Shown piece after piece: positions 1-64,000 of a stretch of 64,000 nt of DNA. The notes beneath the pieces were generated by a model. The model made no database searches, was not told where the DNA came from, and worked only from the letters and a program-made list of their open reading frames with translations. The stretch lies in NCBI GenBank assembly GCA_947176505.1, contig CAMWQW010000012.1:62001-126000 (forward strand). The letters run 5' to 3'. The stretch comes from an uncultured Lachnospiraceae bacterium. Lineage in GTDB: Bacteria > Bacillota > Clostridia > Lachnospirales > Lachnospiraceae. Both the position numbers and the translations under genes were made by a program. How positions within the stretch are numbered: the stretch's first letter is position 1; every line of letters starts with the position of its first letter.

Positions 1-629
1 CAGTCTGGTTTATTATCCTCCACTGCCAATATGCCTCTTGCATTCTCGAAAAGCTTAAGAGAAACTTTTAATCCTTTAATCAGTTTCTCCGGCTCTTCCA
101 ACATTCTTCTGTAGTCAGATGTAAGATATGGCTCACACTCTGCACAATTCGCAATTACATAGTCAATCTTATCCGGTTCTTTAGGAGAGAGCTTAATATA
201 AGTTGGAAAACCCGCTCCACCCATACCGACAATGCCTGCTTCTTTAATCCGTTCTATAATCTCCTCTCTGCCCATCTTCTCCAACGGCTTTACTTGCGGA
301 TATTCCACTTCCTCGTATAATCCGTCATTCTCGATGATAATACTCATCACGTTATCCCCGGTGACTACCCGCCTCGGTTCAATAGATTTGACAGTACCCG
401 ATACTGTCGCATAAATCGGCGCAGACACAAATCCTCCCGCTTCGGCAATCTTCTGTCCGGTCAGCACATGATCGCCCTTTTGCACAATCGGCTTCGCCGG
501 CGCTCCGATATGCTGCGATAGCGGATATACCAAATCACCTTTTGGCAGAACTGCTTTGATAGGCTTATCCTTAGACAATTCTTTACCGTCATAAGGATGA
601 ATGCCACCTTGAAATGTTCGCTTTGCCAT
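1..629 (-). CDS. rnfC: Electron transport complex subunit RnfC, 5' part (runs off the window)
   Basis: RnfC is the soluble NADH-binding subunit of the Rnf complex, which couples ferredoxin oxidation and NAD+ reduction to ion pumping in anaerobes. Only the first 209 codons are here; the C-terminal iron-sulfur part lies beyond position 1. The protein begins MAKRTFQGGIHPYDGK, the usual start of clostridial RnfC, and has the glycine-rich stretch IVGMGGAGFP used in nucleotide/flavin binding, followed by IANCAECEP. The start at 629 is preceded by a good AGAGGGG ribosome site. The other rnf genes would be expected beyond the left edge. The family call is firm; the ion (Na+ or H+) cannot be told. Confidence 0.93.
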   Translation of the reverse strand, partial: MAKRTFQGGIHPYDGKELSKDKPIKAVLPKGDLVYPLSQHIGAPAKPIVQKGDHVLTGQKIAEAGGFVSAPIYATVSGTVKSIEPRRVVTGDNVMSIIIENDGLYEEVEYPQVKPLEKMGREEIIERIKEAGIVGMGGAGFPTYIKLSPKEPDKIDYVIANCAECEPYLTSDYRRMLEEPEKLIKGLKVSLKLFENARGILAVEDNKPD

Positions 630-843
630 TTTTTGCCCCTCTTTCTATATAGTATCATTCGATTCCCATGTATCGCCGCCGGACAGCTTTATGCCTCGCC
701 ACGCCGTCCGACACAATAACTGAGAACAATTTTCATCTGTAAAAGCTTACTCTATAAATATACTATTATTCGACGAAAAAAACTACTGTTATTTCAAAAA
801 ATATGTTAGTATATACCTAAGTTATTTGTTGTAGGAGAACATT

Positions 844-1947
844 ATGCGGACGATTAACCAAACACTAGAAAATTTTACGGTACAATATCCTTTAGAGAGA
901 ATTGCTCCCCTTGATAAACTGCTGTTTATCGACATAGAAACCACCGGATTTACAGCGAAAAGTTCTTCTCTGTATCTGATTGGAGCAGCATACTATTATT
1001 CCGGCCGTTGGCATATCAAACAATGGCTCGCCACAAATTATGAAGATGAGAAAGCACTTTTGGATGATTTCTTTCCTTTTGCTGCCGATTTTACCCACCT
1101 GATTCATTTTAACGGTAATAATTTCGACCTTCCTTATCTGCTGCAAAAGTGCGAAATGTACAAGTTACCCTACCACTTTGATGATTTTGAGGGTATTGAT
1201 ATCTACAAACGGATATTCCCTTACAAATTTTTTCTGCACACGCCTAACTGTAAACAAAAAACTTTGGAGGAACTCCTCGGTATCGACAGGGAAGATATCT
1301 ATAACGGTGGAGAATTAATCGGCATATATCATGAATATGTGAAAAACCCTACAGAAGAGGCCTGCCGTTTTCTTCTTCTTCACAATAGTGATGATATGAA
1401 AGGAATGCTGCAAATATTGCCGCTCCTTGCCTTCTATGACCTTTTTAACGGTCCTCTCAAAGCTAAAAAGGTACAGTCTAACCGCTATGTCGATTACCAC
1501 GGACATGACAAGCAGGAACTTTTGATGAAATTAGAGCTTCCAACGCCCCTTCCGCTTCCCATTGCAAACCTTTCAAACGGATGTTATTTCAGCGGAGAAT
1601 CGAACGAAGGGATTCTTAAGGTTCCTGTTTATGAAGAAGAAATGAAATATTTTTATTCCAATTATAAAGATTACTATTATCTTCCGGAAGAAGATGTGGC
1701 TCTCCATAAATCAGTTGCCTCATTCGTGGACAAGACTCACCGTGTTCAGGCTGCTGCATCCACATGCTACACACGTAAATACTCTACTTATCTTCCTCAA
1801 TGGGATATTTTCATGGAGCCCTTCTTTAAGAGAGACTATAAGAGTAAAGATTTATTCTTTGAATTGACTGACGAAATCAAGAAAAACCGTGAACTGTTCT
1901 CACGATATGCACAGTACCTGCTTGGCAAAATGGCTAAAACATACTGA
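844..1947 (+). CDS. YprB-like RNase H-fold 3'-5' exonuclease
   Basis: A 367-residue protein with an RNase H-like DEDD exonuclease domain of the YprB type (residues about 25-195). Exo I motif is FIDIETTGF, Exo II is HFNGNNFDLPYL, and an Exo III-like HNSDDMKGM stretch follows, so all acidic metal ligands seem present. The C-terminal half (about 200-367) is less conserved. In Bacillus such proteins carry only this domain and their substrate is not well defined; a role in nucleic-acid processing is inferred. The gene stands alone on the plus strand with a GTAGGAG ribosome site and ends at a strong inverted-repeat terminator. Confidence 0.8.
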   Translation: MRTINQTLENFTVQYPLERIAPLDKLLFIDIETTGFTAKSSSLYLIGAAYYYSGRWHIKQWLATNYEDEKALLDDFFPFAADFTHLIHFNGNNFDLPYLLQKCEMYKLPYHFDDFEGIDIYKRIFPYKFFLHTPNCKQKTLEELLGIDREDIYNGGELIGIYHEYVKNPTEEACRFLLLHNSDDMKGMLQILPLLAFYDLFNGPLKAKKVQSNRYVDYHGHDKQELLMKLELPTPLPLPIANLSNGCYFSGESNEGILKVPVYEEEMKYFYSNYKDYYYLPEEDVALHKSVASFVDKTHRVQAAASTCYTRKYSTYLPQWDIFMEPFFKRDYKSKDLFFELTDEIKKNRELFSRYAQYLLGKMAKTY

Positions 1948-1956
1948 CAAGAACAA

Positions 1957-1996
1957 GATAACAAAGGACGTTTCCGAGGAAACGTCCTTTGTTATC
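1957..1996. terminator. Perfect 19-bp inverted repeat between convergent genes
   Basis: The arms at 1957-1975 and 1978-1996 are exact reverse complements around a 2-base centre, so a long hairpin forms in RNA from either strand. It lies 9 bases after the YprB-like stop and 28 bases beyond the cheR stop. No pure T run follows on the plus side (TCTCATTATAT), but position and perfection suggest a shared bidirectional terminator. Confidence 0.8.
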
Positions 1997-2024
1997 TCTC
2001 ATTATATCTACACAATTCTTATTA

Positions 2025-2804
2025 CTACATCGGTCTCTGATAGAAGAAAGAATTCTTTCTTTCAAATCCCACTTCTTTGTGATTAATAATCTGTTCTGTA
2101 CTTCCGATGAACAAGTAACCGCCCGGTTTTAAGCTCTTCTGGAACTTACGGAAAACTTCATCTTTAGCTTCCTCTGTAAAATAGATGAGCACATTACGAC
2201 AAACAATCAAATGATAATCCGTCGGATATGTATCCTTTAACAAATTGTGTTCTTTGAATTCTACTCTCGCCTTCACTTCATCGGAAATCTGATAAGACGG
2301 TCCGATTTTCGTAAAGAATTTCTTCTTTAAATCATCCGGAACACCTGCTACACTCTTCTCCGAATACAACCCGGCTTTCGCTTTTGCAATTACCTGTTTA
2401 TCCAAATCTGTCGCGTAAATCTTAATCTGGTTCATAGACAAATGTCTAGAAAGCGCCATGACAAGCGAATAAGGTTCATCGCCTGTAGAACATGCTGCAC
2501 TCCAAATTTTGAGGTTGTTACCGTAACGCTTAATCAAATCCGGGAAAATTTCCTGATCCAGCAATCTCCACTGATCGGTATTACGATAAAACTCAGAAAC
2601 ATTGATTGTCAGATAATTTACAAACTCCTCAAACATGTTACGATCTGATTTTAAAGCCGCCACATATTTGTCATATCCAACAACCTTATTTTTTGCAATC
2701 AGCGTATCAATTCGACGTTTCATCTGCTTCTCTTTATAAGCATTCAAATCAATTTTCGTCAAATCATATATCGCTTTTTTGAAATACTCATAATCATATG
2801 CCAT
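2025..2804 (-). CDS. cheR: Chemotaxis protein methyltransferase CheR
   Basis: CheR uses S-adenosylmethionine to methylate glutamates of chemoreceptors. The 259-residue protein has the N-terminal all-helical domain (about 1-75; motif LTINVSEFYRN) and the Rossmann methyltransferase domain with the SAM-binding stretch WSAACSTGDEPYSLVM. LIVCRNVLIYF and the ending GSTEQI are also typical. I chose ATG at 2804 rather than GTG at 2813, because AGGCGGTG sits 6 bases before it. It lies 42 bases after rpsA, away from any che cluster, so it may be co-transcribed with housekeeping genes. A likely substrate is the chemoreceptor at 14083. Confidence 0.95.
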   Translation of the reverse strand: MAYDYEYFKKAIYDLTKIDLNAYKEKQMKRRIDTLIAKNKVVGYDKYVAALKSDRNMFEEFVNYLTINVSEFYRNTDQWRLLDQEIFPDLIKRYGNNLKIWSAACSTGDEPYSLVMALSRHLSMNQIKIYATDLDKQVIAKAKAGLYSEKSVAGVPDDLKKKFFTKIGPSYQISDEVKARVEFKEHNLLKDTYPTDYHLIVCRNVLIYFTEEAKDEVFRKFQKSLKPGGYLFIGSTEQIINHKEVGFERKNSFFYQRPM

Positions 2805-2846
2805 AATCTTCACCGCCTGTTAATTATCTTATTATTCTATATTATA

Positions 2847-3998
2847 TTATGCTTCTGCTTCTTCAGCAGCTTCATTTGCTATCATTGCCTCGATATCTAC
2901 GGAAGCAACATCCGCATCATCATCCGCTTTCTCCTCTTCCGGTTCCGGAGCAAACATAGCTTTTACGCTGAGACTGATTTTCTTATCTGCCTCATTGAAG
3001 TCAACAACCTTAGCCGTCACCTCCTCACCAGCTTTAAGTACATCAGCAGGTTTCTCAATATGTTCTTTAGAAATCTGTGATACATGAAGCAGTGCATCAA
3101 TTCCGGCTTCCAATTCAATGAATGCGCCAAAGTCAGTCATGCGTGCAACCTTGCCTGTCACCACGTTGCCTATCGCATATTTGCTTGCAGCATCCTTCCA
3201 AGGATTCTCATTTTCAAATTTCAGACTAAGCGCAATTTTTGTGCCGGAAATCTCTTTAATCAAAACTTTCACTACATCGCCGACTTTGAATACCTTCTTG
3301 GGATTTTCCACTCTGCCCCATGACATTTCAGAAATATGAAGTAATCCGTCGCAGCCGCCCAAATCAATAAACGCACCAAAGTCAGTCACATTCTTGACTG
3401 TACCTTCAACAGTATCTCCCTCTTTAATCGTCTCAAATAATTTCTTCTGCAGCTCTGCTTTCTCAGCCATAATCAACTGCTTTCTGTCACCGATATAACG
3501 TCTTCTCTTAGGATTATACTCACTGATTACAAACTCAATCTCCTGTCCGGCATATTTGTTCAAATCTTTCTCATAAGTATCAGACACAAGACTCGCCGGA
3601 ATAAAAATTCTAACTTCCTCTACGACAACACTCAAGCCGCCGTCAAGCACCTGTGTAACTTTCGCTTTCAATACCTCTCTGTTATTATATGCTTCCTCAA
3701 TCCTCTTATTGCCTCTATCTGCAGCAAGACGCTTGTAGGTAAGGAGAACTTGTCCCTCGCCGTCATTTACTTTGAGTACCTTCACTTCCATGGTATCTCC
3801 GGGTTTGGCAATGGTTGTCAAATCTACATTAGGTTCATTTGTATATTCATTTCTGGTAAGAACACCATCTGATTTATATCCGATGTTGAGAATAATCTCT
3901 TCCGGTTTCACATCAATAACGGTACCTTCAACAACCTCTCCTGTGTGTATTGTCTTAAAAGACTCTTCTAACATTTGTTCAAAAGTTAATTCTGACAT
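2847..3998 (-). CDS. rpsA: S1 RNA-binding domain protein (ribosomal protein S1 homologue)
   Basis: A 383-residue protein with four S1 (OB-fold) domains in tandem: starting near GEVVEGTVIDV, VLKAKVTQVLDGG, GDTVEGTVKNVTDFGAFIDLGG and GNVVTGKVARMTDFGAFIEL. The last two have the full DFGAFI signature of RNA-binding S1 repeats. The acidic tail is rich in E and A. Four repeats instead of the six of proteobacterial S1 is normal for Firmicutes. The start at 3998 (MSELTFEQML) has a perfect AGGAGG 9 bases upstream; that site lies inside the end of ispH, which it overlaps by 20 bases. In many clostridia the two are fused into one polypeptide. Confidence 0.93.
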   Translation of the reverse strand: MSELTFEQMLEESFKTIHTGEVVEGTVIDVKPEEIILNIGYKSDGVLTRNEYTNEPNVDLTTIAKPGDTMEVKVLKVNDGEGQVLLTYKRLAADRGNKRIEEAYNNREVLKAKVTQVLDGGLSVVVEEVRIFIPASLVSDTYEKDLNKYAGQEIEFVISEYNPKRRRYIGDRKQLIMAEKAELQKKLFETIKEGDTVEGTVKNVTDFGAFIDLGGCDGLLHISEMSWGRVENPKKVFKVGDVVKVLIKEISGTKIALSLKFENENPWKDAASKYAIGNVVTGKVARMTDFGAFIELEAGIDALLHVSQISKEHIEKPADVLKAGEEVTAKVVDFNEADKKISLSVKAMFAPEPEEEKADDDADVASVDIEAMIANEAAEEAEA

Positions 3999-4827
3999 AA
4001 TTTTGAACCTCCTCGATAATATTGTTTGGGGTAGACGCCCCTGCTGTAATACCCACCAGTCGGACAGATTTAGGTAAATCCAAATGCAAGTCATTCAATG
4101 TCTGTATAAAATACGTATTCGCACACTCCTGCATGCAGATCTCATATAGCTTCCGTGTATTAGAACTATGATTGCCACCTATTACTATCATAACATCGAC
4201 CTTCGCGGCTATCTTCCTAGCCTCAGCCTGTCGCACTTCCGTAGCGTTACATATAGTATTCACAACATAAACATTGTAACCTTTTTTCATGAAAATTTCA
4301 ACCATATCTTGAAATTTATTGTAGTTAAATGTCGTCTGAGAAACAATACAAATTTCTACGTCCTGTCCGCATACAAAATTATGCGCTTCTTCTAAGGACT
4401 CAATCACCGTTGTCGGTTCTGTTGACCATCCCATAATCCCTTCTACTTCCGGGTGTCCTGCATTACCGATAATCACGATTTTCTTACCGGCTCTGCTCTC
4501 CGTTTCCACAATATTATGAATACGTTTAACAAAGGGACATGTGGCATCCACACACTCTAATCCCTGTTTTTCTATTAGTTCGCAAATTCTTTTGGGCACG
4601 CCGTGGGAACGAATTACTACAGTTCCTTCCGTAATCGTTTGAAGCTGCTCTTCACTTTCAATAACCCGTACACCTTTCTGCTCCAAATCTTTCACAACTT
4701 CCTCGTTATGTATGATCGGACCATATGTATAAATCGGTTTACCCGTGTCAGCCTGCTTATATACCTGCTCTACCGCTCTTTTCACGCCGAAACAAAACCC
4801 GGCATGTTCAGCCAAAATCACTTCCAT
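3979..4827 (-). CDS. ispH: 4-hydroxy-3-methylbut-2-enyl diphosphate reductase (IspH/LytB)
   Basis: IspH carries out the last step of the non-mevalonate isoprenoid pathway, reducing HMBPP to IPP and DMAPP with a [4Fe-4S] cluster. The three conserved cysteines are visible in HAGFCFGVKRAVE, VDATCPFVKRIH and NTICNATEVRQ, and IVSQTTFN and HSSNTRKL are family signatures. I place the start at 4827 (MEVILAEHAGFCFG); the frame is open 15 codons further upstream but those residues are not conserved in the family. Length is 282 residues, normal for an unfused IspH. The last codons overlap the start of rpsA, so translation of rpsA is probably coupled to it. Confidence 0.95.
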   Translation of the reverse strand: MEVILAEHAGFCFGVKRAVEQVYKQADTGKPIYTYGPIIHNEEVVKDLEQKGVRVIESEEQLQTITEGTVVIRSHGVPKRICELIEKQGLECVDATCPFVKRIHNIVETESRAGKKIVIIGNAGHPEVEGIMGWSTEPTTVIESLEEAHNFVCGQDVEICIVSQTTFNYNKFQDMVEIFMKKGYNVYVVNTICNATEVRQAEARKIAAKVDVMIVIGGNHSSNTRKLYEICMQECANTYFIQTLNDLHLDLPKSVRLVGITAGASTPNNIIEEVQNYVRINF

Positions 4828-4895
4828 GCTAACAGATACCTTTCTTTTTATCTGGTATTTGATTCCGTTCAAGACACAATACCTGTCGTATTCTG

Positions 4896-5552
4896 TTACC
4901 GCACTAACGCGATAATCGCATCAGCCACCTCGTCAATTGTCTTATCAGAAGAATCTATCAGTACCGCATCCTCCGCCTGCTTAAGCGGTGATATCTCTCT
5001 TGTCATATCCTGTTTGTCACGTTCTATAATATCTTTTTCTATCGTATCTAACTCACACGAAATGCCCTTTTCCGATAATTCCTTATAGCGTCTCTTTGCG
5101 CGAACCCTGCTGTCTGCCGTCAGATAAACTTTGACCTGCGCATCGGGCAGCACGCATGTACCGATATCCCGCCCGTCCATAACCACATCTTTGGACGCTG
5201 CCAGCTTCTGCTGCAACTCCACCATCTTCTTACGGACATTGGGATTCGGGCTACTGGCAGAAGCCATATTCCCCACTTCCTCCGTCCGTATCAGTCCATT
5301 TACATTCTCGCCGTTCAGATATACAATCTGCTCTCCATTCTCATATCCGATTGTAATGTCTGCCTCTGCACACTTCACATTAATCTTCTCCGTCTCCGAC
5401 GGCTCAACCTTTTCCCTGAGCAGATACAATGCCATCGCGCGATACATCGCGCCTGTATCCACATAGATATATCCCAGTTTCCTTGCAATTTTTTTTGCTA
5501 TCGTACTCTTACCTGCACCTGCCGGTCCGTCAATGGCAATGTTATAACTCAT
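4896..5552 (-). CDS. cmk: Cytidylate kinase
   Basis: Phosphorylates CMP and dCMP with ATP. The 218-residue protein begins with a P-loop, IDGPAGAGKSTIAKKIA (residues about 6-22), followed by the CMP-kinase signature YVDTGAMYRA and later VMDGRDIGTCVLP and AKRRYKEL. Length and motifs fit bacterial Cmk. The ribosome site GAGGG is 8 bases before ATG 5552. It sits 68 bases before ispH and just after the flavoprotein gene, an order (flavoprotein-cmk-ispH-rpsA) common in clostridia. Confidence 0.97.
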   Translation of the reverse strand: MSYNIAIDGPAGAGKSTIAKKIARKLGYIYVDTGAMYRAMALYLLREKVEPSETEKINVKCAEADITIGYENGEQIVYLNGENVNGLIRTEEVGNMASASSPNPNVRKKMVELQQKLAASKDVVMDGRDIGTCVLPDAQVKVYLTADSRVRAKRRYKELSEKGISCELDTIEKDIIERDKQDMTREISPLKQAEDAVLIDSSDKTIDEVADAIIALVR

Positions 5553-5571
5553 ATGTTTCCCTCATCTTTCT

Positions 5572-6807
5572 TTATATATTCGATATGCTGTTTCCTGCAA
5601 GGTGTCCCGTAGACCATGCAATCTGCAGATTGAATCCTCCTGTAACTGCATCTAAGTCTAACAACTCTCCTGCAAAATAAAGTCCTTTTACCAGTTTAGA
5701 CTCCATTGTTGACGGGTTCACTTCCTTTACTTTGACGCCGCCTTGCGTAATAATCGCTTCGTCATAGTCTCTTAACCCTGCCACCTGCATTGTAAGTCCT
5801 TTGGTAATCTCAATTAACCTGCTGCGCTCCATTTTTGTAATCTCGTGAATCTTTTTCTCACCGTCAACTCCTGACAGGTCAATCATCACCGGAGTCAGCT
5901 TAGCCGGGTATAACGCGCCTATTACATTTTTAAACTGTTTGTTAAGATTTTGTTCAAAATCTCTCAGAATCCGCTTGTCCAACTGCTCTGTGGTGAGCGC
6001 TGGCTTTAAATCAACCGTAACCGTAACCTGCTGTTTATCCTTACATTTTGCATAAAAACTGCTGGCTGACAACACTAGCGGTCCACTGACTCCGAAATGC
6101 GTGAAAAGCATTTCGCCAAACCCCTGCCATATTTTTTTGGTACCACAGGACATCGTCAGCTTAACATTTCTAAGGGAGAGCCCCTGCAAAGCACGGCACC
6201 AAGTCTCTTTAATCTCCATCGGTACCAATGCCGGCATACATTCTTTCACCGTATGTCCCAACATCTCAGCCATGCGGTATCCGTCCCCTGTGGCTCCTGT
6301 CGTCGGATAAGACAATCCGCCTGTCGCAAGTATGACCGCATCTGCCGCAATTCTTTCCCCACTCGTACATAAGACACCCGTCACTCTTCCATCCTTCGCC
6401 GTCACTTCCTTGACCGCAGTTTTAAGCCGCACAGCAACCCCTTCTCTTTTCAGAAGACGTTCCAATGCCGCTATAATATCCGAGGAGTGATCGGACACCG
6501 GGAAAACACGTTCTCCCCGCTCCACCTTCAAAGGACATCCCGCCCTACTCAAAAACTCCATCATCTGCATATTGTTAAAATCATAAAATGCACTGTATAA
6601 GAATTTCGGATTACTCACAATATTCTCAAAAAGCTTGTCCTGCTCACAGGCATTGGTCACATTGCACCGTCCTTTACCTGTAATATACAATTTTTTCCCC
6701 AGCTTTTCATTCTGTTCCAACAAAACTACTCTGTGCCCGCATTCCGCGGCGGCGTACGCTGCCATCATTCCGGCTGCGCCGCCGCCTATCACAATCACAC
6801 TACTCAT
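5572..6807 (-). CDS. HI0933-family (YhiN/BaiN-like) NAD(P)/FAD-dependent oxidoreductase
   Basis: A 411-residue flavoprotein with an N-terminal FAD-binding Rossmann fold (VIVIGGGAAGMMAAYAA, residues about 4-20), the signature GKKLYITGKGRCNVTNAC, a second dinucleotide motif (AVILATGGLSYPTTGATGDGY) and a C-terminal FAD contact (GLYFAGELLDLDAVTGGFNLQIAWSTG). All marks of the HI0933/YhiN family are present. Most members have no proven substrate; one gut clostridial relative (BaiN) has been linked to bile-acid dehydroxylation, but synteny here with cmk and ispH points to a general housekeeping role. Substrate unknown. Confidence 0.88.
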   Translation of the reverse strand: MSSVIVIGGGAAGMMAAYAAAECGHRVVLLEQNEKLGKKLYITGKGRCNVTNACEQDKLFENIVSNPKFLYSAFYDFNNMQMMEFLSRAGCPLKVERGERVFPVSDHSSDIIAALERLLKREGVAVRLKTAVKEVTAKDGRVTGVLCTSGERIAADAVILATGGLSYPTTGATGDGYRMAEMLGHTVKECMPALVPMEIKETWCRALQGLSLRNVKLTMSCGTKKIWQGFGEMLFTHFGVSGPLVLSASSFYAKCKDKQQVTVTVDLKPALTTEQLDKRILRDFEQNLNKQFKNVIGALYPAKLTPVMIDLSGVDGEKKIHEITKMERSRLIEITKGLTMQVAGLRDYDEAIITQGGVKVKEVNPSTMESKLVKGLYFAGELLDLDAVTGGFNLQIAWSTGHLAGNSISNI

Positions 6808-6867
6808 CTGCTATCCGTTCTGAAAGCTCATAAAGCTTTCCTCTCTATCACAATATCCGTTATGCAA

Positions 6868-7797
6868 TCAGTCTTCCTTCTTGCGTAGCGAATAATTCAG
6901 CATCGGTTCCTCATCTATAAAATTAATTTCATCATTCAGATAAACTTGGTAATTATTCCAAGCTTCTTCCAAATCCTTCAGATTTTTCTTGACATCTTCC
7001 GGACGTTTTAAGCACATCGCTACCACAAGCGCATTAATCACACTAAGAGGTGCCACCAGTGAATCGACGATTGATACCATGTCGCTTCTGGCCAGCAGAT
7101 TACAGGACGAATAGAGATTCATCGGAGAATGTACTGAATCCGTGATTGTAATTACTTTGGCATTTCTGTCATTTGCAAACTCCATCGCCTTTAATGTACG
7201 CATGGAATATCTCGGGAAACTAATACCAATCATCGCATCCTGCTCATCGATACGTATCATTTGTTCAAACGTCTCAGACACACTTGTTGTCTTTAAAAGT
7301 ATCACATTCCCACGAATCATATTCAGATAAAAATGTAAAAAATCAGCTAACGGCTCACAGCTCCTGACGCCCATCACATAGACACTTTTTGCTTCCAAAA
7401 TAATGTCCACCGCCGTCTCAAAAGCAACCGGATCAAGACTCTGTATCGTATCCTGTATCTTCTCTATGTCTGCCTCCAGTACCGAAGTCAATATTTCCGA
7501 CTGTGTACTTTTTCCGTATTTAGCGCCAATCTTCTGTACGGAATTAATCTTATTCTGCACCCAGTCCTCTAAGTCACGCTGAAATTCGGGATATCCATTA
7601 TAACCGATGAACATCGCATAACGAACAACGGTAGACTCACTAACTCCTACCGTTTCCCCTAATTTAGCGGCAGTCATAAATACCGCCTGATCATAATGGT
7701 CATAGATAAACGCAGAAATAGCTTTCTGTCCTTTACTCATCTTACTGTAATGTTCATTGATTCTTGTAATAATATCATACCGATTCTGTATAACCAT
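6868..7797 (-). CDS. MurR/RpiR-family transcriptional regulator with SIS domain
   Basis: A 309-residue regulator. Residues about 1-80 form the RpiR-type helix-turn-helix (MSKGQKAISAFIYDHYDQAVFMTAAKLGETVGVSESTVVRYAMFIGY, in part), and about 125-255 a SIS sugar-phosphate-binding domain (SVYVMGVRSCEPLADFLHFYL...MIGISFPRYS). Such proteins usually sense sugar phosphates or amino-sugar phosphates. No sugar operon adjoins it; it lies between a TetR regulator and the flavoprotein gene, so the target is unclear and could be distant. No strong ribosome site is seen before ATG 7797. Confidence 0.88.
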   Translation of the reverse strand: MVIQNRYDIITRINEHYSKMSKGQKAISAFIYDHYDQAVFMTAAKLGETVGVSESTVVRYAMFIGYNGYPEFQRDLEDWVQNKINSVQKIGAKYGKSTQSEILTSVLEADIEKIQDTIQSLDPVAFETAVDIILEAKSVYVMGVRSCEPLADFLHFYLNMIRGNVILLKTTSVSETFEQMIRIDEQDAMIGISFPRYSMRTLKAMEFANDRNAKVITITDSVHSPMNLYSSCNLLARSDMVSIVDSLVAPLSVINALVVAMCLKRPEDVKKNLKDLEEAWNNYQVYLNDEINFIDEEPMLNYSLRKKED

Positions 7798-7844
7798 GTT
7801 CTACCGCAACTATACCCTTCCTGTTCTCTATTACACTGTTATAT

Positions 7845-8396
7845 CTATACATTCAAAAAAGCTTTGTATGATTCTTCTAACAGTTTCACCGTATCATCTT
7901 CCTGCAAATCATAATCACCCGTAAGAGACATACATGCTGACCCATGAATGAAAATCCACATTCTCATAAACATGCCGCTTGGGTCTTTACAGCCATAGAG
8001 TTTCGCATTATTAATTTCTTTGACAACTGAACCCTTGTTACCATTCAGCAAATCATACAAACTCTTCCCGTGACGATTCTCAGCCATAAACAAAAGCTTG
8101 AACAACTGCTGCTCATCCTGTGCAAAGCGGATATATGCAAGCCCCATATTTACAAAAGGCGTATCGCTTGTCTTTGGAAAACTATCATAGTAGTTATGAA
8201 AAAACTCTATTGCTTTGCCGTACAAATCCTCTCCCAATTCTTCCATGTTTTTATATACGCGGAAAATCGGCTGAGTAGAGCATCCCGCCTTTGCTGCCAG
8301 CGTTCTGGCGCTCACCTGTGAAAAGCCACTCTGTCTGGTCATCTGAAATGCTGCATTTAAGATTTCATCCTTTGTAATTGTCTCTTTTCTAGCCAT
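7845..8396 (-). CDS. TetR/AcrR-family transcriptional regulator
   Basis: A 183-residue TetR-type repressor. The N-terminal helix-turn-helix covers residues about 5-50 (ITKDEILNAAFQMTRQSGFS followed by ARTLAAKAGCSTQPIFRVYKNMEEL), and the C-terminal part is the usual variable ligand/dimer domain. A good AGAGAGG ribosome site precedes ATG 8396. Its own promoter (8449-8477) is overlapped by the 12-bp palindrome TAACATATGTTA, the typical layout of TetR autoregulation. The same palindrome recurs at two other promoters in the window. The ligand is unknown. It may head a long operon running to cheR, because no gap between these genes exceeds 68 bases. Confidence 0.88.
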   Translation of the reverse strand: MARKETITKDEILNAAFQMTRQSGFSQVSARTLAAKAGCSTQPIFRVYKNMEELGEDLYGKAIEFFHNYYDSFPKTSDTPFVNMGLAYIRFAQDEQQLFKLLFMAENRHGKSLYDLLNGNKGSVVKEINNAKLYGCKDPSGMFMRMWIFIHGSACMSLTGDYDLQEDDTVKLLEESYKAFLNV

Positions 8397-8437
8397 AAGA
8401 TATAACCTCTCTTGTGTAGTAATCTATCATCTTTTGG

Positions 8438-8449
8438 TAACATATGTTA
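8438..8449. promoter_or_regulatory. 12-bp palindrome TAACATATGTTA, probable TetR operator
   Basis: Perfect palindrome just downstream of, and touching, the -10 hexamer of the TetR-gene promoter. A related half-site (GTTACATAA, minus strand) lies in the promoter spacer. The same 12-mer occurs at 46308-46319 and, with one change, at 57696-57707. Binding by the adjacent TetR protein is inferred from position. Confidence 0.6.
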
Positions 8450-8477
8450 TTATAATATATTATGTAACCCACGTCAA
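8449..8477 (-). promoter_or_regulatory. Sigma-A promoter of the TetR regulator gene
   Basis: Reading the minus strand: -35 TTGACG (8472-8477), 17-base spacer, -10 TATAAT (8449-8454). The start point would fall inside the palindrome at 8438-8449, so a bound repressor would block it. Confidence 0.75.
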
Positions 8478-8518
8478 TCTTTTTCTTTTGTTTTCAAAAG
8501 CAGTTGTTGTTTATACAG

Positions 8519-8549
8519 AAAAAGGGACGGATTTATCAATCCATCCCTT
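8519..8549 (-). terminator. Terminator of the Na+ decarboxylase operon
   Basis: Hairpin with 12-bp arms (8522-8533 and 8538-8549, one G-U pair) and a 4-base loop, 28 bases after the OadA stop. On the minus strand the arm ends in CCCTTTTTC, giving a T run. Classic intrinsic terminator. Confidence 0.85.
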
Positions 8550-8576
8550 AAATTCTAATTATGTCGTAAATTCATA

Positions 8577-9998
8577 TTAAACCGGATATGCCGCGTTCTT
8601 TGTGTCAGCAACGTTCATATCAACTTTTTCCTGCTGCGCCTGACGATACTTGAAGAAATCGGTAGCAACCTGCGGGAATAACGCGTAAGATAATACGTCT
8701 TCATCCTGCTGCTTCCACTCTTTCATCTCGCTCTCAAGTTTATCCATCTCGTTCTCTATAAGGTCCGCCGGACGGCAGGTAATTCTCTTCTCACCCGGAA
8801 TAACCTTGTCGATGATTTCCTGATTCATAGGCTTAACAGTCTGACCGTACTCACCACGCAGTACTGCCTTCGTCTCCTTGGTTGCCATCTTATATCTCTC
8901 ACCCATCAGAACGTTAAATACGGCCTGTGTACCGACAATCTGTGATGACGGCGTAACAAGCGGCGGCTCACCGAGGTCTTTTCTAACCTGAGGAATCTCT
9001 CTGAGCACATCATAATACTTATCTTCCGCATTCTGTTCTTTCAACTGGCTTACCATGTTGGACAACATACCACCCGGTACCTGATATAACAGAGTCTTGA
9101 TATCAACGCCCATCACCTTCGGATTAAGCAGACCGCTTGCAAGACACTCATCTCTGTAAGGTCTGAAGTAATCAGCAATCTCTGCCAGAATCGTCTGGTC
9201 ATAACCTGTATCGTAAGGTGTACCTTTGAAGGTTTCAACCATAACCTCTGTTGCCGGCTGGGAAGTACCCATAGCAAACGGAGAAATCGCACAGTCAATT
9301 ACATCTACTCCTGCCTCTACAGCTTTCAAATATGTCATACTTGCCACACCGGAAGTATAATGTGTATGCAGCTGAATCGGAAGTTTCGTTACAGACTTCA
9401 TTGCGGAAATCAACTCGGAAGCCTTATAAGGAACCAGAAGACCCGCCATATCCTTGATACAGATAGAATCGGCGCCCATCTCCTCAATCTTCTTAGCCAT
9501 ATCTGTCCAATATTCCATTGTATATGCATCGCCTAATGTATAGGAGAGCGCTACCTGCGCATGTCCTCTGCCTTCCTGCTTCTTAACTTTATTGGTCGCG
9601 TTAACCGCTTCCTGTAAGTTTCTAAGATCATTCAGACAGTCAAAGATACGAATAATATCAATACCGTTAGCAATAGACTTCTCCACGAAGCTGTCTACAA
9701 CGTCATCTGCATATGGTCTATATCCTAAGATATTCTGACCTCTGAAAAGCATCTGCAGTTTCGTGTTCTTAAAGCCGTCTCTCAATTTCCTGAGTCTGTC
9801 CCACGGATCTTCTTTTAAGAAACGTAAGGAAGCATCAAATGTAGCGCCACCCCAGCACTCTACAGCGTGGTAGCCGACTTTATCCATTTTCTCCACGATG
9901 GGAAGCATCATCTCTGTAGGCATTCTAGTTGCAATCAGAGACTGATGTGCATCACGGAGAACAGTTTCCATAATCTTAACCGGTTTTTGTTCTGCCAT
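8577..9998 (-). CDS. oadA: OadA-type pyruvate/oxaloacetate carboxyltransferase subunit
   Basis: A 473-residue HMGL-like TIM-barrel carboxyltransferase followed by a conserved PYC/OadA C-terminal domain, which moves CO2 between oxaloacetate/pyruvate and biotin. Visible signatures are VLRDAHQSLIATRM (metal-binding Asp), CWGGATFDASLRFLKEDPWDRLR, IKDMAGLL (barrel lysine) and LPIQLHTHYTSGVASM (metal-binding histidines). It lacks its own biotinyl domain; the carrier is the separate protein at 11335. ATG 9998 is preferred to 10010, which abuts the AAAGGA ribosome site. It is the last gene of the operon. Net reaction direction (decarboxylation with Na+ export, or transcarboxylation with the partner at 12498) cannot be read from sequence. 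Confidence 0.92.
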   Translation of the reverse strand: MAEQKPVKIMETVLRDAHQSLIATRMPTEMMLPIVEKMDKVGYHAVECWGGATFDASLRFLKEDPWDRLRKLRDGFKNTKLQMLFRGQNILGYRPYADDVVDSFVEKSIANGIDIIRIFDCLNDLRNLQEAVNATNKVKKQEGRGHAQVALSYTLGDAYTMEYWTDMAKKIEEMGADSICIKDMAGLLVPYKASELISAMKSVTKLPIQLHTHYTSGVASMTYLKAVEAGVDVIDCAISPFAMGTSQPATEVMVETFKGTPYDTGYDQTILAEIADYFRPYRDECLASGLLNPKVMGVDIKTLLYQVPGGMLSNMVSQLKEQNAEDKYYDVLREIPQVRKDLGEPPLVTPSSQIVGTQAVFNVLMGERYKMATKETKAVLRGEYGQTVKPMNQEIIDKVIPGEKRITCRPADLIENEMDKLESEMKEWKQQDEDVLSYALFPQVATDFFKYRQAQQEKVDMNVADTKNAAYPV

Positions 9999-10082
9999 TT
10001 TAATAACCATTCCTTTCTGCTTTCATCTACTATAGGAAATTCTTCTGAATCCCCTTGCAAATCAGCGAGCCTGCCCGCCTAA

Positions 10083-11228
10083 TTAAAATACTCCGAATAC
10101 TGCCATGAATGTACCAGCTGCAACTGCAGTACCGATAACACCTGCCACATTAGGTCCCATGGCATGCATCAACAGGAAATTGGTCGGATCTGCCTCTGCA
10201 CCAACCTTCTGGGACACTCTCGCTGCCATAGGCACTGCTGATACACCGGCAGAACCAATCAGCGGATTTACTTTACCCTTCGTTACAACGCACATCAATT
10301 TACCAAACAATACACCTGCCGCCGTACCGAATGCAAATGCAACCAAACCTAAAACAACAATCTTGATGGTATCCAAGTTAAGGAATGCCTCCGCACTTGT
10401 AGTCGCACCTACGGAAGTACCAAGGATAATAACTACAATATACATCAGCGCATTGGAAGCTGTGTCTGTCAACTGTCTTACCACGCCTGACTCTCTGAAC
10501 AGGTTACCTAACATCAGCATACCTACAAGGGGTGCTGTGGTAGGAAGAATCAATGAAACGACTACCGTTACCACAATAGGGAAAAGAATCTTCTCCAGTT
10601 TGCTGACAGGACGAAGCTGTCCCATCTTAATCTTTCGCTCTTTCTCAGTCGTAAAGAGTTTCATGATCGGCGGCTGGATAATCGGAACGAGCGCCATATA
10701 TGAATATGCTGCCACCGCAATCGGTCCCATCAAAGTTGTCTGTCCCAGCTTACCTGCAAGGAAGATGGAGGTAGGACCGTCAGCGCCACCGATAATGGAA
10801 ATCGCTGCCGCCGCTTTATCATTAAATCCTAAGAAAATAGCTCCGAAATACGCTGCAAAAATACCGAACTGCGCCGCCGCACCGAGAAGAAAACTCTTCG
10901 GATTGGCAATGAGCGGACCAAAATCTGTCATGGCACCGACACCCATAAAGATCAGTGACGGCAGAATCGCCCATTCATCCAGTTTGTAGAAATAGTACAG
11001 CAGACCACCACCGGCGCCGCCTTCTCCGTATGGCGCCATAATATCCGGATAGATATTAACAAGCAGCATACCGAATGCAATCGGAACCAGCAAAAGCGGT
11101 TCAAAGCCTTTGGCAATGGCCAGATATAGAAATACAAGTGCTACAACAATCATGACATAATTGCCGACTTCCAGATTAAAGAAAGCGGTCTGATGTATCA
11201 GATTGTTAAGCGTCTCAACTATATACAT
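10083..11228 (-). CDS. oadB: Na+-translocating decarboxylase beta subunit (OadB/GcdB/MmdB family)
   Basis: A 381-residue integral membrane protein with about nine hydrophobic segments. Family marks include [20 protein letters not shown], with the Asp in GADGPT thought to take part in Na+ and carboxyl-group handling, [10 protein letters not shown] and [15 protein letters not shown] near the C terminus. This subunit receives carboxybiotin, releases CO2 and pumps Na+ outward. ATG 11228 has a perfect AGGAGG 8 bases upstream; the frame is open 13 codons further up without a comparable site. It belongs to the operon 13925-8577. Confidence 0.95.
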
Positions 11229-11303
11229 TTTATTAACCTCCTGTAGTTTTAATTTCAGATGCATCAAAATGCAGCTTCATCGCATCTTGTGTGCATCCTG
11301 CCG

Positions 11304-11328
11304 GCATGAGCGGCAAAGCCGCAAATGC
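11304..11328. repeat. GC-rich stem-loop in the biotin carrier-oadB spacer
   Basis: GCGGC-AAA-GCCGC (11310-11322) nested in GCAT...ATGC (11304-11328), inside a 106-base gap that is the longest in this operon. It starts 7 bases beyond the carrier stop codon, with no T run, so it is more likely an mRNA-stability or processing element than a terminator. Confidence 0.45.
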
Positions 11329-11334
11329 TGCTCT

Positions 11335-11709
11335 TTAGTTCAACGTTGCGAGTAATGCGCCTGCTTCTACAGCATCGCCTACAGCTACATCAATACTTGC
11401 TACCGTACCGTCTTCGGGAGCAACTACAGGAATTTCCATCTTCATGGCTTCAACGATTACGACAGCATCACCTTTCTTCACTGCCTGACCTACGTTTGCC
11501 TCAATCTTAAATACTTTACCTGCCGCGCCTGCTTCAATCTTGATGCTGCCTGCACCGCCAGCTTTAGGAGCTGCTGCAGGTGCCGGAGCTGCTTTCGGAG
11601 CAGCCTTCGGTGCTGCCGGAGCTGCTGCAACGGGTGCGCCGCTTGTTGCTCCTTCTTCCACTACTACATCATATACGCTTCCGTTTACGGTAATTGTATA
11701 ATTTTTCAT
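11335..11709 (-). CDS. Biotin carboxyl carrier protein of the decarboxylase
   Basis: A 124-residue acyl-carrier-like protein: short N-terminal strand region (MKNYTITVNGSVYDVVVEEG), an Ala/Pro-rich flexible linker (residues about 21-53) and a C-terminal biotinyl domain with the biotinylation motif EAMKME, target Lys90. The swinging linker lets biotin reach both carboxyltransferases and the membrane subunit. It matches GcdC/MmdC-type carriers. Located between the OadG-like lipoprotein and oadB. Confidence 0.95.
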   Translation of the reverse strand: MKNYTITVNGSVYDVVVEEGATSGAPVAAAPAAPKAAPKAAPAPAAAPKAGGAGSIKIEAGAAGKVFKIEANVGQAVKKGDAVVIVEAMKMEIPVVAPEDGTVASIDVAVGDAVEAGALLATLN

Positions 11710-11730
11710 TTTAATATCCTCCTATGACTA

Positions 11731-12480
11731 TTAGGCATTCTGCCATTTACTCTTATTAGATTTTCTGATAGACCGAACAACGAATCCGTCTGTGGAACCG
11801 GAACCCTCATATGCCGCAATTGCCGCTGCAATTACCGCTACAAGCTCCGTATCATCCGAAAGTTCCTCTTTCTCTGCAATCTGTGTCACGACGGGAGCGG
11901 GCTTCACATCATTGCTCTCTACTTTTGCTGCCGCCTTCTTTTTCTTCTTCTCTTCAATTTTGGAAATCAGACTAAAGCATGAAATAATCAGGCTGATCAA
12001 AATCAGCACAACGAATACGGTTCCCATACCGATCAGCGTATTCATCGCCGCTTTTAACATGATTTCGCCCAAAGAATATTGCACGTTTGTAGTAATACTC
12101 TGATAACTACCTGTACCACTATAGTCAAAAACAATCTCTACAGTCGCATTATGGTCTCTACCAAGAACATTTACATTAATGGTCGCAACCATCTCTTCTT
12201 CGTTGAGCTCAACCGTACCGCCATCGGTTCCCTCCAGTTTGCCTATATCATTTTCCAAGGCATCCTTCCATCCGGTAAATCCCGCATAAACCGCAGGATT
12301 ACCCGCGTACTGCTCCATAGTCCCATTCGCCACAATCGTGTCCATATCAGTAACTGTTCCTTCACCCATTTGAAGCAGGCTCTGTTCCAGAGGTGACAAT
12401 GTCTTAGTCTCCTCCTGACCACATGCGCATAAGCCGATCATACAGGTAATCATACCTAATATTGCGAATAATTTTTTCAT
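11731..12480 (-). CDS. OadG-like gamma subunit with lipoprotein N-terminus and extracytoplasmic domain
   Basis: A 249-residue protein. It begins with a lipoprotein signal (MKKLFAILGMITCMIGLCACG; lipobox Cys in CAC), followed by an extracytoplasmic domain of about 110 residues, a single membrane segment (TLIGMGTVFVVLILISLIISCF, about residues 141-162), a Lys-rich stretch and a cytoplasmic tail ending in FVVRSIRKSNKSKWQNA. The membrane helix plus tail is the OadG pattern of decarboxylase gamma subunits, which anchor and assemble the complex. The extra outside domain is absent from classic OadG (about 80-100 residues). ATG 12480 lies 11 bases after AAAGG; upstream ATGs at 12492 and 12489 are too close to that site. 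Confidence 0.8.
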   Translation of the reverse strand: MKKLFAILGMITCMIGLCACGQEETKTLSPLEQSLLQMGEGTVTDMDTIVANGTMEQYAGNPAVYAGFTGWKDALENDIGKLEGTDGGTVELNEEEMVATINVNVLGRDHNATVEIVFDYSGTGSYQSITTNVQYSLGEIMLKAAMNTLIGMGTVFVVLILISLIISCFSLISKIEEKKKKKAAAKVESNDVKPAPVVTQIAEKEELSDDTELVAVIAAAIAAYEGSGSTDGFVVRSIRKSNKSKWQNA

Positions 12481-12497
12481 ATTAAGCATCATCCTTT

Positions 12498-13925
12498 CTA
12501 AACTGTACCGTGTTTTCTATCCGGACGGCCTTCGCTCTTAGTAGCCAGCATCTCAAATGCCCCGATCACATACTTTCTCGTATCGACAGGTTCAACAATC
12601 TGGTCTACGTATCCTCTCTTCGCTGCACTCGTTACATTATTTTGGAGTGCTGCATACTCTTTTGCACACGCGTCAATAGCATCGGAACCTTGCCCGTCAC
12701 AAATAATTTTGGCTGCAAGATTTGCATCCATCATACCAATCTCAGCATCAGGCCATGCAATTGTAATATCCGCGCCAATTGCCTTAGAGTTCATTGCCAC
12801 ATAAGCACTGCCGTATGCTTTACCGATAATAACATTCACCTTCGGAACTGTCGCATTAGCAAAAGCATATGTAAGTTTCCCTACAGCTTTCGCAATTCTC
12901 TGCTCAGAGCACTTGGACGCCGCAAATCCCTTTACATTCGTCAAGGAAAGTACCGGAATATCAAAAGCATCGCAGAAATTAATAAACTCTGCCGCTTTCT
13001 CCGCCCCTCTTACAGACAGTGCCGCATCAAATTTATCAGTCACTTCACCGTCCGCATTATATACTTCCGTACGGTTGGCAACTGCACCAATGGTCGCACC
13101 GTTTAATCTGATAAATCCTGCAACCATGTCTTTTGCATAGTTTTGTTTTACTTCCACAAATACACCGTCATCCGCAATCTGAGAAAGTGCAATAGACGTA
13201 TCACCGACACAATTCGCAATCTGCGCACATGCTCTGTTCAAGTCATCCGTACAATCGCTGACTGCAATCTCTGCATTATTAGCAGGCAGCATAGAAACAA
13301 GCTGTCTGATTTGTGCCATAATAGATGCCTCATCGCCTACTGCGTCCACAATTCCGGTCTCTTCACTCTGATATGCCGCAGCGGATGTGTCACATTTGGA
13401 AATTTCATTTCCTTCCAATGCATTGGGAGAATTTACAAATAATTTTGCCTTCTTCTCCTCCATAAACGCAAAGTCAGTCATCGCAGAAATCAGCGCAAGT
13501 CCGCCGCCGCAGCTGCCGAATACAGCCGTAATCTGAGGAATCACACCGGATGCAAGTGTCTGCTTCATATAAATCTCACCGAAACCGTTCAGCGCATCGG
13601 TTGCCTCCTGAAGTCTAAGTCCGGCAGAATCAATCAATCCGATCACAGGTGCCCCTGTTTTCAACGCCAGATCATAGAGGTTCGCAATTTTCTTAGCATG
13701 CATCTCGCCGACTGTTCCATTTAAAACAGCTGCATCTTGGCTATACACATACACAAGATTACCGTCAATCACTCCATAGCCGGTAACAACACCGTCCGAC
13801 GGAGTTTCTGCCTGTTTCAGATTGAAATCTGTAGCTCTCGCCGTTACGAGTGCACCGATCTCAACGAAACTGTTTTCATCGAGCAAAGCATTGATTCTTT
13901 GACTCGCTTGAGAAGTAGTACTCAT
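12498..13925 (-). CDS. Acyl-CoA carboxyltransferase subunit (MmdA/AccD/GcdA-like)
   Basis: A 475-residue protein of the biotin-dependent carboxyltransferase family with two crotonase-like halves: N-terminal GYGVIDGNLVYVYSQD ... LIDSAGLRLQEA ... FGSCGGGLALISA and C-terminal GFIRLNGATIGAVANR ... VLSLTNVKGFAAS ... IIGKAYGSAYVAMNSK. These are the acyl-CoA and carboxybiotin pockets. Relatives act on methylmalonyl-CoA, propionyl-CoA or glutaconyl-CoA; the acyl group is not fixed by visible residues, and it is somewhat shorter than typical MmdA (about 510). First gene of the operon, with a GGAGGG ribosome site. Together with the OadA-type protein it could form a transcarboxylase cycle. Confidence 0.85.
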   Translation of the reverse strand: MSTTSQASQRINALLDENSFVEIGALVTARATDFNLKQAETPSDGVVTGYGVIDGNLVYVYSQDAAVLNGTVGEMHAKKIANLYDLALKTGAPVIGLIDSAGLRLQEATDALNGFGEIYMKQTLASGVIPQITAVFGSCGGGLALISAMTDFAFMEEKKAKLFVNSPNALEGNEISKCDTSAAAYQSEETGIVDAVGDEASIMAQIRQLVSMLPANNAEIAVSDCTDDLNRACAQIANCVGDTSIALSQIADDGVFVEVKQNYAKDMVAGFIRLNGATIGAVANRTEVYNADGEVTDKFDAALSVRGAEKAAEFINFCDAFDIPVLSLTNVKGFAASKCSEQRIAKAVGKLTYAFANATVPKVNVIIGKAYGSAYVAMNSKAIGADITIAWPDAEIGMMDANLAAKIICDGQGSDAIDACAKEYAALQNNVTSAAKRGYVDQIVEPVDTRKYVIGAFEMLATKSEGRPDRKHGTV

Positions 13926-13996
13926 TTTTCAGCCCTCCATTTATCATAATTATAAATAATTAAAACATTATTATCGCGCGCATAACGCACGAAGGT

Positions 13997-14005
13997 AGTA
14001 TAACA
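13997..14005 (-). promoter_or_regulatory. Extended -10 promoter of the decarboxylase operon
   Basis: Minus-strand TGTTATACT (TG-n-TATACT), about 70 bases before ATG 13925. No good -35 hexamer is found at the usual distance, which the extended -10 could compensate. It is the only plausible promoter seen between the chemoreceptor and the first operon gene. Confidence 0.4.
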
Positions 14006-14082
14006 TAGATTCATCAACTAGACTAGCTATATTTCCAATTTTTTTAATTTATTCTGCCAAAAAAATGCTAAGAAAACATCTG

Positions 14083-16161
14083 CTACAGCGTAAAGCGCCG
14101 CATCGCATCGTCAAGTTTCTCCGCCTGACTCTTAAGAGCTTCCGCATCGTCATTGAGTTCACTTAAAAATCCTACCTGCTCTGCAATGCTTGCCGTAACC
14201 TCCACGGTCGCTGCGCTGGCATTGTCCGTAGTAGAAGAAACTCCCTGTATCGTATCGAGCACTTTATCCTTATCTTCCACAAGACCCCCCATCTGTTCAA
14301 CAATCTGCTCAAGCTTCTCCACAAGATTTTGCACATAATCATGTATCTCATGGAAGACGGTAACCGTCTCATCAAGCGCATCCATCTGCGACTTCACATT
14401 CTCTTCTGTCCGTACGGCAGATTCCGTGGCGGTCCTTGTCGTTGCCTCAATAGACTCTATAATCTTCTTAATTTCATTGCCTGCCGTCATGGACTGCTCC
14501 GCCAGTTTACCTATGGACTCCGCAACTACAGCGAACCCTCTCCCACTTTCTCCTGCTCTTGCCGCTTCGATGCCTGCATTGAGTGACAAAAGATTTGTTC
14601 GTTCCGCGATACTGTTAATCGTGTCTATAATCGTCTTAATATTACCACTTTGTGAACCGACATCCGCAACGTTATCCACAAGTATCTGTGTGATGTCCGT
14701 TGTTGCATGGGCTGTCGTTTTAAGCATATCCACCATAGCAGTTCCCTTCTCAACTCTCGCTATGGTACTATCCGCCATTGTTCCCATTATCCCAGCCGTT
14801 TCGGATATATGATTAATCTTCTCACCAAATTCTGCCATCATCCGATACCCGGTATCCGCATCTTGTGCCTGCTTTATTACTTCGGTCTCCACATCGCTCA
14901 CTGCCGTATTAACTTCTCTCATGGATGACAGAATCCTGTCCGTCGTCTCAGAAACCTGCCCCGCCGACCTTCCTACATCGCCGCTGAACTTCTGCACCTC
15001 CGCAATCAGTTCCCTCATGGAACTAATCATCTTGGCAATACTGTTGGAAACATGTCCGAACTCATCCTGACGGTTCGTTGCCAGAGACACCGTAAAATCT
15101 CCTTCCGATGCCACTTTCATAGAACGGGATATCTTATCCAGCGTACGCCTGATGCTGTTTGACAGAATCATACCGGTCAGGATTGCTACGAGTGATGCCA
15201 TAATCACAAACAGAATCGTTTCATTTCTGAGGTCTTTCATTTCCTCAATAATGCTTGATTCCGGAATCAATGCGCATATCTTCATACCCGTCTCACCAAC
15301 CGGTGCATAAAGATAGAGATACTGTTTCTTATTAAATGTGACATAGTCAGACATATATACATCTTCTTCCAAGGAAGCCTGATAGAAAGCCTGTCCTTTA
15401 TAAATTGTACCGTAAGAAGGTTCTCCGTATTTCATATGGATTTCCCTTCCGTCAGCTGTTATAAGCGAAACATAACTGCCCTTTCCGAAATCCACTCTGC
15501 CGAGCGCCTCCTGTACAATACTCCTCTTAATATCAATAATCAGAAATCCTTTACCGGTAGACAATCTTCTCATGAAGCTGATTCCATATTCGTTCGTGTC
15601 GGTTCCCGTTGCCGTATCAATAAAAAGATGTTCTCCAATCCACATTCCTTTGAATGTAGGATCTTCAAACGGCTGCCCCTCCTGTTTCTGGAAATCATCA
15701 TAGGCGTTTTCATCAAAAGCAAGTCTTCTGACAGACTCTTTGGTCGTTGAAGACACCGACCTGCCTGCCGCCGCAAAGGCGTGTACATTTGCAACATACT
15801 TCGTCGAAGACGTCATTTTAAGTACCGTTGTCTTCATTGCATTATACGATGTAGACTCTTTATTCTGGTTACTGCTCATTGCGTTTAATCCATAATAATC
15901 TTTCACCGCATCAGTGACAAGCATATCAGTGGCGTTCGTTTCAACATTCGATGTCAGCAGATTAAAATATTCCGCCACAGACATCACCGTACTTCCAGCC
16001 GACTCCTCATACTTACTCACAGCATTTTTGGAAGCTGTATGATAGCAAACAATACCGAGCATCACCATCATGATGATCGGTATCAGAAATGCAAACATCA
16101 ATTTGTAGATAATTTTGATGTCCCCTATACTTTTTCTTTTGTGTCCCTTACTTCTACTCAT
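14083..16161 (-). CDS. Methyl-accepting chemotaxis protein with periplasmic-type Cache sensor
   Basis: A 692-residue chemoreceptor. Membrane helix 1 is at about residues 19-42, an extracellular double-Cache-like sensor at about 45-310, membrane helix 2 at about 313-333, HAMP at about 334-390, and the coiled-coil signalling domain after that. The invariant hairpin tip ([20 protein letters not shown], residues 519-538) is intact. It has no C-terminal CheR/CheB pentapeptide, usual for Firmicutes. Ligand unknown. It lies between the decarboxylase operon and a carboxypeptidase gene and may be monocistronic. Confidence 0.95.
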
Positions 16162-16285
16162 TCGTATACCTCCCCAATTTGTAACTTATACGTTTTAGTA
16201 TACCAAATTATAAGGAAAACGTCTACCAAGCTTTATGTCTTTATCAATATTTTTCACAATAGCATCTTTTACCTGAAATCTACTG

Positions 16286-17593
16286 TTACGGCAAGAATAT
16301 TTTGAGCAGATAGGAACAAATCCAGCCGTATGTACGCTCATTTACCGCTTCCGAAGTAACAACCGGATATCTCCTGATCAATTCCCCGTTCAAATAATAG
16401 CACACCGTTCCTATTTCTTCATTCTTCGCGACAGGCGCCTGCAGCACTTCTTTTATCTGTGTCCGCACTTCTATCTCATCCTCCCCACTGAGCAAATACA
16501 GAATACTCTTTTCCCCATGGTCGTCAACGTGTGCTGTCACAAACGCCTCACTATAAGGCGCTGCAGACTGATTGTCTATTCCATTTCTCACCTGAATGGT
16601 ATGAGACTTTTGTTCCTCATAGATATCTCTGTACTGATAATTCTCCATTCCATATGCGGATAGCTTCTTCATATCGCTCCATTTATAGTTTCTGTTATTA
16701 GGCCAGCCGCAGGCAAGCAGCGCAACCGTAAAAATCCTTCCTTCACTCTCTATCGCTCCGACATAACAGTAACCGGCATTGTTTGTAAATCCTGTTTTTC
16801 CGGAAAGCGCTTCATCCATCATCCCCAGAAACGCATTATGATTATTGCAGTGGAAACTTCTTTTTCCATCTGCGTCTGTAAAATCATATCCCGTTGTCTG
16901 CGTAATCTCCAGAAACTTATCTTTAGCAGAAGAATCTGTCACACAGTACGCCATAATTTTTGCCAAGTCCCGTGCCGTGGTTGAATGGATTTTTCCGTTG
17001 TCATTGACTACCGCATCCAAACCGTTGGGTGTAATAAAATAAGTATCGTAACATCCGATATCACGCGCTTTCTGATTCATCATGGAAGCAAACCCTTCCA
17101 CACTTCCCCCTACCGCCTCTGCAATTACCACAGCCGAATCATTGTGGGATTCGAGCATAAGCGAATAGAGAAGATCTTCCAGACGATATCTTTCCCCTTG
17201 CTTCACATATAATTTCACTTTAGGCATACTCGCCGCGTAAGAAGATACTTCCACGATTTGATCCGGATTGCCGTACTCCAACGCCAGAATGCATGTCATA
17301 ATCTTCGTCGTACTTGCCATCGGAAGGATATCCTTCTCATTCTTGCCATATAGGACGCGTCCAGAATCAGCATCCATCAGAACTGCCGACTGGGCATATA
17401 ACTGCAGCTCATCTTTTTCTTTCTGTGATTGTGTCTCTTCTTCCTGTAAATAAGCCTCTTCTGCCCACGAATAATCTTCCGCCAAGACGACGCTTCCCGG
17501 ACAGCAAAACAAGGCTGCTGCCAACAATATGGCAGTCGCCTTGCACGTAATACGTTTTATGATAAATACATTGTTCTTTGAAAAGATACGCAT
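16286..17593 (-). CDS. D-alanyl-D-alanine carboxypeptidase (peptidase S11)
   Basis: A 435-residue penicillin-binding protein that trims the terminal D-Ala of peptidoglycan stem peptides. After a long signal peptide (about residues 1-38) come all three active-site motifs: S94-T-T-K97 in PMASTTKIMTC, S-H-N in LESHNDSAVVIAEAVGG and K-T-G in LSGKTGFTNNAGYC. The C-terminal domain (about 310-410) matches the PBP5-type beta domain; the end IRRYPVVTSEAVNERTYGWICSYLLKIFLP may be an amphipathic membrane anchor. It lies 125 bases downstream of the zinc-ribbon gene. A paralogue is at 22521. Confidence 0.92.
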   Translation of the reverse strand: MRIFSKNNVFIIKRITCKATAILLAAALFCCPGSVVLAEDYSWAEEAYLQEEETQSQKEKDELQLYAQSAVLMDADSGRVLYGKNEKDILPMASTTKIMTCILALEYGNPDQIVEVSSYAASMPKVKLYVKQGERYRLEDLLYSLMLESHNDSAVVIAEAVGGSVEGFASMMNQKARDIGCYDTYFITPNGLDAVVNDNGKIHSTTARDLAKIMAYCVTDSSAKDKFLEITQTTGYDFTDADGKRSFHCNNHNAFLGMMDEALSGKTGFTNNAGYCYVGAIESEGRIFTVALLACGWPNNRNYKWSDMKKLSAYGMENYQYRDIYEEQKSHTIQVRNGIDNQSAAPYSEAFVTAHVDDHGEKSILYLLSGEDEIEVRTQIKEVLQAPVAKNEEIGTVCYYLNGELIRRYPVVTSEAVNERTYGWICSYLLKIFLP

Positions 17594-17718
17594 ATATTGT
17601 CCCTAAGGTTTCTTCGTTAATATATATGCATATACCGTCTTCATATGCGTCTTTTCCACGCTTTATATTTATAAACAAGCCATAAGGATTTTATCCGCTG
17701 CTTTTATTTGTGCCGGAT

Positions 17719-18096
17719 TCAATCCCAGCTTCCCGCTTCTTCTTCTGAAAGCGCCCTCTCTCCACACACAGGGCATAACATGCCGCCTAAGTCCGTAATA
17801 AGCTGTGTGACACCGCCGCAGCCCGGACATCTTCCCATATACTCTGTCCCCCTGTCCGGAAACTTCAATATCGGAACACTTACTATACTATTGCATTCTC
17901 TACAGACTGAACAATGGTATGCAAAGTCAAATACAGGAAATTCTTCCGTTCCAATCTGCTCCGTAATCTCTCTGCCCGTCTCTTCCGGAAATTCCGAAAC
18001 CACATCTTCCAGACATGCGTGCATGAGTCCGCATCCTATCCTGCACTGCCACTCTCTTAGACAAGCGCTGCAGGTTATTCTATTGATTCTTCCCAT
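17719..18096 (-). CDS. Small cysteine-rich zinc-ribbon protein of unknown function
   Basis: A 125-residue protein not recognised as a named family. It has three or four knuckle pairs: C-x2-C (ITCSACLREWQCRIGCG), C-x2-C (YHCSVCREC), C-x2-C (GRCPGCGG) and C-x2-C (MLCPVCGE), with an acidic middle. Ten cysteines in a soluble protein suggest two zinc ribbons, as in nucleic-acid-binding or protein-interaction modules. AGGAG lies 9 bases before ATG 18096, and the gene starts 29 bases after the metallopeptidase-flagellin stop, so it is probably in the same transcript. A 144-codon frame on the opposite strand is judged a shadow. Confidence 0.7.
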   Translation of the reverse strand: MGRINRITCSACLREWQCRIGCGLMHACLEDVVSEFPEETGREITEQIGTEEFPVFDFAYHCSVCRECNSIVSVPILKFPDRGTEYMGRCPGCGGVTQLITDLGGMLCPVCGERALSEEEAGSWD

Positions 18097-18125
18097 CCCG
18101 TCATTCTCCTTTCCGGTTTCGCCAA

Positions 18126-20030
18126 TTATCCGAGGAGACTGAGTATCATCTCTGAGTGCTGGTTTGCCTGCGATAATACGGAAGCCCCCGCCTGCATCAG
18201 AATCTGATTGTTAGAATAGAGAACCATTTCTTCCGCAATATCCGTGTCTCTGATTCTGGCTTCCGCCGCAGTCGTATTCTCCATGATATTATTCAGATTA
18301 TTGATTGTATGTTCCAAACGGTTCTGCACTGCACCGTAATCACTTCTCACATTACTGACATATTCGATTGCCGCCTTAATCGCATCAATCGCCATATCGG
18401 CATCATCAGTCGTTTTCACATTTGTATCCGATAAGCCGAGAGCGTGTGTGCTCATCTGATAAAGGCTTAAATCAATATGCTGTCCCGCATCGGCACCCAC
18501 CTGTAAAGCAATCATTTTGCTTCCCGAGACATCCCCTATAGGTCTAGACGGCGTATTTCCGCCTCCGTTCCCGCCACTACTGCTTCCTCCGACGGTTCCG
18601 TCAAGGACGCCGCTCACCTTGAGCGAACTCGTGATGACCGACCCTGCACCGCCTAAAGAATTATAGGTCAGCTTACGCACAAATTCGAGCGCACCGCCGC
18701 TGCCGGAAGTAATGCGGCTTGTAAGCGTCGACGCCGACAGTCCTGTATGCTTCTGAATCGCCGCGTTTAACGAACTGCCGTTAATCAAGTCGGCAAAAAT
18801 TTTATCCATACCGGCAGCAATATTGTCGCTTGTCACATCACCGCCGCCATTTGCAAGCCATCCTGCATAAGCCGCCGCCAGATATCCGTGTCCGTATGGT
18901 CTGTTAGCCGGCGTATACTTCTTCAAATACGCCTTCATATTTGCATCCTGACTGGAATCATCTTCGTCTGTCAGATTCTTGGCATAGGCAATCAGCGTAT
19001 TGTTCCAATTGGTAGGGAACCCGCCGCCTGCAAGCTGCGCCGTTCCTTCCGTAAACCACTCCGGAAATTTTGTGCTGCTTCCATTTCTGCCGCTCATACC
19101 GTCCGTCATGGAATACTGCATAAAAGTATGCATCAGCTCATGCGCAATCGTAGACTGGAGCACTTCGGCTCTGTCTCCGGTTCCCTGCGCATCCGCCAGC
19201 GTAAAATCCTGATTATCAACTCTAAGCTCTAAAACCTTTGGTCTGCCGCCGGACTTACTGAACGTGAAATAAGCCTGCGCCAGCGTTTTATCCTTTCCGT
19301 CAATCTTCTGTACCTTGACCGCAAGGTTTAATGTCACACTGCCGATATCATTTTTGATAGAGGGAAATGCATCTATAATCTGTTGCGCCGCCTTCGGTAT
19401 CAAATCGGTCGCTAGCAGATTTGCCAGAGCACCGCCTGACGGAGTCGGGTTGACTGCCGCACGTCCCATCGCTCCGGCTGCTCGCTCTGTCGCTCCATCC
19501 ACACTCAGCAAACTGCTGTCTGACGGATTCACGGAAAACGTTCCGTCTGACAGATTGTATGTCAAATCATAATAATAGATTTCCGACTGCATCGCTGACG
19601 GTGTAAGTCCGTCCTCCGGAAACAATCGAATCTCATTGAAAACCGTATTCTCCGCTGTCTTATCAATTTCCTTCTTAATCTGCTGTACTTCCAAATCAAT
19701 CAATGCCCTGTCGGCATCCGTCAATGTACCCGTCGCCGCCTTCACAGAAAGCTCATTTGCACGATGCAGCATATCGTGCACTTCATTAAGCGCGCCTTCC
19801 GCCGTCTGAACCATCGAGATACCGTCCTGCGCATTGTTCGATGCCTGTGTCAGTCCACGAATCTGCCTGCGCATACGCTCAGAAATAGCCAGACCGGCTG
19901 CATCATCAGCCGCCCTGTTAATCCTGTAACCGGACGATAATTTTTCCGTACTCTTTGCATTTTTCTTAGAAACCGTACCAAATTGTCTTTCGGCATTCCA
20001 TGCCTGTATGTTGGTCTTTACAGAAAGCAT
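18126..20030 (-). CDS. Flagellin with inserted metallopeptidase domain (flagellinolysin type)
   Basis: A 634-residue flagellin. Residues 1-140 form the N-terminal D0/D1 helices (MLSVKTNIQAWNAERQ, SSGYRINRAADDAAGLAISE, ANELSVKAATGTLTD) and about 515-634 the C-terminal D1/D0 part, ending ASVLSQANQHSEMILSLLG. Between them, instead of a short surface domain, lies an insert of about 370 residues with a gluzincin zinc site: H297-E-L-M-H301 (19128-19142) and E328 in EWFTEGTAQ (19047-19049). A Ser/Gly-rich linker (residues 482-492) closes it. This matches flagellinolysins, shown in other bacteria to build filaments with protease activity. Both halves of the flagellin core look intact, so polymerisation is expected. 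The substrate here is unknown. Confidence 0.95.
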   Translation of the reverse strand: MLSVKTNIQAWNAERQFGTVSKKNAKSTEKLSSGYRINRAADDAAGLAISERMRRQIRGLTQASNNAQDGISMVQTAEGALNEVHDMLHRANELSVKAATGTLTDADRALIDLEVQQIKKEIDKTAENTVFNEIRLFPEDGLTPSAMQSEIYYYDLTYNLSDGTFSVNPSDSSLLSVDGATERAAGAMGRAAVNPTPSGGALANLLATDLIPKAAQQIIDAFPSIKNDIGSVTLNLAVKVQKIDGKDKTLAQAYFTFSKSGGRPKVLELRVDNQDFTLADAQGTGDRAEVLQSTIAHELMHTFMQYSMTDGMSGRNGSSTKFPEWFTEGTAQLAGGGFPTNWNNTLIAYAKNLTDEDDSSQDANMKAYLKKYTPANRPYGHGYLAAAYAGWLANGGGDVTSDNIAAGMDKIFADLINGSSLNAAIQKHTGLSASTLTSRITSGSGGALEFVRKLTYNSLGGAGSVITSSLKVSGVLDGTVGGSSSGGNGGGNTPSRPIGDVSGSKMIALQVGADAGQHIDLSLYQMSTHALGLSDTNVKTTDDADMAIDAIKAAIEYVSNVRSDYGAVQNRLEHTINNLNNIMENTTAAEARIRDTDIAEEMVLYSNNQILMQAGASVLSQANQHSEMILSLLG

Positions 20031-20053
20031 ATTTTTGCTCCTCCCCCGACCAT
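20018..20053 (-). CDS. Possible 11-codon leader ORF overlapping the flagellin start
   Basis: ATG at 20053 is preceded by AAGGAGG with ideal 6-base spacing and reads MVGGGAKICFL then TAA at 20018, out of frame with the flagellin, whose own ATG (20030) lies inside it. The flagellin has a second ribosome site (GGGGGAGGAG) within this ORF. It could couple or throttle flagellin translation. No evidence beyond layout. Confidence 0.35.
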   Translation of the reverse strand: MVGGGAKICFL

Positions 20054-20070
20054 ATCCAGCCTCCTTGCTG

Positions 20071-20078
20071 TTATCGGC
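20071..20078 (-). promoter_or_regulatory. GCCGATAA octamer in the flagellin leader
   Basis: Exact match to the sigma-28 -10 consensus on the minus strand, 41 bases before the flagellin ATG, but no TAAA -35 lies at 14-16 bases. It could be a secondary start or chance. Confidence 0.3.
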
Positions 20079-20139
20079 TCTGACTAATCCGCTGCAGATA
20101 TTTCACGGGAAAATGAAAGAATGTATAGTTACATATTAT

Positions 20140-20167
20140 GTATCGTTATTTCATTACCTTTTCTTTA
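20140..20167 (-). promoter_or_regulatory. Candidate sigma-28 (SigD/FliA) promoter of the flagellin gene
   Basis: Minus strand: -35 TAAA (20164-20167), 16-base spacer, -10 AACGATAC (20140-20147) against consensus GCCGATAA. Late flagellar genes are normally read by this sigma factor. A leader of about 100 bases results. Confidence 0.5.
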
Positions 20168-20194
20168 GCCCTAAAGTCAAAAACAATCCGGAAA

Positions 20195-20764
20195 TTAAAT
20201 ATCCAGCTGTAATTGTACCTCAGACTCTGCCTGCTGTTTAAACTCTTCAATCTGTACTGCATTAAGCTCCGGTAAATCCTCTAATGACTTCACTCCAAAG
20301 CTTCTTAAAAACTGCTCCGTCGTACCAAAAAGAAGAGGGCGCCCCGGAGCATCAAGTCTTCCGACTTCCGTAATCAAATCATACTCAAGCAGTTTATTGA
20401 CCGCATGGTCACAGCTTACTCCTCTGACTTTCTCAATCTCCAGTCTCGTCACCGGCTGCTTATAGGCAATAATGGATAGTGTCTCCAACAGTGTGTCCGT
20501 CAACACAAATTTCTTCGGTGCCTTGGCGATCTTAATAAGATATTCGTACAGTTCTCCTTTTGTACACATCTGTACCGCATCATCCAGCGTTGTTAACGCA
20601 ATGCCTCTATCCTGCGAACTGTATTCCTGTGCCATCTCATCCAGAATTTCTTTGGTTGTATTCTTATCTTCCTCAATCACTGCTGCTAGGCTGTCGATAC
20701 TCACCGAGTCTCCCATCGTAAACAGAACCGCTTCTAATATTGCTTTTGCTTTTTCTCTTTCCAT
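20195..20764 (-). CDS. scpB: Segregation and condensation protein B
   Basis: ScpB is the kleisin-associated winged-helix partner of the SMC-ScpA complex that organises and separates chromosomes. The 189-residue protein has the two winged-helix domains typical of ScpB; signatures are AILEAVLFTMGDSVS at the start, LLETLSIIAYKQPVTRLEIEKVRGVSCDHAV in part, and GRPLLFGTTEQFLRSFG. It follows scpA by 18 bases. Last gene before the flagellin promoter region. Confidence 0.96.
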   Translation of the reverse strand: MEREKAKAILEAVLFTMGDSVSIDSLAAVIEEDKNTTKEILDEMAQEYSSQDRGIALTTLDDAVQMCTKGELYEYLIKIAKAPKKFVLTDTLLETLSIIAYKQPVTRLEIEKVRGVSCDHAVNKLLEYDLITEVGRLDAPGRPLLFGTTEQFLRSFGVKSLEDLPELNAVQIEEFKQQAESEVQLQLDI

Positions 20765-20782
20765 TTGTCAATCTTCTTTCCT

Positions 20783-21568
20783 CTATTCCGCAATCGATGT
20801 AAGCTGCATCGGTGTATTATCACTCACATCCTTCGTTGTAATAATGATATCTGAAAAGGTATCTTCCTGCTCTATTCCGATTCTGCCGGTCTTAATCATT
20901 TCAAGGATTACAAGAAACGTTACAATGACTTCCATCTTACTGTTCTGCTTCTCCAACAATCTTCTGAAGCTAAAGGTTTTGTGGCTGCGCACATACGCCT
21001 CCACAAAGGTAGTCTTCAAGTCCATGTCGATTTCATCCTTCTCGATATTTCCGAAGGTGCTTCGAACCGGATCGATCTTATCCTCCTGACGCTTCATAAT
21101 CTGCTTAAATATCTCATGCAGCTTCTGCAGCGTCATATCGCCAATCAGTTCCTCATAATCCACCGGCTGTCTGTAGTCTGCCACTTCCTTCGGAAGTGTC
21201 GGTCTCTTGTAAAGATTCCTCTCGGCATCCACCATACGGTCACGCAGCTCATAAGACATATACTTACACATTTTATATTCCAACAGTTTCTCAACAAGTT
21301 CAGCTCTTGGGTCTTCTTCCTCCCCTTCTTCGTTTACTTCCTTGGGGAGAAGCATTCTGCACTTGATGTCGATCAGAGTCGCCGCCATAACCAAAAACTC
21401 GCTCACGACATTCATGTCTTCCGTCTCCATCTGCTTAATATAATCCAAATACTGTTCCGTAATCTCTACAATCGGAATATCATAAATATCAACTTTATTC
21501 TTATCAATCAGGTGTAAGAGCAAATCCAAAGGACCTTCAAACACCTCAAGCTTAACAGGAATCGCCAT
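20783..21568 (-). CDS. scpA: Segregation and condensation protein A (kleisin)
   Basis: ScpA bridges the heads of the SMC dimer. The 261-residue protein starts with the hallmark VKLEVFEGPLDLLLHLIDKNKVDIYDIPIVEITEQYL (quoted in part by motif: FEGPLDLLLHLI, DIYDIPI) and has VSEFLVMAATLIDIKCRMLLP; the C-terminal winged helix contains VIVTFLVILEMIK. Its start overlaps the end of the phosphoesterase gene by 17 bases, indicating one transcript with scpB. Confidence 0.97.
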   Translation of the reverse strand: MAIPVKLEVFEGPLDLLLHLIDKNKVDIYDIPIVEITEQYLDYIKQMETEDMNVVSEFLVMAATLIDIKCRMLLPKEVNEEGEEEDPRAELVEKLLEYKMCKYMSYELRDRMVDAERNLYKRPTLPKEVADYRQPVDYEELIGDMTLQKLHEIFKQIMKRQEDKIDPVRSTFGNIEKDEIDMDLKTTFVEAYVRSHKTFSFRRLLEKQNSKMEVIVTFLVILEMIKTGRIGIEQEDTFSDIIITTKDVSDNTPMQLTSIAE

Positions 21569-22430
21569 AATCAGCTTGTCCTTTCACAATATTGACTACC
21601 ACGAGTTCACCCGGATTAAATACCCTTACGGGAATCGTGTGCGTACTCAATCCTCTACTCAGAATCATCGTCGATTTACCCTGTCGGAACCTGCCTCCGT
21701 CATACTTCGGAAAAAGTGTCATGTTCGGCGACAACACGCCTCCAAGCGCGGGAAGCCTTATGATACCACCGTGAACATGTCCAGACACCACCACATCCGC
21801 TCCCCAAGAAGCATATTCTTCAAAATACTGCGGTGTATGCGCAATCAATATCTGACATGCGTCTTCTCTCGGCTTTCCCAATATTTTCGGCAGGTAGCCT
21901 TCATCCATTGGATACTTTATAAACTTCTTGTAATAACATTTATCAATCTGTGCACCGCAGACAGCTATGTTATATTCCGGCAGGTAAGTGTTCTCATTCA
22001 CCAATGGATTGATTCCCGCTTGCGCAAGTCCCGCCTCGTAGTCATCATATACCGTCCCATACTGTTCAGGATACAGTTTCAACCAATACTCGTGATTTCC
22101 CATACCGTAGTATACTTTGTACCGCGATGCCAGCTGTCTCATCAGTGACAATGCAATCTTATAGGAGGAACCGCCGGAAGCCGTCAACATATCTCCTGCC
22201 ACCAATACCGCGTCAGGAGATATGTCATTAATCTTCTTCATCAATTTCTCATGATCTATACCGTATGACTTATTATGCAAATCAGATAACAGCACAAATT
22301 TGCAGGGCTTTTTAATCTTATCTGATACAACATCGTATTCGACCGTGACAAACCTATTACAATCCAACACAGATATAGCCAGACACACTATGACTGCAAT
22401 CGCTATACATGCCAAAATAACTTCTATCAT
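21552..22430 (-). CDS. Membrane-anchored metallophosphoesterase
   Basis: A 292-residue calcineurin-like phosphoesterase. An N-terminal membrane helix (MIEVILACIAIAVIVCLAISVL) is followed by the five metal-site motifs: LLSDLHN (D-x-H), VAGDML (GD), GMGNHEYW (GNHE), LIAHTPQYF and VVSGHVHGG (GHxH). This layout resembles YkuE/YaeI-type phosphodiesterases that act at the membrane, but the substrate is not known. ATG 22430 has AGAAGG 5 bases upstream and is preferred to an open extension of 17 codons. It overlaps scpA by 17 bases. Confidence 0.88.
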   Translation of the reverse strand: MIEVILACIAIAVIVCLAISVLDCNRFVTVEYDVVSDKIKKPCKFVLLSDLHNKSYGIDHEKLMKKINDISPDAVLVAGDMLTASGGSSYKIALSLMRQLASRYKVYYGMGNHEYWLKLYPEQYGTVYDDYEAGLAQAGINPLVNENTYLPEYNIAVCGAQIDKCYYKKFIKYPMDEGYLPKILGKPREDACQILIAHTPQYFEEYASWGADVVVSGHVHGGIIRLPALGGVLSPNMTLFPKYDGGRFRQGKSTMILSRGLSTHTIPVRVFNPGELVVVNIVKGQADYGDSC

Positions 22431-22471
22431 ATATCCTTCTCCATATGCCGTCATGTCAGGACAGCTTATAA

Positions 22472-22501
22472 AGTATATCATATAACAGCGGTTTCCCGCA
22501 A
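22472..22501 (-). promoter_or_regulatory. Candidate promoter of the phosphoesterase-scpA-scpB operon
   Basis: Minus strand: -35 TTGCGG (22496-22501), 18-base spacer, extended -10 TGATATACT (22472-22480), about 40 bases before ATG 22430. The spacer includes GCGG-GAAA-CCGC, which can form a small hairpin. Confidence 0.5.
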
Positions 22502-22520
22502 TCTGTGAACATCCGTTCTC

Positions 22521-23708
22521 TCATCGTTTCATCAAATACAATATCCATACTTTTTTCCAGTAGTCCTTATATTCTGCTTTATCCACACTCTTGGCTGCGA
22601 GAATAGACACACTGCCGATTCTCTTACCGTCAAGCTTATAGACCGCCTCACCGATAGCGTCTCCTTCCGCAACAGGCGCTTTAACGCTGTCCGGCAGACT
22701 GATTTCTTTTTGAATCTCACTTAGGTTGCTGCCACTGGTATCCAAGTATTCAAACGGTCCCTCATAGGTCAGGTATAAGATATCTTCAATGCCGCCTTCT
22801 ACCGTTTGTTCGGGGAGCGGATCTTTGTTATCATCCCGATACATCTGGCTTACACTGTAACCATAATTTAACAAAGATATGGCATCCGCAAAACGGGTCT
22901 TCGGATCCGGTGCCGCCATCACTACGGCAATTAATTCCATACCGTCTCTATCCGCCGTCGCTGACAAACAATACAAGGCTTTAGAGGTGGAACCGGTCTT
23001 AAGTCCGGTCGTCCATTCATACTGTTTGAGCAGCTTATTTGTACTGGATAAAGTGAATGTCGATGTACTCGTCGGCGTCCTGTGCTCGATATCTTCCATC
23101 CATATTTTGGTATAGTCAAATACTTCCGGGTACTTTGTAATCAATTCCCTTGACATAATTGCCACATCCTTTGCGGAAGAATAATGATTATCTGAGTCCG
23201 ACAATCCGCAGCAGTCTTCGAAATGCGTGTTCTGCATCCCTAATGCTTCCGCCTTCTCGTTCATTAACTTCACAAATTCACTCTCACTGCCCGCTATGTA
23301 TTCAGCCACCGCTACACTGGCATCATTTCCCGATGCAACCGCGATACATTTGATCATTGTGTCCAGTGTCTGTGTCTCACCCTCTTCCAAGAAGACCTGT
23401 GAACCGCCCATAGATTTTGCATACGCGCTGGTGGTCACCTGATCATCCAGATGAATCCTTCCGCTCTTTATGTGTTCAAAAATAATCAGCAGTGTCATAA
23501 TCTTTGTAATACTTGCAGGGCTTCGTCTGGTATCCGCATCCTTTTCACAAATCACCTGTCCGGTGGACGCTTCCATTACAACATAAGATGGCGTAGCAAT
23601 ATCCGGTGCCGCCCATACATTCATTGACAAATGCACAAATTCCGCATTTATTATGAGGCATCCCAATATAAGCCATACTACAATACGCTTTCCTATCCTT
23701 CGCAACAC
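22521..23708 (-). CDS. dacF: D-alanyl-D-alanine carboxypeptidase, DacF type
   Basis: A 395-residue S11 penicillin-binding protein. Signal peptide about 1-33 (cleavage near VWA-AP), then STGQVICEKDAD, active-site S-I-T-K in RRSPASITKIMTLL, S-G-N in VASGNDASVAVAEYIAG and K-T-G in TGLKTGSTSKALYC. The C-terminal beta domain and an amphipathic end (AEYKDYWKKVWILYLMKR) fit a membrane-attached DacF. The start is GTG 23708 or TTG 23705; AGGAG is 5 or 8 bases upstream. In many Firmicutes dacF stands near scpAB, as here. Confidence 0.93.
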   Translation of the reverse strand: MLRRIGKRIVVWLILGCLIINAEFVHLSMNVWAAPDIATPSYVVMEASTGQVICEKDADTRRSPASITKIMTLLIIFEHIKSGRIHLDDQVTTSAYAKSMGGSQVFLEEGETQTLDTMIKCIAVASGNDASVAVAEYIAGSESEFVKLMNEKAEALGMQNTHFEDCCGLSDSDNHYSSAKDVAIMSRELITKYPEVFDYTKIWMEDIEHRTPTSTSTFTLSSTNKLLKQYEWTTGLKTGSTSKALYCLSATADRDGMELIAVVMAAPDPKTRFADAISLLNYGYSVSQMYRDDNKDPLPEQTVEGGIEDILYLTYEGPFEYLDTSGSNLSEIQKEISLPDSVKAPVAEGDAIGEAVYKLDGKRIGSVSILAAKSVDKAEYKDYWKKVWILYLMKR

Positions 23709-23803
23709 TGTCTCTCCTACTTTCGTATACTCTGTTATGTATTATACATATTGTAATGGGACAACAGATATTCCGAAGCATGGGAGAAATTTCCCACAAA
23801 GTG

Positions 23804-23834
23804 AAAAACAGACCCAAAATCACTTTTGAGTCTG
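23804..23834 (-). terminator. Terminator after rpsU
   Basis: Hairpin with 11-bp arms (one G-U pair) between 23809 and 23834, followed on the minus strand by a run of five Ts (23804-23808). It starts 14 bases after the rpsU stop. Confidence 0.88.
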
Positions 23835-23847
23835 CTTCATACTTTAC

Positions 23848-24024
23848 TTAGTTGTATTTACGTTTTCTTGCTGCTTCGGACTTCTTCTTACGTCTTACGC
23901 TGGGCTTCTCGTAATGCTCTCTCTTACGAATCTCCTGCTGGATGCCGGCTTTCGCACAACTTCTCTTAAAGCGACGCAATGCGCTATCCAAAGTTTCGTT
24001 CTCTTTTACAATTACGTTTGACAT
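23848..24024 (-). CDS. rpsU: 30S ribosomal protein S21
   Basis: A 58-residue, strongly basic protein reading [20 protein letters not shown] at the start, then [21 protein letters not shown] and the lysine/arginine-rich tail [17 protein letters not shown]. Length and sequence are typical of S21, which binds near the anti-Shine-Dalgarno region of 16S rRNA and helps mRNA recognition. GGAGGT lies 10 bases before ATG 24024. It has its own promoter and terminator, so it is a single-gene unit. Confidence 0.98.
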
Positions 24025-24102
24025 TTCGCACCTGACCTCCCTTCAGTCCCTAACAAGCATTTCGACTGATTGGGTTATTTTCTTTCTTGACACACAACAC
24101 AA

Positions 24103-24130
24103 ATTATACCACATTCTGGTTATGAGTCAA
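24103..24130 (-). promoter_or_regulatory. Promoter of rpsU
   Basis: Minus strand: -35 TTGACT (24125-24130), 16-base spacer with TGTGG before the -10, -10 TATAAT (24103-24108). The 5' leader is about 70 bases. Confidence 0.8.
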
Positions 24131-24179
24131 CTACTATTTTGATAAATGTACTATATTATGCCAAAAAACTTTACATTTC

Positions 24180-26819
24180 CTATTGTATCTGTCCTTCCAG
24201 CACCTTGGCACACTCTGCAATCGCCTCGTCAATGCCTGCCGGATTCTTGCCTCCGGCCTGCGCCATATTCGGACGACCACCGCCACCACCGCCTACCAAT
24301 GCGGCGATTCCCTTGATCAGATTACCTGCATGAGCGCCCTGCCCCATAGCGCCGTCTGTAGCCATCGCGACCATGTTGACTTTGCCTTCTTTTTCGGAAA
24401 TCAGGACTACTACACCCTCACCCAGCTTCTCTTTTAATTGATCGCCAAGTTCACGCAGTCCGTTCATATCAACACCTGTAACTTTAGAAGCCAGAAGCTT
24501 CACACCCTTAACTTCCTTCACCTGATCCATTACATCTCCGAGCGCATCCTTGGCAGCCTTGCTCTTCAAAGATTCATTTTCACTCTGTAATGCCTTCATC
24601 TCTGCCATGAGATGTTCGCACCGTTCCAGCAGATTGGCGGGGGAGGTCTTAAGCAGCTTAGCCGCCTCATGCAGCTGTTCTTCTATCTTCTGATAATATG
24701 CTGTCACATTGCTTCCCGTCACCGCCTCAATACGGCGCACACCGGCAGCCACACCTGACTCGGAAAGAATTTTAAAAGATCCTATCATTCCGGTAGATTT
24801 TACATGAGTACCGCCACACAGTTCTTTCGAGAATTCACCCATCCGGACAACTCTGACCGTCTCTCCGTATTTCTCTCCGAAAAGCGCCATCGCACCGGAC
24901 TTCTTTGCCTCTTCTATCGTCATTTCTTTGGTTTCAACAGCCAGATTCTCTGCAATCTGCTCATTGACAATCTGCTCTACTTGATTTAATTCTTCTACTG
25001 TCATCGCCGATGAATGTGAGAAATCGAAACGTGTTCTTTCACCATCCTGATAAGAGCCTGCCTGTTCCACATGATTGCCCAGCACTTCACGCAGTGCCTT
25101 TTGTAACAGATGGGTTGCACTATGGTTCTTACAAGTATTACCCCTTCTCGCCGAATCCACCGACAAGGTCACGATATCTCCCACCTTAAACATACCCTTG
25201 GTCACTTTGCCGATATGTCCCACTTTGCCGCCTAAAAGCTTGACAGTATTCTCCACTTTAAACTCTCCGTCCGCAGTGGTAATCACGCCGATATCGCCTT
25301 CCTGACCACCCATCGTAGCGTAGAAAGGTGTCTTTTCAACAATAATCGTTCCCACTTCCCCGTCTGTCAGCGCCTCCACGAGCTCTGTCTCCGTGGTGAG
25401 CACCGTTACCTTGGAGTCATAAGTCAGATTATCATATCCTACAAATTCTGTTGTAACAGAAGGGTCTATGGATTCGTACACAGTCACGTCCGCACCCATA
25501 TAGTTAGTTACTTTGCGTGCCTTACGGGCTTTGTCTTTCTGCTCCTGCATACACGCCTTGAAGCCCTCTTCATCCACCGTGAATCCTTTTTCTTCCAAGA
25601 TTTCCTTCGTCAAATCCAGCGGAAATCCATAAGTATCATATAATTTGAACGCATCAGCTCCGCCCAATTCCTTGCTGTCTTTAGACGCTACAGCCTCTGC
25701 CATCTCATTTAAGATGCTTAAGCCTTGATCTATGGTCTTATTGAATTTATTTTCTTCCTGCGTCAGCACATTGAAAATGAACTCTTTCTTCTCTTCCAGC
25801 TCCGGATAACCGTCCTTGGAACCTTCAATGACCGTACCAGCCAAATCGGAGAGAAATGCATCTTTGATGCCGAGCTTCCTTCCCTGACGGGCAGCACGTC
25901 GGATAATGCGCCGAAGTACATATCCACGTCCTTCGTTAGAAGGCATAATACCGTCTGAAATCATAAACGTAGCCGAACGGATATGATCTGTAATGATACG
26001 GATGGACACGTCCGTGTCATATTCTTTCTTGTACTCTACCCCGGCAATTTCACACACCCTTGTCCTTAGTGCAAGCACAGTATCCACATCAAAAATGGAA
26101 TCTACATCCTGCACCGCAGATGCAAGACGCTCAAGCCCCATACCGGTATCGATATTCTTCTGCACTAGCTCCGTGTAATTGCCTTTACCGTCGTTGTCAA
26201 ACTGTGTAAACACATTGTTCCAGATTTCCATATAACGATCGCAATCACAGCCTACCGTACAGCCGGGCTTGCCACAGCCGTATTTCTCGCCACGATCATA
26301 ATAAATCTCAGAGCAAGGACCGCAGGGACCTGAACCATGCTCCCAGAAGTTATCTTCCTTACCGAAGCGGAAAATTCTCTCCGGTGCGATACCTATCTCT
26401 TTATTCCAAATCTCAAACGCTTCCTCATCATTCTCATAGATGGAAGGATAAAGTCTGTCTGCATCCAATCCAACCACTTCCGTGAGAAATTCCCAACTCC
26501 AAGCAATCGCCTCATGTTTAAAATAATCTCCGAAAGAAAAGTTTCCTAACATTTCAAAAAAAGTACCGTGTCTTGCCGTCTTGCCGACATTCTCCAAGTC
26601 GCCCGTGCGGATACATTTCTGACAGGTGGTGACACGCCTTCTGGGCGGGATTTCCTGTCCCGTAAAATACGGCTTAAGCGGCGCCATACCGGAGTTAATA
26701 AGAAGCAAGCTGTTGTCATTGTGGGGCACCAGCGAAAAACTCTTCATTTTTAAATGTTCTTTGCTCTCAAAAAACTCAAGAAACATTCTTCGTAAATCGT
26801 TCACACCATATGGTTTCAT
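24180..26819 (-). CDS. alaS: Alanyl-tRNA synthetase
   Basis: Charges tRNA-Ala. The 879-residue protein starts MKPYGVNDLRRMFLEFFESKEH, the standard AlaS beginning, with class II motifs GNFSFGDYFKHEAI and GYVLRRIIRRAAR. The editing domain has HSATHLLQKALREVLG (HxxxH) and CGGTHVKSTG (CxxxH), so mischarged Ser/Gly can be cleared. The C-terminal DHHA1 domain ends with the glycine loop VGGGGGGRPNMAQAGG. Length is normal. It begins 23 bases after glyS and probably shares the promoter at 29010. No T-box leader is present. Confidence 0.98.
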   Translation of the reverse strand: MKPYGVNDLRRMFLEFFESKEHLKMKSFSLVPHNDNSLLLINSGMAPLKPYFTGQEIPPRRRVTTCQKCIRTGDLENVGKTARHGTFFEMLGNFSFGDYFKHEAIAWSWEFLTEVVGLDADRLYPSIYENDEEAFEIWNKEIGIAPERIFRFGKEDNFWEHGSGPCGPCSEIYYDRGEKYGCGKPGCTVGCDCDRYMEIWNNVFTQFDNDGKGNYTELVQKNIDTGMGLERLASAVQDVDSIFDVDTVLALRTRVCEIAGVEYKKEYDTDVSIRIITDHIRSATFMISDGIMPSNEGRGYVLRRIIRRAARQGRKLGIKDAFLSDLAGTVIEGSKDGYPELEEKKEFIFNVLTQEENKFNKTIDQGLSILNEMAEAVASKDSKELGGADAFKLYDTYGFPLDLTKEILEEKGFTVDEEGFKACMQEQKDKARKARKVTNYMGADVTVYESIDPSVTTEFVGYDNLTYDSKVTVLTTETELVEALTDGEVGTIIVEKTPFYATMGGQEGDIGVITTADGEFKVENTVKLLGGKVGHIGKVTKGMFKVGDIVTLSVDSARRGNTCKNHSATHLLQKALREVLGNHVEQAGSYQDGERTRFDFSHSSAMTVEELNQVEQIVNEQIAENLAVETKEMTIEEAKKSGAMALFGEKYGETVRVVRMGEFSKELCGGTHVKSTGMIGSFKILSESGVAAGVRRIEAVTGSNVTAYYQKIEEQLHEAAKLLKTSPANLLERCEHLMAEMKALQSENESLKSKAAKDALGDVMDQVKEVKGVKLLASKVTGVDMNGLRELGDQLKEKLGEGVVVLISEKEGKVNMVAMATDGAMGQGAHAGNLIKGIAALVGGGGGGRPNMAQAGGKNPAGIDEAIAECAKVLEGQIQ

Positions 26820-26842
26820 CGTAACTATTCTTCCTTCCTCAC

Positions 26843-28234
26843 TTAAAATGTAAATTTATCCGCAAAATAAGCATCCAGATCGGCAATCGCAATCCTCTCC
26901 TGTTCCATGGAATCACGAAATCTTACGGTGACACATCCGTCCGTCTCGGAATCAAAATCATATGTAACACAGAATGGTGTTCCGATTTCGTCCTGTCTGC
27001 GGTATCTCTTACCAATGTTACCCCTATCATCGAACTCACAGTTGTACTTCTTGGAAAGCTGCGCAAAAATCTTCTCCGCACCCTCGTTTAACTTCTTAGA
27101 GAGCGGAAGCACGCCAATCTTCACCGGTGCAAGCGCCGGATGGAAATGCAGTACGGTACGCACATCTCCCTCGCCAATCTCTTCTTCGTCATAAGCACCG
27201 CAAAGTACGGCAAGGAAAAGTCTCTCCACACCCAGCGACGGCTCTATAACATAGGGAATATATTTCTCATTCTTCGTGTCATCAAAATAAGACATGTCTT
27301 CCCCGGAAGTATTCTGATGTTGTGTCAAGTCGTAGTTGGTTCTGTCCGCAATACCCCACAGCTCACCCCATCCGAAGGGGAACAGGAACTCAATATCCGT
27401 GGTTGCCTTAGAGTAGAATGAAAGTTCTTCCGGGTCATGATCACGGACACGCATCTCTTCCTCTTTCATTCCAAGACTCTTTAAAAAGTCAATACAATAT
27501 TGTTTCCAATATGCAAACCATTCCAAATCTGTATCCGGCTCGCAGAAGAACTCCATCTCCATCTGTTCAAACTCTCTCACACGGAAGATAAAGTTACCGG
27601 GCGTAATCTCATTTCTGAACGACTTGCCCACCTGACAGATTCCAAAAGGAATCTTCTTGCGGGAAGTTCTCTGTACATTCTTGAAATTGACAAAAATGCC
27701 CTGTGCCGTTTCCGGTCGCAGATATACAGTGTTCTTGGCATCCTCCGTTACACCTTGAAATGTTTTAAACATCAGATTGAACTGTCTGATATCAGTGAAA
27801 TTATGTTTGCCACAGGTAGGACAAGGAATATTATGTTCCTCAATAAAATCTTTCATCTGCTGCTGGCTCCAACCATCCACGGAACTTTCAAGCGTCATAC
27901 TCTGTTCTGCCACATAATCCTCTATAATCTTGTCTGCACGGAATCTCTCATGACATTCTTTACAATCCATGAGCGGATCGGAAAAGCTTCCTAAATGACC
28001 ACTGGCTACCCATGTCTGAGGATTCATTAGAATGGCACAGTCCACACCCACATTATAAGGGCTTTCCATCACAAACTTCTGCCACCATGCCTTCTTAATA
28101 TTATTCTTTAACTCCACGCCCAGATTACCAAAATCCCAAGTGTTTGCCAGCCCTCCGTAAATCTCGGAACCGGGATACACAAACCCTCTTGCCTTTGATA
28201 ACGCTACTATTTTTTCCATTGTCTTTTCCATCAT
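26843..28234 (-). CDS. glyS: Glycyl-tRNA synthetase, single-chain class II type
   Basis: Charges tRNA-Gly as a homodimer of the eukaryote/archaea-like (alpha-2) type, not the split alpha/beta enzyme. Of 463 residues, early [20 protein letters not shown] is diagnostic; a zinc-knuckle-like insert has CKECHERF and CPTCGKHNF; class II motif 2 is [12 protein letters not shown] and motif 3 is [13 protein letters not shown]. The C-terminal anticodon domain follows ([16 protein letters not shown]). ATG 28234 follows AAAGGG by 5 bases. It sits between the small lipoprotein and alaS; a T-box, often found before glyS, cannot fit in the 92-base gap. Confidence 0.97.
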
Positions 28235-28326
28235 ACTTACCCTTTCTATCCTCTCCCGCACATTCTGCAGGTTATTATCACTAAAAAACCAAGAAAACAT
28301 CATAAGCATCCGCCTGACTGATGCTG

Positions 28327-28962
28327 TCACTGAAATACAATATATGATAAAACGCTTTCCCTCGCATCATCTTCTATCTCCGGATGCGTAATACGGACAC
28401 CCTTTTTCCCGACAAAAGAAACGTCCTGATTGCTCGTGGCACTCTGATTAATGTAGAGCACTTTCCCGTATACATTGATCATAAGTTCTTCCGTAGGCTT
28501 TGTTCCTATAATCACAATCTGCTTTTTATCCTGCTCCTCCATATACCCCAGTTCCATAGGCTGATTGTCCGGCGAAATAAATGCAATATTCTCCAGCTGA
28601 TATCCCTGCTCATTCGCCTCCGCTACTGTTCCGACAAACATCTCCCTGTGATTAAAATCATTATAATCCAGACTCGTCGCATAATTGAGCCGAATTAAGA
28701 CTTTGTCTTCCGCCTTATCAACAGACTCAAGCGTCACTCTGTCCGCACCATTTTCGGCACAATATTCTGCAACTCTGTCCGAGGCTAACTTTTGAAGTTC
28801 ATCCAGATCATAGTCCTGTTCAAATCCTCCCACAATCTGATGCGCAATCACTCCGTCTTTGCCGATTGAAACAGAACTGACTTCCGGCGCTTTCTCCCGC
28901 CCGCATCCTACAAGGCTGCCAATCACTAACAGAACAAGCAGAACAATCTTTCCTTTTCGCAT
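28327..28962 (-). CDS. Small lipoprotein of unknown function
   Basis: A 211-residue protein with a clear lipoprotein signal ([21 protein letters not shown], lipid Cys about 20). The rest has no motif I recognise; it is acidic and mixed alpha/beta in appearance, and it ends [11 protein letters not shown]. First gene after the promoter at 29010 and probably co-transcribed with glyS and alaS, which looks like gene-neighbourhood chance or an operon with an upstream accessory gene. Expected location is the outer face of the cell membrane. Confidence 0.75.
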
Positions 28963-29009
28963 AAACTTTCCTCTCTGGTCAAATCTAAACCGTCAATATA
29001 CTGCATTAC

Positions 29010-29038
29010 ATTATATTAAAGATTATCCACAATTTCAA
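29010..29038 (-). promoter_or_regulatory. Promoter of the lipoprotein-glyS-alaS operon
   Basis: Minus strand: -35 TTGAAA (29033-29038), 17-base spacer, -10 TATAAT (29010-29015). It overlaps the 3' end of recO, about 48 bases before the lipoprotein ATG at 28962. Confidence 0.72.
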
Positions 29039-29663
29039 GACTTTTAAACGTTCTGTCCAGATATCGCCTGCGATAATCGTCCGCAATTTCCCCAAGCTGT
29101 CCAAGTACCTCTGGTGTAACGGTAAAGGTATAAAGCTTCTCCACGCTTGAATGAGTGATGTAAGATACCGCATACTCAGTGGATATATCCCATTCTCCCT
29201 CCGCCGGCATACCCGGAAATTCTCCGTTTAAAACCATTGCCTTCATCTCAAATATGTAACGTATCAAACGATTGGACAATCCTTCATGCATTAACGCCCG
29301 CAATGACTGATAAAGAAGCTTTAACATTTCTTTCTCATCATTATTTTCTCTGGTGTAATAATCTGTCAATTCCAGAAAATACATTCCGTAATAAGCGCCC
29401 TCAAAATCTTCCCGCAGCCCTTCAAAATAATTGCTGATGGAAGCATCCATAACATTATAAGAATTCCTTCCTACATACACTTTAAATTCTCCAAAAGAGA
29501 AGGGGTTTGTCGCCGCAAGCAGCCTGCTGCCCTGCTTGCGTGCTCCTCTCGCAAATGCGGAGATTTTCCCCTTCTCTCTTGTTAACATCACAATTCTTCT
29601 ATCATATTCGCCGATCGGCTCAACCTTCAAAACCATTCCCGTAATCTGTATATATTCCTGCAT
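29016..29663 (-). CDS. recO: DNA repair protein RecO
   Basis: RecO anneals single strands and helps RecR load RecA in the RecFOR pathway. The 215-residue protein has the N-terminal OB fold (ITGMVLKVEPIGEYDRRIVMLTREKGKISAFARGARKQGSRL, by parts) and the helical C-terminal domain (FFEGLRE..., YGMYFLELTDYYTRENNDEKEMLKLLYQSL). It lacks the four-cysteine zinc finger of some RecO proteins. ATG 29663 has AGGAG 9 bases upstream. It is slightly short for the family (about 240). Order era-yqzL-recO is conserved in Firmicutes. Confidence 0.93.
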   Translation of the reverse strand: MQEYIQITGMVLKVEPIGEYDRRIVMLTREKGKISAFARGARKQGSRLLAATNPFSFGEFKVYVGRNSYNVMDASISNYFEGLREDFEGAYYGMYFLELTDYYTRENNDEKEMLKLLYQSLRALMHEGLSNRLIRYIFEMKAMVLNGEFPGMPAEGEWDISTEYAVSYITHSSVEKLYTFTVTPEVLGQLGEIADDYRRRYLDRTFKSLEIVDNL

Positions 29664-29793
29664 GAGAATGTTCTCCTGAATCTTCCTTTCTCTCACAGTC
29701 ATAAGACTGTGTATCTTCTGCGTTTCTATATGCCAGAAAATCATCAATTTTCCCGGTAGCCATAAATCTTTCCCAGTAATTTATCCCATTCAT
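29620..29793 (-). CDS. Small YqzL-like protein between era and recO
   Basis: A 57-codon frame beginning MNGINYWERFMATGKIDDFLAYRN. The pattern W-x2-F-x2-TG-x-I-x2-(Y/F)L-x-Y near the N terminus is that of the YqzL family, which occupies exactly this place between era and recO in Firmicutes. AGGGG lies 7 bases before ATG 29793. The last 44 bases overlap recO in another frame, so the tail (residues about 44-57) is constrained by recO. Function of the family is unknown. Confidence 0.6.
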   Translation of the reverse strand: MNGINYWERFMATGKIDDFLAYRNAEDTQSYDCERKEDSGEHSHAGIYTDYGNGFEG

Positions 29794-29852
29794 CTTACGC
29801 CCCTAATCCTCTCTCATCAACTAGTGTTTAGGGTTCGCAGATTTACCTTTTT

Positions 29853-30770
29853 CTATTCGGTTTCTTTCGGATTATAACCGAAATTTTTCAACAGATAATC
29901 ACTGTCCCGCCAATCTTTTTTGACTTTGACCCAAAGTTTCAGATTTACCTGACATTCCACCAATTCCTCGATATCCGGTCTTGCCATAGAACCGATTTTC
30001 TTAAGCATACTTCCCTGTTTTCCGATAATGATTCCTTTGTGCGAATCCCGCTCACAAACGATGGTTGCCTCAATATCCACAATGCGTTTCTTAAATTTCA
30101 TCATTTCAATCGTGACCGCAATGCCATGGGGAATCTCTTCCTCCAGACATTTAAGCGCTTTCTCCCTGATCATTTCCGCCACGATCTGGCGCACCGGCTG
30201 ATCCGTCACCGTATCCTCATCATAGAACGGGTCTCCGTAGGGCAGGTACTTCATGATACACTCAATCAACACATCAAGCCCATCCCTCTTAAGCGCAGAC
30301 ACCGGTACGATTTCTGCAAAATCAAGCTGTTTTCTGTATGCGTCAATAAAGGTAAGTATCAATTCTTTCTTGACCGTATCAATCTTATTGATAACAAGTA
30401 TAATCGGTGTATTTGTCTTTTTTAGCTGTTCGATAATATGTTGTTCCCCTGCACCGATATAATCCGTCGGCTCTACCAGCCATAAAATCACATCAACCTC
30501 CGACAAAGTACGCTCCGCCACATTCACCATATAGGTTCCCAGTTTATTCTTCGCCTTATGAATACCCGGCGTATCCAGAAACACAATTTGCCCTTCATCA
30601 GATGTATATACAGTCTGAATCTTGTTTCTTGTGGTCTGCGGTCTGTTGGAAGTAATAGCGATTTTCTGTCCAATCAGTGCATTCATTAATGTGGACTTTC
30701 CTACATTGGGTCTGCCGATAAGTGTGGCAAAACCTGACTTAAATTGTTCGTTAACTGCTTTATTCTCCAT
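29853..30770 (-). CDS. era: GTPase Era
   Basis: Era binds the 3' end of 16S rRNA and assists 30S subunit assembly. The 305-residue protein has G1 GRPNVGKSTLMN, switch I NRPQTTRNKI, G3 DTPGIH, G4 NKID and G5 VSALK, then a KH domain with IIGKQGSMLKKIGSMARPDIEELVECQVNLKLWVKVKKDWR (quoted only to locate; key is GKQGxxLKxIG). The start at 30770 has AAGGA 6 bases upstream. It follows the DUF4349 gene by 17 bases. Confidence 0.98.
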   Translation of the reverse strand: MENKAVNEQFKSGFATLIGRPNVGKSTLMNALIGQKIAITSNRPQTTRNKIQTVYTSDEGQIVFLDTPGIHKAKNKLGTYMVNVAERTLSEVDVILWLVEPTDYIGAGEQHIIEQLKKTNTPIILVINKIDTVKKELILTFIDAYRKQLDFAEIVPVSALKRDGLDVLIECIMKYLPYGDPFYDEDTVTDQPVRQIVAEMIREKALKCLEEEIPHGIAVTIEMMKFKKRIVDIEATIVCERDSHKGIIIGKQGSMLKKIGSMARPDIEELVECQVNLKLWVKVKKDWRDSDYLLKNFGYNPKETE

Positions 30771-30787
30771 AGATATCCTTTCGTATA

Positions 30788-31900
30788 TCATTCTTCATCA
30801 GATCCCGTTTCAGAATCGGAATTCGGCATCGGATTCATATTTTGTACTTGATTAGTATTCTGCATCTGATACGGACTTTGCATTTGATACGGGTTAATTT
30901 TTACCCGCTTGGCGGCTTTTTTCGCATTACTCTTCTCTATCTTCCTGAAAATCAGCCTTACAATCAATATGATAACGACAATAATAACAGCCCATGTTAC
31001 GAGATAAGGAAGATTCACCACAAACCAGATTGCAAAATTGCCGATACCGCGCCCAACTCCTTTTAAGCTATCAGCAAATCCGTTACGGATACGCTCACCT
31101 GTTGTCACTTCTTCCGTGGGCGTGTAGCGCTCCACTTCATCGATATTCAAATATACAGTACTGTAATCAATCTTATTATCATAAGTGCGAAGCTGAGATT
31201 CCATGCTTTCAAGCTGATATCTGACTTCCGATAATCTTCCCTCTATCGTAATGATATCTTCCACCGTCTCCGCCTGCTCCATCAGTTCGAGCAATCTGTC
31301 CTGCTCTGTGGTGAGCGCTTTCTTATGGCTCTCCAAATCTACATACTGCAGCGTCACATCCGTCACATTCTCTGAACGGCTCACGATATTGGATTGTTCC
31401 CCAATCTCATTCAGAAAAACATCCAGATTTTCTTTCGGAATACGCACTGTCATGCTGGCATAACGCAGATATTTGGTGCCGACATAATCAGAAGAATATT
31501 GATCGTTTCTATTGTAGCTGGACATATCTTCTATGTATCCGCCAAGCGCGGCAACCTGCTTCTCAAGATTGGGGACCATCACATCAAACTGCTCCGTCTC
31601 CACACTTAAATTTACATTCTTAATTAGCTTTCTGCCCGCCAGAGCATCTTGAACTTCTGCTGTCTGACTTCCGCCAGCCTCCGCCGCTTCGTCGTATTCG
31701 TACGCTTCCTGCGCCACTGATTCCTCTGCCACAGCCAACGCACTGCCGTAGGAGTAGTTTCCCCCGTCATATCCCGCCGAATCGTAGGCTGATTCATTAG
31801 CCATAGGTGCCGCCGAACTGGCACCTCCGCCGCATCCGGTAAGCACTGCCGTCATTATGCCTGTCACAAATAACGTTCTTATTAATTGTTCCTTTTTCAT
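30788..31900 (-). CDS. DUF4349-family lipoprotein
   Basis: A 370-residue lipoprotein (signal ending LTGCGGG, lipid Cys about 23). The conserved part (about 90-260) has RKLIKNVNLSVETEQFDVM, LEKQVAALGGYIEDMSSYN and a long coiled coil with QYVDLESHKKALTTEQDRLLELMEQAETVEDIITIEGRLSEVR (by parts), typical of DUF4349. A C-terminal membrane helix (about 298-318) and a polar tail with repeated (Q/N)-x-M-Q units follow, so the protein is held by both lipid and helix. Function unknown; possible envelope sensor. It heads the era-yqzL-recO group. Confidence 0.88.
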   Translation of the reverse strand: MKKEQLIRTLFVTGIMTAVLTGCGGGASSAAPMANESAYDSAGYDGGNYSYGSALAVAEESVAQEAYEYDEAAEAGGSQTAEVQDALAGRKLIKNVNLSVETEQFDVMVPNLEKQVAALGGYIEDMSSYNRNDQYSSDYVGTKYLRYASMTVRIPKENLDVFLNEIGEQSNIVSRSENVTDVTLQYVDLESHKKALTTEQDRLLELMEQAETVEDIITIEGRLSEVRYQLESMESQLRTYDNKIDYSTVYLNIDEVERYTPTEEVTTGERIRNGFADSLKGVGRGIGNFAIWFVVNLPYLVTWAVIIVVIILIVRLIFRKIEKSNAKKAAKRVKINPYQMQSPYQMQNTNQVQNMNPMPNSDSETGSDEE

Positions 31901-32013
31901 ATTATTCTCCTCCGTTATGAAATCGCTGCCGCTTCATTACATTTACACTGCCACCTTTGTGCCCCGCTATGAAACAGCAGCCTCAATTACCTCTACTTAG
32001 AATACCTTTTACA

Positions 32014-32040
32014 TCTGCAAAAAGTTGCCCTTTTTGCAGA
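32014..32040. terminator. Perfect 11-bp hairpin downstream of the M16 peptidase gene
   Basis: TCTGCAAAAAG (32014-32024) and its exact reverse complement (32030-32040) around a 5-base loop, 29 bases beyond the M16 stop. No T run follows on the minus strand, so termination may be partial; DUF4349-era could be reached by read-through. Confidence 0.6.
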
Positions 32041-32069
32041 ATTTTTGTAAAAATATCCGTTTTTCTTAT

Positions 32070-34991
32070 TTAATGGAAGAGATACTCCGTATTTTCAAAC
32101 AAATCTTTATTTTCCTTGATATTTTCCTCATTTCCTACTACACACAGACACTCTGCATCCATAAAGGCACGGATATATTCAGCAAGTCCCCGTATGGTAT
32201 CCGCATCTGCTGCCAAAAGCTCATCTCGGTTCTTCTGTATCTGCTCAAACGGATAGTGCGTCATGTAACCGGTGAGTGAATAAGTCCCCTTCATGGCAGG
32301 CGTCATCGGCATATCCATCTCACTAACCGCACCGATGATATACTGCGTCATCGTTCTTTCGTCCGCCTCAAAATGTGCAATGTAATCCGCCGCATTCTCA
32401 TAAACATCAATCGTGTTTTGCAGATTCGGATCCCTATAGGAGACAAAGTAGCTCTCTCCTGATCTGCCAAAACTACACATACATCCATAGGCGCCGCCTT
32501 TCACACGTACCTGTGTCCAAAGATAATCATATCCGAGTAATACGCGCAGTACCTTGAGCGCACCATGATAAGGCAGTCCCTTTGCTTCATAATTACCTGC
32601 ACGGCATACATACTGTATCTGTGCTGAAGTCATAAACCCTTCATTTTTCTTAACCGGGCATGGAACATATCCTTCTTCCTTAATCATATCCGTATACAGA
32701 CTGCTCTTCAAGTTCCGAATCAGCGGTTCCAGTCCTGTCAGTCCGTCTTTTTCCGCCGTGTAATCCACCAAAAGATTCTCCGGACGGAAAATATAGCACA
32801 CCACTTGCTGCAGTTTTTCCGCTAAACCTTCTTTTCTGTCCTCGAAATTTTTCTCTAAATCTTCCAAGAACTGATAAAACGGAATGCCATTTATATGCTC
32901 CAGTACCATGGCAGGCTTTGACAGATATGATAATGCTCTTCCTGCCGCCAGCGTATGTCCCGCCGACATCATATCCGCCTGCTTGCAGGAGCGTGCTTCC
33001 GCCACCAATTCATAAAGCCGTTTCGTATCCGTATAGTCGGAACGGGTCAGAATCTCCTGTGCCAGTGCAAATGCCTGCGGAAGATTCTCATATAATACTT
33101 TGATTTTTAAATCAAGCGTCGCCGTATATTTCGACAAATCTCTCGCATCTGTATAGGTATTAACCGCCGGGGCAATACCGCCGGTCTGCAGATTAATCTC
33201 GTTGTACAATTCACTATAGCTGTACTTCTCGGTGCTTACCAGTCCGAGAATGGTTTTCAGAACACCAACATAAGGGAATAGTTCCTCCGGCACCAGTCTC
33301 AAATCAAACATGAATCGCAGATACCCGATTCCATTGGTAAATACATCATGATAGAGAAGCACCGTATCATCCACTTTCTTCTCTTCGTTATAGTAAGGCG
33401 CCGCCGCTTTCCTCATATCGGCTCTGGACAATAACGGAATCTTCTCCAAAGCTTCCTTGCTGCTCGGCTCCTCCTGATACTGCTTTAACTCCTCCGTCTC
33501 CCGGACAATCCGCTCAATGTCCTCCCTGCTCATAGAAGCTTTCTTTTGCGCAAGTTTATCAGCAAGCTGTTTTTCTTTTCTGCCTGTCAATCCTTTGACC
33601 GGTTTCACAACCACCACACTCTTATGCGTATTATGGATCAGATAATCACGAACCAGATCCTCATAATAGGTAGTATCCACCGCCTGCTTCAACTCCTGAT
33701 AAGTCTCTAGCAGTTCCACATTGTCAAAAGGTTTGGAATCATCATAAAGCCACGTTTCTAACATTTGCAGCCCGTACATAAGTCCCTTCGGATAAGAACC
33801 GAAGTCCGCCTCTCTATACTTAAATTCACTGTTGTTTAAGTTTGCCTTGATTGCTCTCTTATCCAGCCCGTTCTTTGCCAGTTTAGCCAGTGTTTCTTCC
33901 ACAACGCGGATAAATTCATCCTTTTGGCTTACATTGGCATTTTTTGCCACCATGGAAAAATAAGGCTGTTTCACTCCCGTGTCATACGCGCAGTTCAAAT
34001 CTGTACCGATTCCGGCATCCAAAAGCGCCTGTTTAACCGGAGCTCCCGGCACCATGCACAGCACATCCACGAGTGTTGAAAAAGCATAGCAGAACTTTCT
34101 GTCCGGCTGTACTCCAAGTGAAATATTATATGCCAGATAAGTATTATCCTCCTCCGACTCGCTCTCCATAATCGGATATTCACGCTCTACCGTCAAAGTC
34201 TCCTTGAAAGCTGGCTCTGTTGCAAGCGCCGAGTCTACTGCAAGAGCCTCATATTTAGAGAGATATTCCTCATCAATATACTGCAATTTCTCTGCCATAT
34301 CCATATCTCCGTACAGATAGATATAACTGTTGGAGGGATGATAATATTTCTGATGGAAAGCAAGGAAGTCCTCATAAGTAAGATTCGGAATCACATCCGG
34401 ATCACCGCCGGACTCCACGGAATAAGCGGTGTGAGGATACAGCGAGTTCATGATTTCTCTCCACAGCACGTCGTCCGGCGAAGAATAAGCTCCCTTCATC
34501 TCACTGTAAACGACACCGTTAATCGTAAGTGCATCATCGGCATTCTCCATCTCATAATGCCAGCCTTCCTGCTTGAAAATCTTTTCCTCATGATAGATAT
34601 TCGGGTGAAGAACCGCATCAAGATAGACATCCATCAAATTCTGAAAATCCTTGTCGTTGCAGCTTGCAACCGGATATACCGTCTTATCCGGATAAGTCAT
34701 TGCATTCAGAAAAGTATTCAGGGAACCTTTCGCCAGCTCAATAAACGGATCCTTGACCGGAAATTTATCTGAACCGCAAAGTACGGTGTGCTCCACGATA
34801 TGCGCCACTCCGGTACTGTCCTTCGGCGGCGTCCGAAACCCGATATAGAACACCTTATTTTCATCATCATTGGACAATAGGGCTACTCTTGCCCCCGTCT
34901 TATTATGTTTTAACAAGTAACTGATGGAATTCAATTCCTTAATTTCTCTCTTTTCTAATAATGTGTAAGCACGTAACTGTTCTATCTGCAT
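32070..34991 (-). CDS. Insulinase-family zinc metallopeptidase (M16C, presequence-protease type)
   Basis: A 973-residue M16C peptidase, full length for the family. The inverted zinc site H64-x-x-E67-H68 lies in GVAHIVEHTVLCGS, and the third ligand Glu is in the downstream NGVVYSEMKGAYS stretch. Four homologous M16 domains (about 1-240, 265-480, 540-760, 780-973) form the clam-shell; the linker between halves is charged and helical. No signal peptide, so it acts in the cytosol, degrading small unfolded peptides by analogy with PreP. Strong AGGAAAGGAG ribosome site and its own promoter; single-gene unit. Confidence 0.95.
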   Translation of the reverse strand: MQIEQLRAYTLLEKREIKELNSISYLLKHNKTGARVALLSNDDENKVFYIGFRTPPKDSTGVAHIVEHTVLCGSDKFPVKDPFIELAKGSLNTFLNAMTYPDKTVYPVASCNDKDFQNLMDVYLDAVLHPNIYHEEKIFKQEGWHYEMENADDALTINGVVYSEMKGAYSSPDDVLWREIMNSLYPHTAYSVESGGDPDVIPNLTYEDFLAFHQKYYHPSNSYIYLYGDMDMAEKLQYIDEEYLSKYEALAVDSALATEPAFKETLTVEREYPIMESESEEDNTYLAYNISLGVQPDRKFCYAFSTLVDVLCMVPGAPVKQALLDAGIGTDLNCAYDTGVKQPYFSMVAKNANVSQKDEFIRVVEETLAKLAKNGLDKRAIKANLNNSEFKYREADFGSYPKGLMYGLQMLETWLYDDSKPFDNVELLETYQELKQAVDTTYYEDLVRDYLIHNTHKSVVVVKPVKGLTGRKEKQLADKLAQKKASMSREDIERIVRETEELKQYQEEPSSKEALEKIPLLSRADMRKAAAPYYNEEKKVDDTVLLYHDVFTNGIGYLRFMFDLRLVPEELFPYVGVLKTILGLVSTEKYSYSELYNEINLQTGGIAPAVNTYTDARDLSKYTATLDLKIKVLYENLPQAFALAQEILTRSDYTDTKRLYELVAEARSCKQADMMSAGHTLAAGRALSYLSKPAMVLEHINGIPFYQFLEDLEKNFEDRKEGLAEKLQQVVCYIFRPENLLVDYTAEKDGLTGLEPLIRNLKSSLYTDMIKEEGYVPCPVKKNEGFMTSAQIQYVCRAGNYEAKGLPYHGALKVLRVLLGYDYLWTQVRVKGGAYGCMCSFGRSGESYFVSYRDPNLQNTIDVYENAADYIAHFEADERTMTQYIIGAVSEMDMPMTPAMKGTYSLTGYMTHYPFEQIQKNRDELLAADADTIRGLAEYIRAFMDAECLCVVGNEENIKENKDLFENTEYLFH

Positions 34992-35036
34992 TGACCGTAC
35001 AAACTCCTTTCCTGTTCATTTACCGATTTAGCATAT

Positions 35037-35065
35037 AGTATACCACCGTTCACAAAACTTAGCAA
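35037..35065 (-). promoter_or_regulatory. Promoter of the M16 peptidase gene
   Basis: Minus strand: -35 TTGCTA (35060-35065), 17-base spacer, -10 TATACT (35037-35042), directly after the T run of the upstream terminator. Confidence 0.65.
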
Positions 35066-35110
35066 AAAAAAGAACAAGCAGAGAATCGTCGACTTACTCT
35101 CTGCCTGTTC
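35064..35110 (-). terminator. Strong terminator of the rhomboid-like/sigma-like operon
   Basis: 13-bp arms (35072-35084 and 35098-35110, one G-U pair) with a 13-base loop and eight Ts on the minus strand (35064-35071). It lies about 200 bases beyond the stop of the last gene, which is unusually far. Confidence 0.85.
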
Positions 35111-35306
35111 CATGTAAAAAGGGAATTTTACATTAAATATATTTTAATAAATAAAATATATTTCTTAAAAAAGTGCTGTATTTGTTGTCAGTTTGCCGCT
35201 GATGTTGTCTGACAATGTCAGTTTAGCAGATAATGATACGATAAGCAAGTCGATTTTCGCATATTTTACTGTTATTTATCGCGTTTTTCAACACATATCT
35301 GCCTAA
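35111..35306. other. 196-base AT-rich stretch with stacked inverted repeats, no gene seen
   Basis: Between the unknown gene at 35307 and its distant terminator. It holds ATGTAAAA...TTTTACAT (35112-35119/35126-35133), a perfect 12-bp AT-only inverted repeat (35135-35146/35152-35163), the palindrome CTGAC-AAT-GTCAG (35209-35221), and TGTCAGTTT twice, 30 bases apart (35186, 35216). No open frame with a ribosome site. It forms the 3' untranslated end of the operon transcript and could be processed to a small RNA. Confidence 0.5.
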
Positions 35307-35735
35307 TCATACGCTAAATGCCATAATCGCAAGCTTCGACAATATTAATTCCTGTATTATCATCCCGCATTGCTTCTTTTTTGCTAGGTTCATCCCTGCC
35401 AGTTCTTCCAATTTCATCACTTTATTCTCATATGCTATTTTCTGTCTGCCAAAAATATTTTTCTTCTGAACCATCATACTGACTTTGACCTTTGCCTTGA
35501 GTTTCGTATATGTCCTATACGAAAACTGATCCGGAGTCATATAGTACAACTGGCTTTCCAGTGTTGTCTCCGGATCGGTATCTTTTAAAATATAGTGTTC
35601 TACAATGCATTTGTATTTAAAAGAAACCATCTCTTGTTCCATAATCTCCGCATAACTGTATCTTGCGCCAAGATATGCGTAACTTGTATCTTGCATAAAA
35701 TATTTAAAATCATTATCCTGATAGTCCACTATCAC
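35307..35735 (-). CDS. Protein of unknown function, last gene of the sigma-like operon
   Basis: A 142-residue protein that I do not recognise. It starts with GTG 35735 (MIVDYQDNDFKYFMQDTSYAY), AAGG 6 bases upstream, only two bases after the stop of the sigma-like gene, so the two are translationally linked. The middle is rich in Tyr and charged residues (YYMTPDQFSYRTYTKLKAKVKVSMMV), suggesting a beta-rich fold; the end (LILSKLAIMAFSV) is hydrophobic. No signal peptide or metal motif. Function can only be sought through its partners. Confidence 0.65.
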   Translation of the reverse strand: MIVDYQDNDFKYFMQDTSYAYLGARYSYAEIMEQEMVSFKYKCIVEHYILKDTDPETTLESQLYYMTPDQFSYRTYTKLKAKVKVSMMVQKKNIFGRQKIAYENKVMKLEELAGMNLAKKKQCGMIIQELILSKLAIMAFSV

Positions 35736-35737
35736 AC

Positions 35738-36478
35738 CTATGCCTTTCCTTCCAAGTCCTCTATCCTGCCGCCGCTCATGCGGATGGCATCCTCTATCGC
35801 TTTCCTGCTGATTTCAGACTCTTCCATGACTTCTTCTACTGTCACTTTCCTGTGAAGTTCATTCGCCAGCTCTCGTGCGGCATCCGCCACTTTATTGACT
35901 TTTTCGACAATTCTTTGGTCTTTCTTAGATTCCTCGGCATTCTCCGTAATAAATTCTTCCATGGCATCCATAATCATCTTGCCAATCATTCCCTGCGCCT
36001 CGGACTCATGTTCCAACGCACCGAGCATGGTCACTCCCATTGCAAGCGCCACATTGCCTTCACCGATCAAATCTTCCAAATACACACCCTGTCCGGCATA
36101 AAGCTTCGCAATTTCAGCCACTTCCGGTAGATACAACTCGGTCAGTCTCTTCTGCGCATCCGTATCACCTGCCATGGCAGATAAAGTGATGGCTTCTCTC
36201 TCTCCCGGCGACACCTCCGGCAGTGCGCGGAGTTCTTCCAGATAAGTTTCCAGATAGTCTTTCTCTTCATCCGCCAGATACTCTTCCAAATCTACCGGTT
36301 CTCCGATACCAATCTTATGCTGGTGCAGATACCCGTAGACCATTTCCATCTGTTCCGTGCGCAGCGCCAGAGGCGCAAAAGCTTCCTCCACTTGCTCTCT
36401 GGAAATACAGTTACCCTGCTCCTTAGCCGTTTTCTTCACTTGTTCCAGTGTTTTCCCAAATAAAACTTCCTGATTCAT
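35738..36478 (-). CDS. Sigma-70-like protein lacking region 4
   Basis: A 246-residue protein starting MNQEVLFGKTLEQVKKTAKEQG. Residues about 25-55 (SREQVEEAFAPLALRTEQMEMVYGYLHQHKIGI) resemble sigma region 1.1; about 80-170 resemble regions 1.2-2 (YLEELRALPEVSPGEREAITLSAMAGD, then LTELYLPEVAEIAKLYAGQGVYLEDLIGEGNVALAMGV), and about 195-245 a region 3-like segment (VTVEEVMEESEISRKAIEDAIRMSGG). Region 4, which reads the -35 element, is absent. It could bind core RNA polymerase without normal promoter choice. ATG 36478 has AAGGA 8 bases upstream. Lies 25 bases after the rhomboid-like gene. Confidence 0.75.
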   Translation of the reverse strand: MNQEVLFGKTLEQVKKTAKEQGNCISREQVEEAFAPLALRTEQMEMVYGYLHQHKIGIGEPVDLEEYLADEEKDYLETYLEELRALPEVSPGEREAITLSAMAGDTDAQKRLTELYLPEVAEIAKLYAGQGVYLEDLIGEGNVALAMGVTMLGALEHESEAQGMIGKMIMDAMEEFITENAEESKKDQRIVEKVNKVADAARELANELHRKVTVEEVMEESEISRKAIEDAIRMSGGRIEDLEGKA

Positions 36479-36503
36479 GTTAGTATTCCTTGATATTCTA
36501 TGC

Positions 36504-37337
36504 TTACGATTTTTTGACATGTGTATGTGTGTACAGATGCTCCTCACAGTACTCATAGTTGCCATCGCACTTGGAACAGAATCTGAACTGCAAATTAGGA
36601 CTGTCCACTTCCGTCCTGCCGCAGATAGCACACTTGTGCTTTGTGATGCCCGTATTCCTGCGCACATCCCGTTTAAACTCCTGACGTCTGTGAATCTGCT
36701 TCGGATTCAAGTGCATCATGTTTCGCGATGTTAAGAAGAAAACAACGAAATTGAGCAGCGATGCCGCAATCACAAATTTACCGTCTACTCCTTTTTGGAA
36801 GAAGTCAAACAATACCATAACCGCATAGATGATTCCCAGCCACTTGACTTTAATCGGAATGATAAACATGAGCAACACCTGCACATCCGGAAATGTCGCC
36901 GCAAAAGCAAGGAAAATAGACATATTGATGTAATAAGTGCTGAAATAGAAAACCGCAATGCTGCCCGAATGAAATAAATACTGATATCCTAACAGTAAGA
37001 AGCTGCCTAAAACGGTAAATAGCATTCCTTGAAAAAGATACACATTGTAGCGGTAGGTGCCCCATGTTCTCTCCAGTGTCGTACCGATAGAACAATAAAA
37101 ATACAGCATAATCAGCGTAAAAAGTAAGTTGCCGCTCGGCGGCGGAACCATAACCCATGTAACCAGTCTCCATACCTGTCCGTGCAGAATCGCATACGGA
37201 TCAAGCATCAGATATGAGAGCAGCCCCCAGCTCGGATCTATCAGCTGCAGCAGATAGCCTACTGCATAACAGAGAATCAGTACAAATGACAGATTCTTAA
37301 CCGCATATTTACCAAATTTACGTTCAAAAGGACTCAT
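36504..37337 (-). CDS. Rhomboid-fold membrane protein with C-terminal zinc ribbon, catalytic residues lacking
   Basis: A 277-residue protein with about six membrane segments in residues 12-205. The topology and the WRLVTWVMVPP...LLFTLIMLYFYCSIGTTLERTWGTYRYNVYLF block match rhomboid TM1-TM3, but the catalytic GxSG serine is replaced (YYINMSIFLAFAATFPDV) and the HxxxN of TM2 is missing, so it is likely an inactive, Derlin/iRhom-like member. The cytosolic tail (about 222-277) has C-A-I-C, C-S-K-C and C-E-E-H pairs, a two-zinc ribbon. First of three genes with the sigma-like protein; AAGGAG ribosome site before ATG 37337. Confidence 0.72.
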   Translation of the reverse strand: MSPFERKFGKYAVKNLSFVLILCYAVGYLLQLIDPSWGLLSYLMLDPYAILHGQVWRLVTWVMVPPPSGNLLFTLIMLYFYCSIGTTLERTWGTYRYNVYLFQGMLFTVLGSFLLLGYQYLFHSGSIAVFYFSTYYINMSIFLAFAATFPDVQVLLMFIIPIKVKWLGIIYAVMVLFDFFQKGVDGKFVIAASLLNFVVFFLTSRNMMHLNPKQIHRRQEFKRDVRRNTGITKHKCAICGRTEVDSPNLQFRFCSKCDGNYEYCEEHLYTHTHVKKS

Positions 37338-37389
37338 TTCGCATTCTCCTTATTAACTACAATGTATTTTCAAGTACAAAACTGAATAC

Positions 37390-37418
37390 ATTTTAACATT
37401 CCTTTTTTTAAAAGTAAA
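37390..37418 (-). promoter_or_regulatory. Candidate promoter of the rhomboid-like/sigma-like operon
   Basis: Minus strand: -35 TTTACT (37413-37418), 17-base spacer, -10 TAAAAT (37390-37395). An inverted repeat AATGTATT...AATACATT lies between it and the ATG and could be an operator. Confidence 0.45.
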
Positions 37419-37502
37419 CGCTGCTGTTTTCAAAAATGCAGATGTCATAAAAATTTAATAAATACATTTTAAAATCTTAACATATTACCAACAATTAGCC
37501 GA

Positions 37503-37531
37503 TTGCTTTTTGCAAAAGCGTGTCGTATAAT
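37503..37531 (+). promoter_or_regulatory. Promoter of the large activase-like gene
   Basis: -35 TTGCTT (37503-37508), 17-base spacer, -10 TATAAT (37526-37531), 55 bases before ATG 37586, which has AAGGAGTGA upstream. Confidence 0.75.
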
Positions 37532-37585
37532 GACATGGTCTGTCAGTATAACATATTAATAAGAAGATAAGGAGTGATATAAGAA

Positions 37586-40500
37586 ATGAGTCAAATGCAA
37601 TATACCCTCGGTATTGACATAGGTTCCACTACCGTAAAGATCGCTATCCTCGATCAAAAGCAGCAAATACTCTTTTCCGACTATCAAAGACACTTTGCAA
37701 ACATAAGAGAAACTCTTTCCGGCTTGTTACAGAAAGCTTATGACAAACTCGGAAATATAACCGTACATCCGATGATCACCGGCTCCGGCGGTCTGACGTT
37801 AGCTAACCACCTACAAGTCCCCTTTGTGCAGGAAGTTATCGCAGTCTCCACATCCTTGCAGACGTTTGCCCCGGATACCGATGTGGCAATCGAACTGGGC
37901 GGTGAAGATGCGAAAATCATATATTTTGAGGGCGGTAACGTAGAACAGCGTATGAACGGTATCTGCGCCGGCGGTACAGGTTCATTTATCGACCAGATGG
38001 CTTCCCTGCTGCAGACTGATGCATCAGGGCTTAATGAGTATGCCAAAAATTATCACTCGCTATACACGATTGCGGCAAGATGCGGCGTATTCGCCAAATC
38101 CGACATTCAGCCGCTTATCAATGAAGGCGCGACTAAGGAAGACTTATCTGCTTCCATTTTCCAAGCAGTGGTTAATCAGACCATCAGCGGGCTCGCATGC
38201 GGTAAACCAATCCGGGGACACGTGGCATTTCTCGGCGGACCGCTGCACTTTCTGTCCGAACTTAAACAGTCTTTTATCCGCACCTTGAAATTAGACGATG
38301 AGCATATTATTGACACGGACAGCTCCCATCTGTTCGCGGCAATCGGCTCTGCATTGAACGCCAAAGAGGATACCTGTTTTACGATGGAAGAAATGGTAGG
38401 AAAACTTTCCTCCGACATCAAGATGGAATTTGAAGTGGAACGTATGGAGCCTCTCTTTGCCTCCCAAGAAGAATATGACAATTTCTGTACAAGACACGGC
38501 GCACATCATGTGACAACTGCAGATTTAGCTTCCTATCAAGGCAAATGTTTCCTAGGAATAGACGCCGGCTCTACCACCACCAAAGTGGCGCTTGTAGGTG
38601 AGGATGGTTCCCTGCTCTATTCATTTTACAGCAGTAATGACGGCAGTCCGTTAAAAACAGCAATCCGTTCTTTAAAGGAGATTCATTCACTTCTCCCGAA
38701 GGGTGCAAAAATTGTCCGTTCCTGCTCTACCGGCTACGGCGAAGCATTGATGAAAGCCGCCTTTTTATTGGATGACGGTGAAGTGGAAACCGTGGCGCAT
38801 TACTACGCGGCTGCCTTTTTCGATCCGCAGGTTGACTGCATTCTGGATATCGGCGGTCAGGACATGAAATGCATCAAGATTAAGAATCAGACCGTGGACA
38901 GCGTGCAGCTCAATGAAGCATGTTCTTCCGGGTGTGGTTCCTTCATTGAAACTTTTGCCAAATCCCTAAACTATAGTGTGGAAAATTTTGCCAAGGCAGC
39001 TCTCTTTGCCGAGCATCCAATCGACCTCGGCACCCGTTGCACCGTATTTATGAATTCCAAGGTAAAGCAGGCGCAGAAAGAAGGGGCTTCCGTCTCCGAT
39101 ATCTCCGCCGGACTTGCCTATTCTGTTATAAAAAATGCGTTGTTTAAAGTCATCAAAGTGTCCGATGCGTCGGAACTGGGCAAGAACATCGTCGTACAGG
39201 GCGGTACTTTCTACAATGATGCCGTACTTCGCAGTTTCGAGAAAATTGCCGACTGCCATGCAATCAGACCGGATATTGCCGGTATTATGGGCGCATTCGG
39301 CGCTGCGCTTATTGCCAGAGAACACTATGCCGAAGGTTACCAGACCTCCATGCTGACGATCGATCAGATTACCAATCTGCAATTCGAGACAAGCATGGCA
39401 AAATGTAAAGGCTGTACCAATAACTGCCGTCTCACCATCAACAAATTTACGGGAGGACGCCAATATATTTCCGGAAACCGTTGCGAACGCGGACTCGGCA
39501 AGACCAAAAATGAGAACAACATTCCCAATCTATATGACTATAAATTAAAAAGGCTCTTCTCCTATGAACCGTTATCCGCCGATCAGGCGCCGCGCGGCAC
39601 GGTAGGCATCCCAAGAGTTTTGAATATGTACGAAAACTATCCGTTCTGGTTTACATTTTTTACCAGACTCGGATATCGTGTTGTGCTCTCCCCAAATTCT
39701 AACCGTAAGATTTACGAACTTGGTATCGAGTCTATTCCGAGCGAATCGGAATGCTACCCGGCAAAGCTTGCCCACGGACATGTAGCATGGCTGATCAACC
39801 AAAAAGTGGATTTCATTTTCTATCCTGCACTGTTTTATGAGCGGGACGAGTTTCACGAAGCCAACAATCACTACAACTGCCCTATCGTCACTTCCTACTC
39901 TGAGAATATTAAGAATAACGTGGAAGAAATCGGCAGGGGTGAAGTAATATTCCGTAATCCGTTTATGGCATTCAGCAGTTTACAGACAGTCACTTCCGCC
40001 CTCACGAAGGAATTTATGGAACTGCCCGTCACAGAAGTAATCGACGCTGCCAAAGCTGCTTGGGACGAACAGGCATCTGCACGTCAGGACATGCGTGACA
40101 AAGGCGAGGAAGTCCTTCGTTTTATGGAAGAAAAGCACATACGAGGAATTGTTCTCGCCGGAAGACCTTATCACATTGATCCCGAAATCAACCACGGCAT
40201 TCCGGAGCTTATCAATTCCTACAACATTGCGGTACTGACAGAAGATTCTGTCTCTCATCTCGCAGAACCGGAGCGTCCGCTCATTGTATCCGACCAGTGG
40301 ATGTATCATTCGAGGCTGTATGCCGCCGCGAGCTATGTAAAAACGCGGGACGATTTGGATTTGATCCAGCTTAACTCTTTTGGCTGCGGTCTGGACGCCG
40401 TGACGACAGATCAGGTAAACGACATTCTCTCCGGCTCAGATAAGATATACACATGTCTGAAAATTGATGAAGTTAACAATTTAGGAGCTGCCAGAATACG

Positions 40501-41830
40501 AATCCGCTCACTGCTCTCCGCCATCAAGGTTCGGGAACAGAAGAATAAGCAGCGCGTTATTCGCTCCAGCGCCATCAGTAAAGTGGCATTTACTGAAGAA
40601 ATGCGCAAAGAATACACAATACTCTGCCCGCAGATGTCTCCGATTCATTTTGAGATTATGCAGGCTGGATTTGAAGCATGCGGATATCATTTTGAAGTAC
40701 TCGGCAACGACAATAAGCATGCCGTAGACGTAGGTTTGAAATACGTCAATAATGACGCCTGTTATCCTTCTTTGATGGTGGTCGGTCAGATTATGGATAC
40801 CCTTCTTTCGGGCAAATACGACCTGAATAAAGTAGCCATCATTATGACCCAGACCGGCGGCGGCTGTCGTGCAACCAACTATGTAGGATTTATCAGACGT
40901 GCGCTGGAAAAAGCCGATATGCCGCAGATTCCTGTAATTTCACTGAACCTTGCCGGCATAGAGAGTAATCCCGGATTCCACTTGAATGCGGAACTTCTCA
41001 TGCGTGCCGCATACAGCGCCGTTTTCGGAGATATCTTCATGCGATGTGTTTACCGTATGCGCCCCTATGAAATCACGCCCGGCTCCGCAGATGCACTTCA
41101 TGCGAAATGGGCAGATAGATGTCGGGCATTTGTATCTCAAAAACACATGAATTATTTTACTTTCCGCAAGATGTGCAGACAGATTATCCGAGAATTTGAT
41201 GCGCTTCCGATTGATGAAGATATGCGCAAACCCAAAGTCGGCATTGTAGGTGAAATTCTTGTTAAATTTGCCCCGGCAGCCAACAATCATCTGGTAGAGC
41301 TGTTAGAATCGGAAGGCGCAGAAGCGGTTGTGCCGGACCTGTTAGACTTTATGCTCTACTGCTTCTACAACCAGATTTATAAAGCAGACTATCTCGGCAC
41401 ATCCCGTAAAGCCGCTTTATTTTCCAGAGCAGGTATATGGGCGCTTGAAGAAATGCGAAACGCCGCTGCCAAAGAGTTTGCAAGGAGTAAACATTTCACT
41501 CCTCCGGTCAGCATCTACAAGATTGTGGATTATGCAAAGCCTATCGTCAATATCGGTAATCAGACCGGAGAAGGATGGTTTTTGACCGGAGAGATGGTTG
41601 AGCTAATCCACAGCGGTGTAAACAACATCGTCTGTACACAGCCTTTCGGTTGCCTCCCTAACCATGTTGTCGGCAAGGGCGTCATCAAGGAGCTGCGCAA
41701 ACGGTTCCCGTCTTCCAACATCGTGGCTATCGACTATGATCCGGGTGCCAGCGAGGTTAACCAGCTCAATCGAATTAAGCTGATGCTGTCAACCGCGCAC
41801 AAAAACATCAATAAATCACTTCATGAATAA
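37586..41830 (+). CDS. Giant 2-hydroxyacyl-CoA dehydratase activase-type protein (two BcrA/BadF ATPase domains, DUF2229, HgdB-like C-terminus)
   Basis: A 1414-residue cytosolic protein. Residues about 5-265 and 322-585 are two ASKHA ATPase domains of the BadF/BadG/BcrA/BcrD family ([32 protein letters not shown]). Each carries a cluster cysteine ([28 protein letters not shown]), as in [4Fe-4S] archerases that pump electrons into dehydratases. C-K-G-C-T-N-N-C (about 612) opens a DUF2229 region, and the end has further cysteines in a HgdB-like fold. Proteins of this size are common in clostridia without a dehydratase nearby, and their substrate is unknown. Single-gene unit with own promoter and terminator. 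Confidence 0.88.
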
Positions 41831-41837
41831 TAACGAT

Positions 41838-41871
41838 GAAAGCAGATGTGGGAAATCCTACATCTGCTTTC
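41838..41871. terminator. Bidirectional terminator after the activase-like gene
   Basis: 16-bp arms (41838-41853 and 41856-41871, one G-U pair) with a 2-base centre, 7 bases past the large gene's stop. The stop and last two or so codons of the small gene at 41858 (minus strand) lie inside the hairpin, so both transcripts share it. Confidence 0.82.
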
Positions 41872-42031
41872 TTACAATCAAATATTCATTATCCAGTTGG
41901 TAAAAAGGACAAGCAAAGTTACCTCCGCTTAAGAAACGCCCTGTGTCATCTTCGTCCATATCCACCATGCACACATAACATTCGTAGTCCTCATCATACT
42001 GATAGTTACTACATGTATCACAATTAGTCAT
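41858..42031 (-). CDS. DUF6472-like small cysteine protein
   Basis: A 57-residue protein starting MTNCDTCSNYQYDEDYECYVC and ending YQLDNEYLIVRKQM. C-x2-C, C-x2-C and a single C in NFACPFYQLD suggest a zinc site. It closely resembles a small protein family (DUF6472) found across Lachnospiraceae, function unknown. ATG 42031 is preceded by GAGGCGGG; the frame stays open 38 codons upstream but that part is basic and unlike the family. It follows the gene at 42057 by 25 bases. Confidence 0.75.
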   Translation of the reverse strand: MTNCDTCSNYQYDEDYECYVCMVDMDEDDTGRFLSGGNFACPFYQLDNEYLIVRKQM

Positions 42032-42056
42032 CGTTTCTGCCCGCCTCGTCCTCCGA

Positions 42057-42347
42057 TCAATAAAATGTCTTCTCCACCTTACGGTTGATAAATTTGATTT
42101 TACCCTTAATCTCTTCTTCCAGTTCATGAACCGCTTCGTCGGCAATCTCTTTCTGTAACTGGTTCACACAAAATATACACGTTCCAAATTTGTCATTGGA
42201 AAACAACTTCGGTTTTTCCCATTTCACAAAATAGGACACCCTATTCTTCAGAAGTGTTTTCTCAATTTTCTCTTTCGTTGCAAGATCAGTTACCTGACAC
42301 CATTCTACCTCGTTATGTACTTTTACTTTCTGATATGCTGTTTCCAT
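42057..42347 (-). CDS. Small protein of unknown function
   Basis: A 96-residue protein (METAYQKVKVHNEVEWCQVTD...) with a C-x2-C pair in FGTCIFCVNQLQ and many Lys/Glu. No family recognised. GAGGGGG lies about 8 bases before ATG 42347. It is probably transcribed with the DUF6472-like gene, and both are small, charged and contain paired cysteines. Confidence 0.6.
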   Translation of the reverse strand: METAYQKVKVHNEVEWCQVTDLATKEKIEKTLLKNRVSYFVKWEKPKLFSNDKFGTCIFCVNQLQKEIADEAVHELEEEIKGKIKFINRKVEKTFY

Positions 42348-42468
42348 ACCACGAACCCCCTCTTTATGCCCGTAAATACTTAGCAATCCAATTATAACTT
42401 ATTTTGACTAAATGTGCAATTGTTGCAAGCCAGCTTTTTTTATGTTAATCTATATTGTAATTGGTCAG

Positions 42469-42501
42469 CGCGCCTGTCACTAACAAAGTCACTTCGGCGC
42501 G
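42469..42501 (+). promoter_or_regulatory. GC-rich hairpin in the metA leader
   Basis: CGCGCC (42469-42474) pairs with GGCGCG (42496-42501) around a 21-base loop, 20 bases before the metA ATG and close to its ribosome site (TTGAGG). The rest of the leader is AT-rich. It does not match a SAM (S-box) riboswitch that I can recognise; it may affect ribosome access. Confidence 0.35.
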
Positions 42502-42520
42502 GGAAAGTTGAGGAACTATT

Positions 42521-43435
42521 ATGCCTATAAAAATAGCGGATTCATTACCTGCAACCACTATTCTAGAAAATGAAAATATATTTGTTATGACACAGTATCG
42601 GGCGATTCATCAGGATATCCGTCCTCTTAACGTACTCATCCTTAATCTGATGCCCACTAAAATCGTGACCGAAACACAGCTGCTTCGCAAGCTATCCAAC
42701 ACTCCTCTGCAGGTTAATGTGGAATTTCTGCAGACTGCCAGCTATACGCCGCAGCATACGGATTCCAACCATCTGGAATCCTTCTATACCACTTTCGATC
42801 AAGTGAAAGACCGCAAATACGATGGTATGATTATCACCGGCGCACCTTTGGACTATGTGAAGTTCGAAGATGTCACATACTGGAAAGAACTGTGCACGAT
42901 TATGGACTGGGGCAAAACCCATGTACACTGTACACTGCACCTGTGCTGGGGTGCATACGCCGGTCTCTACTATCTGTACGGTTTGGACCGTTATGACATG
43001 GACTCGAAGTTATCGGGTGTCTACGCACATAAAATTATAAAGAAAAATTCTCCCCTTTTCCGCGGGTTTGACGATATCTTCTATGCTCCGCAGTCCCGCG
43101 CAATGGGAATCTCGGCAGAAAAAATCGCATCCGTACCGGAACTGGAATTAATGGCTGTCTCCGACGAAGCCGGCGTTACCATTGTGAAAACCACGGACAG
43201 CCGCCATTTCTTTATCACATGTCATCCGGAATACGACTCGGATACACTGGCTCTGGAATATTTCAGGGATTTAGACAAAGGTATGAATCCTACCATACCC
43301 GTTAATTATTTCCCTGACGACAATCCGGAAAACCCGCCTGTCGTCAACTGGCGTTCAACCGGTCAGCTTCTATATTCCAACTGGCTGAATTTCTATGTTT
43401 ATCAGACAACGCCCTACGATCTACGGAATATTTAA
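42521..43435 (+). CDS. metA: Homoserine O-acyltransferase MetA
   Basis: Activates homoserine for methionine synthesis. The 304-residue protein is a typical MetA: MPIKIADSLPA start, catalytic Cys142 (HLCWGAYAGLYYLYG), His235 and Glu237 (CHPEYDSD), at exactly the family positions. The residue that sets acyl-donor choice, position 111 (after TGAPL), is Asp here. In characterised enzymes Gly111 goes with succinyl-CoA and Glu111 with acetyl-CoA, so acetyl is more likely but not certain. The gene faces ligA across a shared terminator. Confidence 0.95.
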   Translation: MPIKIADSLPATTILENENIFVMTQYRAIHQDIRPLNVLILNLMPTKIVTETQLLRKLSNTPLQVNVEFLQTASYTPQHTDSNHLESFYTTFDQVKDRKYDGMIITGAPLDYVKFEDVTYWKELCTIMDWGKTHVHCTLHLCWGAYAGLYYLYGLDRYDMDSKLSGVYAHKIIKKNSPLFRGFDDIFYAPQSRAMGISAEKIASVPELELMAVSDEAGVTIVKTTDSRHFFITCHPEYDSDTLALEYFRDLDKGMNPTIPVNYFPDDNPENPPVVNWRSTGQLLYSNWLNFYVYQTTPYDLRNI

Positions 43436-43460
43436 TATTCTCTGCTGCAAATCATTCCGG

Positions 43461-43518
43461 ATACAGGTGTTAAAAGCTTTCGCCGCAAATGGCTCCGGGA
43501 ATCTTTTAATACCTGTAT
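43461..43518. terminator. Shared terminator of metA and ligA
   Basis: 16-bp arms (43461-43476 and 43503-43518, one G-U pair) with a 26-base loop, between convergent genes. ATTGTATCTTATAA follows on the plus side. Confidence 0.75.
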
Positions 43519-43524
43519 TGTATC

Positions 43525-45483
43525 TTATAAATATTCCTCCATAAACTCTCTTTCCGATATAATCCGGATTCCCAATTCTTTTGCTTTTTTGTTCTTAGAT
43601 GACTGTGATGTGGTATCATTATTAATCAGACAGGTCGTCTTACCTGTGACACTGCCTGTTACTTTGCCGCCTCTTGCCTCTATCTCATCTTTCAATGCAT
43701 TCCTATTCTCATAATGCTCCAGACTTCCCGTGATTACAAAGCTCATGCCGACAAGCGTCTGCATACCCTCATCTACCTTCTCCTGCGCGATATGCACTTC
43801 ACGAAGCAAATGATCTAACTGCTCCATCCGCTCTGTATCGTGAAAGTAGTCATAAATTCCTGTAGCAATCACCTCTCCGACTCCGTCTATATCACCTAAT
43901 TCCTCTACCGTCGCCTTCCGCAGCTCCTCCAGCGAAAACTGAAAATATCTGCACAGGAGTTTGGCATTCGCCACACCTACATTCTCGATTCCCAACCCAT
44001 AAATAATTCTTGGAAGCGTCGTATTTCTGGCTGTTTCTATACTGTCCATAAGATTACCGTAGGACTTCTCCCCGAACCCCTCCATCTGCGTAATCTCCTG
44101 CTCATAACGGTCCAGCCGAAAAACATCTGCATACTCATGCAGAAATCCTCTTGCAAGAAATTTCTCTAACGTGGATTCCGATAATCCGTCTACATTCATG
44201 GCATCTCTGCTCACAAACAAGGTAAATGCTTTAATCTTCTTGGCACCGCAATCCGGATTACCGCAATATAGAGACTGCACGTCATTCATCTGCCTGATCT
44301 GTGTCGGCTGTCCGCATACCGGACACCTCGCCGGAATCTCCAAGCTGTCACTCTGCGTCAAATTCTCGGCTATCTGCGGGATAATCATATTCGCTTTATA
44401 AACCGTAATGCGGTCCCCGATTCCCAGCTTAAGTCCACGAACGATACTGATATTGTGAACAGAGGCACGGCTGACGGTGGTGCCTTCCAGTTCTACCGGC
44501 TCGAAAATCGCCACCGGATTAATCAAGCCCGTCCGGCTGGCGCTCCACTCTATTTCGCGAAGTGTAGTCTCGCGAAGTTCATCCGCCCACTTAAAAGCAA
44601 TGGCATCTCTGGGAAATTTGGCAGTCCGCCCAAGAGACTGTCCATAAGCAATATCCTCATAAATCAGCACAAGACCGTCTGACGGGATATCGTAACTTGG
44701 TATCTGATTCTCAAAATAAGTAATTTCATCCAAAATTGTGTCTGGATTCACCAGCTTACTTTCTACCACATCAAACCCTTGCTGTGCGAGAAAAGCAAAC
44801 TGTTCCGCACGAGAATTATGAAATTCCTCACCCTCTGCCCTAACAAGACTAAATGCGTAAAACTGAACGTTCCGTGCTGCCGTAACCTCATTGTTAAGCT
44901 GTCTCACGGAACCACTGCATAGATTCCTCGGATTCTTGTATTTCGCTTCTGTCTCTTCAATACGACTGTTAATTTTCTCAAACTCACTATAGGTAATTAC
45001 CGCCTCACCCCGCAGAGTCAATTCACCTTGAAAAGGAATGGACAGCGGAACATTCCGAAACACCTTGGCATTATTGGTGACAACCTCACCTACTTCCCCA
45101 TTACCTCTGGTGACAGCCTTCACAAGCCTGCCCTCAGAATATGTCAGAACGATGGTCAGCCCATCCAGTTTCCAAGACAGCAACGCTTCTTTGCCGTTCA
45201 ACCATTCCCTAAGCTCCTCCCTGCTTTTTGTTTTCGCAAGCGATAGCATCGGTTGATTATGTCTTTCTTTTGGAAGCTCTTCTACTGCTTCATATCCGAC
45301 ATGCATCGTAGGACTATTGGCAATAATAACGCCCGTTTCTTTTTCTAATTGCATTAATTCATCATACAGGCGATCATATTCAAAGTTGCTCATGATCTCC
45401 GTATCCTGTGCATAATATGCCTCGGAAGCTCTGTTCAAAACAGAAACCAGTTCCTTCATTCGACTCATTGTTTGATCATTCAC
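43525..45483 (-). CDS. ligA: NAD+-dependent DNA ligase
   Basis: Seals nicks with NAD+. The 652-residue protein has domain Ia, the nucleotidyltransferase core with active-site lysine in LLSWKLDGLTIVL, OB fold (SASRTGLINPVAIFEPVELEGTTVSRASVHN, in part), a four-Cys zinc finger (CPVCGQPTQ and CGNPDCG), HhH repeats and a C-terminal BRCT (about 575-652). Start is GTG 45483, immediately after the rluF stop; an in-frame ATG five codons on is an alternative. Normal length. Confidence 0.96.
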   Translation of the reverse strand: MNDQTMSRMKELVSVLNRASEAYYAQDTEIMSNFEYDRLYDELMQLEKETGVIIANSPTMHVGYEAVEELPKERHNQPMLSLAKTKSREELREWLNGKEALLSWKLDGLTIVLTYSEGRLVKAVTRGNGEVGEVVTNNAKVFRNVPLSIPFQGELTLRGEAVITYSEFEKINSRIEETEAKYKNPRNLCSGSVRQLNNEVTAARNVQFYAFSLVRAEGEEFHNSRAEQFAFLAQQGFDVVESKLVNPDTILDEITYFENQIPSYDIPSDGLVLIYEDIAYGQSLGRTAKFPRDAIAFKWADELRETTLREIEWSASRTGLINPVAIFEPVELEGTTVSRASVHNISIVRGLKLGIGDRITVYKANMIIPQIAENLTQSDSLEIPARCPVCGQPTQIRQMNDVQSLYCGNPDCGAKKIKAFTLFVSRDAMNVDGLSESTLEKFLARGFLHEYADVFRLDRYEQEITQMEGFGEKSYGNLMDSIETARNTTLPRIIYGLGIENVGVANAKLLCRYFQFSLEELRKATVEELGDIDGVGEVIATGIYDYFHDTERMEQLDHLLREVHIAQEKVDEGMQTLVGMSFVITGSLEHYENRNALKDEIEARGGKVTGSVTGKTTCLINNDTTSQSSKNKKAKELGIRIISEREFMEEYL

Positions 45484-46236
45484 TTAAGACGTACCTGCCA
45501 TTTCCTTGTTATTCCATTCCGCCATATTAAGCCCGCATTCACTGTACAGGCTCTTCACCTCATCTCCTGTCAGTTCCCGATACTCTCCGGGTTTTAAATC
45601 CCCAAGATTCACATTGATAACACACGTTCTTTTAAGTGAGAACACTTCATATCCCTGTGTTTTGCACATACGACGAATCTGCCTGTTCAACCCCTGTGTC
45701 AACACCATCCGTATTGTTTTGGGTCCGATCTGTTCTATCTGACACGGTCGGGTTGTAGTGTCCAGTTCTTCAAGATAGATTCCTTGACGCATATGCGACA
45801 ATGCTTCTTCTGTCCATTCTTTTGTAACCTTAACAATGTATTCTTTATCATGACGGTTGATACCACGCATCATAGCATCAATAAGCGTACCGTCATTAGT
45901 CATCAGAAGCAGTCCTTCCGAGTCTTTATCCAGTCTGCCCGCATAGGTAACGCGAATCGGATAATTCAGCTCCCGTGTCACAATCTTCTCTGCATGAACA
46001 TCCCGCTCCGTACAGACTACTCCTCTTGGTTTATAATACGCAAGTACTACTTTTTTATCACGTCCGGCAACTTTTTTTCCATGGACACGAATTTCATCTT
46101 GTACAGTCACTTTCATTCCCGGCACAGCTCTTATGCCCTCTACCGTGACAGCTCCCTGCTCGATCAATTTGTCTGCATCCCGTCTGGAGCAGACTCCACA
46201 GGATGCCAAATACTTATTCAGACGGATTTCTTCCAT
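45484..46236 (-). CDS. rluF: 23S rRNA pseudouridine synthase, RluF/RluB type
   Basis: A 250-residue enzyme with an N-terminal S4 RNA-binding domain (IRLNKYLASCGVCSRRDADKLIEQG) and the pseudouridine synthase domain with catalytic Asp in AGRLDKDSEGLLLMTNDG, followed by NRHDKEYIVKV, close to RluF. Later QGLNRQIRRMCKTQGYEV binds RNA. The exact target uridine cannot be given. ATG 46236 has a weak ribosome site. Its upstream region holds an extended -10 overlapped by the palindrome at 46308. Followed directly by ligA. Confidence 0.88.
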   Translation of the reverse strand: MEEIRLNKYLASCGVCSRRDADKLIEQGAVTVEGIRAVPGMKVTVQDEIRVHGKKVAGRDKKVVLAYYKPRGVVCTERDVHAEKIVTRELNYPIRVTYAGRLDKDSEGLLLMTNDGTLIDAMMRGINRHDKEYIVKVTKEWTEEALSHMRQGIYLEELDTTTRPCQIEQIGPKTIRMVLTQGLNRQIRRMCKTQGYEVFSLKRTCVINVNLGDLKPGEYRELTGDEVKSLYSECGLNMAEWNNKEMAGTS

Positions 46237-46301
46237 ATTCTTTTCCAATCTGTATCCCCCAATATACCTCAATTGCCACCTTATATACCGGCGTTACACT
46301 C

Positions 46302-46319
46302 ATATTATAACATATGTTA
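46302..46319. promoter_or_regulatory. Palindrome TAACATATGTTA overlapping the rluF promoter
   Basis: Second perfect copy of the 12-mer (46308-46319). On the minus strand the -10 of an extended promoter (TGT-TATAAT, 46302-46310) begins inside its right half, so a protein bound here would exclude polymerase. Confidence 0.5.
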
Positions 46320-46326
46320 CTTATCA

Positions 46327-47454
46327 TTAATCAGGCACCACCGCGTGTTCCAGCAAAAACTGACGCCAGACATCGTAATGCTGGGCATAGAGATGCACAC
46401 CGTCAAATGTCAATTCCGCATTCAAGAACCCTTCCTCATCGGTAAACAGCGGATTTGCATCCAGATAGAAAATGTCCGTACCGTTCGCCAGCCTCGCCGA
46501 AGCCGCATTCTTATCATTTATATTAATATTATTAAATTCTGTGCCGTCATTATTCTTCTCTTGGCTGACATGCAGATTTGCCATGATATAAATAATCGCC
46601 TCCGGCTGCCATGCTCTAATCTGCTCTACTACCTCCCGGTATTTTTCAAAATACATCTGTGTATCTCCGTACCCGAGTTCGTTCATTCCCAGCATAATAT
46701 AAATCTTGCCGTATTTCTTCTGTTGTAATACTTGTGACAAGTCTTCCTTATCTCCGGTCTTCTGATAAGTGACACCGTCCGGCTCCAAAAGCTTAAAGAT
46801 TGTCATGCCGCTGTCACAGTAAAAATCCGCCGCATCCAATCCGGCATAATCCGATATTCCTAATGTTCTGGAATCACCAAGGAACGCCGCATCATTAAAA
46901 TAACTATCGTTCTCCGTGCTGTAAGGATACTCTGTTGTCAATGCAACTTTTCCTGCATCAGAATAATATCTCGAATCTGTTTCTTGTGGCTCGTATGTTT
47001 CAAACTTAGTAATCCCTTTAACCTTTTCTTCTGATTTTTCTTGTATTTCTTCGGTTTTTCCTACGTTATTTGGTTCATTTTCGGTCTGTATATCGCCATT
47101 TTTTTCCTTGCATATCCCTGCATCATCAGACTCTTCCGGGCTGTCTTCAGTCAAAGTTTCCAGTTCGACACCTTCTTTTGCTGACAAATCGGATGCCTCC
47201 TCCAGCGGAACCTCCTGCGTAGAAATATTCATTCCTGTCACTTGTGCTATGGTCGTTTGTGCCTCTCTTGCAACGGCTTTGATTCCAATTTCATCGGAAC
47301 ATATCATCACTGCACAGGAAGTAACCCCCACCACAATCAGATAAGGGCAGTTATAGAGAAAGGCTTTCCAGTCTTTTTTCTCTTGTCTTTTCTCTTCCGT
47401 TTTCTTTCCATTTTTCTTTCTGTTTTTCTCTTCTGTCTTTTTGTTCTTACTCAT
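46327..47454 (-). CDS. Membrane-anchored SGNH/GDSL hydrolase
   Basis: A 375-residue protein: a very basic start (Lys/Arg/Glu-rich, 1-30), one membrane helix (about 34-54, PYLIVVGVTSCAVMICSDEIG), a polar linker, and an SGNH hydrolase domain from about 190. Block I is AAFLGDSRTLGISDYAG (nucleophile Ser in GDS), the Gly/Asn blocks appear as IYIMLGMNELGYGD and IMANLHVS, and the end DGVHLYAQHYDVW supplies Asp-x-x-His. With the MBOAT gene 18 bases upstream it fits a DltB/DltD- or AlgI/AlgJ-like pair that O-acylates an extracellular polymer. Confidence 0.85.
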   Translation of the reverse strand: MSKNKKTEEKNRKKNGKKTEEKRQEKKDWKAFLYNCPYLIVVGVTSCAVMICSDEIGIKAVAREAQTTIAQVTGMNISTQEVPLEEASDLSAKEGVELETLTEDSPEESDDAGICKEKNGDIQTENEPNNVGKTEEIQEKSEEKVKGITKFETYEPQETDSRYYSDAGKVALTTEYPYSTENDSYFNDAAFLGDSRTLGISDYAGLDAADFYCDSGMTIFKLLEPDGVTYQKTGDKEDLSQVLQQKKYGKIYIMLGMNELGYGDTQMYFEKYREVVEQIRAWQPEAIIYIMANLHVSQEKNNDGTEFNNININDKNAASARLANGTDIFYLDANPLFTDEEGFLNAELTFDGVHLYAQHYDVWRQFLLEHAVVPD

Positions 47455-47471
47455 ATAATCAGTCCTGTTTA

Positions 47472-48893
47472 TTAAAATCTGAAATACAGGAAAGGATTGT
47501 TACTCCCCACCATAATCTCATATACCGAAAGCCAAAAAATTACTAAAAAAATAATTACTGCAAACCATCTGTCACGATATTTGTGATACAGCTTACCGGG
47601 AAGCGGTGTCGCAAAAATAACACACGCTATTAACAATATCCAGTACTCCTGTAGATATCGTATGAGCTGCGGTCCCCCGACCATGACTGTTGATTTGTGT
47701 ATCCCGAACATGTTCCCTAGATAAGATGTGAGCTGTTCGATATCGGTAATTGCAAATATCGCCCATGTAACGGGAATCAATATCAATGTATAGATATGTC
47801 CGATTACTCTGGTGTTCTCCAGTTTTTTGCCATATGTATTCTTTTCCACCGTAAGGATTACAAAGAACGTCAGTCCCCACAGCAGGAAATTCCAGTCTGC
47901 TCCATGCCATAACCCGGTAAAAGCCCACACAATAAAGAGATTGCAGATAGTTCGCAATCTCCCTTTTTGGCTGCCTCCTAACGGGAAATAGACATACTCC
48001 CGAAACCACCTGCTCAGCGTCATATGCCATCTTCGCCAAAACTCCGAGATAGAACGGGAAGTATACGGATTGTCAAAATTGCGTGGTATTCTGAATCCCA
48101 GCATTTTTCCCAACCCCATAGCCATGACGGAATACCCCCAGAAATCAAAATATATCTGAAAAGAATAGGCAATCGCTCCCAGCCATGCCACTGCAATATG
48201 CAAATTGCCCGCTCCTGCCGTCATAATCGTATTCCATAACGTCCCCATCTGGTTCGCCAGTAATACCTTGAGTCCCAGTCCCACCGTGAAAAGCTTTAAT
48301 CCATTTTCTACGTTACGGATTCTTATTTTCCTGCTCTTCATCCGATCAGCCACTTCGTCATAACGCACAATCGGTCCGGCAATCAACTGTGGGAACATAC
48401 TCACATAAGCAGCAAATGATATCATATCCGGCGGCTCTTGAATCGTACCGCGGTAACAGTCAATCTGATACGACACCATCTGAAAAGTATAGAAACTAAT
48501 CCCTAACGGAAGTGTCAGCATAAGAATCGGCACGATATCACGTCCCGCAAGACCGTTTACACTTTCTGCCGCAAAATCCCAATACTTAAATACAAACAGC
48601 AGTCCGAAATCTATAACAAGCGCTGATGTAAGCGCCACTTTCTTACGCCTCGCCCGCTTCTTAGCTCGATTCTGCTGCGGAGAACGAGGTTCCCAGAACA
48701 TATATCTGCTGAAACCATAATTGATGAGTACAGAAAAAATGAGCATCAGAACAAAATACGGTTCCCCTACTCCGTAGAAAATAAGACTTCCCGCCAACAG
48801 CACGATATTGCGATATTTGGCAGGAATCAGTAAATATATCAGCATAAAAACCGGCAAAAACCGGAATAAAAATCCCACACTGGAAAATAACAT
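47472..48893 (-). CDS. MBOAT-family membrane O-acyltransferase
   Basis: A 473-residue protein with ten or more membrane helices. Signatures are MLTLPLGISFYTFQMVSYQID, FPQLIAGPIVRY and SEFWRRWHMTLSRWFREYVYFPLGG, and the catalytic His in GLWHGADWNFLLWG. It resembles AlgI/DltB/PatA-like proteins that pass acyl groups (often acetyl) across the membrane. ATG 48893 follows GGGAG by 8 bases. Co-transcribed with the SGNH hydrolase; the polymer acylated is unknown. Confidence 0.93.
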   Translation of the reverse strand: MLFSSVGFLFRFLPVFMLIYLLIPAKYRNIVLLAGSLIFYGVGEPYFVLMLIFSVLINYGFSRYMFWEPRSPQQNRAKKRARRKKVALTSALVIDFGLLFVFKYWDFAAESVNGLAGRDIVPILMLTLPLGISFYTFQMVSYQIDCYRGTIQEPPDMISFAAYVSMFPQLIAGPIVRYDEVADRMKSRKIRIRNVENGLKLFTVGLGLKVLLANQMGTLWNTIMTAGAGNLHIAVAWLGAIAYSFQIYFDFWGYSVMAMGLGKMLGFRIPRNFDNPYTSRSISEFWRRWHMTLSRWFREYVYFPLGGSQKGRLRTICNLFIVWAFTGLWHGADWNFLLWGLTFFVILTVEKNTYGKKLENTRVIGHIYTLILIPVTWAIFAITDIEQLTSYLGNMFGIHKSTVMVGGPQLIRYLQEYWILLIACVIFATPLPGKLYHKYRDRWFAVIIFLVIFWLSVYEIMVGSNNPFLYFRF

Positions 48894-49019
48894 AGATAGC
48901 GCTCCCAAGCACAAATTAGGGTATTTTGTCGAAAAAGCAAGCCCTATATCTAGTATATTCCAGTCGGGATTATTTTACAAGAGGCTAATTAAGGCAATTC
49001 TCCCCTCCCGGTTCATTTG

Positions 49020-50567
49020 TCAGGCTGTCCTGTATATCGCAAATGACTGTGCCTCTATCGTGCAGTTGTTCCCGCTTTTTTTCAAAGAGCCCAGCATAAA
49101 AATCACATCACTTTCTGACACATCAATTTCCAATGTCTCCGCATGGTCTGACGGATTGCACAGCATCACTAAATCATCACGCCTGTACACGAAGCTTCTT
49201 CTGTCTTCTTCGGCAAATACAATCTCAAGATTATCATGTCTCGTAAAAGCATCCTGCTTACTTCTGATATCCAGAATCCGCCTGACTGTATGATAAAGAG
49301 AATCATCACGTTTTTGCTGCGCCTCCACGGTAGGCGCATTCTCACCATCGTCTGTAGGAAGATACAAAAGCACCTCATCCGCTTCAGAGAATCCATGGTT
49401 TTTACTGCTATCCCACTGCATAGGCGTTCTGGATCCCGTTCTCGTGTAACCGCCTTCCTTACACGGAAGATTCAGGTATCGCATACCGATTTCATCTCCG
49501 TAATAGATAAAAGGCGCTCCGGGCATCGTCAGCAGAAATGCAAACGCAAGCTTTAGCTCGTTTTCGTCCAAATGATACGCTGCACGGATCATATCATGAT
49601 TGCCGGTAATCAGACAGTAAAGACCTTTCCCTTTGACAGCTTCATACTTTGGAATATATTCACGCAGAAAATCCTGTATGCTTCTGGTACTATCCTTTTT
49701 AAAAAAGCTGTCGTCACGCCCCGTATCATCATAATCACGCATTAACAGATTATAGCCGTTGCCGACCCAGTCAAGGAAAAAGTCCATCTGAAAGCCTGCC
49801 ATGCCGATTGCGGACTGCGGATTGTTCCACTCAGACACAAACGCCGCTTCCGGATATTTCTCCTGAATTGCGTGAATCATGTCACTCCATACCTTACAGG
49901 TCCCGCTCTTTATCTCATCATCATTTTTTACAAGAGAATCCGCCATATCCACGCGGAAACCATCACAGCCCATTTCAAGCCAATAACACATGATATCTAT
50001 CATTGCCTTTCTGGTAGCAAGACACGCCGGATGATCGATCGGCTTCTGCCATTCCTCCTGCGGATGCAGAAATCCGTAATTCAATGCGGGCTGACATTTA
50101 AAAAAATTGATGATATACGCGCCATTTCTTTCACGCTCCCCTGCAATATATGCAAGCCCTTCCGCACGCTTAAACCAATTGTCCGTCCAGATGTAGCGAT
50201 CCGAATATTCATTCATCTCAACCTTTCCACTCTCAGCAAACCACTGATGTTCTTCAGACGTATGCCCCGGTACAAGGTCAAGAAGAATATGCATTTTCCT
50301 CACATGCACTTCCTCAAAAAGTTGTTTCATATCTTCATTCGTCCCGTAGCGTGCGGCAACTTTCTTGTAATCCCGCACATCATAACCCGCATCCATAAAA
50401 GGTGAATCATAACAAGGGTTCATCCAAATTGCATTGCACCCCAGATTCTTTATATAATCCAGCTTCTCTATGATACCTTGGATATCACCTATACCATCAC
50501 CGTTGGAATCTTTAAACGATTGCGGGTATATCTCATAAAACACCGCTGATTTTAACCACTCTGTCAT
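49020..50567 (-). CDS. GH13 alpha-glucosidase family protein
   Basis: A 515-residue cytosolic glycoside hydrolase (no signal peptide). The (beta/alpha)8 barrel shows the four GH13 regions: region I LLDLVPGHTSEEH, region II GFRVDMADSL (nucleophile Asp), region III FVSEWNNP (acid/base Glu) and region IV ITGNHD. Early KSAVFYEIYPQSFKDSNGDGIGDIQGI and the calcium-site-like NGDG fit oligo-1,6-glucosidase or alpha-glucosidase. Precise substrate (maltose, isomaltose, trehalose) is not fixed. Ribosome site AGGAGG before ATG 50567; it follows the RsmF-like gene by 3 bases. Confidence 0.9.
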   Translation of the reverse strand: MTEWLKSAVFYEIYPQSFKDSNGDGIGDIQGIIEKLDYIKNLGCNAIWMNPCYDSPFMDAGYDVRDYKKVAARYGTNEDMKQLFEEVHVRKMHILLDLVPGHTSEEHQWFAESGKVEMNEYSDRYIWTDNWFKRAEGLAYIAGERERNGAYIINFFKCQPALNYGFLHPQEEWQKPIDHPACLATRKAMIDIMCYWLEMGCDGFRVDMADSLVKNDDEIKSGTCKVWSDMIHAIQEKYPEAAFVSEWNNPQSAIGMAGFQMDFFLDWVGNGYNLLMRDYDDTGRDDSFFKKDSTRSIQDFLREYIPKYEAVKGKGLYCLITGNHDMIRAAYHLDENELKLAFAFLLTMPGAPFIYYGDEIGMRYLNLPCKEGGYTRTGSRTPMQWDSSKNHGFSEADEVLLYLPTDDGENAPTVEAQQKRDDSLYHTVRRILDIRSKQDAFTRHDNLEIVFAEEDRRSFVYRRDDLVMLCNPSDHAETLEIDVSESDVIFMLGSLKKSGNNCTIEAQSFAIYRTA

Positions 50568-50570
50568 TTT

Positions 50571-52010
50571 CTACCTCCTTGTCATCCGCAGTCCTTTGGG
50601 ATAGTGATTCTTTATCTGTCCATTTGCCGCCTTGCCAAACCCAAGCGGATAGCCTTTGTATGCAAGCAGTATCCATCCCTTCTTCGTCTCACACGCCAGA
50701 CTCTCTCCGCAAAGATAACGTCCCGCCTCTTCTTCCGCCAGTTCTGCCTTCCTATCCGTTTCTTCTGTATGAAGCGCCAATGCCAACGCGTGAGCCGGTT
50801 CAATCCTATTCTTTTTCTCCGTTCCTAAATGCAGACCGGGACGCACGATCTTCATACCTCTCATGGAAACCATATCCTCAGGAACTAAATAAATCTGTTC
50901 ACCGAACGTCTCAAGCCTGCCATACTGTCTGTCAATCCAATCCTCTGATAACCCGATTTCTTCCGTCAGGAAGTTTTGAACACTGCTTATCTTGCTCTTT
51001 GATACATCCTTCTGCGCCTTAGGCTTTCCACCGGATATAGTGTTTTCCCGCGTCTTGAATTCCCTGTCCTTTGCATCCGCACTCCACATTCCACGCCTGC
51101 GCAGTCTCGCAATATAATGCCCTTCACCTTTTAACTTATGCGGCATAAGTCTCATCGTATGCGAAAGTCCTTCCGCCGGTTCGATAACCCATTCCGGTCT
51201 TCCCGGAGCAAACGCAGCATCATGAGGTATCTTTTCCACAACAAAATCTTCATGCCCGTTCAGGAATCTGCTGATTACCCCCTCGTTCTCGTCAGCTGCA
51301 AAAGTGCAGGTAGAATAGACAAGCACGCCGCCGGGTTTTAACATTTTCGCCGCCTCCGTCAATATACTGTACTGCCTGTCCGCACACATAACCACATGCT
51401 CCTCGCTCCACTCCGCCACAGCCGTTTCGTCCTTGCGGAACATTCCTTCCCCCGAACACGGTGCATCCACTACAATTCTGTCAAAAAATGTAGGAAAGAA
51501 ATCTGCCATTCGTTCCGGAGTCTCGTTGCATACCACGCAGTTGCGCACGCCCATGCGCTCTATATTCTGCGAAAGGATTTTTGCCCTGCTCTGAACGATC
51601 TCGTTAGACACAAGCAGCCCCTCTCCATTCATCCTTCCTGCAATCTGTGTACTCTTGCCGCCCGGCGCAGCACACAAATCCAAAATACGCTCACCCGGTC
51701 TCGGATCCAGAATCTCTACAACAGCCATGGCGGAAGGTTCCTGAATATAATAAGCGCCCGCCTCATGCAGAATATGTCTGCCCGGCTGGTCAGGCATAAA
51801 GTAATAATATCCCTCTTTCGCCCAGCTGACCGTTTCCAGCCGAAAAGGAATTCTTTCCATAAATTCTTTTTCGGAAGCTTTGAGCGGATTGCGGCGCAGA
51901 CCATAATATCTGCCTTTTTCATAGCTTGCCAGAAAATCATCATATTCCGTTCCTAAAAGTTCCGCCATTCTGTCAAGAAAGGCTTCCGGAAGACTTTCTT
52001 TTATATTCAT
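50571..52010 (-). CDS. RsmF-like 16S rRNA (cytosine-C5) methyltransferase
   Basis: A 479-residue NOL1/NOP2/sun-family enzyme. SAM site LCAAPGGKSTQIAGRM, catalytic cysteines in VDAPCSGEGMFRKD and VYSTCTFAADENEGVI, and the C-terminal RsmF domain (about 300-479; PEDMVSMRGMKIVRPGLHLG, ESLACETKKGWILLAYKGYPLGFGKA in part). It methylates C5 of cytosine in rRNA, probably 16S. AGGAGAG ribosome site before ATG 52010; divergent from putP. Confidence 0.9.
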   Translation of the reverse strand: MNIKESLPEAFLDRMAELLGTEYDDFLASYEKGRYYGLRRNPLKASEKEFMERIPFRLETVSWAKEGYYYFMPDQPGRHILHEAGAYYIQEPSAMAVVEILDPRPGERILDLCAAPGGKSTQIAGRMNGEGLLVSNEIVQSRAKILSQNIERMGVRNCVVCNETPERMADFFPTFFDRIVVDAPCSGEGMFRKDETAVAEWSEEHVVMCADRQYSILTEAAKMLKPGGVLVYSTCTFAADENEGVISRFLNGHEDFVVEKIPHDAAFAPGRPEWVIEPAEGLSHTMRLMPHKLKGEGHYIARLRRRGMWSADAKDREFKTRENTISGGKPKAQKDVSKSKISSVQNFLTEEIGLSEDWIDRQYGRLETFGEQIYLVPEDMVSMRGMKIVRPGLHLGTEKKNRIEPAHALALALHTEETDRKAELAEEEAGRYLCGESLACETKKGWILLAYKGYPLGFGKAANGQIKNHYPKGLRMTRR

Positions 52011-52073
52011 CTTCTCTCCTGCCTTGTAGTTGTTCTCGTACTTCCAGTATCGACCATGCTATACCTATATAAC

Positions 52074-52102
52074 ATACTACCGATTCCTCCTCCTTCTGTC
52101 AA
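52074..52102 (-). promoter_or_regulatory. Promoter of the RsmF-like gene
   Basis: Minus strand: -35 TTGACA (52097-52102, perfect), 17-base spacer, -10 TAGTAT (52074-52079). Confidence 0.7.
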
Positions 52103-52150
52103 TTTACTTATTTTGAAGAAAACATTACCCCATTTTACGCAAATCTTTTC

Positions 52151-52179
52151 TTGCATACCACCGTCATACCATATATAAT
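52151..52179 (+). promoter_or_regulatory. Promoter of putP
   Basis: -35 TTGCAT (52151-52156), 17-base spacer, -10 TATAAT (52174-52179). The start is thus downstream of the open frame's upstream end, supporting ATG 52223. Confidence 0.75.
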
Positions 52180-52222
52180 ACTAATGTTGTACAGAACGAA
52201 GAAAGAAATGAGGAGAGAAATT

Positions 52223-53752
52223 ATGACATCGCAAATTTGCATTATTATTTCAATCGTCATCTATCTGTGTGGAATGATTTATATCGGCGTTTCTTTTTCC
52301 AAGAAAAACACACAGGCTGACGAATTTTATCTCGGAGGGCGCAAGCTCGGTCCTCTGGTTACCGCTATGAGCGCAGAAGCATCCGATATGAGCAGCTACC
52401 TGTTAATGGGACTGCCCGGTCTTGCTTACATCTCTGGTATCGCAGACGTAGGATGGACTGCAATCGGTCTGGCTCTCGGTACATATTTGAACTGGCTGCT
52501 TGTCTCTAAGCGCATCAGACGCTACTCCAACAAGCTGAACGCCATCACGATACCGGAATTTTTTGCCAAAAGATATGGGGATGACAAGCATCTTCTGACA
52601 TGTATAGCCGCTGTGGTTATCGTCATCTTCTTTGTCCCTTACACCGCTTCCGGCTTCGCCGCATGCGGCAAGCTGTTCAGTACGCTGTTCGGCATGAATT
52701 ATATGCTTGCTATGCTCTTAAGCGCTGCTGTTATCGTGTTATACTGTACATTGGGCGGTTTCCTTGCCGTAAGCACCACAGACTTTATTCAGAGTATCAC
52801 AATGACAATAGCACTCGTTATTGTTGTTGCCTTTGGCGCTGTTGCAACCGGAGGCTTCGATGCAGTCATGGCAAATGCACACGAACTTCCCGGCTATCTG
52901 AGCATGGTACAGACTTATGTGGCAGACACTGCATCTGCCAAACCATACACACCACTCATGATTGCTTCCATGCTGGCATGGGGATTAGGCTATTTCGGTA
53001 TGCCTCACATACTGCTTCGATTTATGGCGATTGAAGATGAACACAAATTGACACTGTCACGGAGAATTGCTTCCGTATGGGTTGTCATCTCCATGGCAAT
53101 CGCAGTTTTCATCGGTATTCTCGGCATGGGTATGTCCAAGGCTGGCATTATACCTGTATTGGAAGGAAGCAATTCCGAAACCGTTATCATCCAGATTGCA
53201 TCTGCTCTTAGTACACACGGCGTAATCCCCGCATTGATTGCAGGTGTTATTTTAGCAGGTATCTTGGCTGCTACCATGTCAACCGCAGATTCACAGCTTC
53301 TTGCCGCTGCTTCCAGTATTTCTCAGAATCTGGTACAGGATTTCGGCAAAAAGAAGCTGGACACCAAAACTTCTTTGCGCATTGCGAGAATCACGGTCAT
53401 CGTCATTTCCCTGATTGCCGTCTTTATCGCACAAAACCCTGACAGTTCCATCTTTACAATTGTATCCTTTGCATGGGCTGGTTTCGGCGCTGCATTCGGT
53501 CCGGTAGTTCTGCTTGCATTATTCTGGAAGCGCTCCAACAAACAAGGTGCCCTCGCCGGTATGATAACCGGTGGCGTGATGGTATTTGTATGGAAATACG
53601 GAATTGCCACATTCGGCGGCGTATTTGCCATCTACGAACTGCTTCCTGCATTCATCATTGCACTGATTGTCAACGTCATCGTTTCACTCTTAACTTCCGC
53701 CCCTGCGGATAAGCTTGTCAAGACTTTCGATGAGGTAAACGCTAAGAATTAA
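52223..53752 (+). CDS. putP: Sodium/proline symporter (SSS family)
   Basis: Imports proline with Na+. The 509-residue protein has 12-13 membrane helices; PutP marks are ADEFYLGGRKLGPLVTAMSAEASDMSSYLLMGLPG (Na+/proline site, in part), ITIPEFFAKRYGD and SFAWAGFGAAFGPVVL near the end. ATG 52223 has GAGGAGAG 6 bases upstream; earlier in-frame ATGs lie over the promoter. Single-gene unit. Specificity could extend to other osmolytes, but motifs favour proline. Confidence 0.92.
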   Translation: MTSQICIIISIVIYLCGMIYIGVSFSKKNTQADEFYLGGRKLGPLVTAMSAEASDMSSYLLMGLPGLAYISGIADVGWTAIGLALGTYLNWLLVSKRIRRYSNKLNAITIPEFFAKRYGDDKHLLTCIAAVVIVIFFVPYTASGFAACGKLFSTLFGMNYMLAMLLSAAVIVLYCTLGGFLAVSTTDFIQSITMTIALVIVVAFGAVATGGFDAVMANAHELPGYLSMVQTYVADTASAKPYTPLMIASMLAWGLGYFGMPHILLRFMAIEDEHKLTLSRRIASVWVVISMAIAVFIGILGMGMSKAGIIPVLEGSNSETVIIQIASALSTHGVIPALIAGVILAGILAATMSTADSQLLAAASSISQNLVQDFGKKKLDTKTSLRIARITVIVISLIAVFIAQNPDSSIFTIVSFAWAGFGAAFGPVVLLALFWKRSNKQGALAGMITGGVMVFVWKYGIATFGGVFAIYELLPAFIIALIVNVIVSLLTSAPADKLVKTFDEVNAKN

Positions 53753-53770
53753 ATTAGATTAAACTTTTTG

Positions 53771-53800
53771 GCGAGACAGCTACAGCTGCCTCGCTTTTTT
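53771..53800 (+). terminator. Terminator of putP
   Basis: GCGAGACAGC-TACA-GCTGCCTCGC hairpin (one mismatch) followed by six Ts, 18 bases after the stop. Confidence 0.9.
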
Positions 53801-53837
53801 ATATTTCGTTTTTTGTATTTTTCTAAAATAATTCATT

Positions 53838-53889
53838 AAACGATAAATTTTATACATTTTTCCGCTTACACGTTAAAAAGATATCGTTT
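53838..53889. repeat. Inverted AAACGATA/TATCGTTT pair upstream of the ArsR-type gene
   Basis: AAACGATA at 53838-53845 and its reverse complement at 53882-53889, 36 bases apart; AAACGACA also occurs at the promoter spacer. These may be regulator sites. The stretch 53801-53932 is otherwise AT-rich with no gene. Confidence 0.35.
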
Positions 53890-53932
53890 TATCAAAATTA
53901 TTTTGAATCTATATAAATTTTTTTAGATTTAA

Positions 53933-53961
53933 TTGACGAAACGACATTTTTTTACTATAAT
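53933..53961 (+). promoter_or_regulatory. Promoter of the ArsR-type regulator gene
   Basis: -35 TTGACG (53933-53938), 17-base spacer, -10 TATAAT (53956-53961), about 77 bases before the TTG start. Confidence 0.78.
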
Positions 53962-54023
53962 TTAAGTGGGTTTGTAGAATAATTAATTATTTTTTATTTT
54001 ACAGAGATATAAAACATTGTATT

Positions 54024-54040
54024 GGAGGGGGTTTATTTTG
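54024..54040 (+). promoter_or_regulatory. Ribosome site and TTG start of the ArsR-type regulator
   Basis: GGAGGGGG (54024-54031), 6 bases, then TTG at 54038. This decides the start: the frame is open from 54017, but an initiation there would lie before this strong site. Confidence 0.75.
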
Positions 54041-54973
54041 TTACACATTACTTCACTGAGTGAGGGGCTGGATATATTTAAGGCTTTAGGCTCTGATGTC
54101 AGAATTGAAATTCTTAATATACTGTTGGACAACAACAATATGAGCATGAACGAACTTGCTTCTCATCTGAATATAACCAACGGTGCACTGACCAGTCACA
54201 TCAAGAAACTGGAAAGCTGCGGTCTTATTACTACCTCAAGTGAATCTGCAGGTCACGGAAACCAGAAAATCTGCTCCGTACATCTGGATAAAATACTAAT
54301 TGATTTGGAAAAACAAGAGGCTTTTCAAAATGTTTACAGCACGGACATCAAAGTCGGACATTATTCGAACTATCGTATCTACCCTACTTGCGGGCTGGCT
54401 TCGGACAAAGCTTTAATCGGAGAAGCCGATGATCCTAGATATTTCGATCACCCGGATCGGTATAATGCTGATATTCTCTGGTTTACAAAGGGATTTGTGG
54501 AATATAATATTCCTAACTTTATCCCAAGATTCCAAAAGATTACCCAGCTTACTATTTCTGCAGAATTATGCTCTGAAGCACCGGGCGTCAACAATGTCTG
54601 GCCTTCGGATATCACCTTTTATCTGAATGATGTTTGTGTGGGGCGCTGGCTTTCCCCCGGTGATTTCGGCGATTCACGCGGACTCTTCACTCCCGACTGG
54701 TGGTTTCCTAACTGGAACCAATACGGATTATTAAAGCTTCTTGTCATCAACAAAAAGGGAACTTATGTGGATGGTCTGAAAATTTCCGATGTGACGATTG
54801 ATAGTTTCTCGCTTGATTACCGCAGCAGTATCCGTTTCCGTATGGCGGTGGACGATGATGCGGAGCACATTGGCGGACTCACTATCTTTGGTAAGACTTT
54901 CGGAAATTATGGTCAGGATATCAAGGTGAGTATACACTATGCACCTATGGACGATTTGCCGCACCAAAACTAA
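54038..54973 (+). CDS. ArsR-type winged-helix regulator with a large C-terminal sensor domain
   Basis: A 311-residue regulator. Residues about 5-85 are an ArsR-like winged helix (FKALGSDVRIEILNILLDNNN, LASHLNITNGALTSHIKKLESCGLI). The rest (about 105-311) is a Trp/Tyr/Asp-rich domain of predicted beta strands, unusual for the family: YRIYPTCGLAS, GFVEYNIPNFIP, ITFYLNDVCVGRWLSPGDFG and RFRMAVDDDAEHIGGLTIFG look like a carbohydrate-binding jelly-roll. No metal-binding cysteines of metal-sensing ArsR are seen. It faces the secreted arabinanase gene, so it may sense arabino-oligosaccharides and control it. Start TTG. Confidence 0.82.
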   Translation: MLHITSLSEGLDIFKALGSDVRIEILNILLDNNNMSMNELASHLNITNGALTSHIKKLESCGLITTSSESAGHGNQKICSVHLDKILIDLEKQEAFQNVYSTDIKVGHYSNYRIYPTCGLASDKALIGEADDPRYFDHPDRYNADILWFTKGFVEYNIPNFIPRFQKITQLTISAELCSEAPGVNNVWPSDITFYLNDVCVGRWLSPGDFGDSRGLFTPDWWFPNWNQYGLLKLLVINKKGTYVDGLKISDVTIDSFSLDYRSSIRFRMAVDDDAEHIGGLTIFGKTFGNYGQDIKVSIHYAPMDDLPHQN

Positions 54974-54985
54974 TTCTATAAAGCG

Positions 54986-55020
54986 AAGGCTTTGCAGTAA
55001 TCCTGCAAAGCCTTTTATTT
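54986..55020 (+). terminator. Terminator between the ArsR-type gene and the arabinanase gene
   Basis: Perfect 12-bp arms (54986-54997 and 55003-55014), 5-base loop, then TTTATTT. It may also serve the convergent arabinanase transcript. Confidence 0.88.
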
Positions 55021-55055
55021 AACTTCTCATATCTCTCATCAGACATCTTAGATTT

Positions 55056-56681
55056 CTAGTATTTCACGCCCCATACACTTTCGTTGGCACCGACTGCACT
55101 GAATGTCATAACCTGCGTACCCGCCTCATCATTCATTTGACAGAATACACCGCTGTAGCTGACGTCACCGTATGTAATATTCATGTAGCATGTGCCATCT
55201 TTGGCTTCCCAGCTTCCTTCCACACCATCGCCGTACACTTTGCCGCTCTCGTCCAGATACAGGATAAAAGGCTGTGCGATGTCTGCACTGATTGCCGTTC
55301 CCTGATTGATCACATAATATCTGCCGGCGATATCTGCCATCTCATAGCCACTCTCATTGACTGTCTCACCATCTGTCGCATAGGGAAGCATACACGGCCA
55401 TCCCTCTTCATTGACGATGAACTGGTGAACACGAGGCTCATGTTCTTCGGTCTTATTATCAAAGCGTGTATGATTCACAATATATTTCTTGCCATCATCA
55501 TCCACAAACGCTGAATTATGCCCTGTTGCCATATATGCCATTTCAAGACTAGGCAGGAAATAGTTGCCTGACAGCTTCAAACCGTACGGATAATGCTCCG
55601 GATTGGTTGTATCTAGCGGAAACTCTCCGTTCATGTCCACATAATCCCCGTCTATTGTCTCGGAACGGAATACCCTGATTTGATAACCGCCTTCACGGAC
55701 CAATCCGCCATATGAAACAAAGAGATAATAGTATCCGCTCTGCTCATCATATAAAATATAAGGCGCTTCGATAGAACTGTGATTACCTCCCAGTAATCTC
55801 TTACCGAAATACGCATCAACACGTTTCTCCTCGTCGGCTTCCGGATGAATCACCTCTCCGGTCTGCTTGTCAAGCTCTAACAGATACATACCGCCTGACC
55901 ATGAACCATATACCATCCACAATCTGCCTTCCTCATCATAAAGCACGGTAGGGTCAATGGCATTGGGATATTTATTGAAATTATATTCATTACTCTTCTT
56001 GATATATCTGTCTTTTGCCTCTTCCTCATCTACATATTCCGCTACATCCGTATTGTCAAATGTTTCCAGCGTAAAACCAGAATAAATTAAAGCGCCCTTC
56101 CACTCATACGGTCCGTCAATTTTGTCACTGGTCGCATAGCAGAGGTTAGATGCGTTCCAAGTTGATGTAGTACAGAAATACAAGTAATACAGCCCGTCTT
56201 CCTCATTATAAATGACATCCGGAGCCCACACATGCCAAGCTCTGTCATCTGTGGGAATCACACTGTTCTTACTGCCCGCATAAGCAAAAGCATCTTCATT
56301 TGCCATCAGCTCATAGTAAATCTGATCCTTTACTTTGTAACCGTCACCGATAGATGTCCAATGTCTCAAATCATCAGATACCGCCGTGGACATATGGGAC
56401 CCAAATATGTAATACTTACCGTCAACCTTAACAATAGACGGATCATGGACACTGGCTCCTGCCTCAATCTTAGCCGTAGCTATCCCGTCATAACTTACTG
56501 TAAAATCCAAATCTGCAGGCACCTCCTCTGCACTGTCCGCCCCGGTTTCTGTCTGTGTCTCTGTCTGTGTCTCTGCGCCGTTTTCCGGCTCATTGTTCTG
56601 CGCCGTATTTCCACAAGCCACCGCTCCGGCAGCTATCGTTGTACAAAGCGCACATGTGAGTAATAATTTCCTCTTTCTCAT
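55056..56681 (-). CDS. Secreted GH43 arabinan endo-1,5-alpha-L-arabinosidase lipoprotein
   Basis: Cuts arabinan at the cell surface. The 541-residue protein has a lipoprotein signal (MRKRKLLLTCALCTTIAAGAVACG, lipid Cys about 23), a Thr/Glu-rich linker (TETQTETQTETGAD) and a GH43 five-bladed propeller: VHDPSIVKVDGKYYIFGSHM (general base Asp), NAIDPTVLYDEEGRLWMVYGSW (Asp) and SIEAPYILYDEQSGYYYLFVSYGG (acid Glu). The C-terminal domain (about 440-541) fits the extra beta domain of bacterial arabinanases. ATG 56681 has GGAGAAGG upstream. An operator-like palindrome lies just before it. Confidence 0.92.
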   Translation of the reverse strand: MRKRKLLLTCALCTTIAAGAVACGNTAQNNEPENGAETQTETQTETGADSAEEVPADLDFTVSYDGIATAKIEAGASVHDPSIVKVDGKYYIFGSHMSTAVSDDLRHWTSIGDGYKVKDQIYYELMANEDAFAYAGSKNSVIPTDDRAWHVWAPDVIYNEEDGLYYLYFCTTSTWNASNLCYATSDKIDGPYEWKGALIYSGFTLETFDNTDVAEYVDEEEAKDRYIKKSNEYNFNKYPNAIDPTVLYDEEGRLWMVYGSWSGGMYLLELDKQTGEVIHPEADEEKRVDAYFGKRLLGGNHSSIEAPYILYDEQSGYYYLFVSYGGLVREGGYQIRVFRSETIDGDYVDMNGEFPLDTTNPEHYPYGLKLSGNYFLPSLEMAYMATGHNSAFVDDDGKKYIVNHTRFDNKTEEHEPRVHQFIVNEEGWPCMLPYATDGETVNESGYEMADIAGRYYVINQGTAISADIAQPFILYLDESGKVYGDGVEGSWEAKDGTCYMNITYGDVSYSGVFCQMNDEAGTQVMTFSAVGANESVWGVKY

Positions 56682-56722
56682 GCCACCTTCTCCTTCTATG
56701 ATTTCCAATCATTTTATACATC

Positions 56723-56751
56723 GGCAACCAGAGACATCCTCTCTGATTACC
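56723..56751. promoter_or_regulatory. 29-bp imperfect palindrome, probable operator of the arabinanase gene
   Basis: GGCAACCAGAGA, 5 bases, TCTCTGATTACC on the plus strand; the arms match at 10 of 12 positions. It lies between the -10 and the ATG, where a repressor would block transcription. Confidence 0.55.
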
Positions 56752-56764
56752 TAACTATATTTTT

Positions 56765-56793
56765 ACTATATCAGAAGCGGCACATTTGTTCAA
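56765..56793 (-). promoter_or_regulatory. Promoter of the arabinanase gene
   Basis: Minus strand: -35 TTGAAC (56788-56793), 17-base spacer, -10 TATAGT (56765-56770), 84 bases before ATG 56681. Confidence 0.7.
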
Positions 56794-56886
56794 TCATTTT
56801 CTTTATATTTTAATAAAATATTTTAAGTTATTCTATACATTGTTCTAAATCATAAAATAACTATATAACTTATGATATTCATCTCC

Positions 56887-57675
56887 TTATTCGTTAATCG
56901 CAATATCAATCCGACTCAACTTCTCCATAAGAATTTCCTCTTCCGTAGGCATATCCTCAGATAATTCAATCTTCGCGCGTACCTGTCTCATCTGCTCGTC
57001 AACGGCTGCAATCCTCTCCGCACACTCTGTCAACTGCTCCACAATTTCACGCTGGTTCGGCACATCCTGCTTGTATTTAAGCTGATGTTCCAAGCTTGCC
57101 CAAAAATCCATAGCAATCGTACGAATCTGCACTTCCACCGCCATATCCTTTGTCTGATCCGAGAAAAAGACCGGCACACTCACAATCATATGATAGCTGC
57201 GGTATCCGTTAGGTTTGGGATTCTTAATATAGTCCTTCTCTTTAAGTACCGTAATATCATCCTGCTTTGCCAGCGCCTGTGCCAAGACATAAATATCATC
57301 CACATAAGAACACACTACGCGGATTCCCGCTACATCATATAAATTGTTTTCTACATTCTCCAACGTGAAATCAAGCCCTTTGCGTGCCAATTTATTCATG
57401 ATACTACTGCTGCTCTTCAAACGTGAACTGATCGATGTGATAGGGTTGCGCCGATAGCGAACATTAAACTCCGAATTAAGCACGTCAAACTTCGTCCGTA
57501 CCTCCTTGATGGCACAGCTGTAACGCATGCGCATCTCCTTATAGTCTATCACCGTACCTGCCGCTCTCCTTCGCTGATCATAAATCGCTCTATCTACCTG
57601 CGGAAATATCATCATCTCCGTATTGTTTGATTCCGCACTCATCTCGTCCAATGGAAAAAAAGGATTTCCACTCAT
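56887..57675 (-). CDS. Small alarmone synthetase (RelA/SpoT synthetase domain, YjbM/RelQ-like)
   Basis: Makes (p)ppGpp from GTP/GDP and ATP. The 262-residue protein has only the synthetase domain: SSSIMNKLARKG, VENNLYDVAGIRVVCSYVDDIY, NPKPNGYRSYHMIV and VEVQIRTIAMDFWASLEHQLKYK (catalytic and GTP-binding parts), with a C-terminal helical tail (about 225-262) as in RelQ/SAS1. No HD hydrolase, TGS or ACT domain, so it is not the long Rel. ATG 57675 has GGAGGAAAC upstream. Its promoter carries the palindrome at 57696. Confidence 0.9.
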   Translation of the reverse strand: MSGNPFFPLDEMSAESNNTEMMIFPQVDRAIYDQRRRAAGTVIDYKEMRMRYSCAIKEVRTKFDVLNSEFNVRYRRNPITSISSRLKSSSSIMNKLARKGLDFTLENVENNLYDVAGIRVVCSYVDDIYVLAQALAKQDDITVLKEKDYIKNPKPNGYRSYHMIVSVPVFFSDQTKDMAVEVQIRTIAMDFWASLEHQLKYKQDVPNQREIVEQLTECAERIAAVDEQMRQVRAKIELSEDMPTEEEILMEKLSRIDIAINE

Positions 57676-57695
57676 TTGTTGTTTCCTCCATTTAG

Positions 57696-57707
57696 TAACA
57701 TATGTTT
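57696..57707. promoter_or_regulatory. Near-perfect copy of the TAACATATGTTA palindrome in the alarmone-synthetase leader
   Basis: TAACATATGTTT (11 of 12) between the -10 and the ribosome site, about 24 bases downstream of the -10. See the copies at 8438 and 46308. Confidence 0.45.
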
Positions 57708-57730
57708 TGTTTTGGTTTTCATCCACTGTT

Positions 57731-57759
57731 ACTATACTCTTTATGCAGGACAGAAACAA
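57731..57759 (-). promoter_or_regulatory. Promoter of the alarmone synthetase gene
   Basis: Minus strand: -35 TTGTTT (57754-57759), 17-base spacer, -10 TATAGT (57731-57736). Confidence 0.55.
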
Positions 57760-57870
57760 TAAACGTTGTCTTAATTTTATATAAAAATTACTAGTGAATG
57801 TAGATTATCTCTTTAAAAGTTCTTATATATTGATATATCCAGCTACCTCCTTTTGCCGTCGTGCGGCAGA

Positions 57871-58626
57871 TTAACTTTCTATTTTTCTTTTATGAGCAAA
57901 AATCCCTGATCCTATCAACAGAAGAATAATAAATGCAAGTAACGAAATGACACTGCCACCTATTGTAGCTCGAACAGGATTGTCGTAATAAGATAATTTA
58001 TCAGCGAAGTATAATGCGACCCGGTACGCAAATCCATTCGGTACAATAAATCCGATTTCTGAACCAATGAAGAAGCAAGATACAAACCCATATATCACAC
58101 CTGTTACACTCGTTATAATAATGTTTCTGCTTAAATTAATCACGATTGCTCCCGCCGGGACAGTTACAGATATTATTATGGCGGCTTCCATCAGAAAACC
58201 AGTAGTTATCGTCAGAAGTTCGAAAATGTCTGCGGTGACTTTTCCTGTAATCTGTAAACCAAAAATCAAGCAGAAAAATAGGAACAAAAGTATCAGTGCA
58301 AAGCAAGCACCGATTATAAGTGCAACCAAAACTTTGGTTAAAAACAGCTTGTATTTCGGGTATCCATAAGTTATCCAGTTGATATAAGTTTTGTTTTTAT
58401 ACTCCTGATAAAACAAAAAACCCACAAGTATGAACAAGACCATCGGAAAAAACATTGCAAACTGATTGTTCATAAAAAAGAACAGATCGGTCAATGTTTT
58501 TGTGCTGTCATTCAAAACAGCTCCTGCCCCTCCTGTTAATACAGGAAGCAAGGATAACAGCAAAAGAAATAAAAATGACCATTCCCGCTTCTGTTTGTAA
58601 AATTCATTTCTTATCAATGTAATCAT
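57871..58626 (-). CDS. ABC-2 type transporter permease, second exporter
   Basis: A 251-residue membrane protein with six hydrophobic segments, starting MITLIRNEFYKQKREWSFLFLLLLSLLPVL, typical of ABC-2 permeases in bacitracin/lantibiotic resistance exporters (BcrB/LanE-like). It overlaps the ATPase stop by one base (TGATG), so the two are translated together. No other genes follow in the unit. Substrate unknown. Confidence 0.85.
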   Translation of the reverse strand: MITLIRNEFYKQKREWSFLFLLLLSLLPVLTGGAGAVLNDSTKTLTDLFFFMNNQFAMFFPMVLFILVGFLFYQEYKNKTYINWITYGYPKYKLFLTKVLVALIIGACFALILLFLFFCLIFGLQITGKVTADIFELLTITTGFLMEAAIIISVTVPAGAIVINLSRNIIITSVTGVIYGFVSCFFIGSEIGFIVPNGFAYRVALYFADKLSYYDNPVRATIGGSVISLLAFIILLLIGSGIFAHKRKIES

Positions 58627-59312
58627 CAGACACCCTCCTTGCTGGAAGTCATTATTTTTTCATAGAGAGCTTCCAGTTCCTGTTCGTTGTAGCTATTCTC
58701 CAAAATCTTCACAATGCGTCCATTCTGAATGAATATCAGACAATCGGTGATAGCCGCAATTTCTGTGAGATTATGACTTGATACCAAGATACAGTGGTCG
58801 GGAGATTTCAGCCGTTCTTTCAAAAGAAGCCGGATTTCTTTTATACCCATAGGGTCAAGACCGTTTGTCGGTTCGTCCAGCAGCAGATACTTTGCGCTCC
58901 CCAAAAATGCCCGTGCGATGCCCAGCCGTTGACGCATACCAAGGGAAAACTGCGAAAAAAGTTTGTTTCTTGCTTCCCACAAATTTACCTGTTCCAACGC
59001 TGTCCTGATATCGGGATTGTTGATTTGCAAATATCTTGCATGTAACCGCAAATTTTCTTCTGCGGTCAATTTAGGATAAAACGCAGGGTATTCAATCAGA
59101 CTTCCAAACAAACGGCTGGAAACAGGCTGATTATCAGAAAGAATTTCCCCAGTAAAATCCGTCAGCCCCAGCATTGACTTAAACATCGTTGTTTTGCCCG
59201 CGCCGTTTGAACCGAGAACACCATATATTTTTCCCAGTTCCAGTGTAATATTGATGTTATGGAGCAAAACAACATTGCCTACCTTTAAATTCACATTGTT
59301 AACCTGTAACAT
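58626..59312 (-). CDS. ABC transporter ATP-binding protein, second exporter (BcrA/LanF-like)
   Basis: A 228-residue ATPase: Walker A GVLGSNGAGKTTMF, Q-loop SLIEYPAFYPKLTAEENL, signature FSLGMRQRLGIARA, Walker B YLLLDEPTNGLD and switch His in VSSHNLTE. The tyrosine-containing LIEYPAFY stretch is common in LanF/BcrA ATPases that remove peptide antibiotics. GGAGG ribosome site before ATG 59312. It has a separate promoter overlapped by an 11-bp tandem repeat, and its permease overlaps its end. Confidence 0.92.
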   Translation of the reverse strand: MLQVNNVNLKVGNVVLLHNINITLELGKIYGVLGSNGAGKTTMFKSMLGLTDFTGEILSDNQPVSSRLFGSLIEYPAFYPKLTAEENLRLHARYLQINNPDIRTALEQVNLWEARNKLFSQFSLGMRQRLGIARAFLGSAKYLLLDEPTNGLDPMGIKEIRLLLKERLKSPDHCILVSSHNLTEIAAITDCLIFIQNGRIVKILENSYNEQELEALYEKIMTSSKEGV

Positions 59313-59394
59313 TTTGCACCTCCATTACTGTGTGAAAAGAAAAGTTAAAAAGAAATCATATAATTTACCTCTTTCCCGAAAATAATACCAAAAA

Positions 59395-59423
59395 GGTATA
59401 AGATTTCTCTATGAAAAGTCTAA
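59395..59423 (-). promoter_or_regulatory. Promoter of the second ABC exporter
   Basis: Minus strand: -35 TTAGAC (59418-59423, weak), 17-base spacer, -10 TATACC (59395-59400). The weak -35 lies inside the tandem repeat, as expected for an activator-dependent promoter. Confidence 0.5.
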
Positions 59424-59436
59424 GGAAAGTCTAAGG
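59415..59436. repeat. Two exact tandem copies of AAAGTCTAAGG, probable response-regulator site
   Basis: 11-bp units at 59415-59425 and 59426-59436. One helical turn spacing suits an OmpR-type dimer; the regulator gene lies 2.6 kb upstream in the neighbouring unit. Contains TCT-N8-TCT, a spacing known from nisin-type regulator boxes. Confidence 0.55.
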
Positions 59437-59467
59437 ATAAACAACGGACGCCAGACATCCTCATGTT

Positions 59468-59490
59468 AAAAAGAGCTGCCGAAGCAGCCC
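59468..59490 (-). terminator. Terminator after the histidine kinase gene
   Basis: GGGCTGC-TTCG-GCAGCTC (one G-U) followed by TTTTT on the minus strand; begins right at the kinase stop codon. It splits the cluster into two transcripts. Confidence 0.9.
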
Positions 59491-60387
59491 TTAATCAGCG
59501 GGAAATGTAATCTGTATGTCAAAGGTTTTGTTATGCAGCTTTGCCGATATGCAGCCACCCATTTTTCTTGTCAATTTTTTTGCTATTGCTAACCCTAAGC
59601 CCGTTGTCTTTTTGCTGCGTGACTGATCTGTAGTATAAAAGCGGTCAAATAAATGGGGAATATCTTCTTTACATATTGTCTCAGAATGGTTAGAAACGAT
59701 TATTTGATAAGCATTTTCTGTATGGGAAGATATAATTTTATATTCATTGTCACCGTGTATCAGAGCATTATATATGACATTGGAGAATACACGGCAAAGG
59801 GCTTCTTTATCAGCCCATATTATAAAAGGCGTATCTGGAATACGAATATCCAATGTAGCTGATTTTTTTTCGAAATCGCTATAATACATTGCAAGAACAT
59901 CTCGCAGGAGACTGTTTATGTCTGTTCTCTGCCGCATCAGTTTTAATTCATTTGCTTCAATCCTAGCAAATTCAAATAGCTGGTCAAGTAAAACTTTTAC
60001 AGCTGTAATTCTTTCGTAAGCTATTTCGATATACTCCTTTTGTTCCTGTGATAGCTCTTGTTCCATAAGTAATTGGATATATCCATTTGCCGTTGCAAGA
60101 GGTGTTCGAAGATCATGTGAAAGGCTTGTAATCGTATCTTTGAACAGCGCATTATTTTTTTTGATTTGTTGTTCTGTATCACGGTATCTTTCTAAAAGGC
60201 AGTTTATACTTTCCGCCAAATGCTCCGTGCTTTTGTCAATCCTTTCTAATGTTATTTGTGTCCCTGTGTCACGGCTACATAAAAAATCGATTTGTGTTTT
60301 AATGCGGTTAATCTGCCTTTTCTGTACGCCCATTTTAATAAGCAATCCAAAACAACATATCATCAAAATCAAACACAAAATCCACAT
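59491..60387 (-). CDS. Sensor histidine kinase with a minimal membrane sensor
   Basis: A 298-residue kinase with one N-terminal membrane helix (MWILCLILMICCFGLLI) and no large external domain. Phosphoacceptor His in TSLSHDLRTPLATANGYIQLL, N box NVIYNALIHG, and G box TTGLGLAIAKKL are intact. Such short kinases often sense the state of a neighbouring ABC transporter or the membrane itself rather than a free ligand. AAGGTGAT lies before ATG 60387; the permease upstream ends 5 bases away. Confidence 0.92.
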   Translation of the reverse strand: MWILCLILMICCFGLLIKMGVQKRQINRIKTQIDFLCSRDTGTQITLERIDKSTEHLAESINCLLERYRDTEQQIKKNNALFKDTITSLSHDLRTPLATANGYIQLLMEQELSQEQKEYIEIAYERITAVKVLLDQLFEFARIEANELKLMRQRTDINSLLRDVLAMYYSDFEKKSATLDIRIPDTPFIIWADKEALCRVFSNVIYNALIHGDNEYKIISSHTENAYQIIVSNHSETICKEDIPHLFDRFYTTDQSRSKKTTGLGLAIAKKLTRKMGGCISAKLHNKTFDIQITFPAD

Positions 60388-60391
60388 AAAA

Positions 60392-61165
60392 TCACCTTCT
60401 TTCATGTTTTCGTAAATCTGCTTTCTGATAAATCCAATATGCCGCCCCTGTCGGGAAAAGAATATATGCTGCAATCGTAATCAAAATAGCCGGTAACTGG
60501 CTCATGGATGGGCTAATCTCCATTTGATCGGACAGTCCGACAATCCAATACTTATAAAGTGAATACTCCAAATCTAAAGCGGTACTTATTTTAGTTAAAT
60601 ATAGATACAAAGTCCCCAAAAGAAAAAATGACACAACCAATACAGCATTGCGATAAGGAATGAAACAGCTTAACAGCCATAGGAATGAGGAATACCCAAC
60701 AAAACATAACATCTGTAATATCAGATATCCACATATTCCAGCAAGCGAAAATTCAATATATGGCTGTTTTATCCATATAGAAAGTATAAATATATACGCC
60801 ATAAAAAAACTGAACATGAGATAAAAAAGAGTAGTTATCCATAGTGCAATCAACTTTCCAAAGAAAAAATCGAACCGGGATACACCTTTCATAAATAAGA
60901 TTTCATGTACACCTTTTTGATAATCTTCTGTAACATAAATCTGTTGGAAAATGGTTATAGGTATTACAAGGCTGTAATCCGCAAAAAGAAACTCTGTAAA
61001 ACCATTTAGCGAAGCAATGTCCCCTGTCAGTCCGGCAGTTTTAACTGTTTCATAATGAAAACCCAAAGCATATGCAAACATAAAAAAAGTAGATAGCAAA
61101 AGGCAGAGAAAAAATAGGCGGTTTTTGCGAATACGGTATAATTCACTTTGAATAATCTGAAGCAT
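60392..61165 (-). CDS. ABC-2 type transporter permease, first exporter
   Basis: A 257-residue membrane protein with six hydrophobic segments; start MLQIIQSELYRIRKNRLFFL is typical of ABC-2 permeases. Its start overlaps the ATPase gene by 23 bases, with GGTGA as ribosome site, indicating tight coupling. It shares the topology but little sequence with the permease at 57871. Confidence 0.85.
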   Translation of the reverse strand: MLQIIQSELYRIRKNRLFFLCLLLSTFFMFAYALGFHYETVKTAGLTGDIASLNGFTEFLFADYSLVIPITIFQQIYVTEDYQKGVHEILFMKGVSRFDFFFGKLIALWITTLFYLMFSFFMAYIFILSIWIKQPYIEFSLAGICGYLILQMLCFVGYSSFLWLLSCFIPYRNAVLVVSFFLLGTLYLYLTKISTALDLEYSLYKYWIVGLSDQMEISPSMSQLPAILITIAAYILFPTGAAYWIYQKADLRKHERR

Positions 61166-62054
61166 CTATCGACTCACCCCCTGCTAATGCTGATAAGAAT
61201 GTCTGTGGATTCATTCCGGTAATTCCAATTTCGCATACTTCAATACCGGAAGATACTAATTTTGCATTTATTCTCGACGAATAGGACACGGGACAAAATA
61301 CTCTGATGAAATCGTCCCCCAATACTTCATACTGCGGAAAATCATTTTGAATAACTGTAATTGCTCTCTCTACCTGCGGCGTTCTGATTTTTATGCACCG
61401 TTTACATTCTTCATCTATTTTATGGGGTGTCAATTCAGCTTTTAACTTTCCGTCAGCAAGGATACCATATTTTTTTACAATCCGGGACGCTGACTCATAA
61501 TCTTGTCCAGTCAACAAAATCGTCATATTTCTTTCTTCATTTAGCGAAGAAATGATTGACAAAAGAGATTCACATTCCTGTGTGTCAAGCCCTTGAAATG
61601 GGTCGTCCAATAAGATAAAATCCGGCTTTCCTAATAAAGCTATCCCTAAATTTATCTTTTTTTGTACATATAACGGTAAGTGACAGACTGCCTTTTTTTC
61701 AGTAAAGTTTAAATCAAGCTCTTTGTCAAAATTCTTTTGCAGCACTCCATATGACAGTGCAAAATAATGCAGCATATCCATAGCCGACATTTTACCAATA
61801 GCATACGGGTTTTGTGGAACATAACCAACTCTGCGCTTTTCCTGTAAATAGTCAGAGTTTCCAAACAATTTGATTGCTCCTGTCTGTGGAAGGACTGTGC
61901 CCGTCAGTATTTGCAGTAACAGGGTCTTTCCGGCATTATGTCCGCCGTAAAGCATATATATTTCCCCGCGCTTTACTTGCAGGGATATATCGGTTATACC
62001 CTTGCGATTTGGAAAAACATAAGATATATTTTTCAATTCCAAAGCAGTTTCCAT
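61143..62054 (-). CDS. ABC transporter ATP-binding protein with C-terminal extension, first exporter
   Basis: A 303-residue ATPase: Walker A MLYGGHNAGKTLLLQ, Q-loop YVPQNPYAIG, Walker B FILLDDPFQGLD. The usual LSGGQ signature is replaced by LPLYVQKKINLGIALL, and the switch region is LTGQDYES without a clear His, and in Walker B the Glu after DD is Asp/Pro, so activity may be altered. The C-terminal 85 residues (VERAITVIQNDFPQYEVLGDDFIRVF...) form an accessory domain. ATG 62054 chosen, because AGGA is too near the ATG at 62063. Confidence 0.85.
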   Translation of the reverse strand: METALELKNISYVFPNRKGITDISLQVKRGEIYMLYGGHNAGKTLLLQILTGTVLPQTGAIKLFGNSDYLQEKRRVGYVPQNPYAIGKMSAMDMLHYFALSYGVLQKNFDKELDLNFTEKKAVCHLPLYVQKKINLGIALLGKPDFILLDDPFQGLDTQECESLLSIISSLNEERNMTILLTGQDYESASRIVKKYGILADGKLKAELTPHKIDEECKRCIKIRTPQVERAITVIQNDFPQYEVLGDDFIRVFCPVSYSSRINAKLVSSGIEVCEIGITGMNPQTFLSALAGGESIDASDYSK

Positions 62055-62069
62055 TTGTATCATTCCTCG

Positions 62070-62747
62070 CTAATCCTGCATTTTAAACCCTAGCCCCCAA
62101 ACAGTTTGTATATATTGTCCCTGCGGATTGACTTTCATAAACTTTTTGCGCAGGTTGCTGATATGAACATTGATTGCGTTATCATCACCAGAAAATTCTT
62201 CATTCCAAACACTTTCAAATATATTATTTTTCGTAAACACCTTGTTTGGAGCAGACATGAGTAATTGCAATATCAAATATTCATATTTTGTCAAACTAAT
62301 TGGAATATCTTTGATTTTCACTTCTAAGGTGTCAGTATTTAATGTCAAATCTTTAAAGCATAGGACAGTTTCGCATATCCTGTTTTGCTGATAGCGTCGT
62401 AATACGGCTTCTATACGAACAAGAAGCTCTGCATTATCAAAGGGTTTCACAAGATAATCGTCTGCACCATTTTTTATTAAATTGATTCGACTGTCAATAT
62501 CCGTTTTAGCAGATACTCCAATGACGGGAATATCTGCTTTTTTTCTAATTTCTTCCAATACTGTTTCCCCGGAAAGTCCGGGCAGCATTAAATCAAGCAG
62601 AATTAAATCAAATTTCTGCTTTTCTATAATCAGAAGTGCTTCACTTCCGGAATAAGCAGAAGCTACTTTATAATTATTTTGGAATAACAGCCGCTTTATC
62701 ATATCACTAAGCAACACATCATCTTCAACAATCAAAATATTTGACAT
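62070..62747 (-). CDS. OmpR/PhoB-family response regulator
   Basis: A 225-residue regulator: receiver domain with acidic pocket (IVEDD), phospho-Asp in FDLILLDLMLPGLSGE and Lys in DDYLVKPFDNAELL; winged-helix DNA-binding domain from about 130 (LTKYEYLILQLLMSAPNKVFTKNNI, NVHISNLRKKF, TVWGLGFK). First gene of the unit regulator-ATPase-permease-kinase. AAGGCGG lies 6 bases before ATG 62747. Likely activates the second exporter through the tandem repeat at 59415. Confidence 0.95.
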   Translation of the reverse strand: MSNILIVEDDVLLSDMIKRLLFQNNYKVASAYSGSEALLIIEKQKFDLILLDLMLPGLSGETVLEEIRKKADIPVIGVSAKTDIDSRINLIKNGADDYLVKPFDNAELLVRIEAVLRRYQQNRICETVLCFKDLTLNTDTLEVKIKDIPISLTKYEYLILQLLMSAPNKVFTKNNIFESVWNEEFSGDDNAINVHISNLRKKFMKVNPQGQYIQTVWGLGFKMQD

Positions 62748-62847
62748 TTGATTCCGCCTTATCCTTTCTTCACTTATTCGTTGGCTTCTCTGCGTCCTTT
62801 GGTATCAGCCATAAGCGGCTGCATTTTCTCTAACATCTATCAGTATA

Positions 62848-62876
62848 ATTATATGCGTCCGGTCTATCCCTGTCAA
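62848..62876 (-). promoter_or_regulatory. Consensus sigma-A promoter of the two-component/ABC operon
   Basis: Minus strand: TTGACA (62871-62876), 17-base spacer, TATAAT (62848-62853); a perfect match to consensus. The leader to ATG 62747 is about 95 bases and includes CAGCC-GCTTAT-GGCTG. Confidence 0.85.
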
Positions 62877-62912
62877 AAGTGCACCCGCAAAGCGACGTGA
62901 TTTCCTATATAG

Positions 62913-62940
62913 AAAAAAGAGCCGGCTGTTACACCGACTC
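62913..62940 (-). terminator. Terminator of the unknown gene at 62951
   Basis: 7-bp arms GAGTCGG/CCGGCTC (62919-62940, one G-U), 8-base loop, then six Ts on the minus strand, 11 bases after the stop. Confidence 0.82.
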
Positions 62941-62950
62941 TCTGTCAAAT

Positions 62951-63604
62951 CTACTTTCCTAATGTGCTATACTGACCTTTCTTGTCATAAGAATCCAACA
63001 GATAATGATTCTGCGCCTGCATTGACAAGATTTCTTCTCTGTCGGCTCTGCGGGTTCCTTTCATCTCCCTCTTAGGCTCCTTGCGATAACTACCCTGACG
63101 CGCCGCTACACTTCCAGCCTGCTGTTGTTTTGTCTTCTGTCTCAGAAAATCCCGCAGTTTTGCCGTACTCTGCCTAATCCGGCTATGTACCTTAAGTATT
63201 GATGCTTTGGCACTGTTTACCACACTGTACACTTCTTCCGGCACGACTGGCTGTATCACCGCCTTCACCGACTCTGGTGCACTCGTCTGTCTTCCCTGTG
63301 TCCTATGGGCAGACGATAATACTTCGTTATCCGCGGCATCTTTCGTTCCGTACTGTGCCATACCGTCCGTTCCGAGTCCACCCTGACGCCACCTCGTACT
63401 ATCGACATCACTAAGTCCTAAACCAATCCCTTCCGGTTGTTTCTGTGCCGAAGATGCTGCCGCCGCGCCACCTTCCAGTTTACTGCTGAAGGAACCTGCG
63501 ATATCAGTCCTGTTTCTGGGATGGTGGAAATGAGAAGTACGCCATGTCAGCACATGATAATCCGCCACTTTCTGTTCCTGCTGTATCCAGTTGAGTCGAT
63601 TCAT
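62951..63604 (-). CDS. Basic, low-complexity protein of unknown function
   Basis: A 217-residue protein (MNRLNWIQQEQKVADYHVLT...) that I do not recognise. The middle is Gly/Ala/Ser/Gln-rich (EGGAAAASSAQKQPEGIGLG), and the C-terminal half has many Lys, Arg and Gln with a helical stretch (ASILKVHSRIRQSTAKLRDFL). No signal peptide or membrane helix. It begins 60 bases after the partial gene at 63665 and ends at a good terminator, so both share a transcript. It may be a disordered adaptor; partners unknown. Confidence 0.6.
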   Translation of the reverse strand: MNRLNWIQQEQKVADYHVLTWRTSHFHHPRNRTDIAGSFSSKLEGGAAAASSAQKQPEGIGLGLSDVDSTRWRQGGLGTDGMAQYGTKDAADNEVLSSAHRTQGRQTSAPESVKAVIQPVVPEEVYSVVNSAKASILKVHSRIRQSTAKLRDFLRQKTKQQQAGSVAARQGSYRKEPKREMKGTRRADREEILSMQAQNHYLLDSYDKKGQYSTLGK

Positions 63605-63664
63605 AGATTATTATCTCGTCCTTTACTGTTTGATGAGTAGCCGAAAGCGGTGCGCATACATCGC

Positions 63665-64000
63665 CTAACGGAAGTAATTGAAATAATTTCCGCTGCTGCC
63701 GTAATTGTTAAACAGATTGCTGTAGGTATTGCTTACTTGCGCCTTCATGTTGCGCTCTGCAGAAGACTCCACAGCGTCAGCCCACGTCGCTGCACGTGCA
63801 GGAAAACCGGTGCTGTCTCCCCATGCTTTCTCAAGTGTGTCAATATCCGCTGCCGCCAGCTTCTTTTCATCAATCGTGAGGGTTCCGTCATAATTTCTGC
63901 GCACACCGCAAGACGCTAATTCAGAGCTTTTCATTCCGGATGCACTGTTAAGCTGCGTTATATACGAATTATCCGCCCGTCCTCCGGATTCCTGAAGATT
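63665..64000 (-). CDS. C-terminal part of an unknown protein (continues past the window)
   Basis: The last 111 codons of a gene whose start lies beyond 64000; the frame is open to the edge. It contains NYDGTLTIDEKKLAAADIDTLE, a pattern seen near the C terminus of FliD-like flagellar cap proteins, and ends with the Asn/Tyr/Phe-rich SGNYFNYFR. The flagellar link is only a weak resemblance. Followed by the unknown gene at 62951. Confidence 0.6.
   Translation of the reverse strand, partial: NLQESGGRADNSYITQLNSASGMKSSELASCGVRRNYDGTLTIDEKKLAAADIDTLEKAWGDSTGFPARAATWADAVESSAERNMKAQVSNTYSNLFNNYGSSGNYFNYFR

Follow-up and report, generated by a model that had tools for sequence, protein, structure and literature searches.

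The flagellinolysin gene and its neighbour

The window, a stretch of 64,000 nucleotides from the genome of an uncultured Lachnospiraceae bacterium, carries on its minus strand (18126..20030) an ATG-started open reading frame of 634 amino acids which, judged by its sequence, is a new member of the flagellinolysin family, known since 2017. The initial annotation had described it as a flagellin whose core is intact at both ends and whose surface domain holds a gluzincin-type metallopeptidase, and its identity as a flagellinolysin was borne out. The protein scores 226.8 bits with the NCBIfam flagellinolysin model NF033876 (curated cut-off 205), and Pfam recovers both the N-terminal flagellin core in residues 4-137 (19620..20021, minus strand; PF00669, Flagellin_N, E 1.9e-37) and the C-terminal core in residues 548-633 (18132..18389, minus strand; PF00700, Flagellin_C, E 2.8e-25). 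The metallopeptidase region, delimited as in our peptidase alignment A2, spans residues 202-466 (18633..19427, minus strand). Within it, the zinc-binding and catalytic motif HELMH (residues 297-301; 19128..19142, minus strand) and the downstream glutamate E328, by position and conservation the putative third zinc ligand in EWFTEG (324-329; codon at 19047..19049, minus strand), lie to the residue where they had been annotated. An AlphaFold2 model (mean pLDDT 83.9, with good local confidence in the insert) places HELMH in a helix of residues 288-307 and E328 in a helix of residues 324-335. Among the matches listed in structure searches with this model, filament structures found via the flagellin core fill the list, and a profile search of the PDB sequences with alignment A2 returned no relative (best E 1.6).

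As the rows of alignment A5 were picked for having HE..H, the invariance of H297, E298 and H301 in it is by construction (L209, a match on the other strand, was left out). W325, E328, G329 and G336 show no variation across all 67 aligned relatives, which argues that the match to a zinc site is no product of chance. Many of these rows came from a named genome collection that was scanned with peptide patterns for the HExxH and the E328 surroundings, a procedure that favours intact sites in the alignment and in the counts alike; HE..H was present at 77 of the 79 loci, the two others being a frame-broken gene with HGLMH (L186) and a gene that a contig edge truncates within the domain (L200). We therefore regard it as very unlikely that the protein is catalytically silent here and merely a bulky surface domain, given the constancy of the third-ligand glutamate in these chosen rows and the truncated or broken nature of both exceptions. 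What speaks for such a silent enzyme is that, to our knowledge, no member of the window's clade has been assayed. The two assayed enzymes that we came across (PMC7643111) are those of Clostridium haemolyticum and Hylemonella gracilis. Of a different kind is a second HExxH (HEMLH, in the context GAL.E.HEMLHR.NEL) in the N-terminal flagellin core at frame residues 85-100 of six loci (L147, L150, L155, L160, L162 and L168), which is most likely no zinc site.

Directly downstream of the flagellinolysin gene, at a distance of 29 nt, lies an open reading frame (17719..18096, minus strand) for a protein of 125 amino acids with four CxxC pairs and a GSWD end, hereafter the partner, to which the initial annotation makes no reference. 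The window's partner has no match over any cut-off in Pfam or NCBIfam, and the best of the weak matches among the 10 members of alignment A1 were to DUF6510 (E 4e-4), CpXC (E 1e-3) and ECs_2282_CxxC (E 7.5e-5). Its predicted structure (pLDDT 92.1) matched none of the solved folds in a structure search, and inspection by eye revealed no hydrophobic, signal-like start. The eight cysteines in four CxxC pairs and the C-terminal WD are present in 63 of the 63 rows of partner alignment A4, a conservation that is partly by construction, because only rows that begin with MG, hold a CxxC and end in WD had been admitted; this filter left out six partner matches lacking a clear MG start (L129, L146, L130, L178, L183 and L124), and L165 was removed for its doubtful start. 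The tails at the 54 loci of the named collection where a partner is adjacent were unfiltered, and all of them end in WD. Only three CxxC pairs were found in the partners of L178 and L183.

Upstream of the flagellinolysin gene, a motif search identified a sigma-28-like promoter (TAAA-N16-AACGATA; 20141..20167, minus strand) that starts 137 bases ahead of the start codon. Comparable sites occur in 11 of 15 flagellinolysin upstream regions (all but those of L052, L055, L128 and L129), compared with a mean of 0.32 and a maximum of 3 in letter shuffles. FlgM, the usual antagonist of sigma-28, is encoded in the window's genome.

That genome (4.17 Mb in 62 contigs) yields eight Flagellin_N matches. 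One of these, a 544-aa frame (L013), reads as FlgL, and besides the window gene there are six further flagellins of 703, 1256, 380, 315, 315 and 256 aa, so that normal flagellins, two of 315 aa among them, do accompany the window gene, and a filament can probably form without it. HE..H is found in none of the six, and the 703- and 1256-aa proteins hold only flagellin domains according to Pfam; a second enzymatic flagellin in this genome was thus considered and rejected. The initial annotation had pictured a filament of thousands of copies acting as a protease brush, with a role in mucus or matrix degradation that is hypothetical. Of this interpretation, the identity of the protein stands, and the pure brush gives way to a mixed filament of flagellinolysin and other flagellins, which the six additional flagellins make the likelier arrangement. 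Of note, the giant 1256-aa flagellin (L010:7062-10832; G000:C34), to which Pfam assigns flagellin end domains only, has versions of 1285 and 1305 aa in two relatives (L058, L059). Between flagellin genes of the window's genome lies a gene for a 993-aa DUF6240 protein (PF19753; L010:10995-13976; G000:C34), which is possibly flagellum-related.

Linkage of the two genes in Lachnospiraceae and its limits

In part of the Lachnospiraceae, the flagellinolysin gene and the zinc-ribbon partner gene are linked. At an E-value of 0.001, NF033876 matches 57 of 61 relatives as well as 4 of 14 controls, in most cases through the flagellin ends; at its curated cut-off, it matches 13 of the 61 relatives and none of the 14 control genomes. 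Since the permissive threshold is no test for the insert, we called a flagellinolysin in the genus sample when NF033876 scored at least 95 bits and covered the peptidase part. This also captures the HEMTH copies, from the clade with the partner upstream, which score 95-153 bits, those in the scan of the 61 relatives 144-153 bits, and hence fall below the cut-off of 205; the remaining matches listed for the genus (37 genomes) reach 46 bits at most. By this measure, 21 of the 60 genus genomes encode a flagellinolysin (14 of 37 and 7 of 23 further genomes). The partner profile matches all 21 of them and finds a full-length partner in only two of the 39 others, one starting at a contig edge (G009) and one beside a 191-aa flagellin remnant (G072). 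Fisher's test for this co-occurrence gives 3e-14, a value that ignores relatedness. Partner remnants were seen in G033 (63 aa) and, as marginal fragments, in G062 (E 6e-4) and G079 (E 7e-4). At the level of gene copies, the partner adjoins 22 of 23 flagellinolysins in the genus sample on the same strand; in the exception, G077 (L123), it lies on another contig beside a 686-aa flagellin (L122) that the peptidase profile does not match.

The order sample (295 genomes) contains the partner in four genomes and flagellinolysin (E 1e-20 or better) in ten. The two genes are adjacent in all four partner genomes, and six of the ten flagellinolysin genomes have no partner match. In the named genome collection, we studied 79 loci (from the best 80 of 109 matches), of which 66 are recorded as Lachnospiraceae. 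Titles that name a source mention rumen, cecum, cow and the like, which suggests, by way of these relatives, a gut habitat for the window's bacterium. A partner is adjacent at 54 of the 79 loci, 14 of these partners being identical to those of genus or order loci and 40 being additional. The remaining 25 comprise a partner behind a broken enzyme frame (L176), a locus ending at a contig edge (L180), the G077 gene over again (L140, corresponding to L123), the partnerless L159, and 21 further loci without partner (L188-L192, L194-L199, L201-L203 and L205-L211).

Farther afield, a sample of the phylum (398 genomes) gave eight matches to the partner profile, namely the window's genome, six genomes from outside the order with relatives ending in WD, and G437, whose match reads as an NAD-dependent deacetylase-like protein. 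None of the six genomes contains a flagellinolysin above the NF033876 cut-off (the matches in G563, at 31 and 27 bits, are to flagellin ends), and the neighbours of their partner relatives look metabolic or unrelated. In three of them (L219, L220 and L221, from G538, G485 and G563, respectively), the partner relative sits directly upstream of a gene that we take to encode a DAHP synthase. Conversely, the seven other flagellinolysin genomes of the phylum sample, all from outside the order, lack a match to the partner profile. The occurrence of partner relatives without the enzyme and of enzymes without the partner implies that the zinc-ribbon family extends beyond this pair, and that one of its members came to stand, or stayed, next to flagellinolysin in some lineages of the order.

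In G651, a genome from another part of the phylum, a gene for a 104-aa protein comes immediately after each of the two flagellinolysin genes (L238:7853-8167 and L239:5155-5469). The two versions, 77% identical to each other, have three CxxC pairs, an MG start and a YD end. A profile comparison with the partner alignment gave a probability of 94 and an E-value of 1.2e-7, which is that of a single comparison and is due mostly to the cysteine-rich stretches. As the first of the two proteins also passes the Pfam cut-off for HypA (30.3 versus 28.9), it could be a zinc ribbon of a different type. Either gene is confined to G651 among the nine genomes of its order, and no such neighbour was seen at nine other distant flagellinolysin loci, within about 1.5 kb or less per side. 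The G651 protein, coming from one genome alone, hints at a wider partner rule.

Gene order, phylogeny and decay of the pair

Among 61 distinct pairs, for which location on the same strand was required for inclusion, the partner lies downstream of the enzyme in 52 and upstream in nine, with the downstream arrangement in one clade and the upstream one in another. The flanking genes fall into 34 clusters, an upper estimate because short contigs and missing flanks create singletons; ten loci, the window's among them, share the largest cluster. The window, L050, L051, L052 and L054 have scpB on one side of the pair and a D-Ala-D-Ala carboxypeptidase gene on the other, and elsewhere the neighbours differ; the upstream-partner pairs L058-L060 stand beside a large protein, DUF6240-like by eye, near other flagellins. 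The second gene downstream of the window's pair encodes a methyl-accepting chemotaxis protein (14083-16161); at this site it is kept in the nearest relative, L052, and was not seen in L050, L051, L054 and L055.

These data bear on the possibility that the flagellinolysin is an ordinary one and that the zinc-ribbon gene beside it is a mere passenger, inherited along with it through linkage and having an unrelated function of its own. Such a reading could draw on the six genomes whose partner relatives lack a flagellinolysin over the cut-off, on the many flagellinolysins without partner, and on the relatedness of the genomes, by which the counts are not independent. It is hard to square, however, with a pair that stays together in two gene orders with differing flanks, and with the near-absence of full-length partners from enzyme-less genomes of the genus, where the only two cases are the contig-edge copy and the one beside a flagellin remnant. 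As the pair has been kept across sites and gene orders, we favour a working relation over chance linkage and consider the passenger unlikely.

Rather than a companion of the protein, the partner might be a regulator, for instance a zinc ribbon that binds RNA and holds back translation of flagellinolysin until export opens, for which the FliW-CsrA control of flagellin offers a comparison. Nucleic acid is a common ligand of generic zinc ribbons, and ribbons of this type are among the partner's weak, sub-threshold matches; the gene's placement before the enzyme gene in one clade and after it in the other, always on the enzyme's strand as inclusion among the 61 pairs required, could be added in its favour. 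Yet there is no positive sign of regulation, and Rfam at gathering scores found nothing in the whole window, so that we hold this role to be improbable.

A tree of 80 rows gathers 19 of the 22 partnerless ones into a single group with an SH-aLRT of 97, which includes Butyrivibrio and Pseudobutyrivibrio, and the other three (L061, L123 and L191) fall outside it; six rows of this tree are 25% filled, being cut at the second HExxH, and five branches are long. A second tree of 70 rows, built without seven rows that lack the stricter motif (including L061) and without three long ones (L118, L191 and L211), requires three changes for the three partner states. The shuffle tests on the trees are uncorrected for near-copies. 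That 19 of the 22 partnerless rows make up one clade and that seven outside genomes have no partner indicates that the enzyme can do without it. Distance matrices for 47 clade A pairs correlate with r 0.73 between partner and peptidase, 0.67 between partner and N-core, and 0.69 between peptidase and N-core; in an earlier run, with the six rows cut at the second HExxH, the order was the opposite (peptidase 0.62, core 0.70). With all three correlations high, distances do not distinguish peptidase from core as the partner's contact.

Decay at individual loci adds to this picture. A broken enzyme frame accompanies a full-length partner at L056/L141, L120, L152, L176 and L186, both genes are broken at L178 and L183, and the profiles find the partner remnant alone in G033. 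Within the partnered clade or close to it, seemingly intact enzymes that no partner adjoins are L123/L140, L159 (absent from the tree and assigned by its score) and perhaps L191, whose position is unsure. Most decayed loci stem from metagenome assemblies, and some of the frame breaks may thus be assembly errors. The pattern leans, weakly, towards a partner that is harmless when alone.

A possible two-gene cassette and its known relatives

Taken together, we consider it fairly probable that a sigma-28-made flagellinolysin in a mixed filament and a cytosolic helper or guard, the partner, constitute a two-gene cassette, that is, a single module in which the exported protease-flagellin would be attended by a protein that stays behind. 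Sigma-28 would switch on the flagellinolysin gene along with the late flagellar genes. The partner would remain in the cytosol and bind flagellinolysin before export, acting either as a dedicated chaperone for export or delayed folding, or as a guard holding the protease inactive. Flagellins are exported unfolded, and flagellinolysin would likewise leave the cell through the flagellar export channel in an unfolded state. Its flagellin ends would then polymerise into the filament alongside the other flagellins, and the insert, folding outside, would form a surface-exposed zinc metallopeptidase of the filament. The sequences themselves show the identity of the gene, the conservation of its zinc site, the promoter-like sites and the linkage of the pair; enzymatic activity, a mixed make-up of the filament and each step ascribed to the partner are inferred, and the chaperone and guard versions are indistinguishable by the present analysis. 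Taken on its own, the more specific proposal of a dedicated, antidote-like guard, which would bind new flagellinolysin with its insert unfolded or inactive and hand it to the export gate, is tentative and on the doubtful side, and it is the decay pattern that leans its way.

Enzymatic flagellins raise the question of how a cell avoids self-harm while making many copies of a protease and passing them through so narrow a channel. The partner offers a concrete handle on the level, export and activity of flagellinolysin. Besides, the gene pair could serve as a two-gene marker by which proteolytic flagella of Lachnospiraceae are recognised.

M9 clostridial collagenases are secreted multidomain enzymes and no filament subunits. 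They share HExxH and a distal glutamate with the window's insert, and Eckhard et al. 2017 (PMC5595980) describe their peptidase domain as the closest homolog of flagellinolysin inserts. Flagellinolysins themselves (MEROPS M101, NF033876), such as that of C. haemolyticum and the H. gracilis FlaMP, have the same flagellin ends around an insert with HExxH and distal glutamate, and they occur, as here, in genomes with other flagellins. The H. gracilis enzyme is characterised as a calcium-dependent zinc metallopeptidase in PMC7643111. What sets the window gene apart from this family is the linked zinc-ribbon gene; proteolysis, in its case, is a prediction. The term 'zinc ribbon' is absent from the main texts of PMC5595980 and PMC7643111, and a flagellinolysin/zinc-ribbon cassette was not found in the titles, abstract starts and passages covered of the published literature on flagellinolysin and proteolytic flagellins, a scope outside which the gene-neighbour supplement of 2017 falls.

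With generic zinc ribbons (FmdB, CpXC PF14353, DUF6510 and HypA-like), the partner shares its paired CxxC motifs and small size, and its matches to them are weak. Another comparison is with the flagellin chaperone FliS and the flagellin-binding regulator FliW. If our reading is right, the partner would likewise be a cytosolic helper of one flagellin; unlike them, it is a zinc-ribbon protein, and its listed Pfam matches include neither family. Thus, the protease-flagellin of the window is of a known type, and the new part is the adjacent, uncatalogued zinc-ribbon gene.
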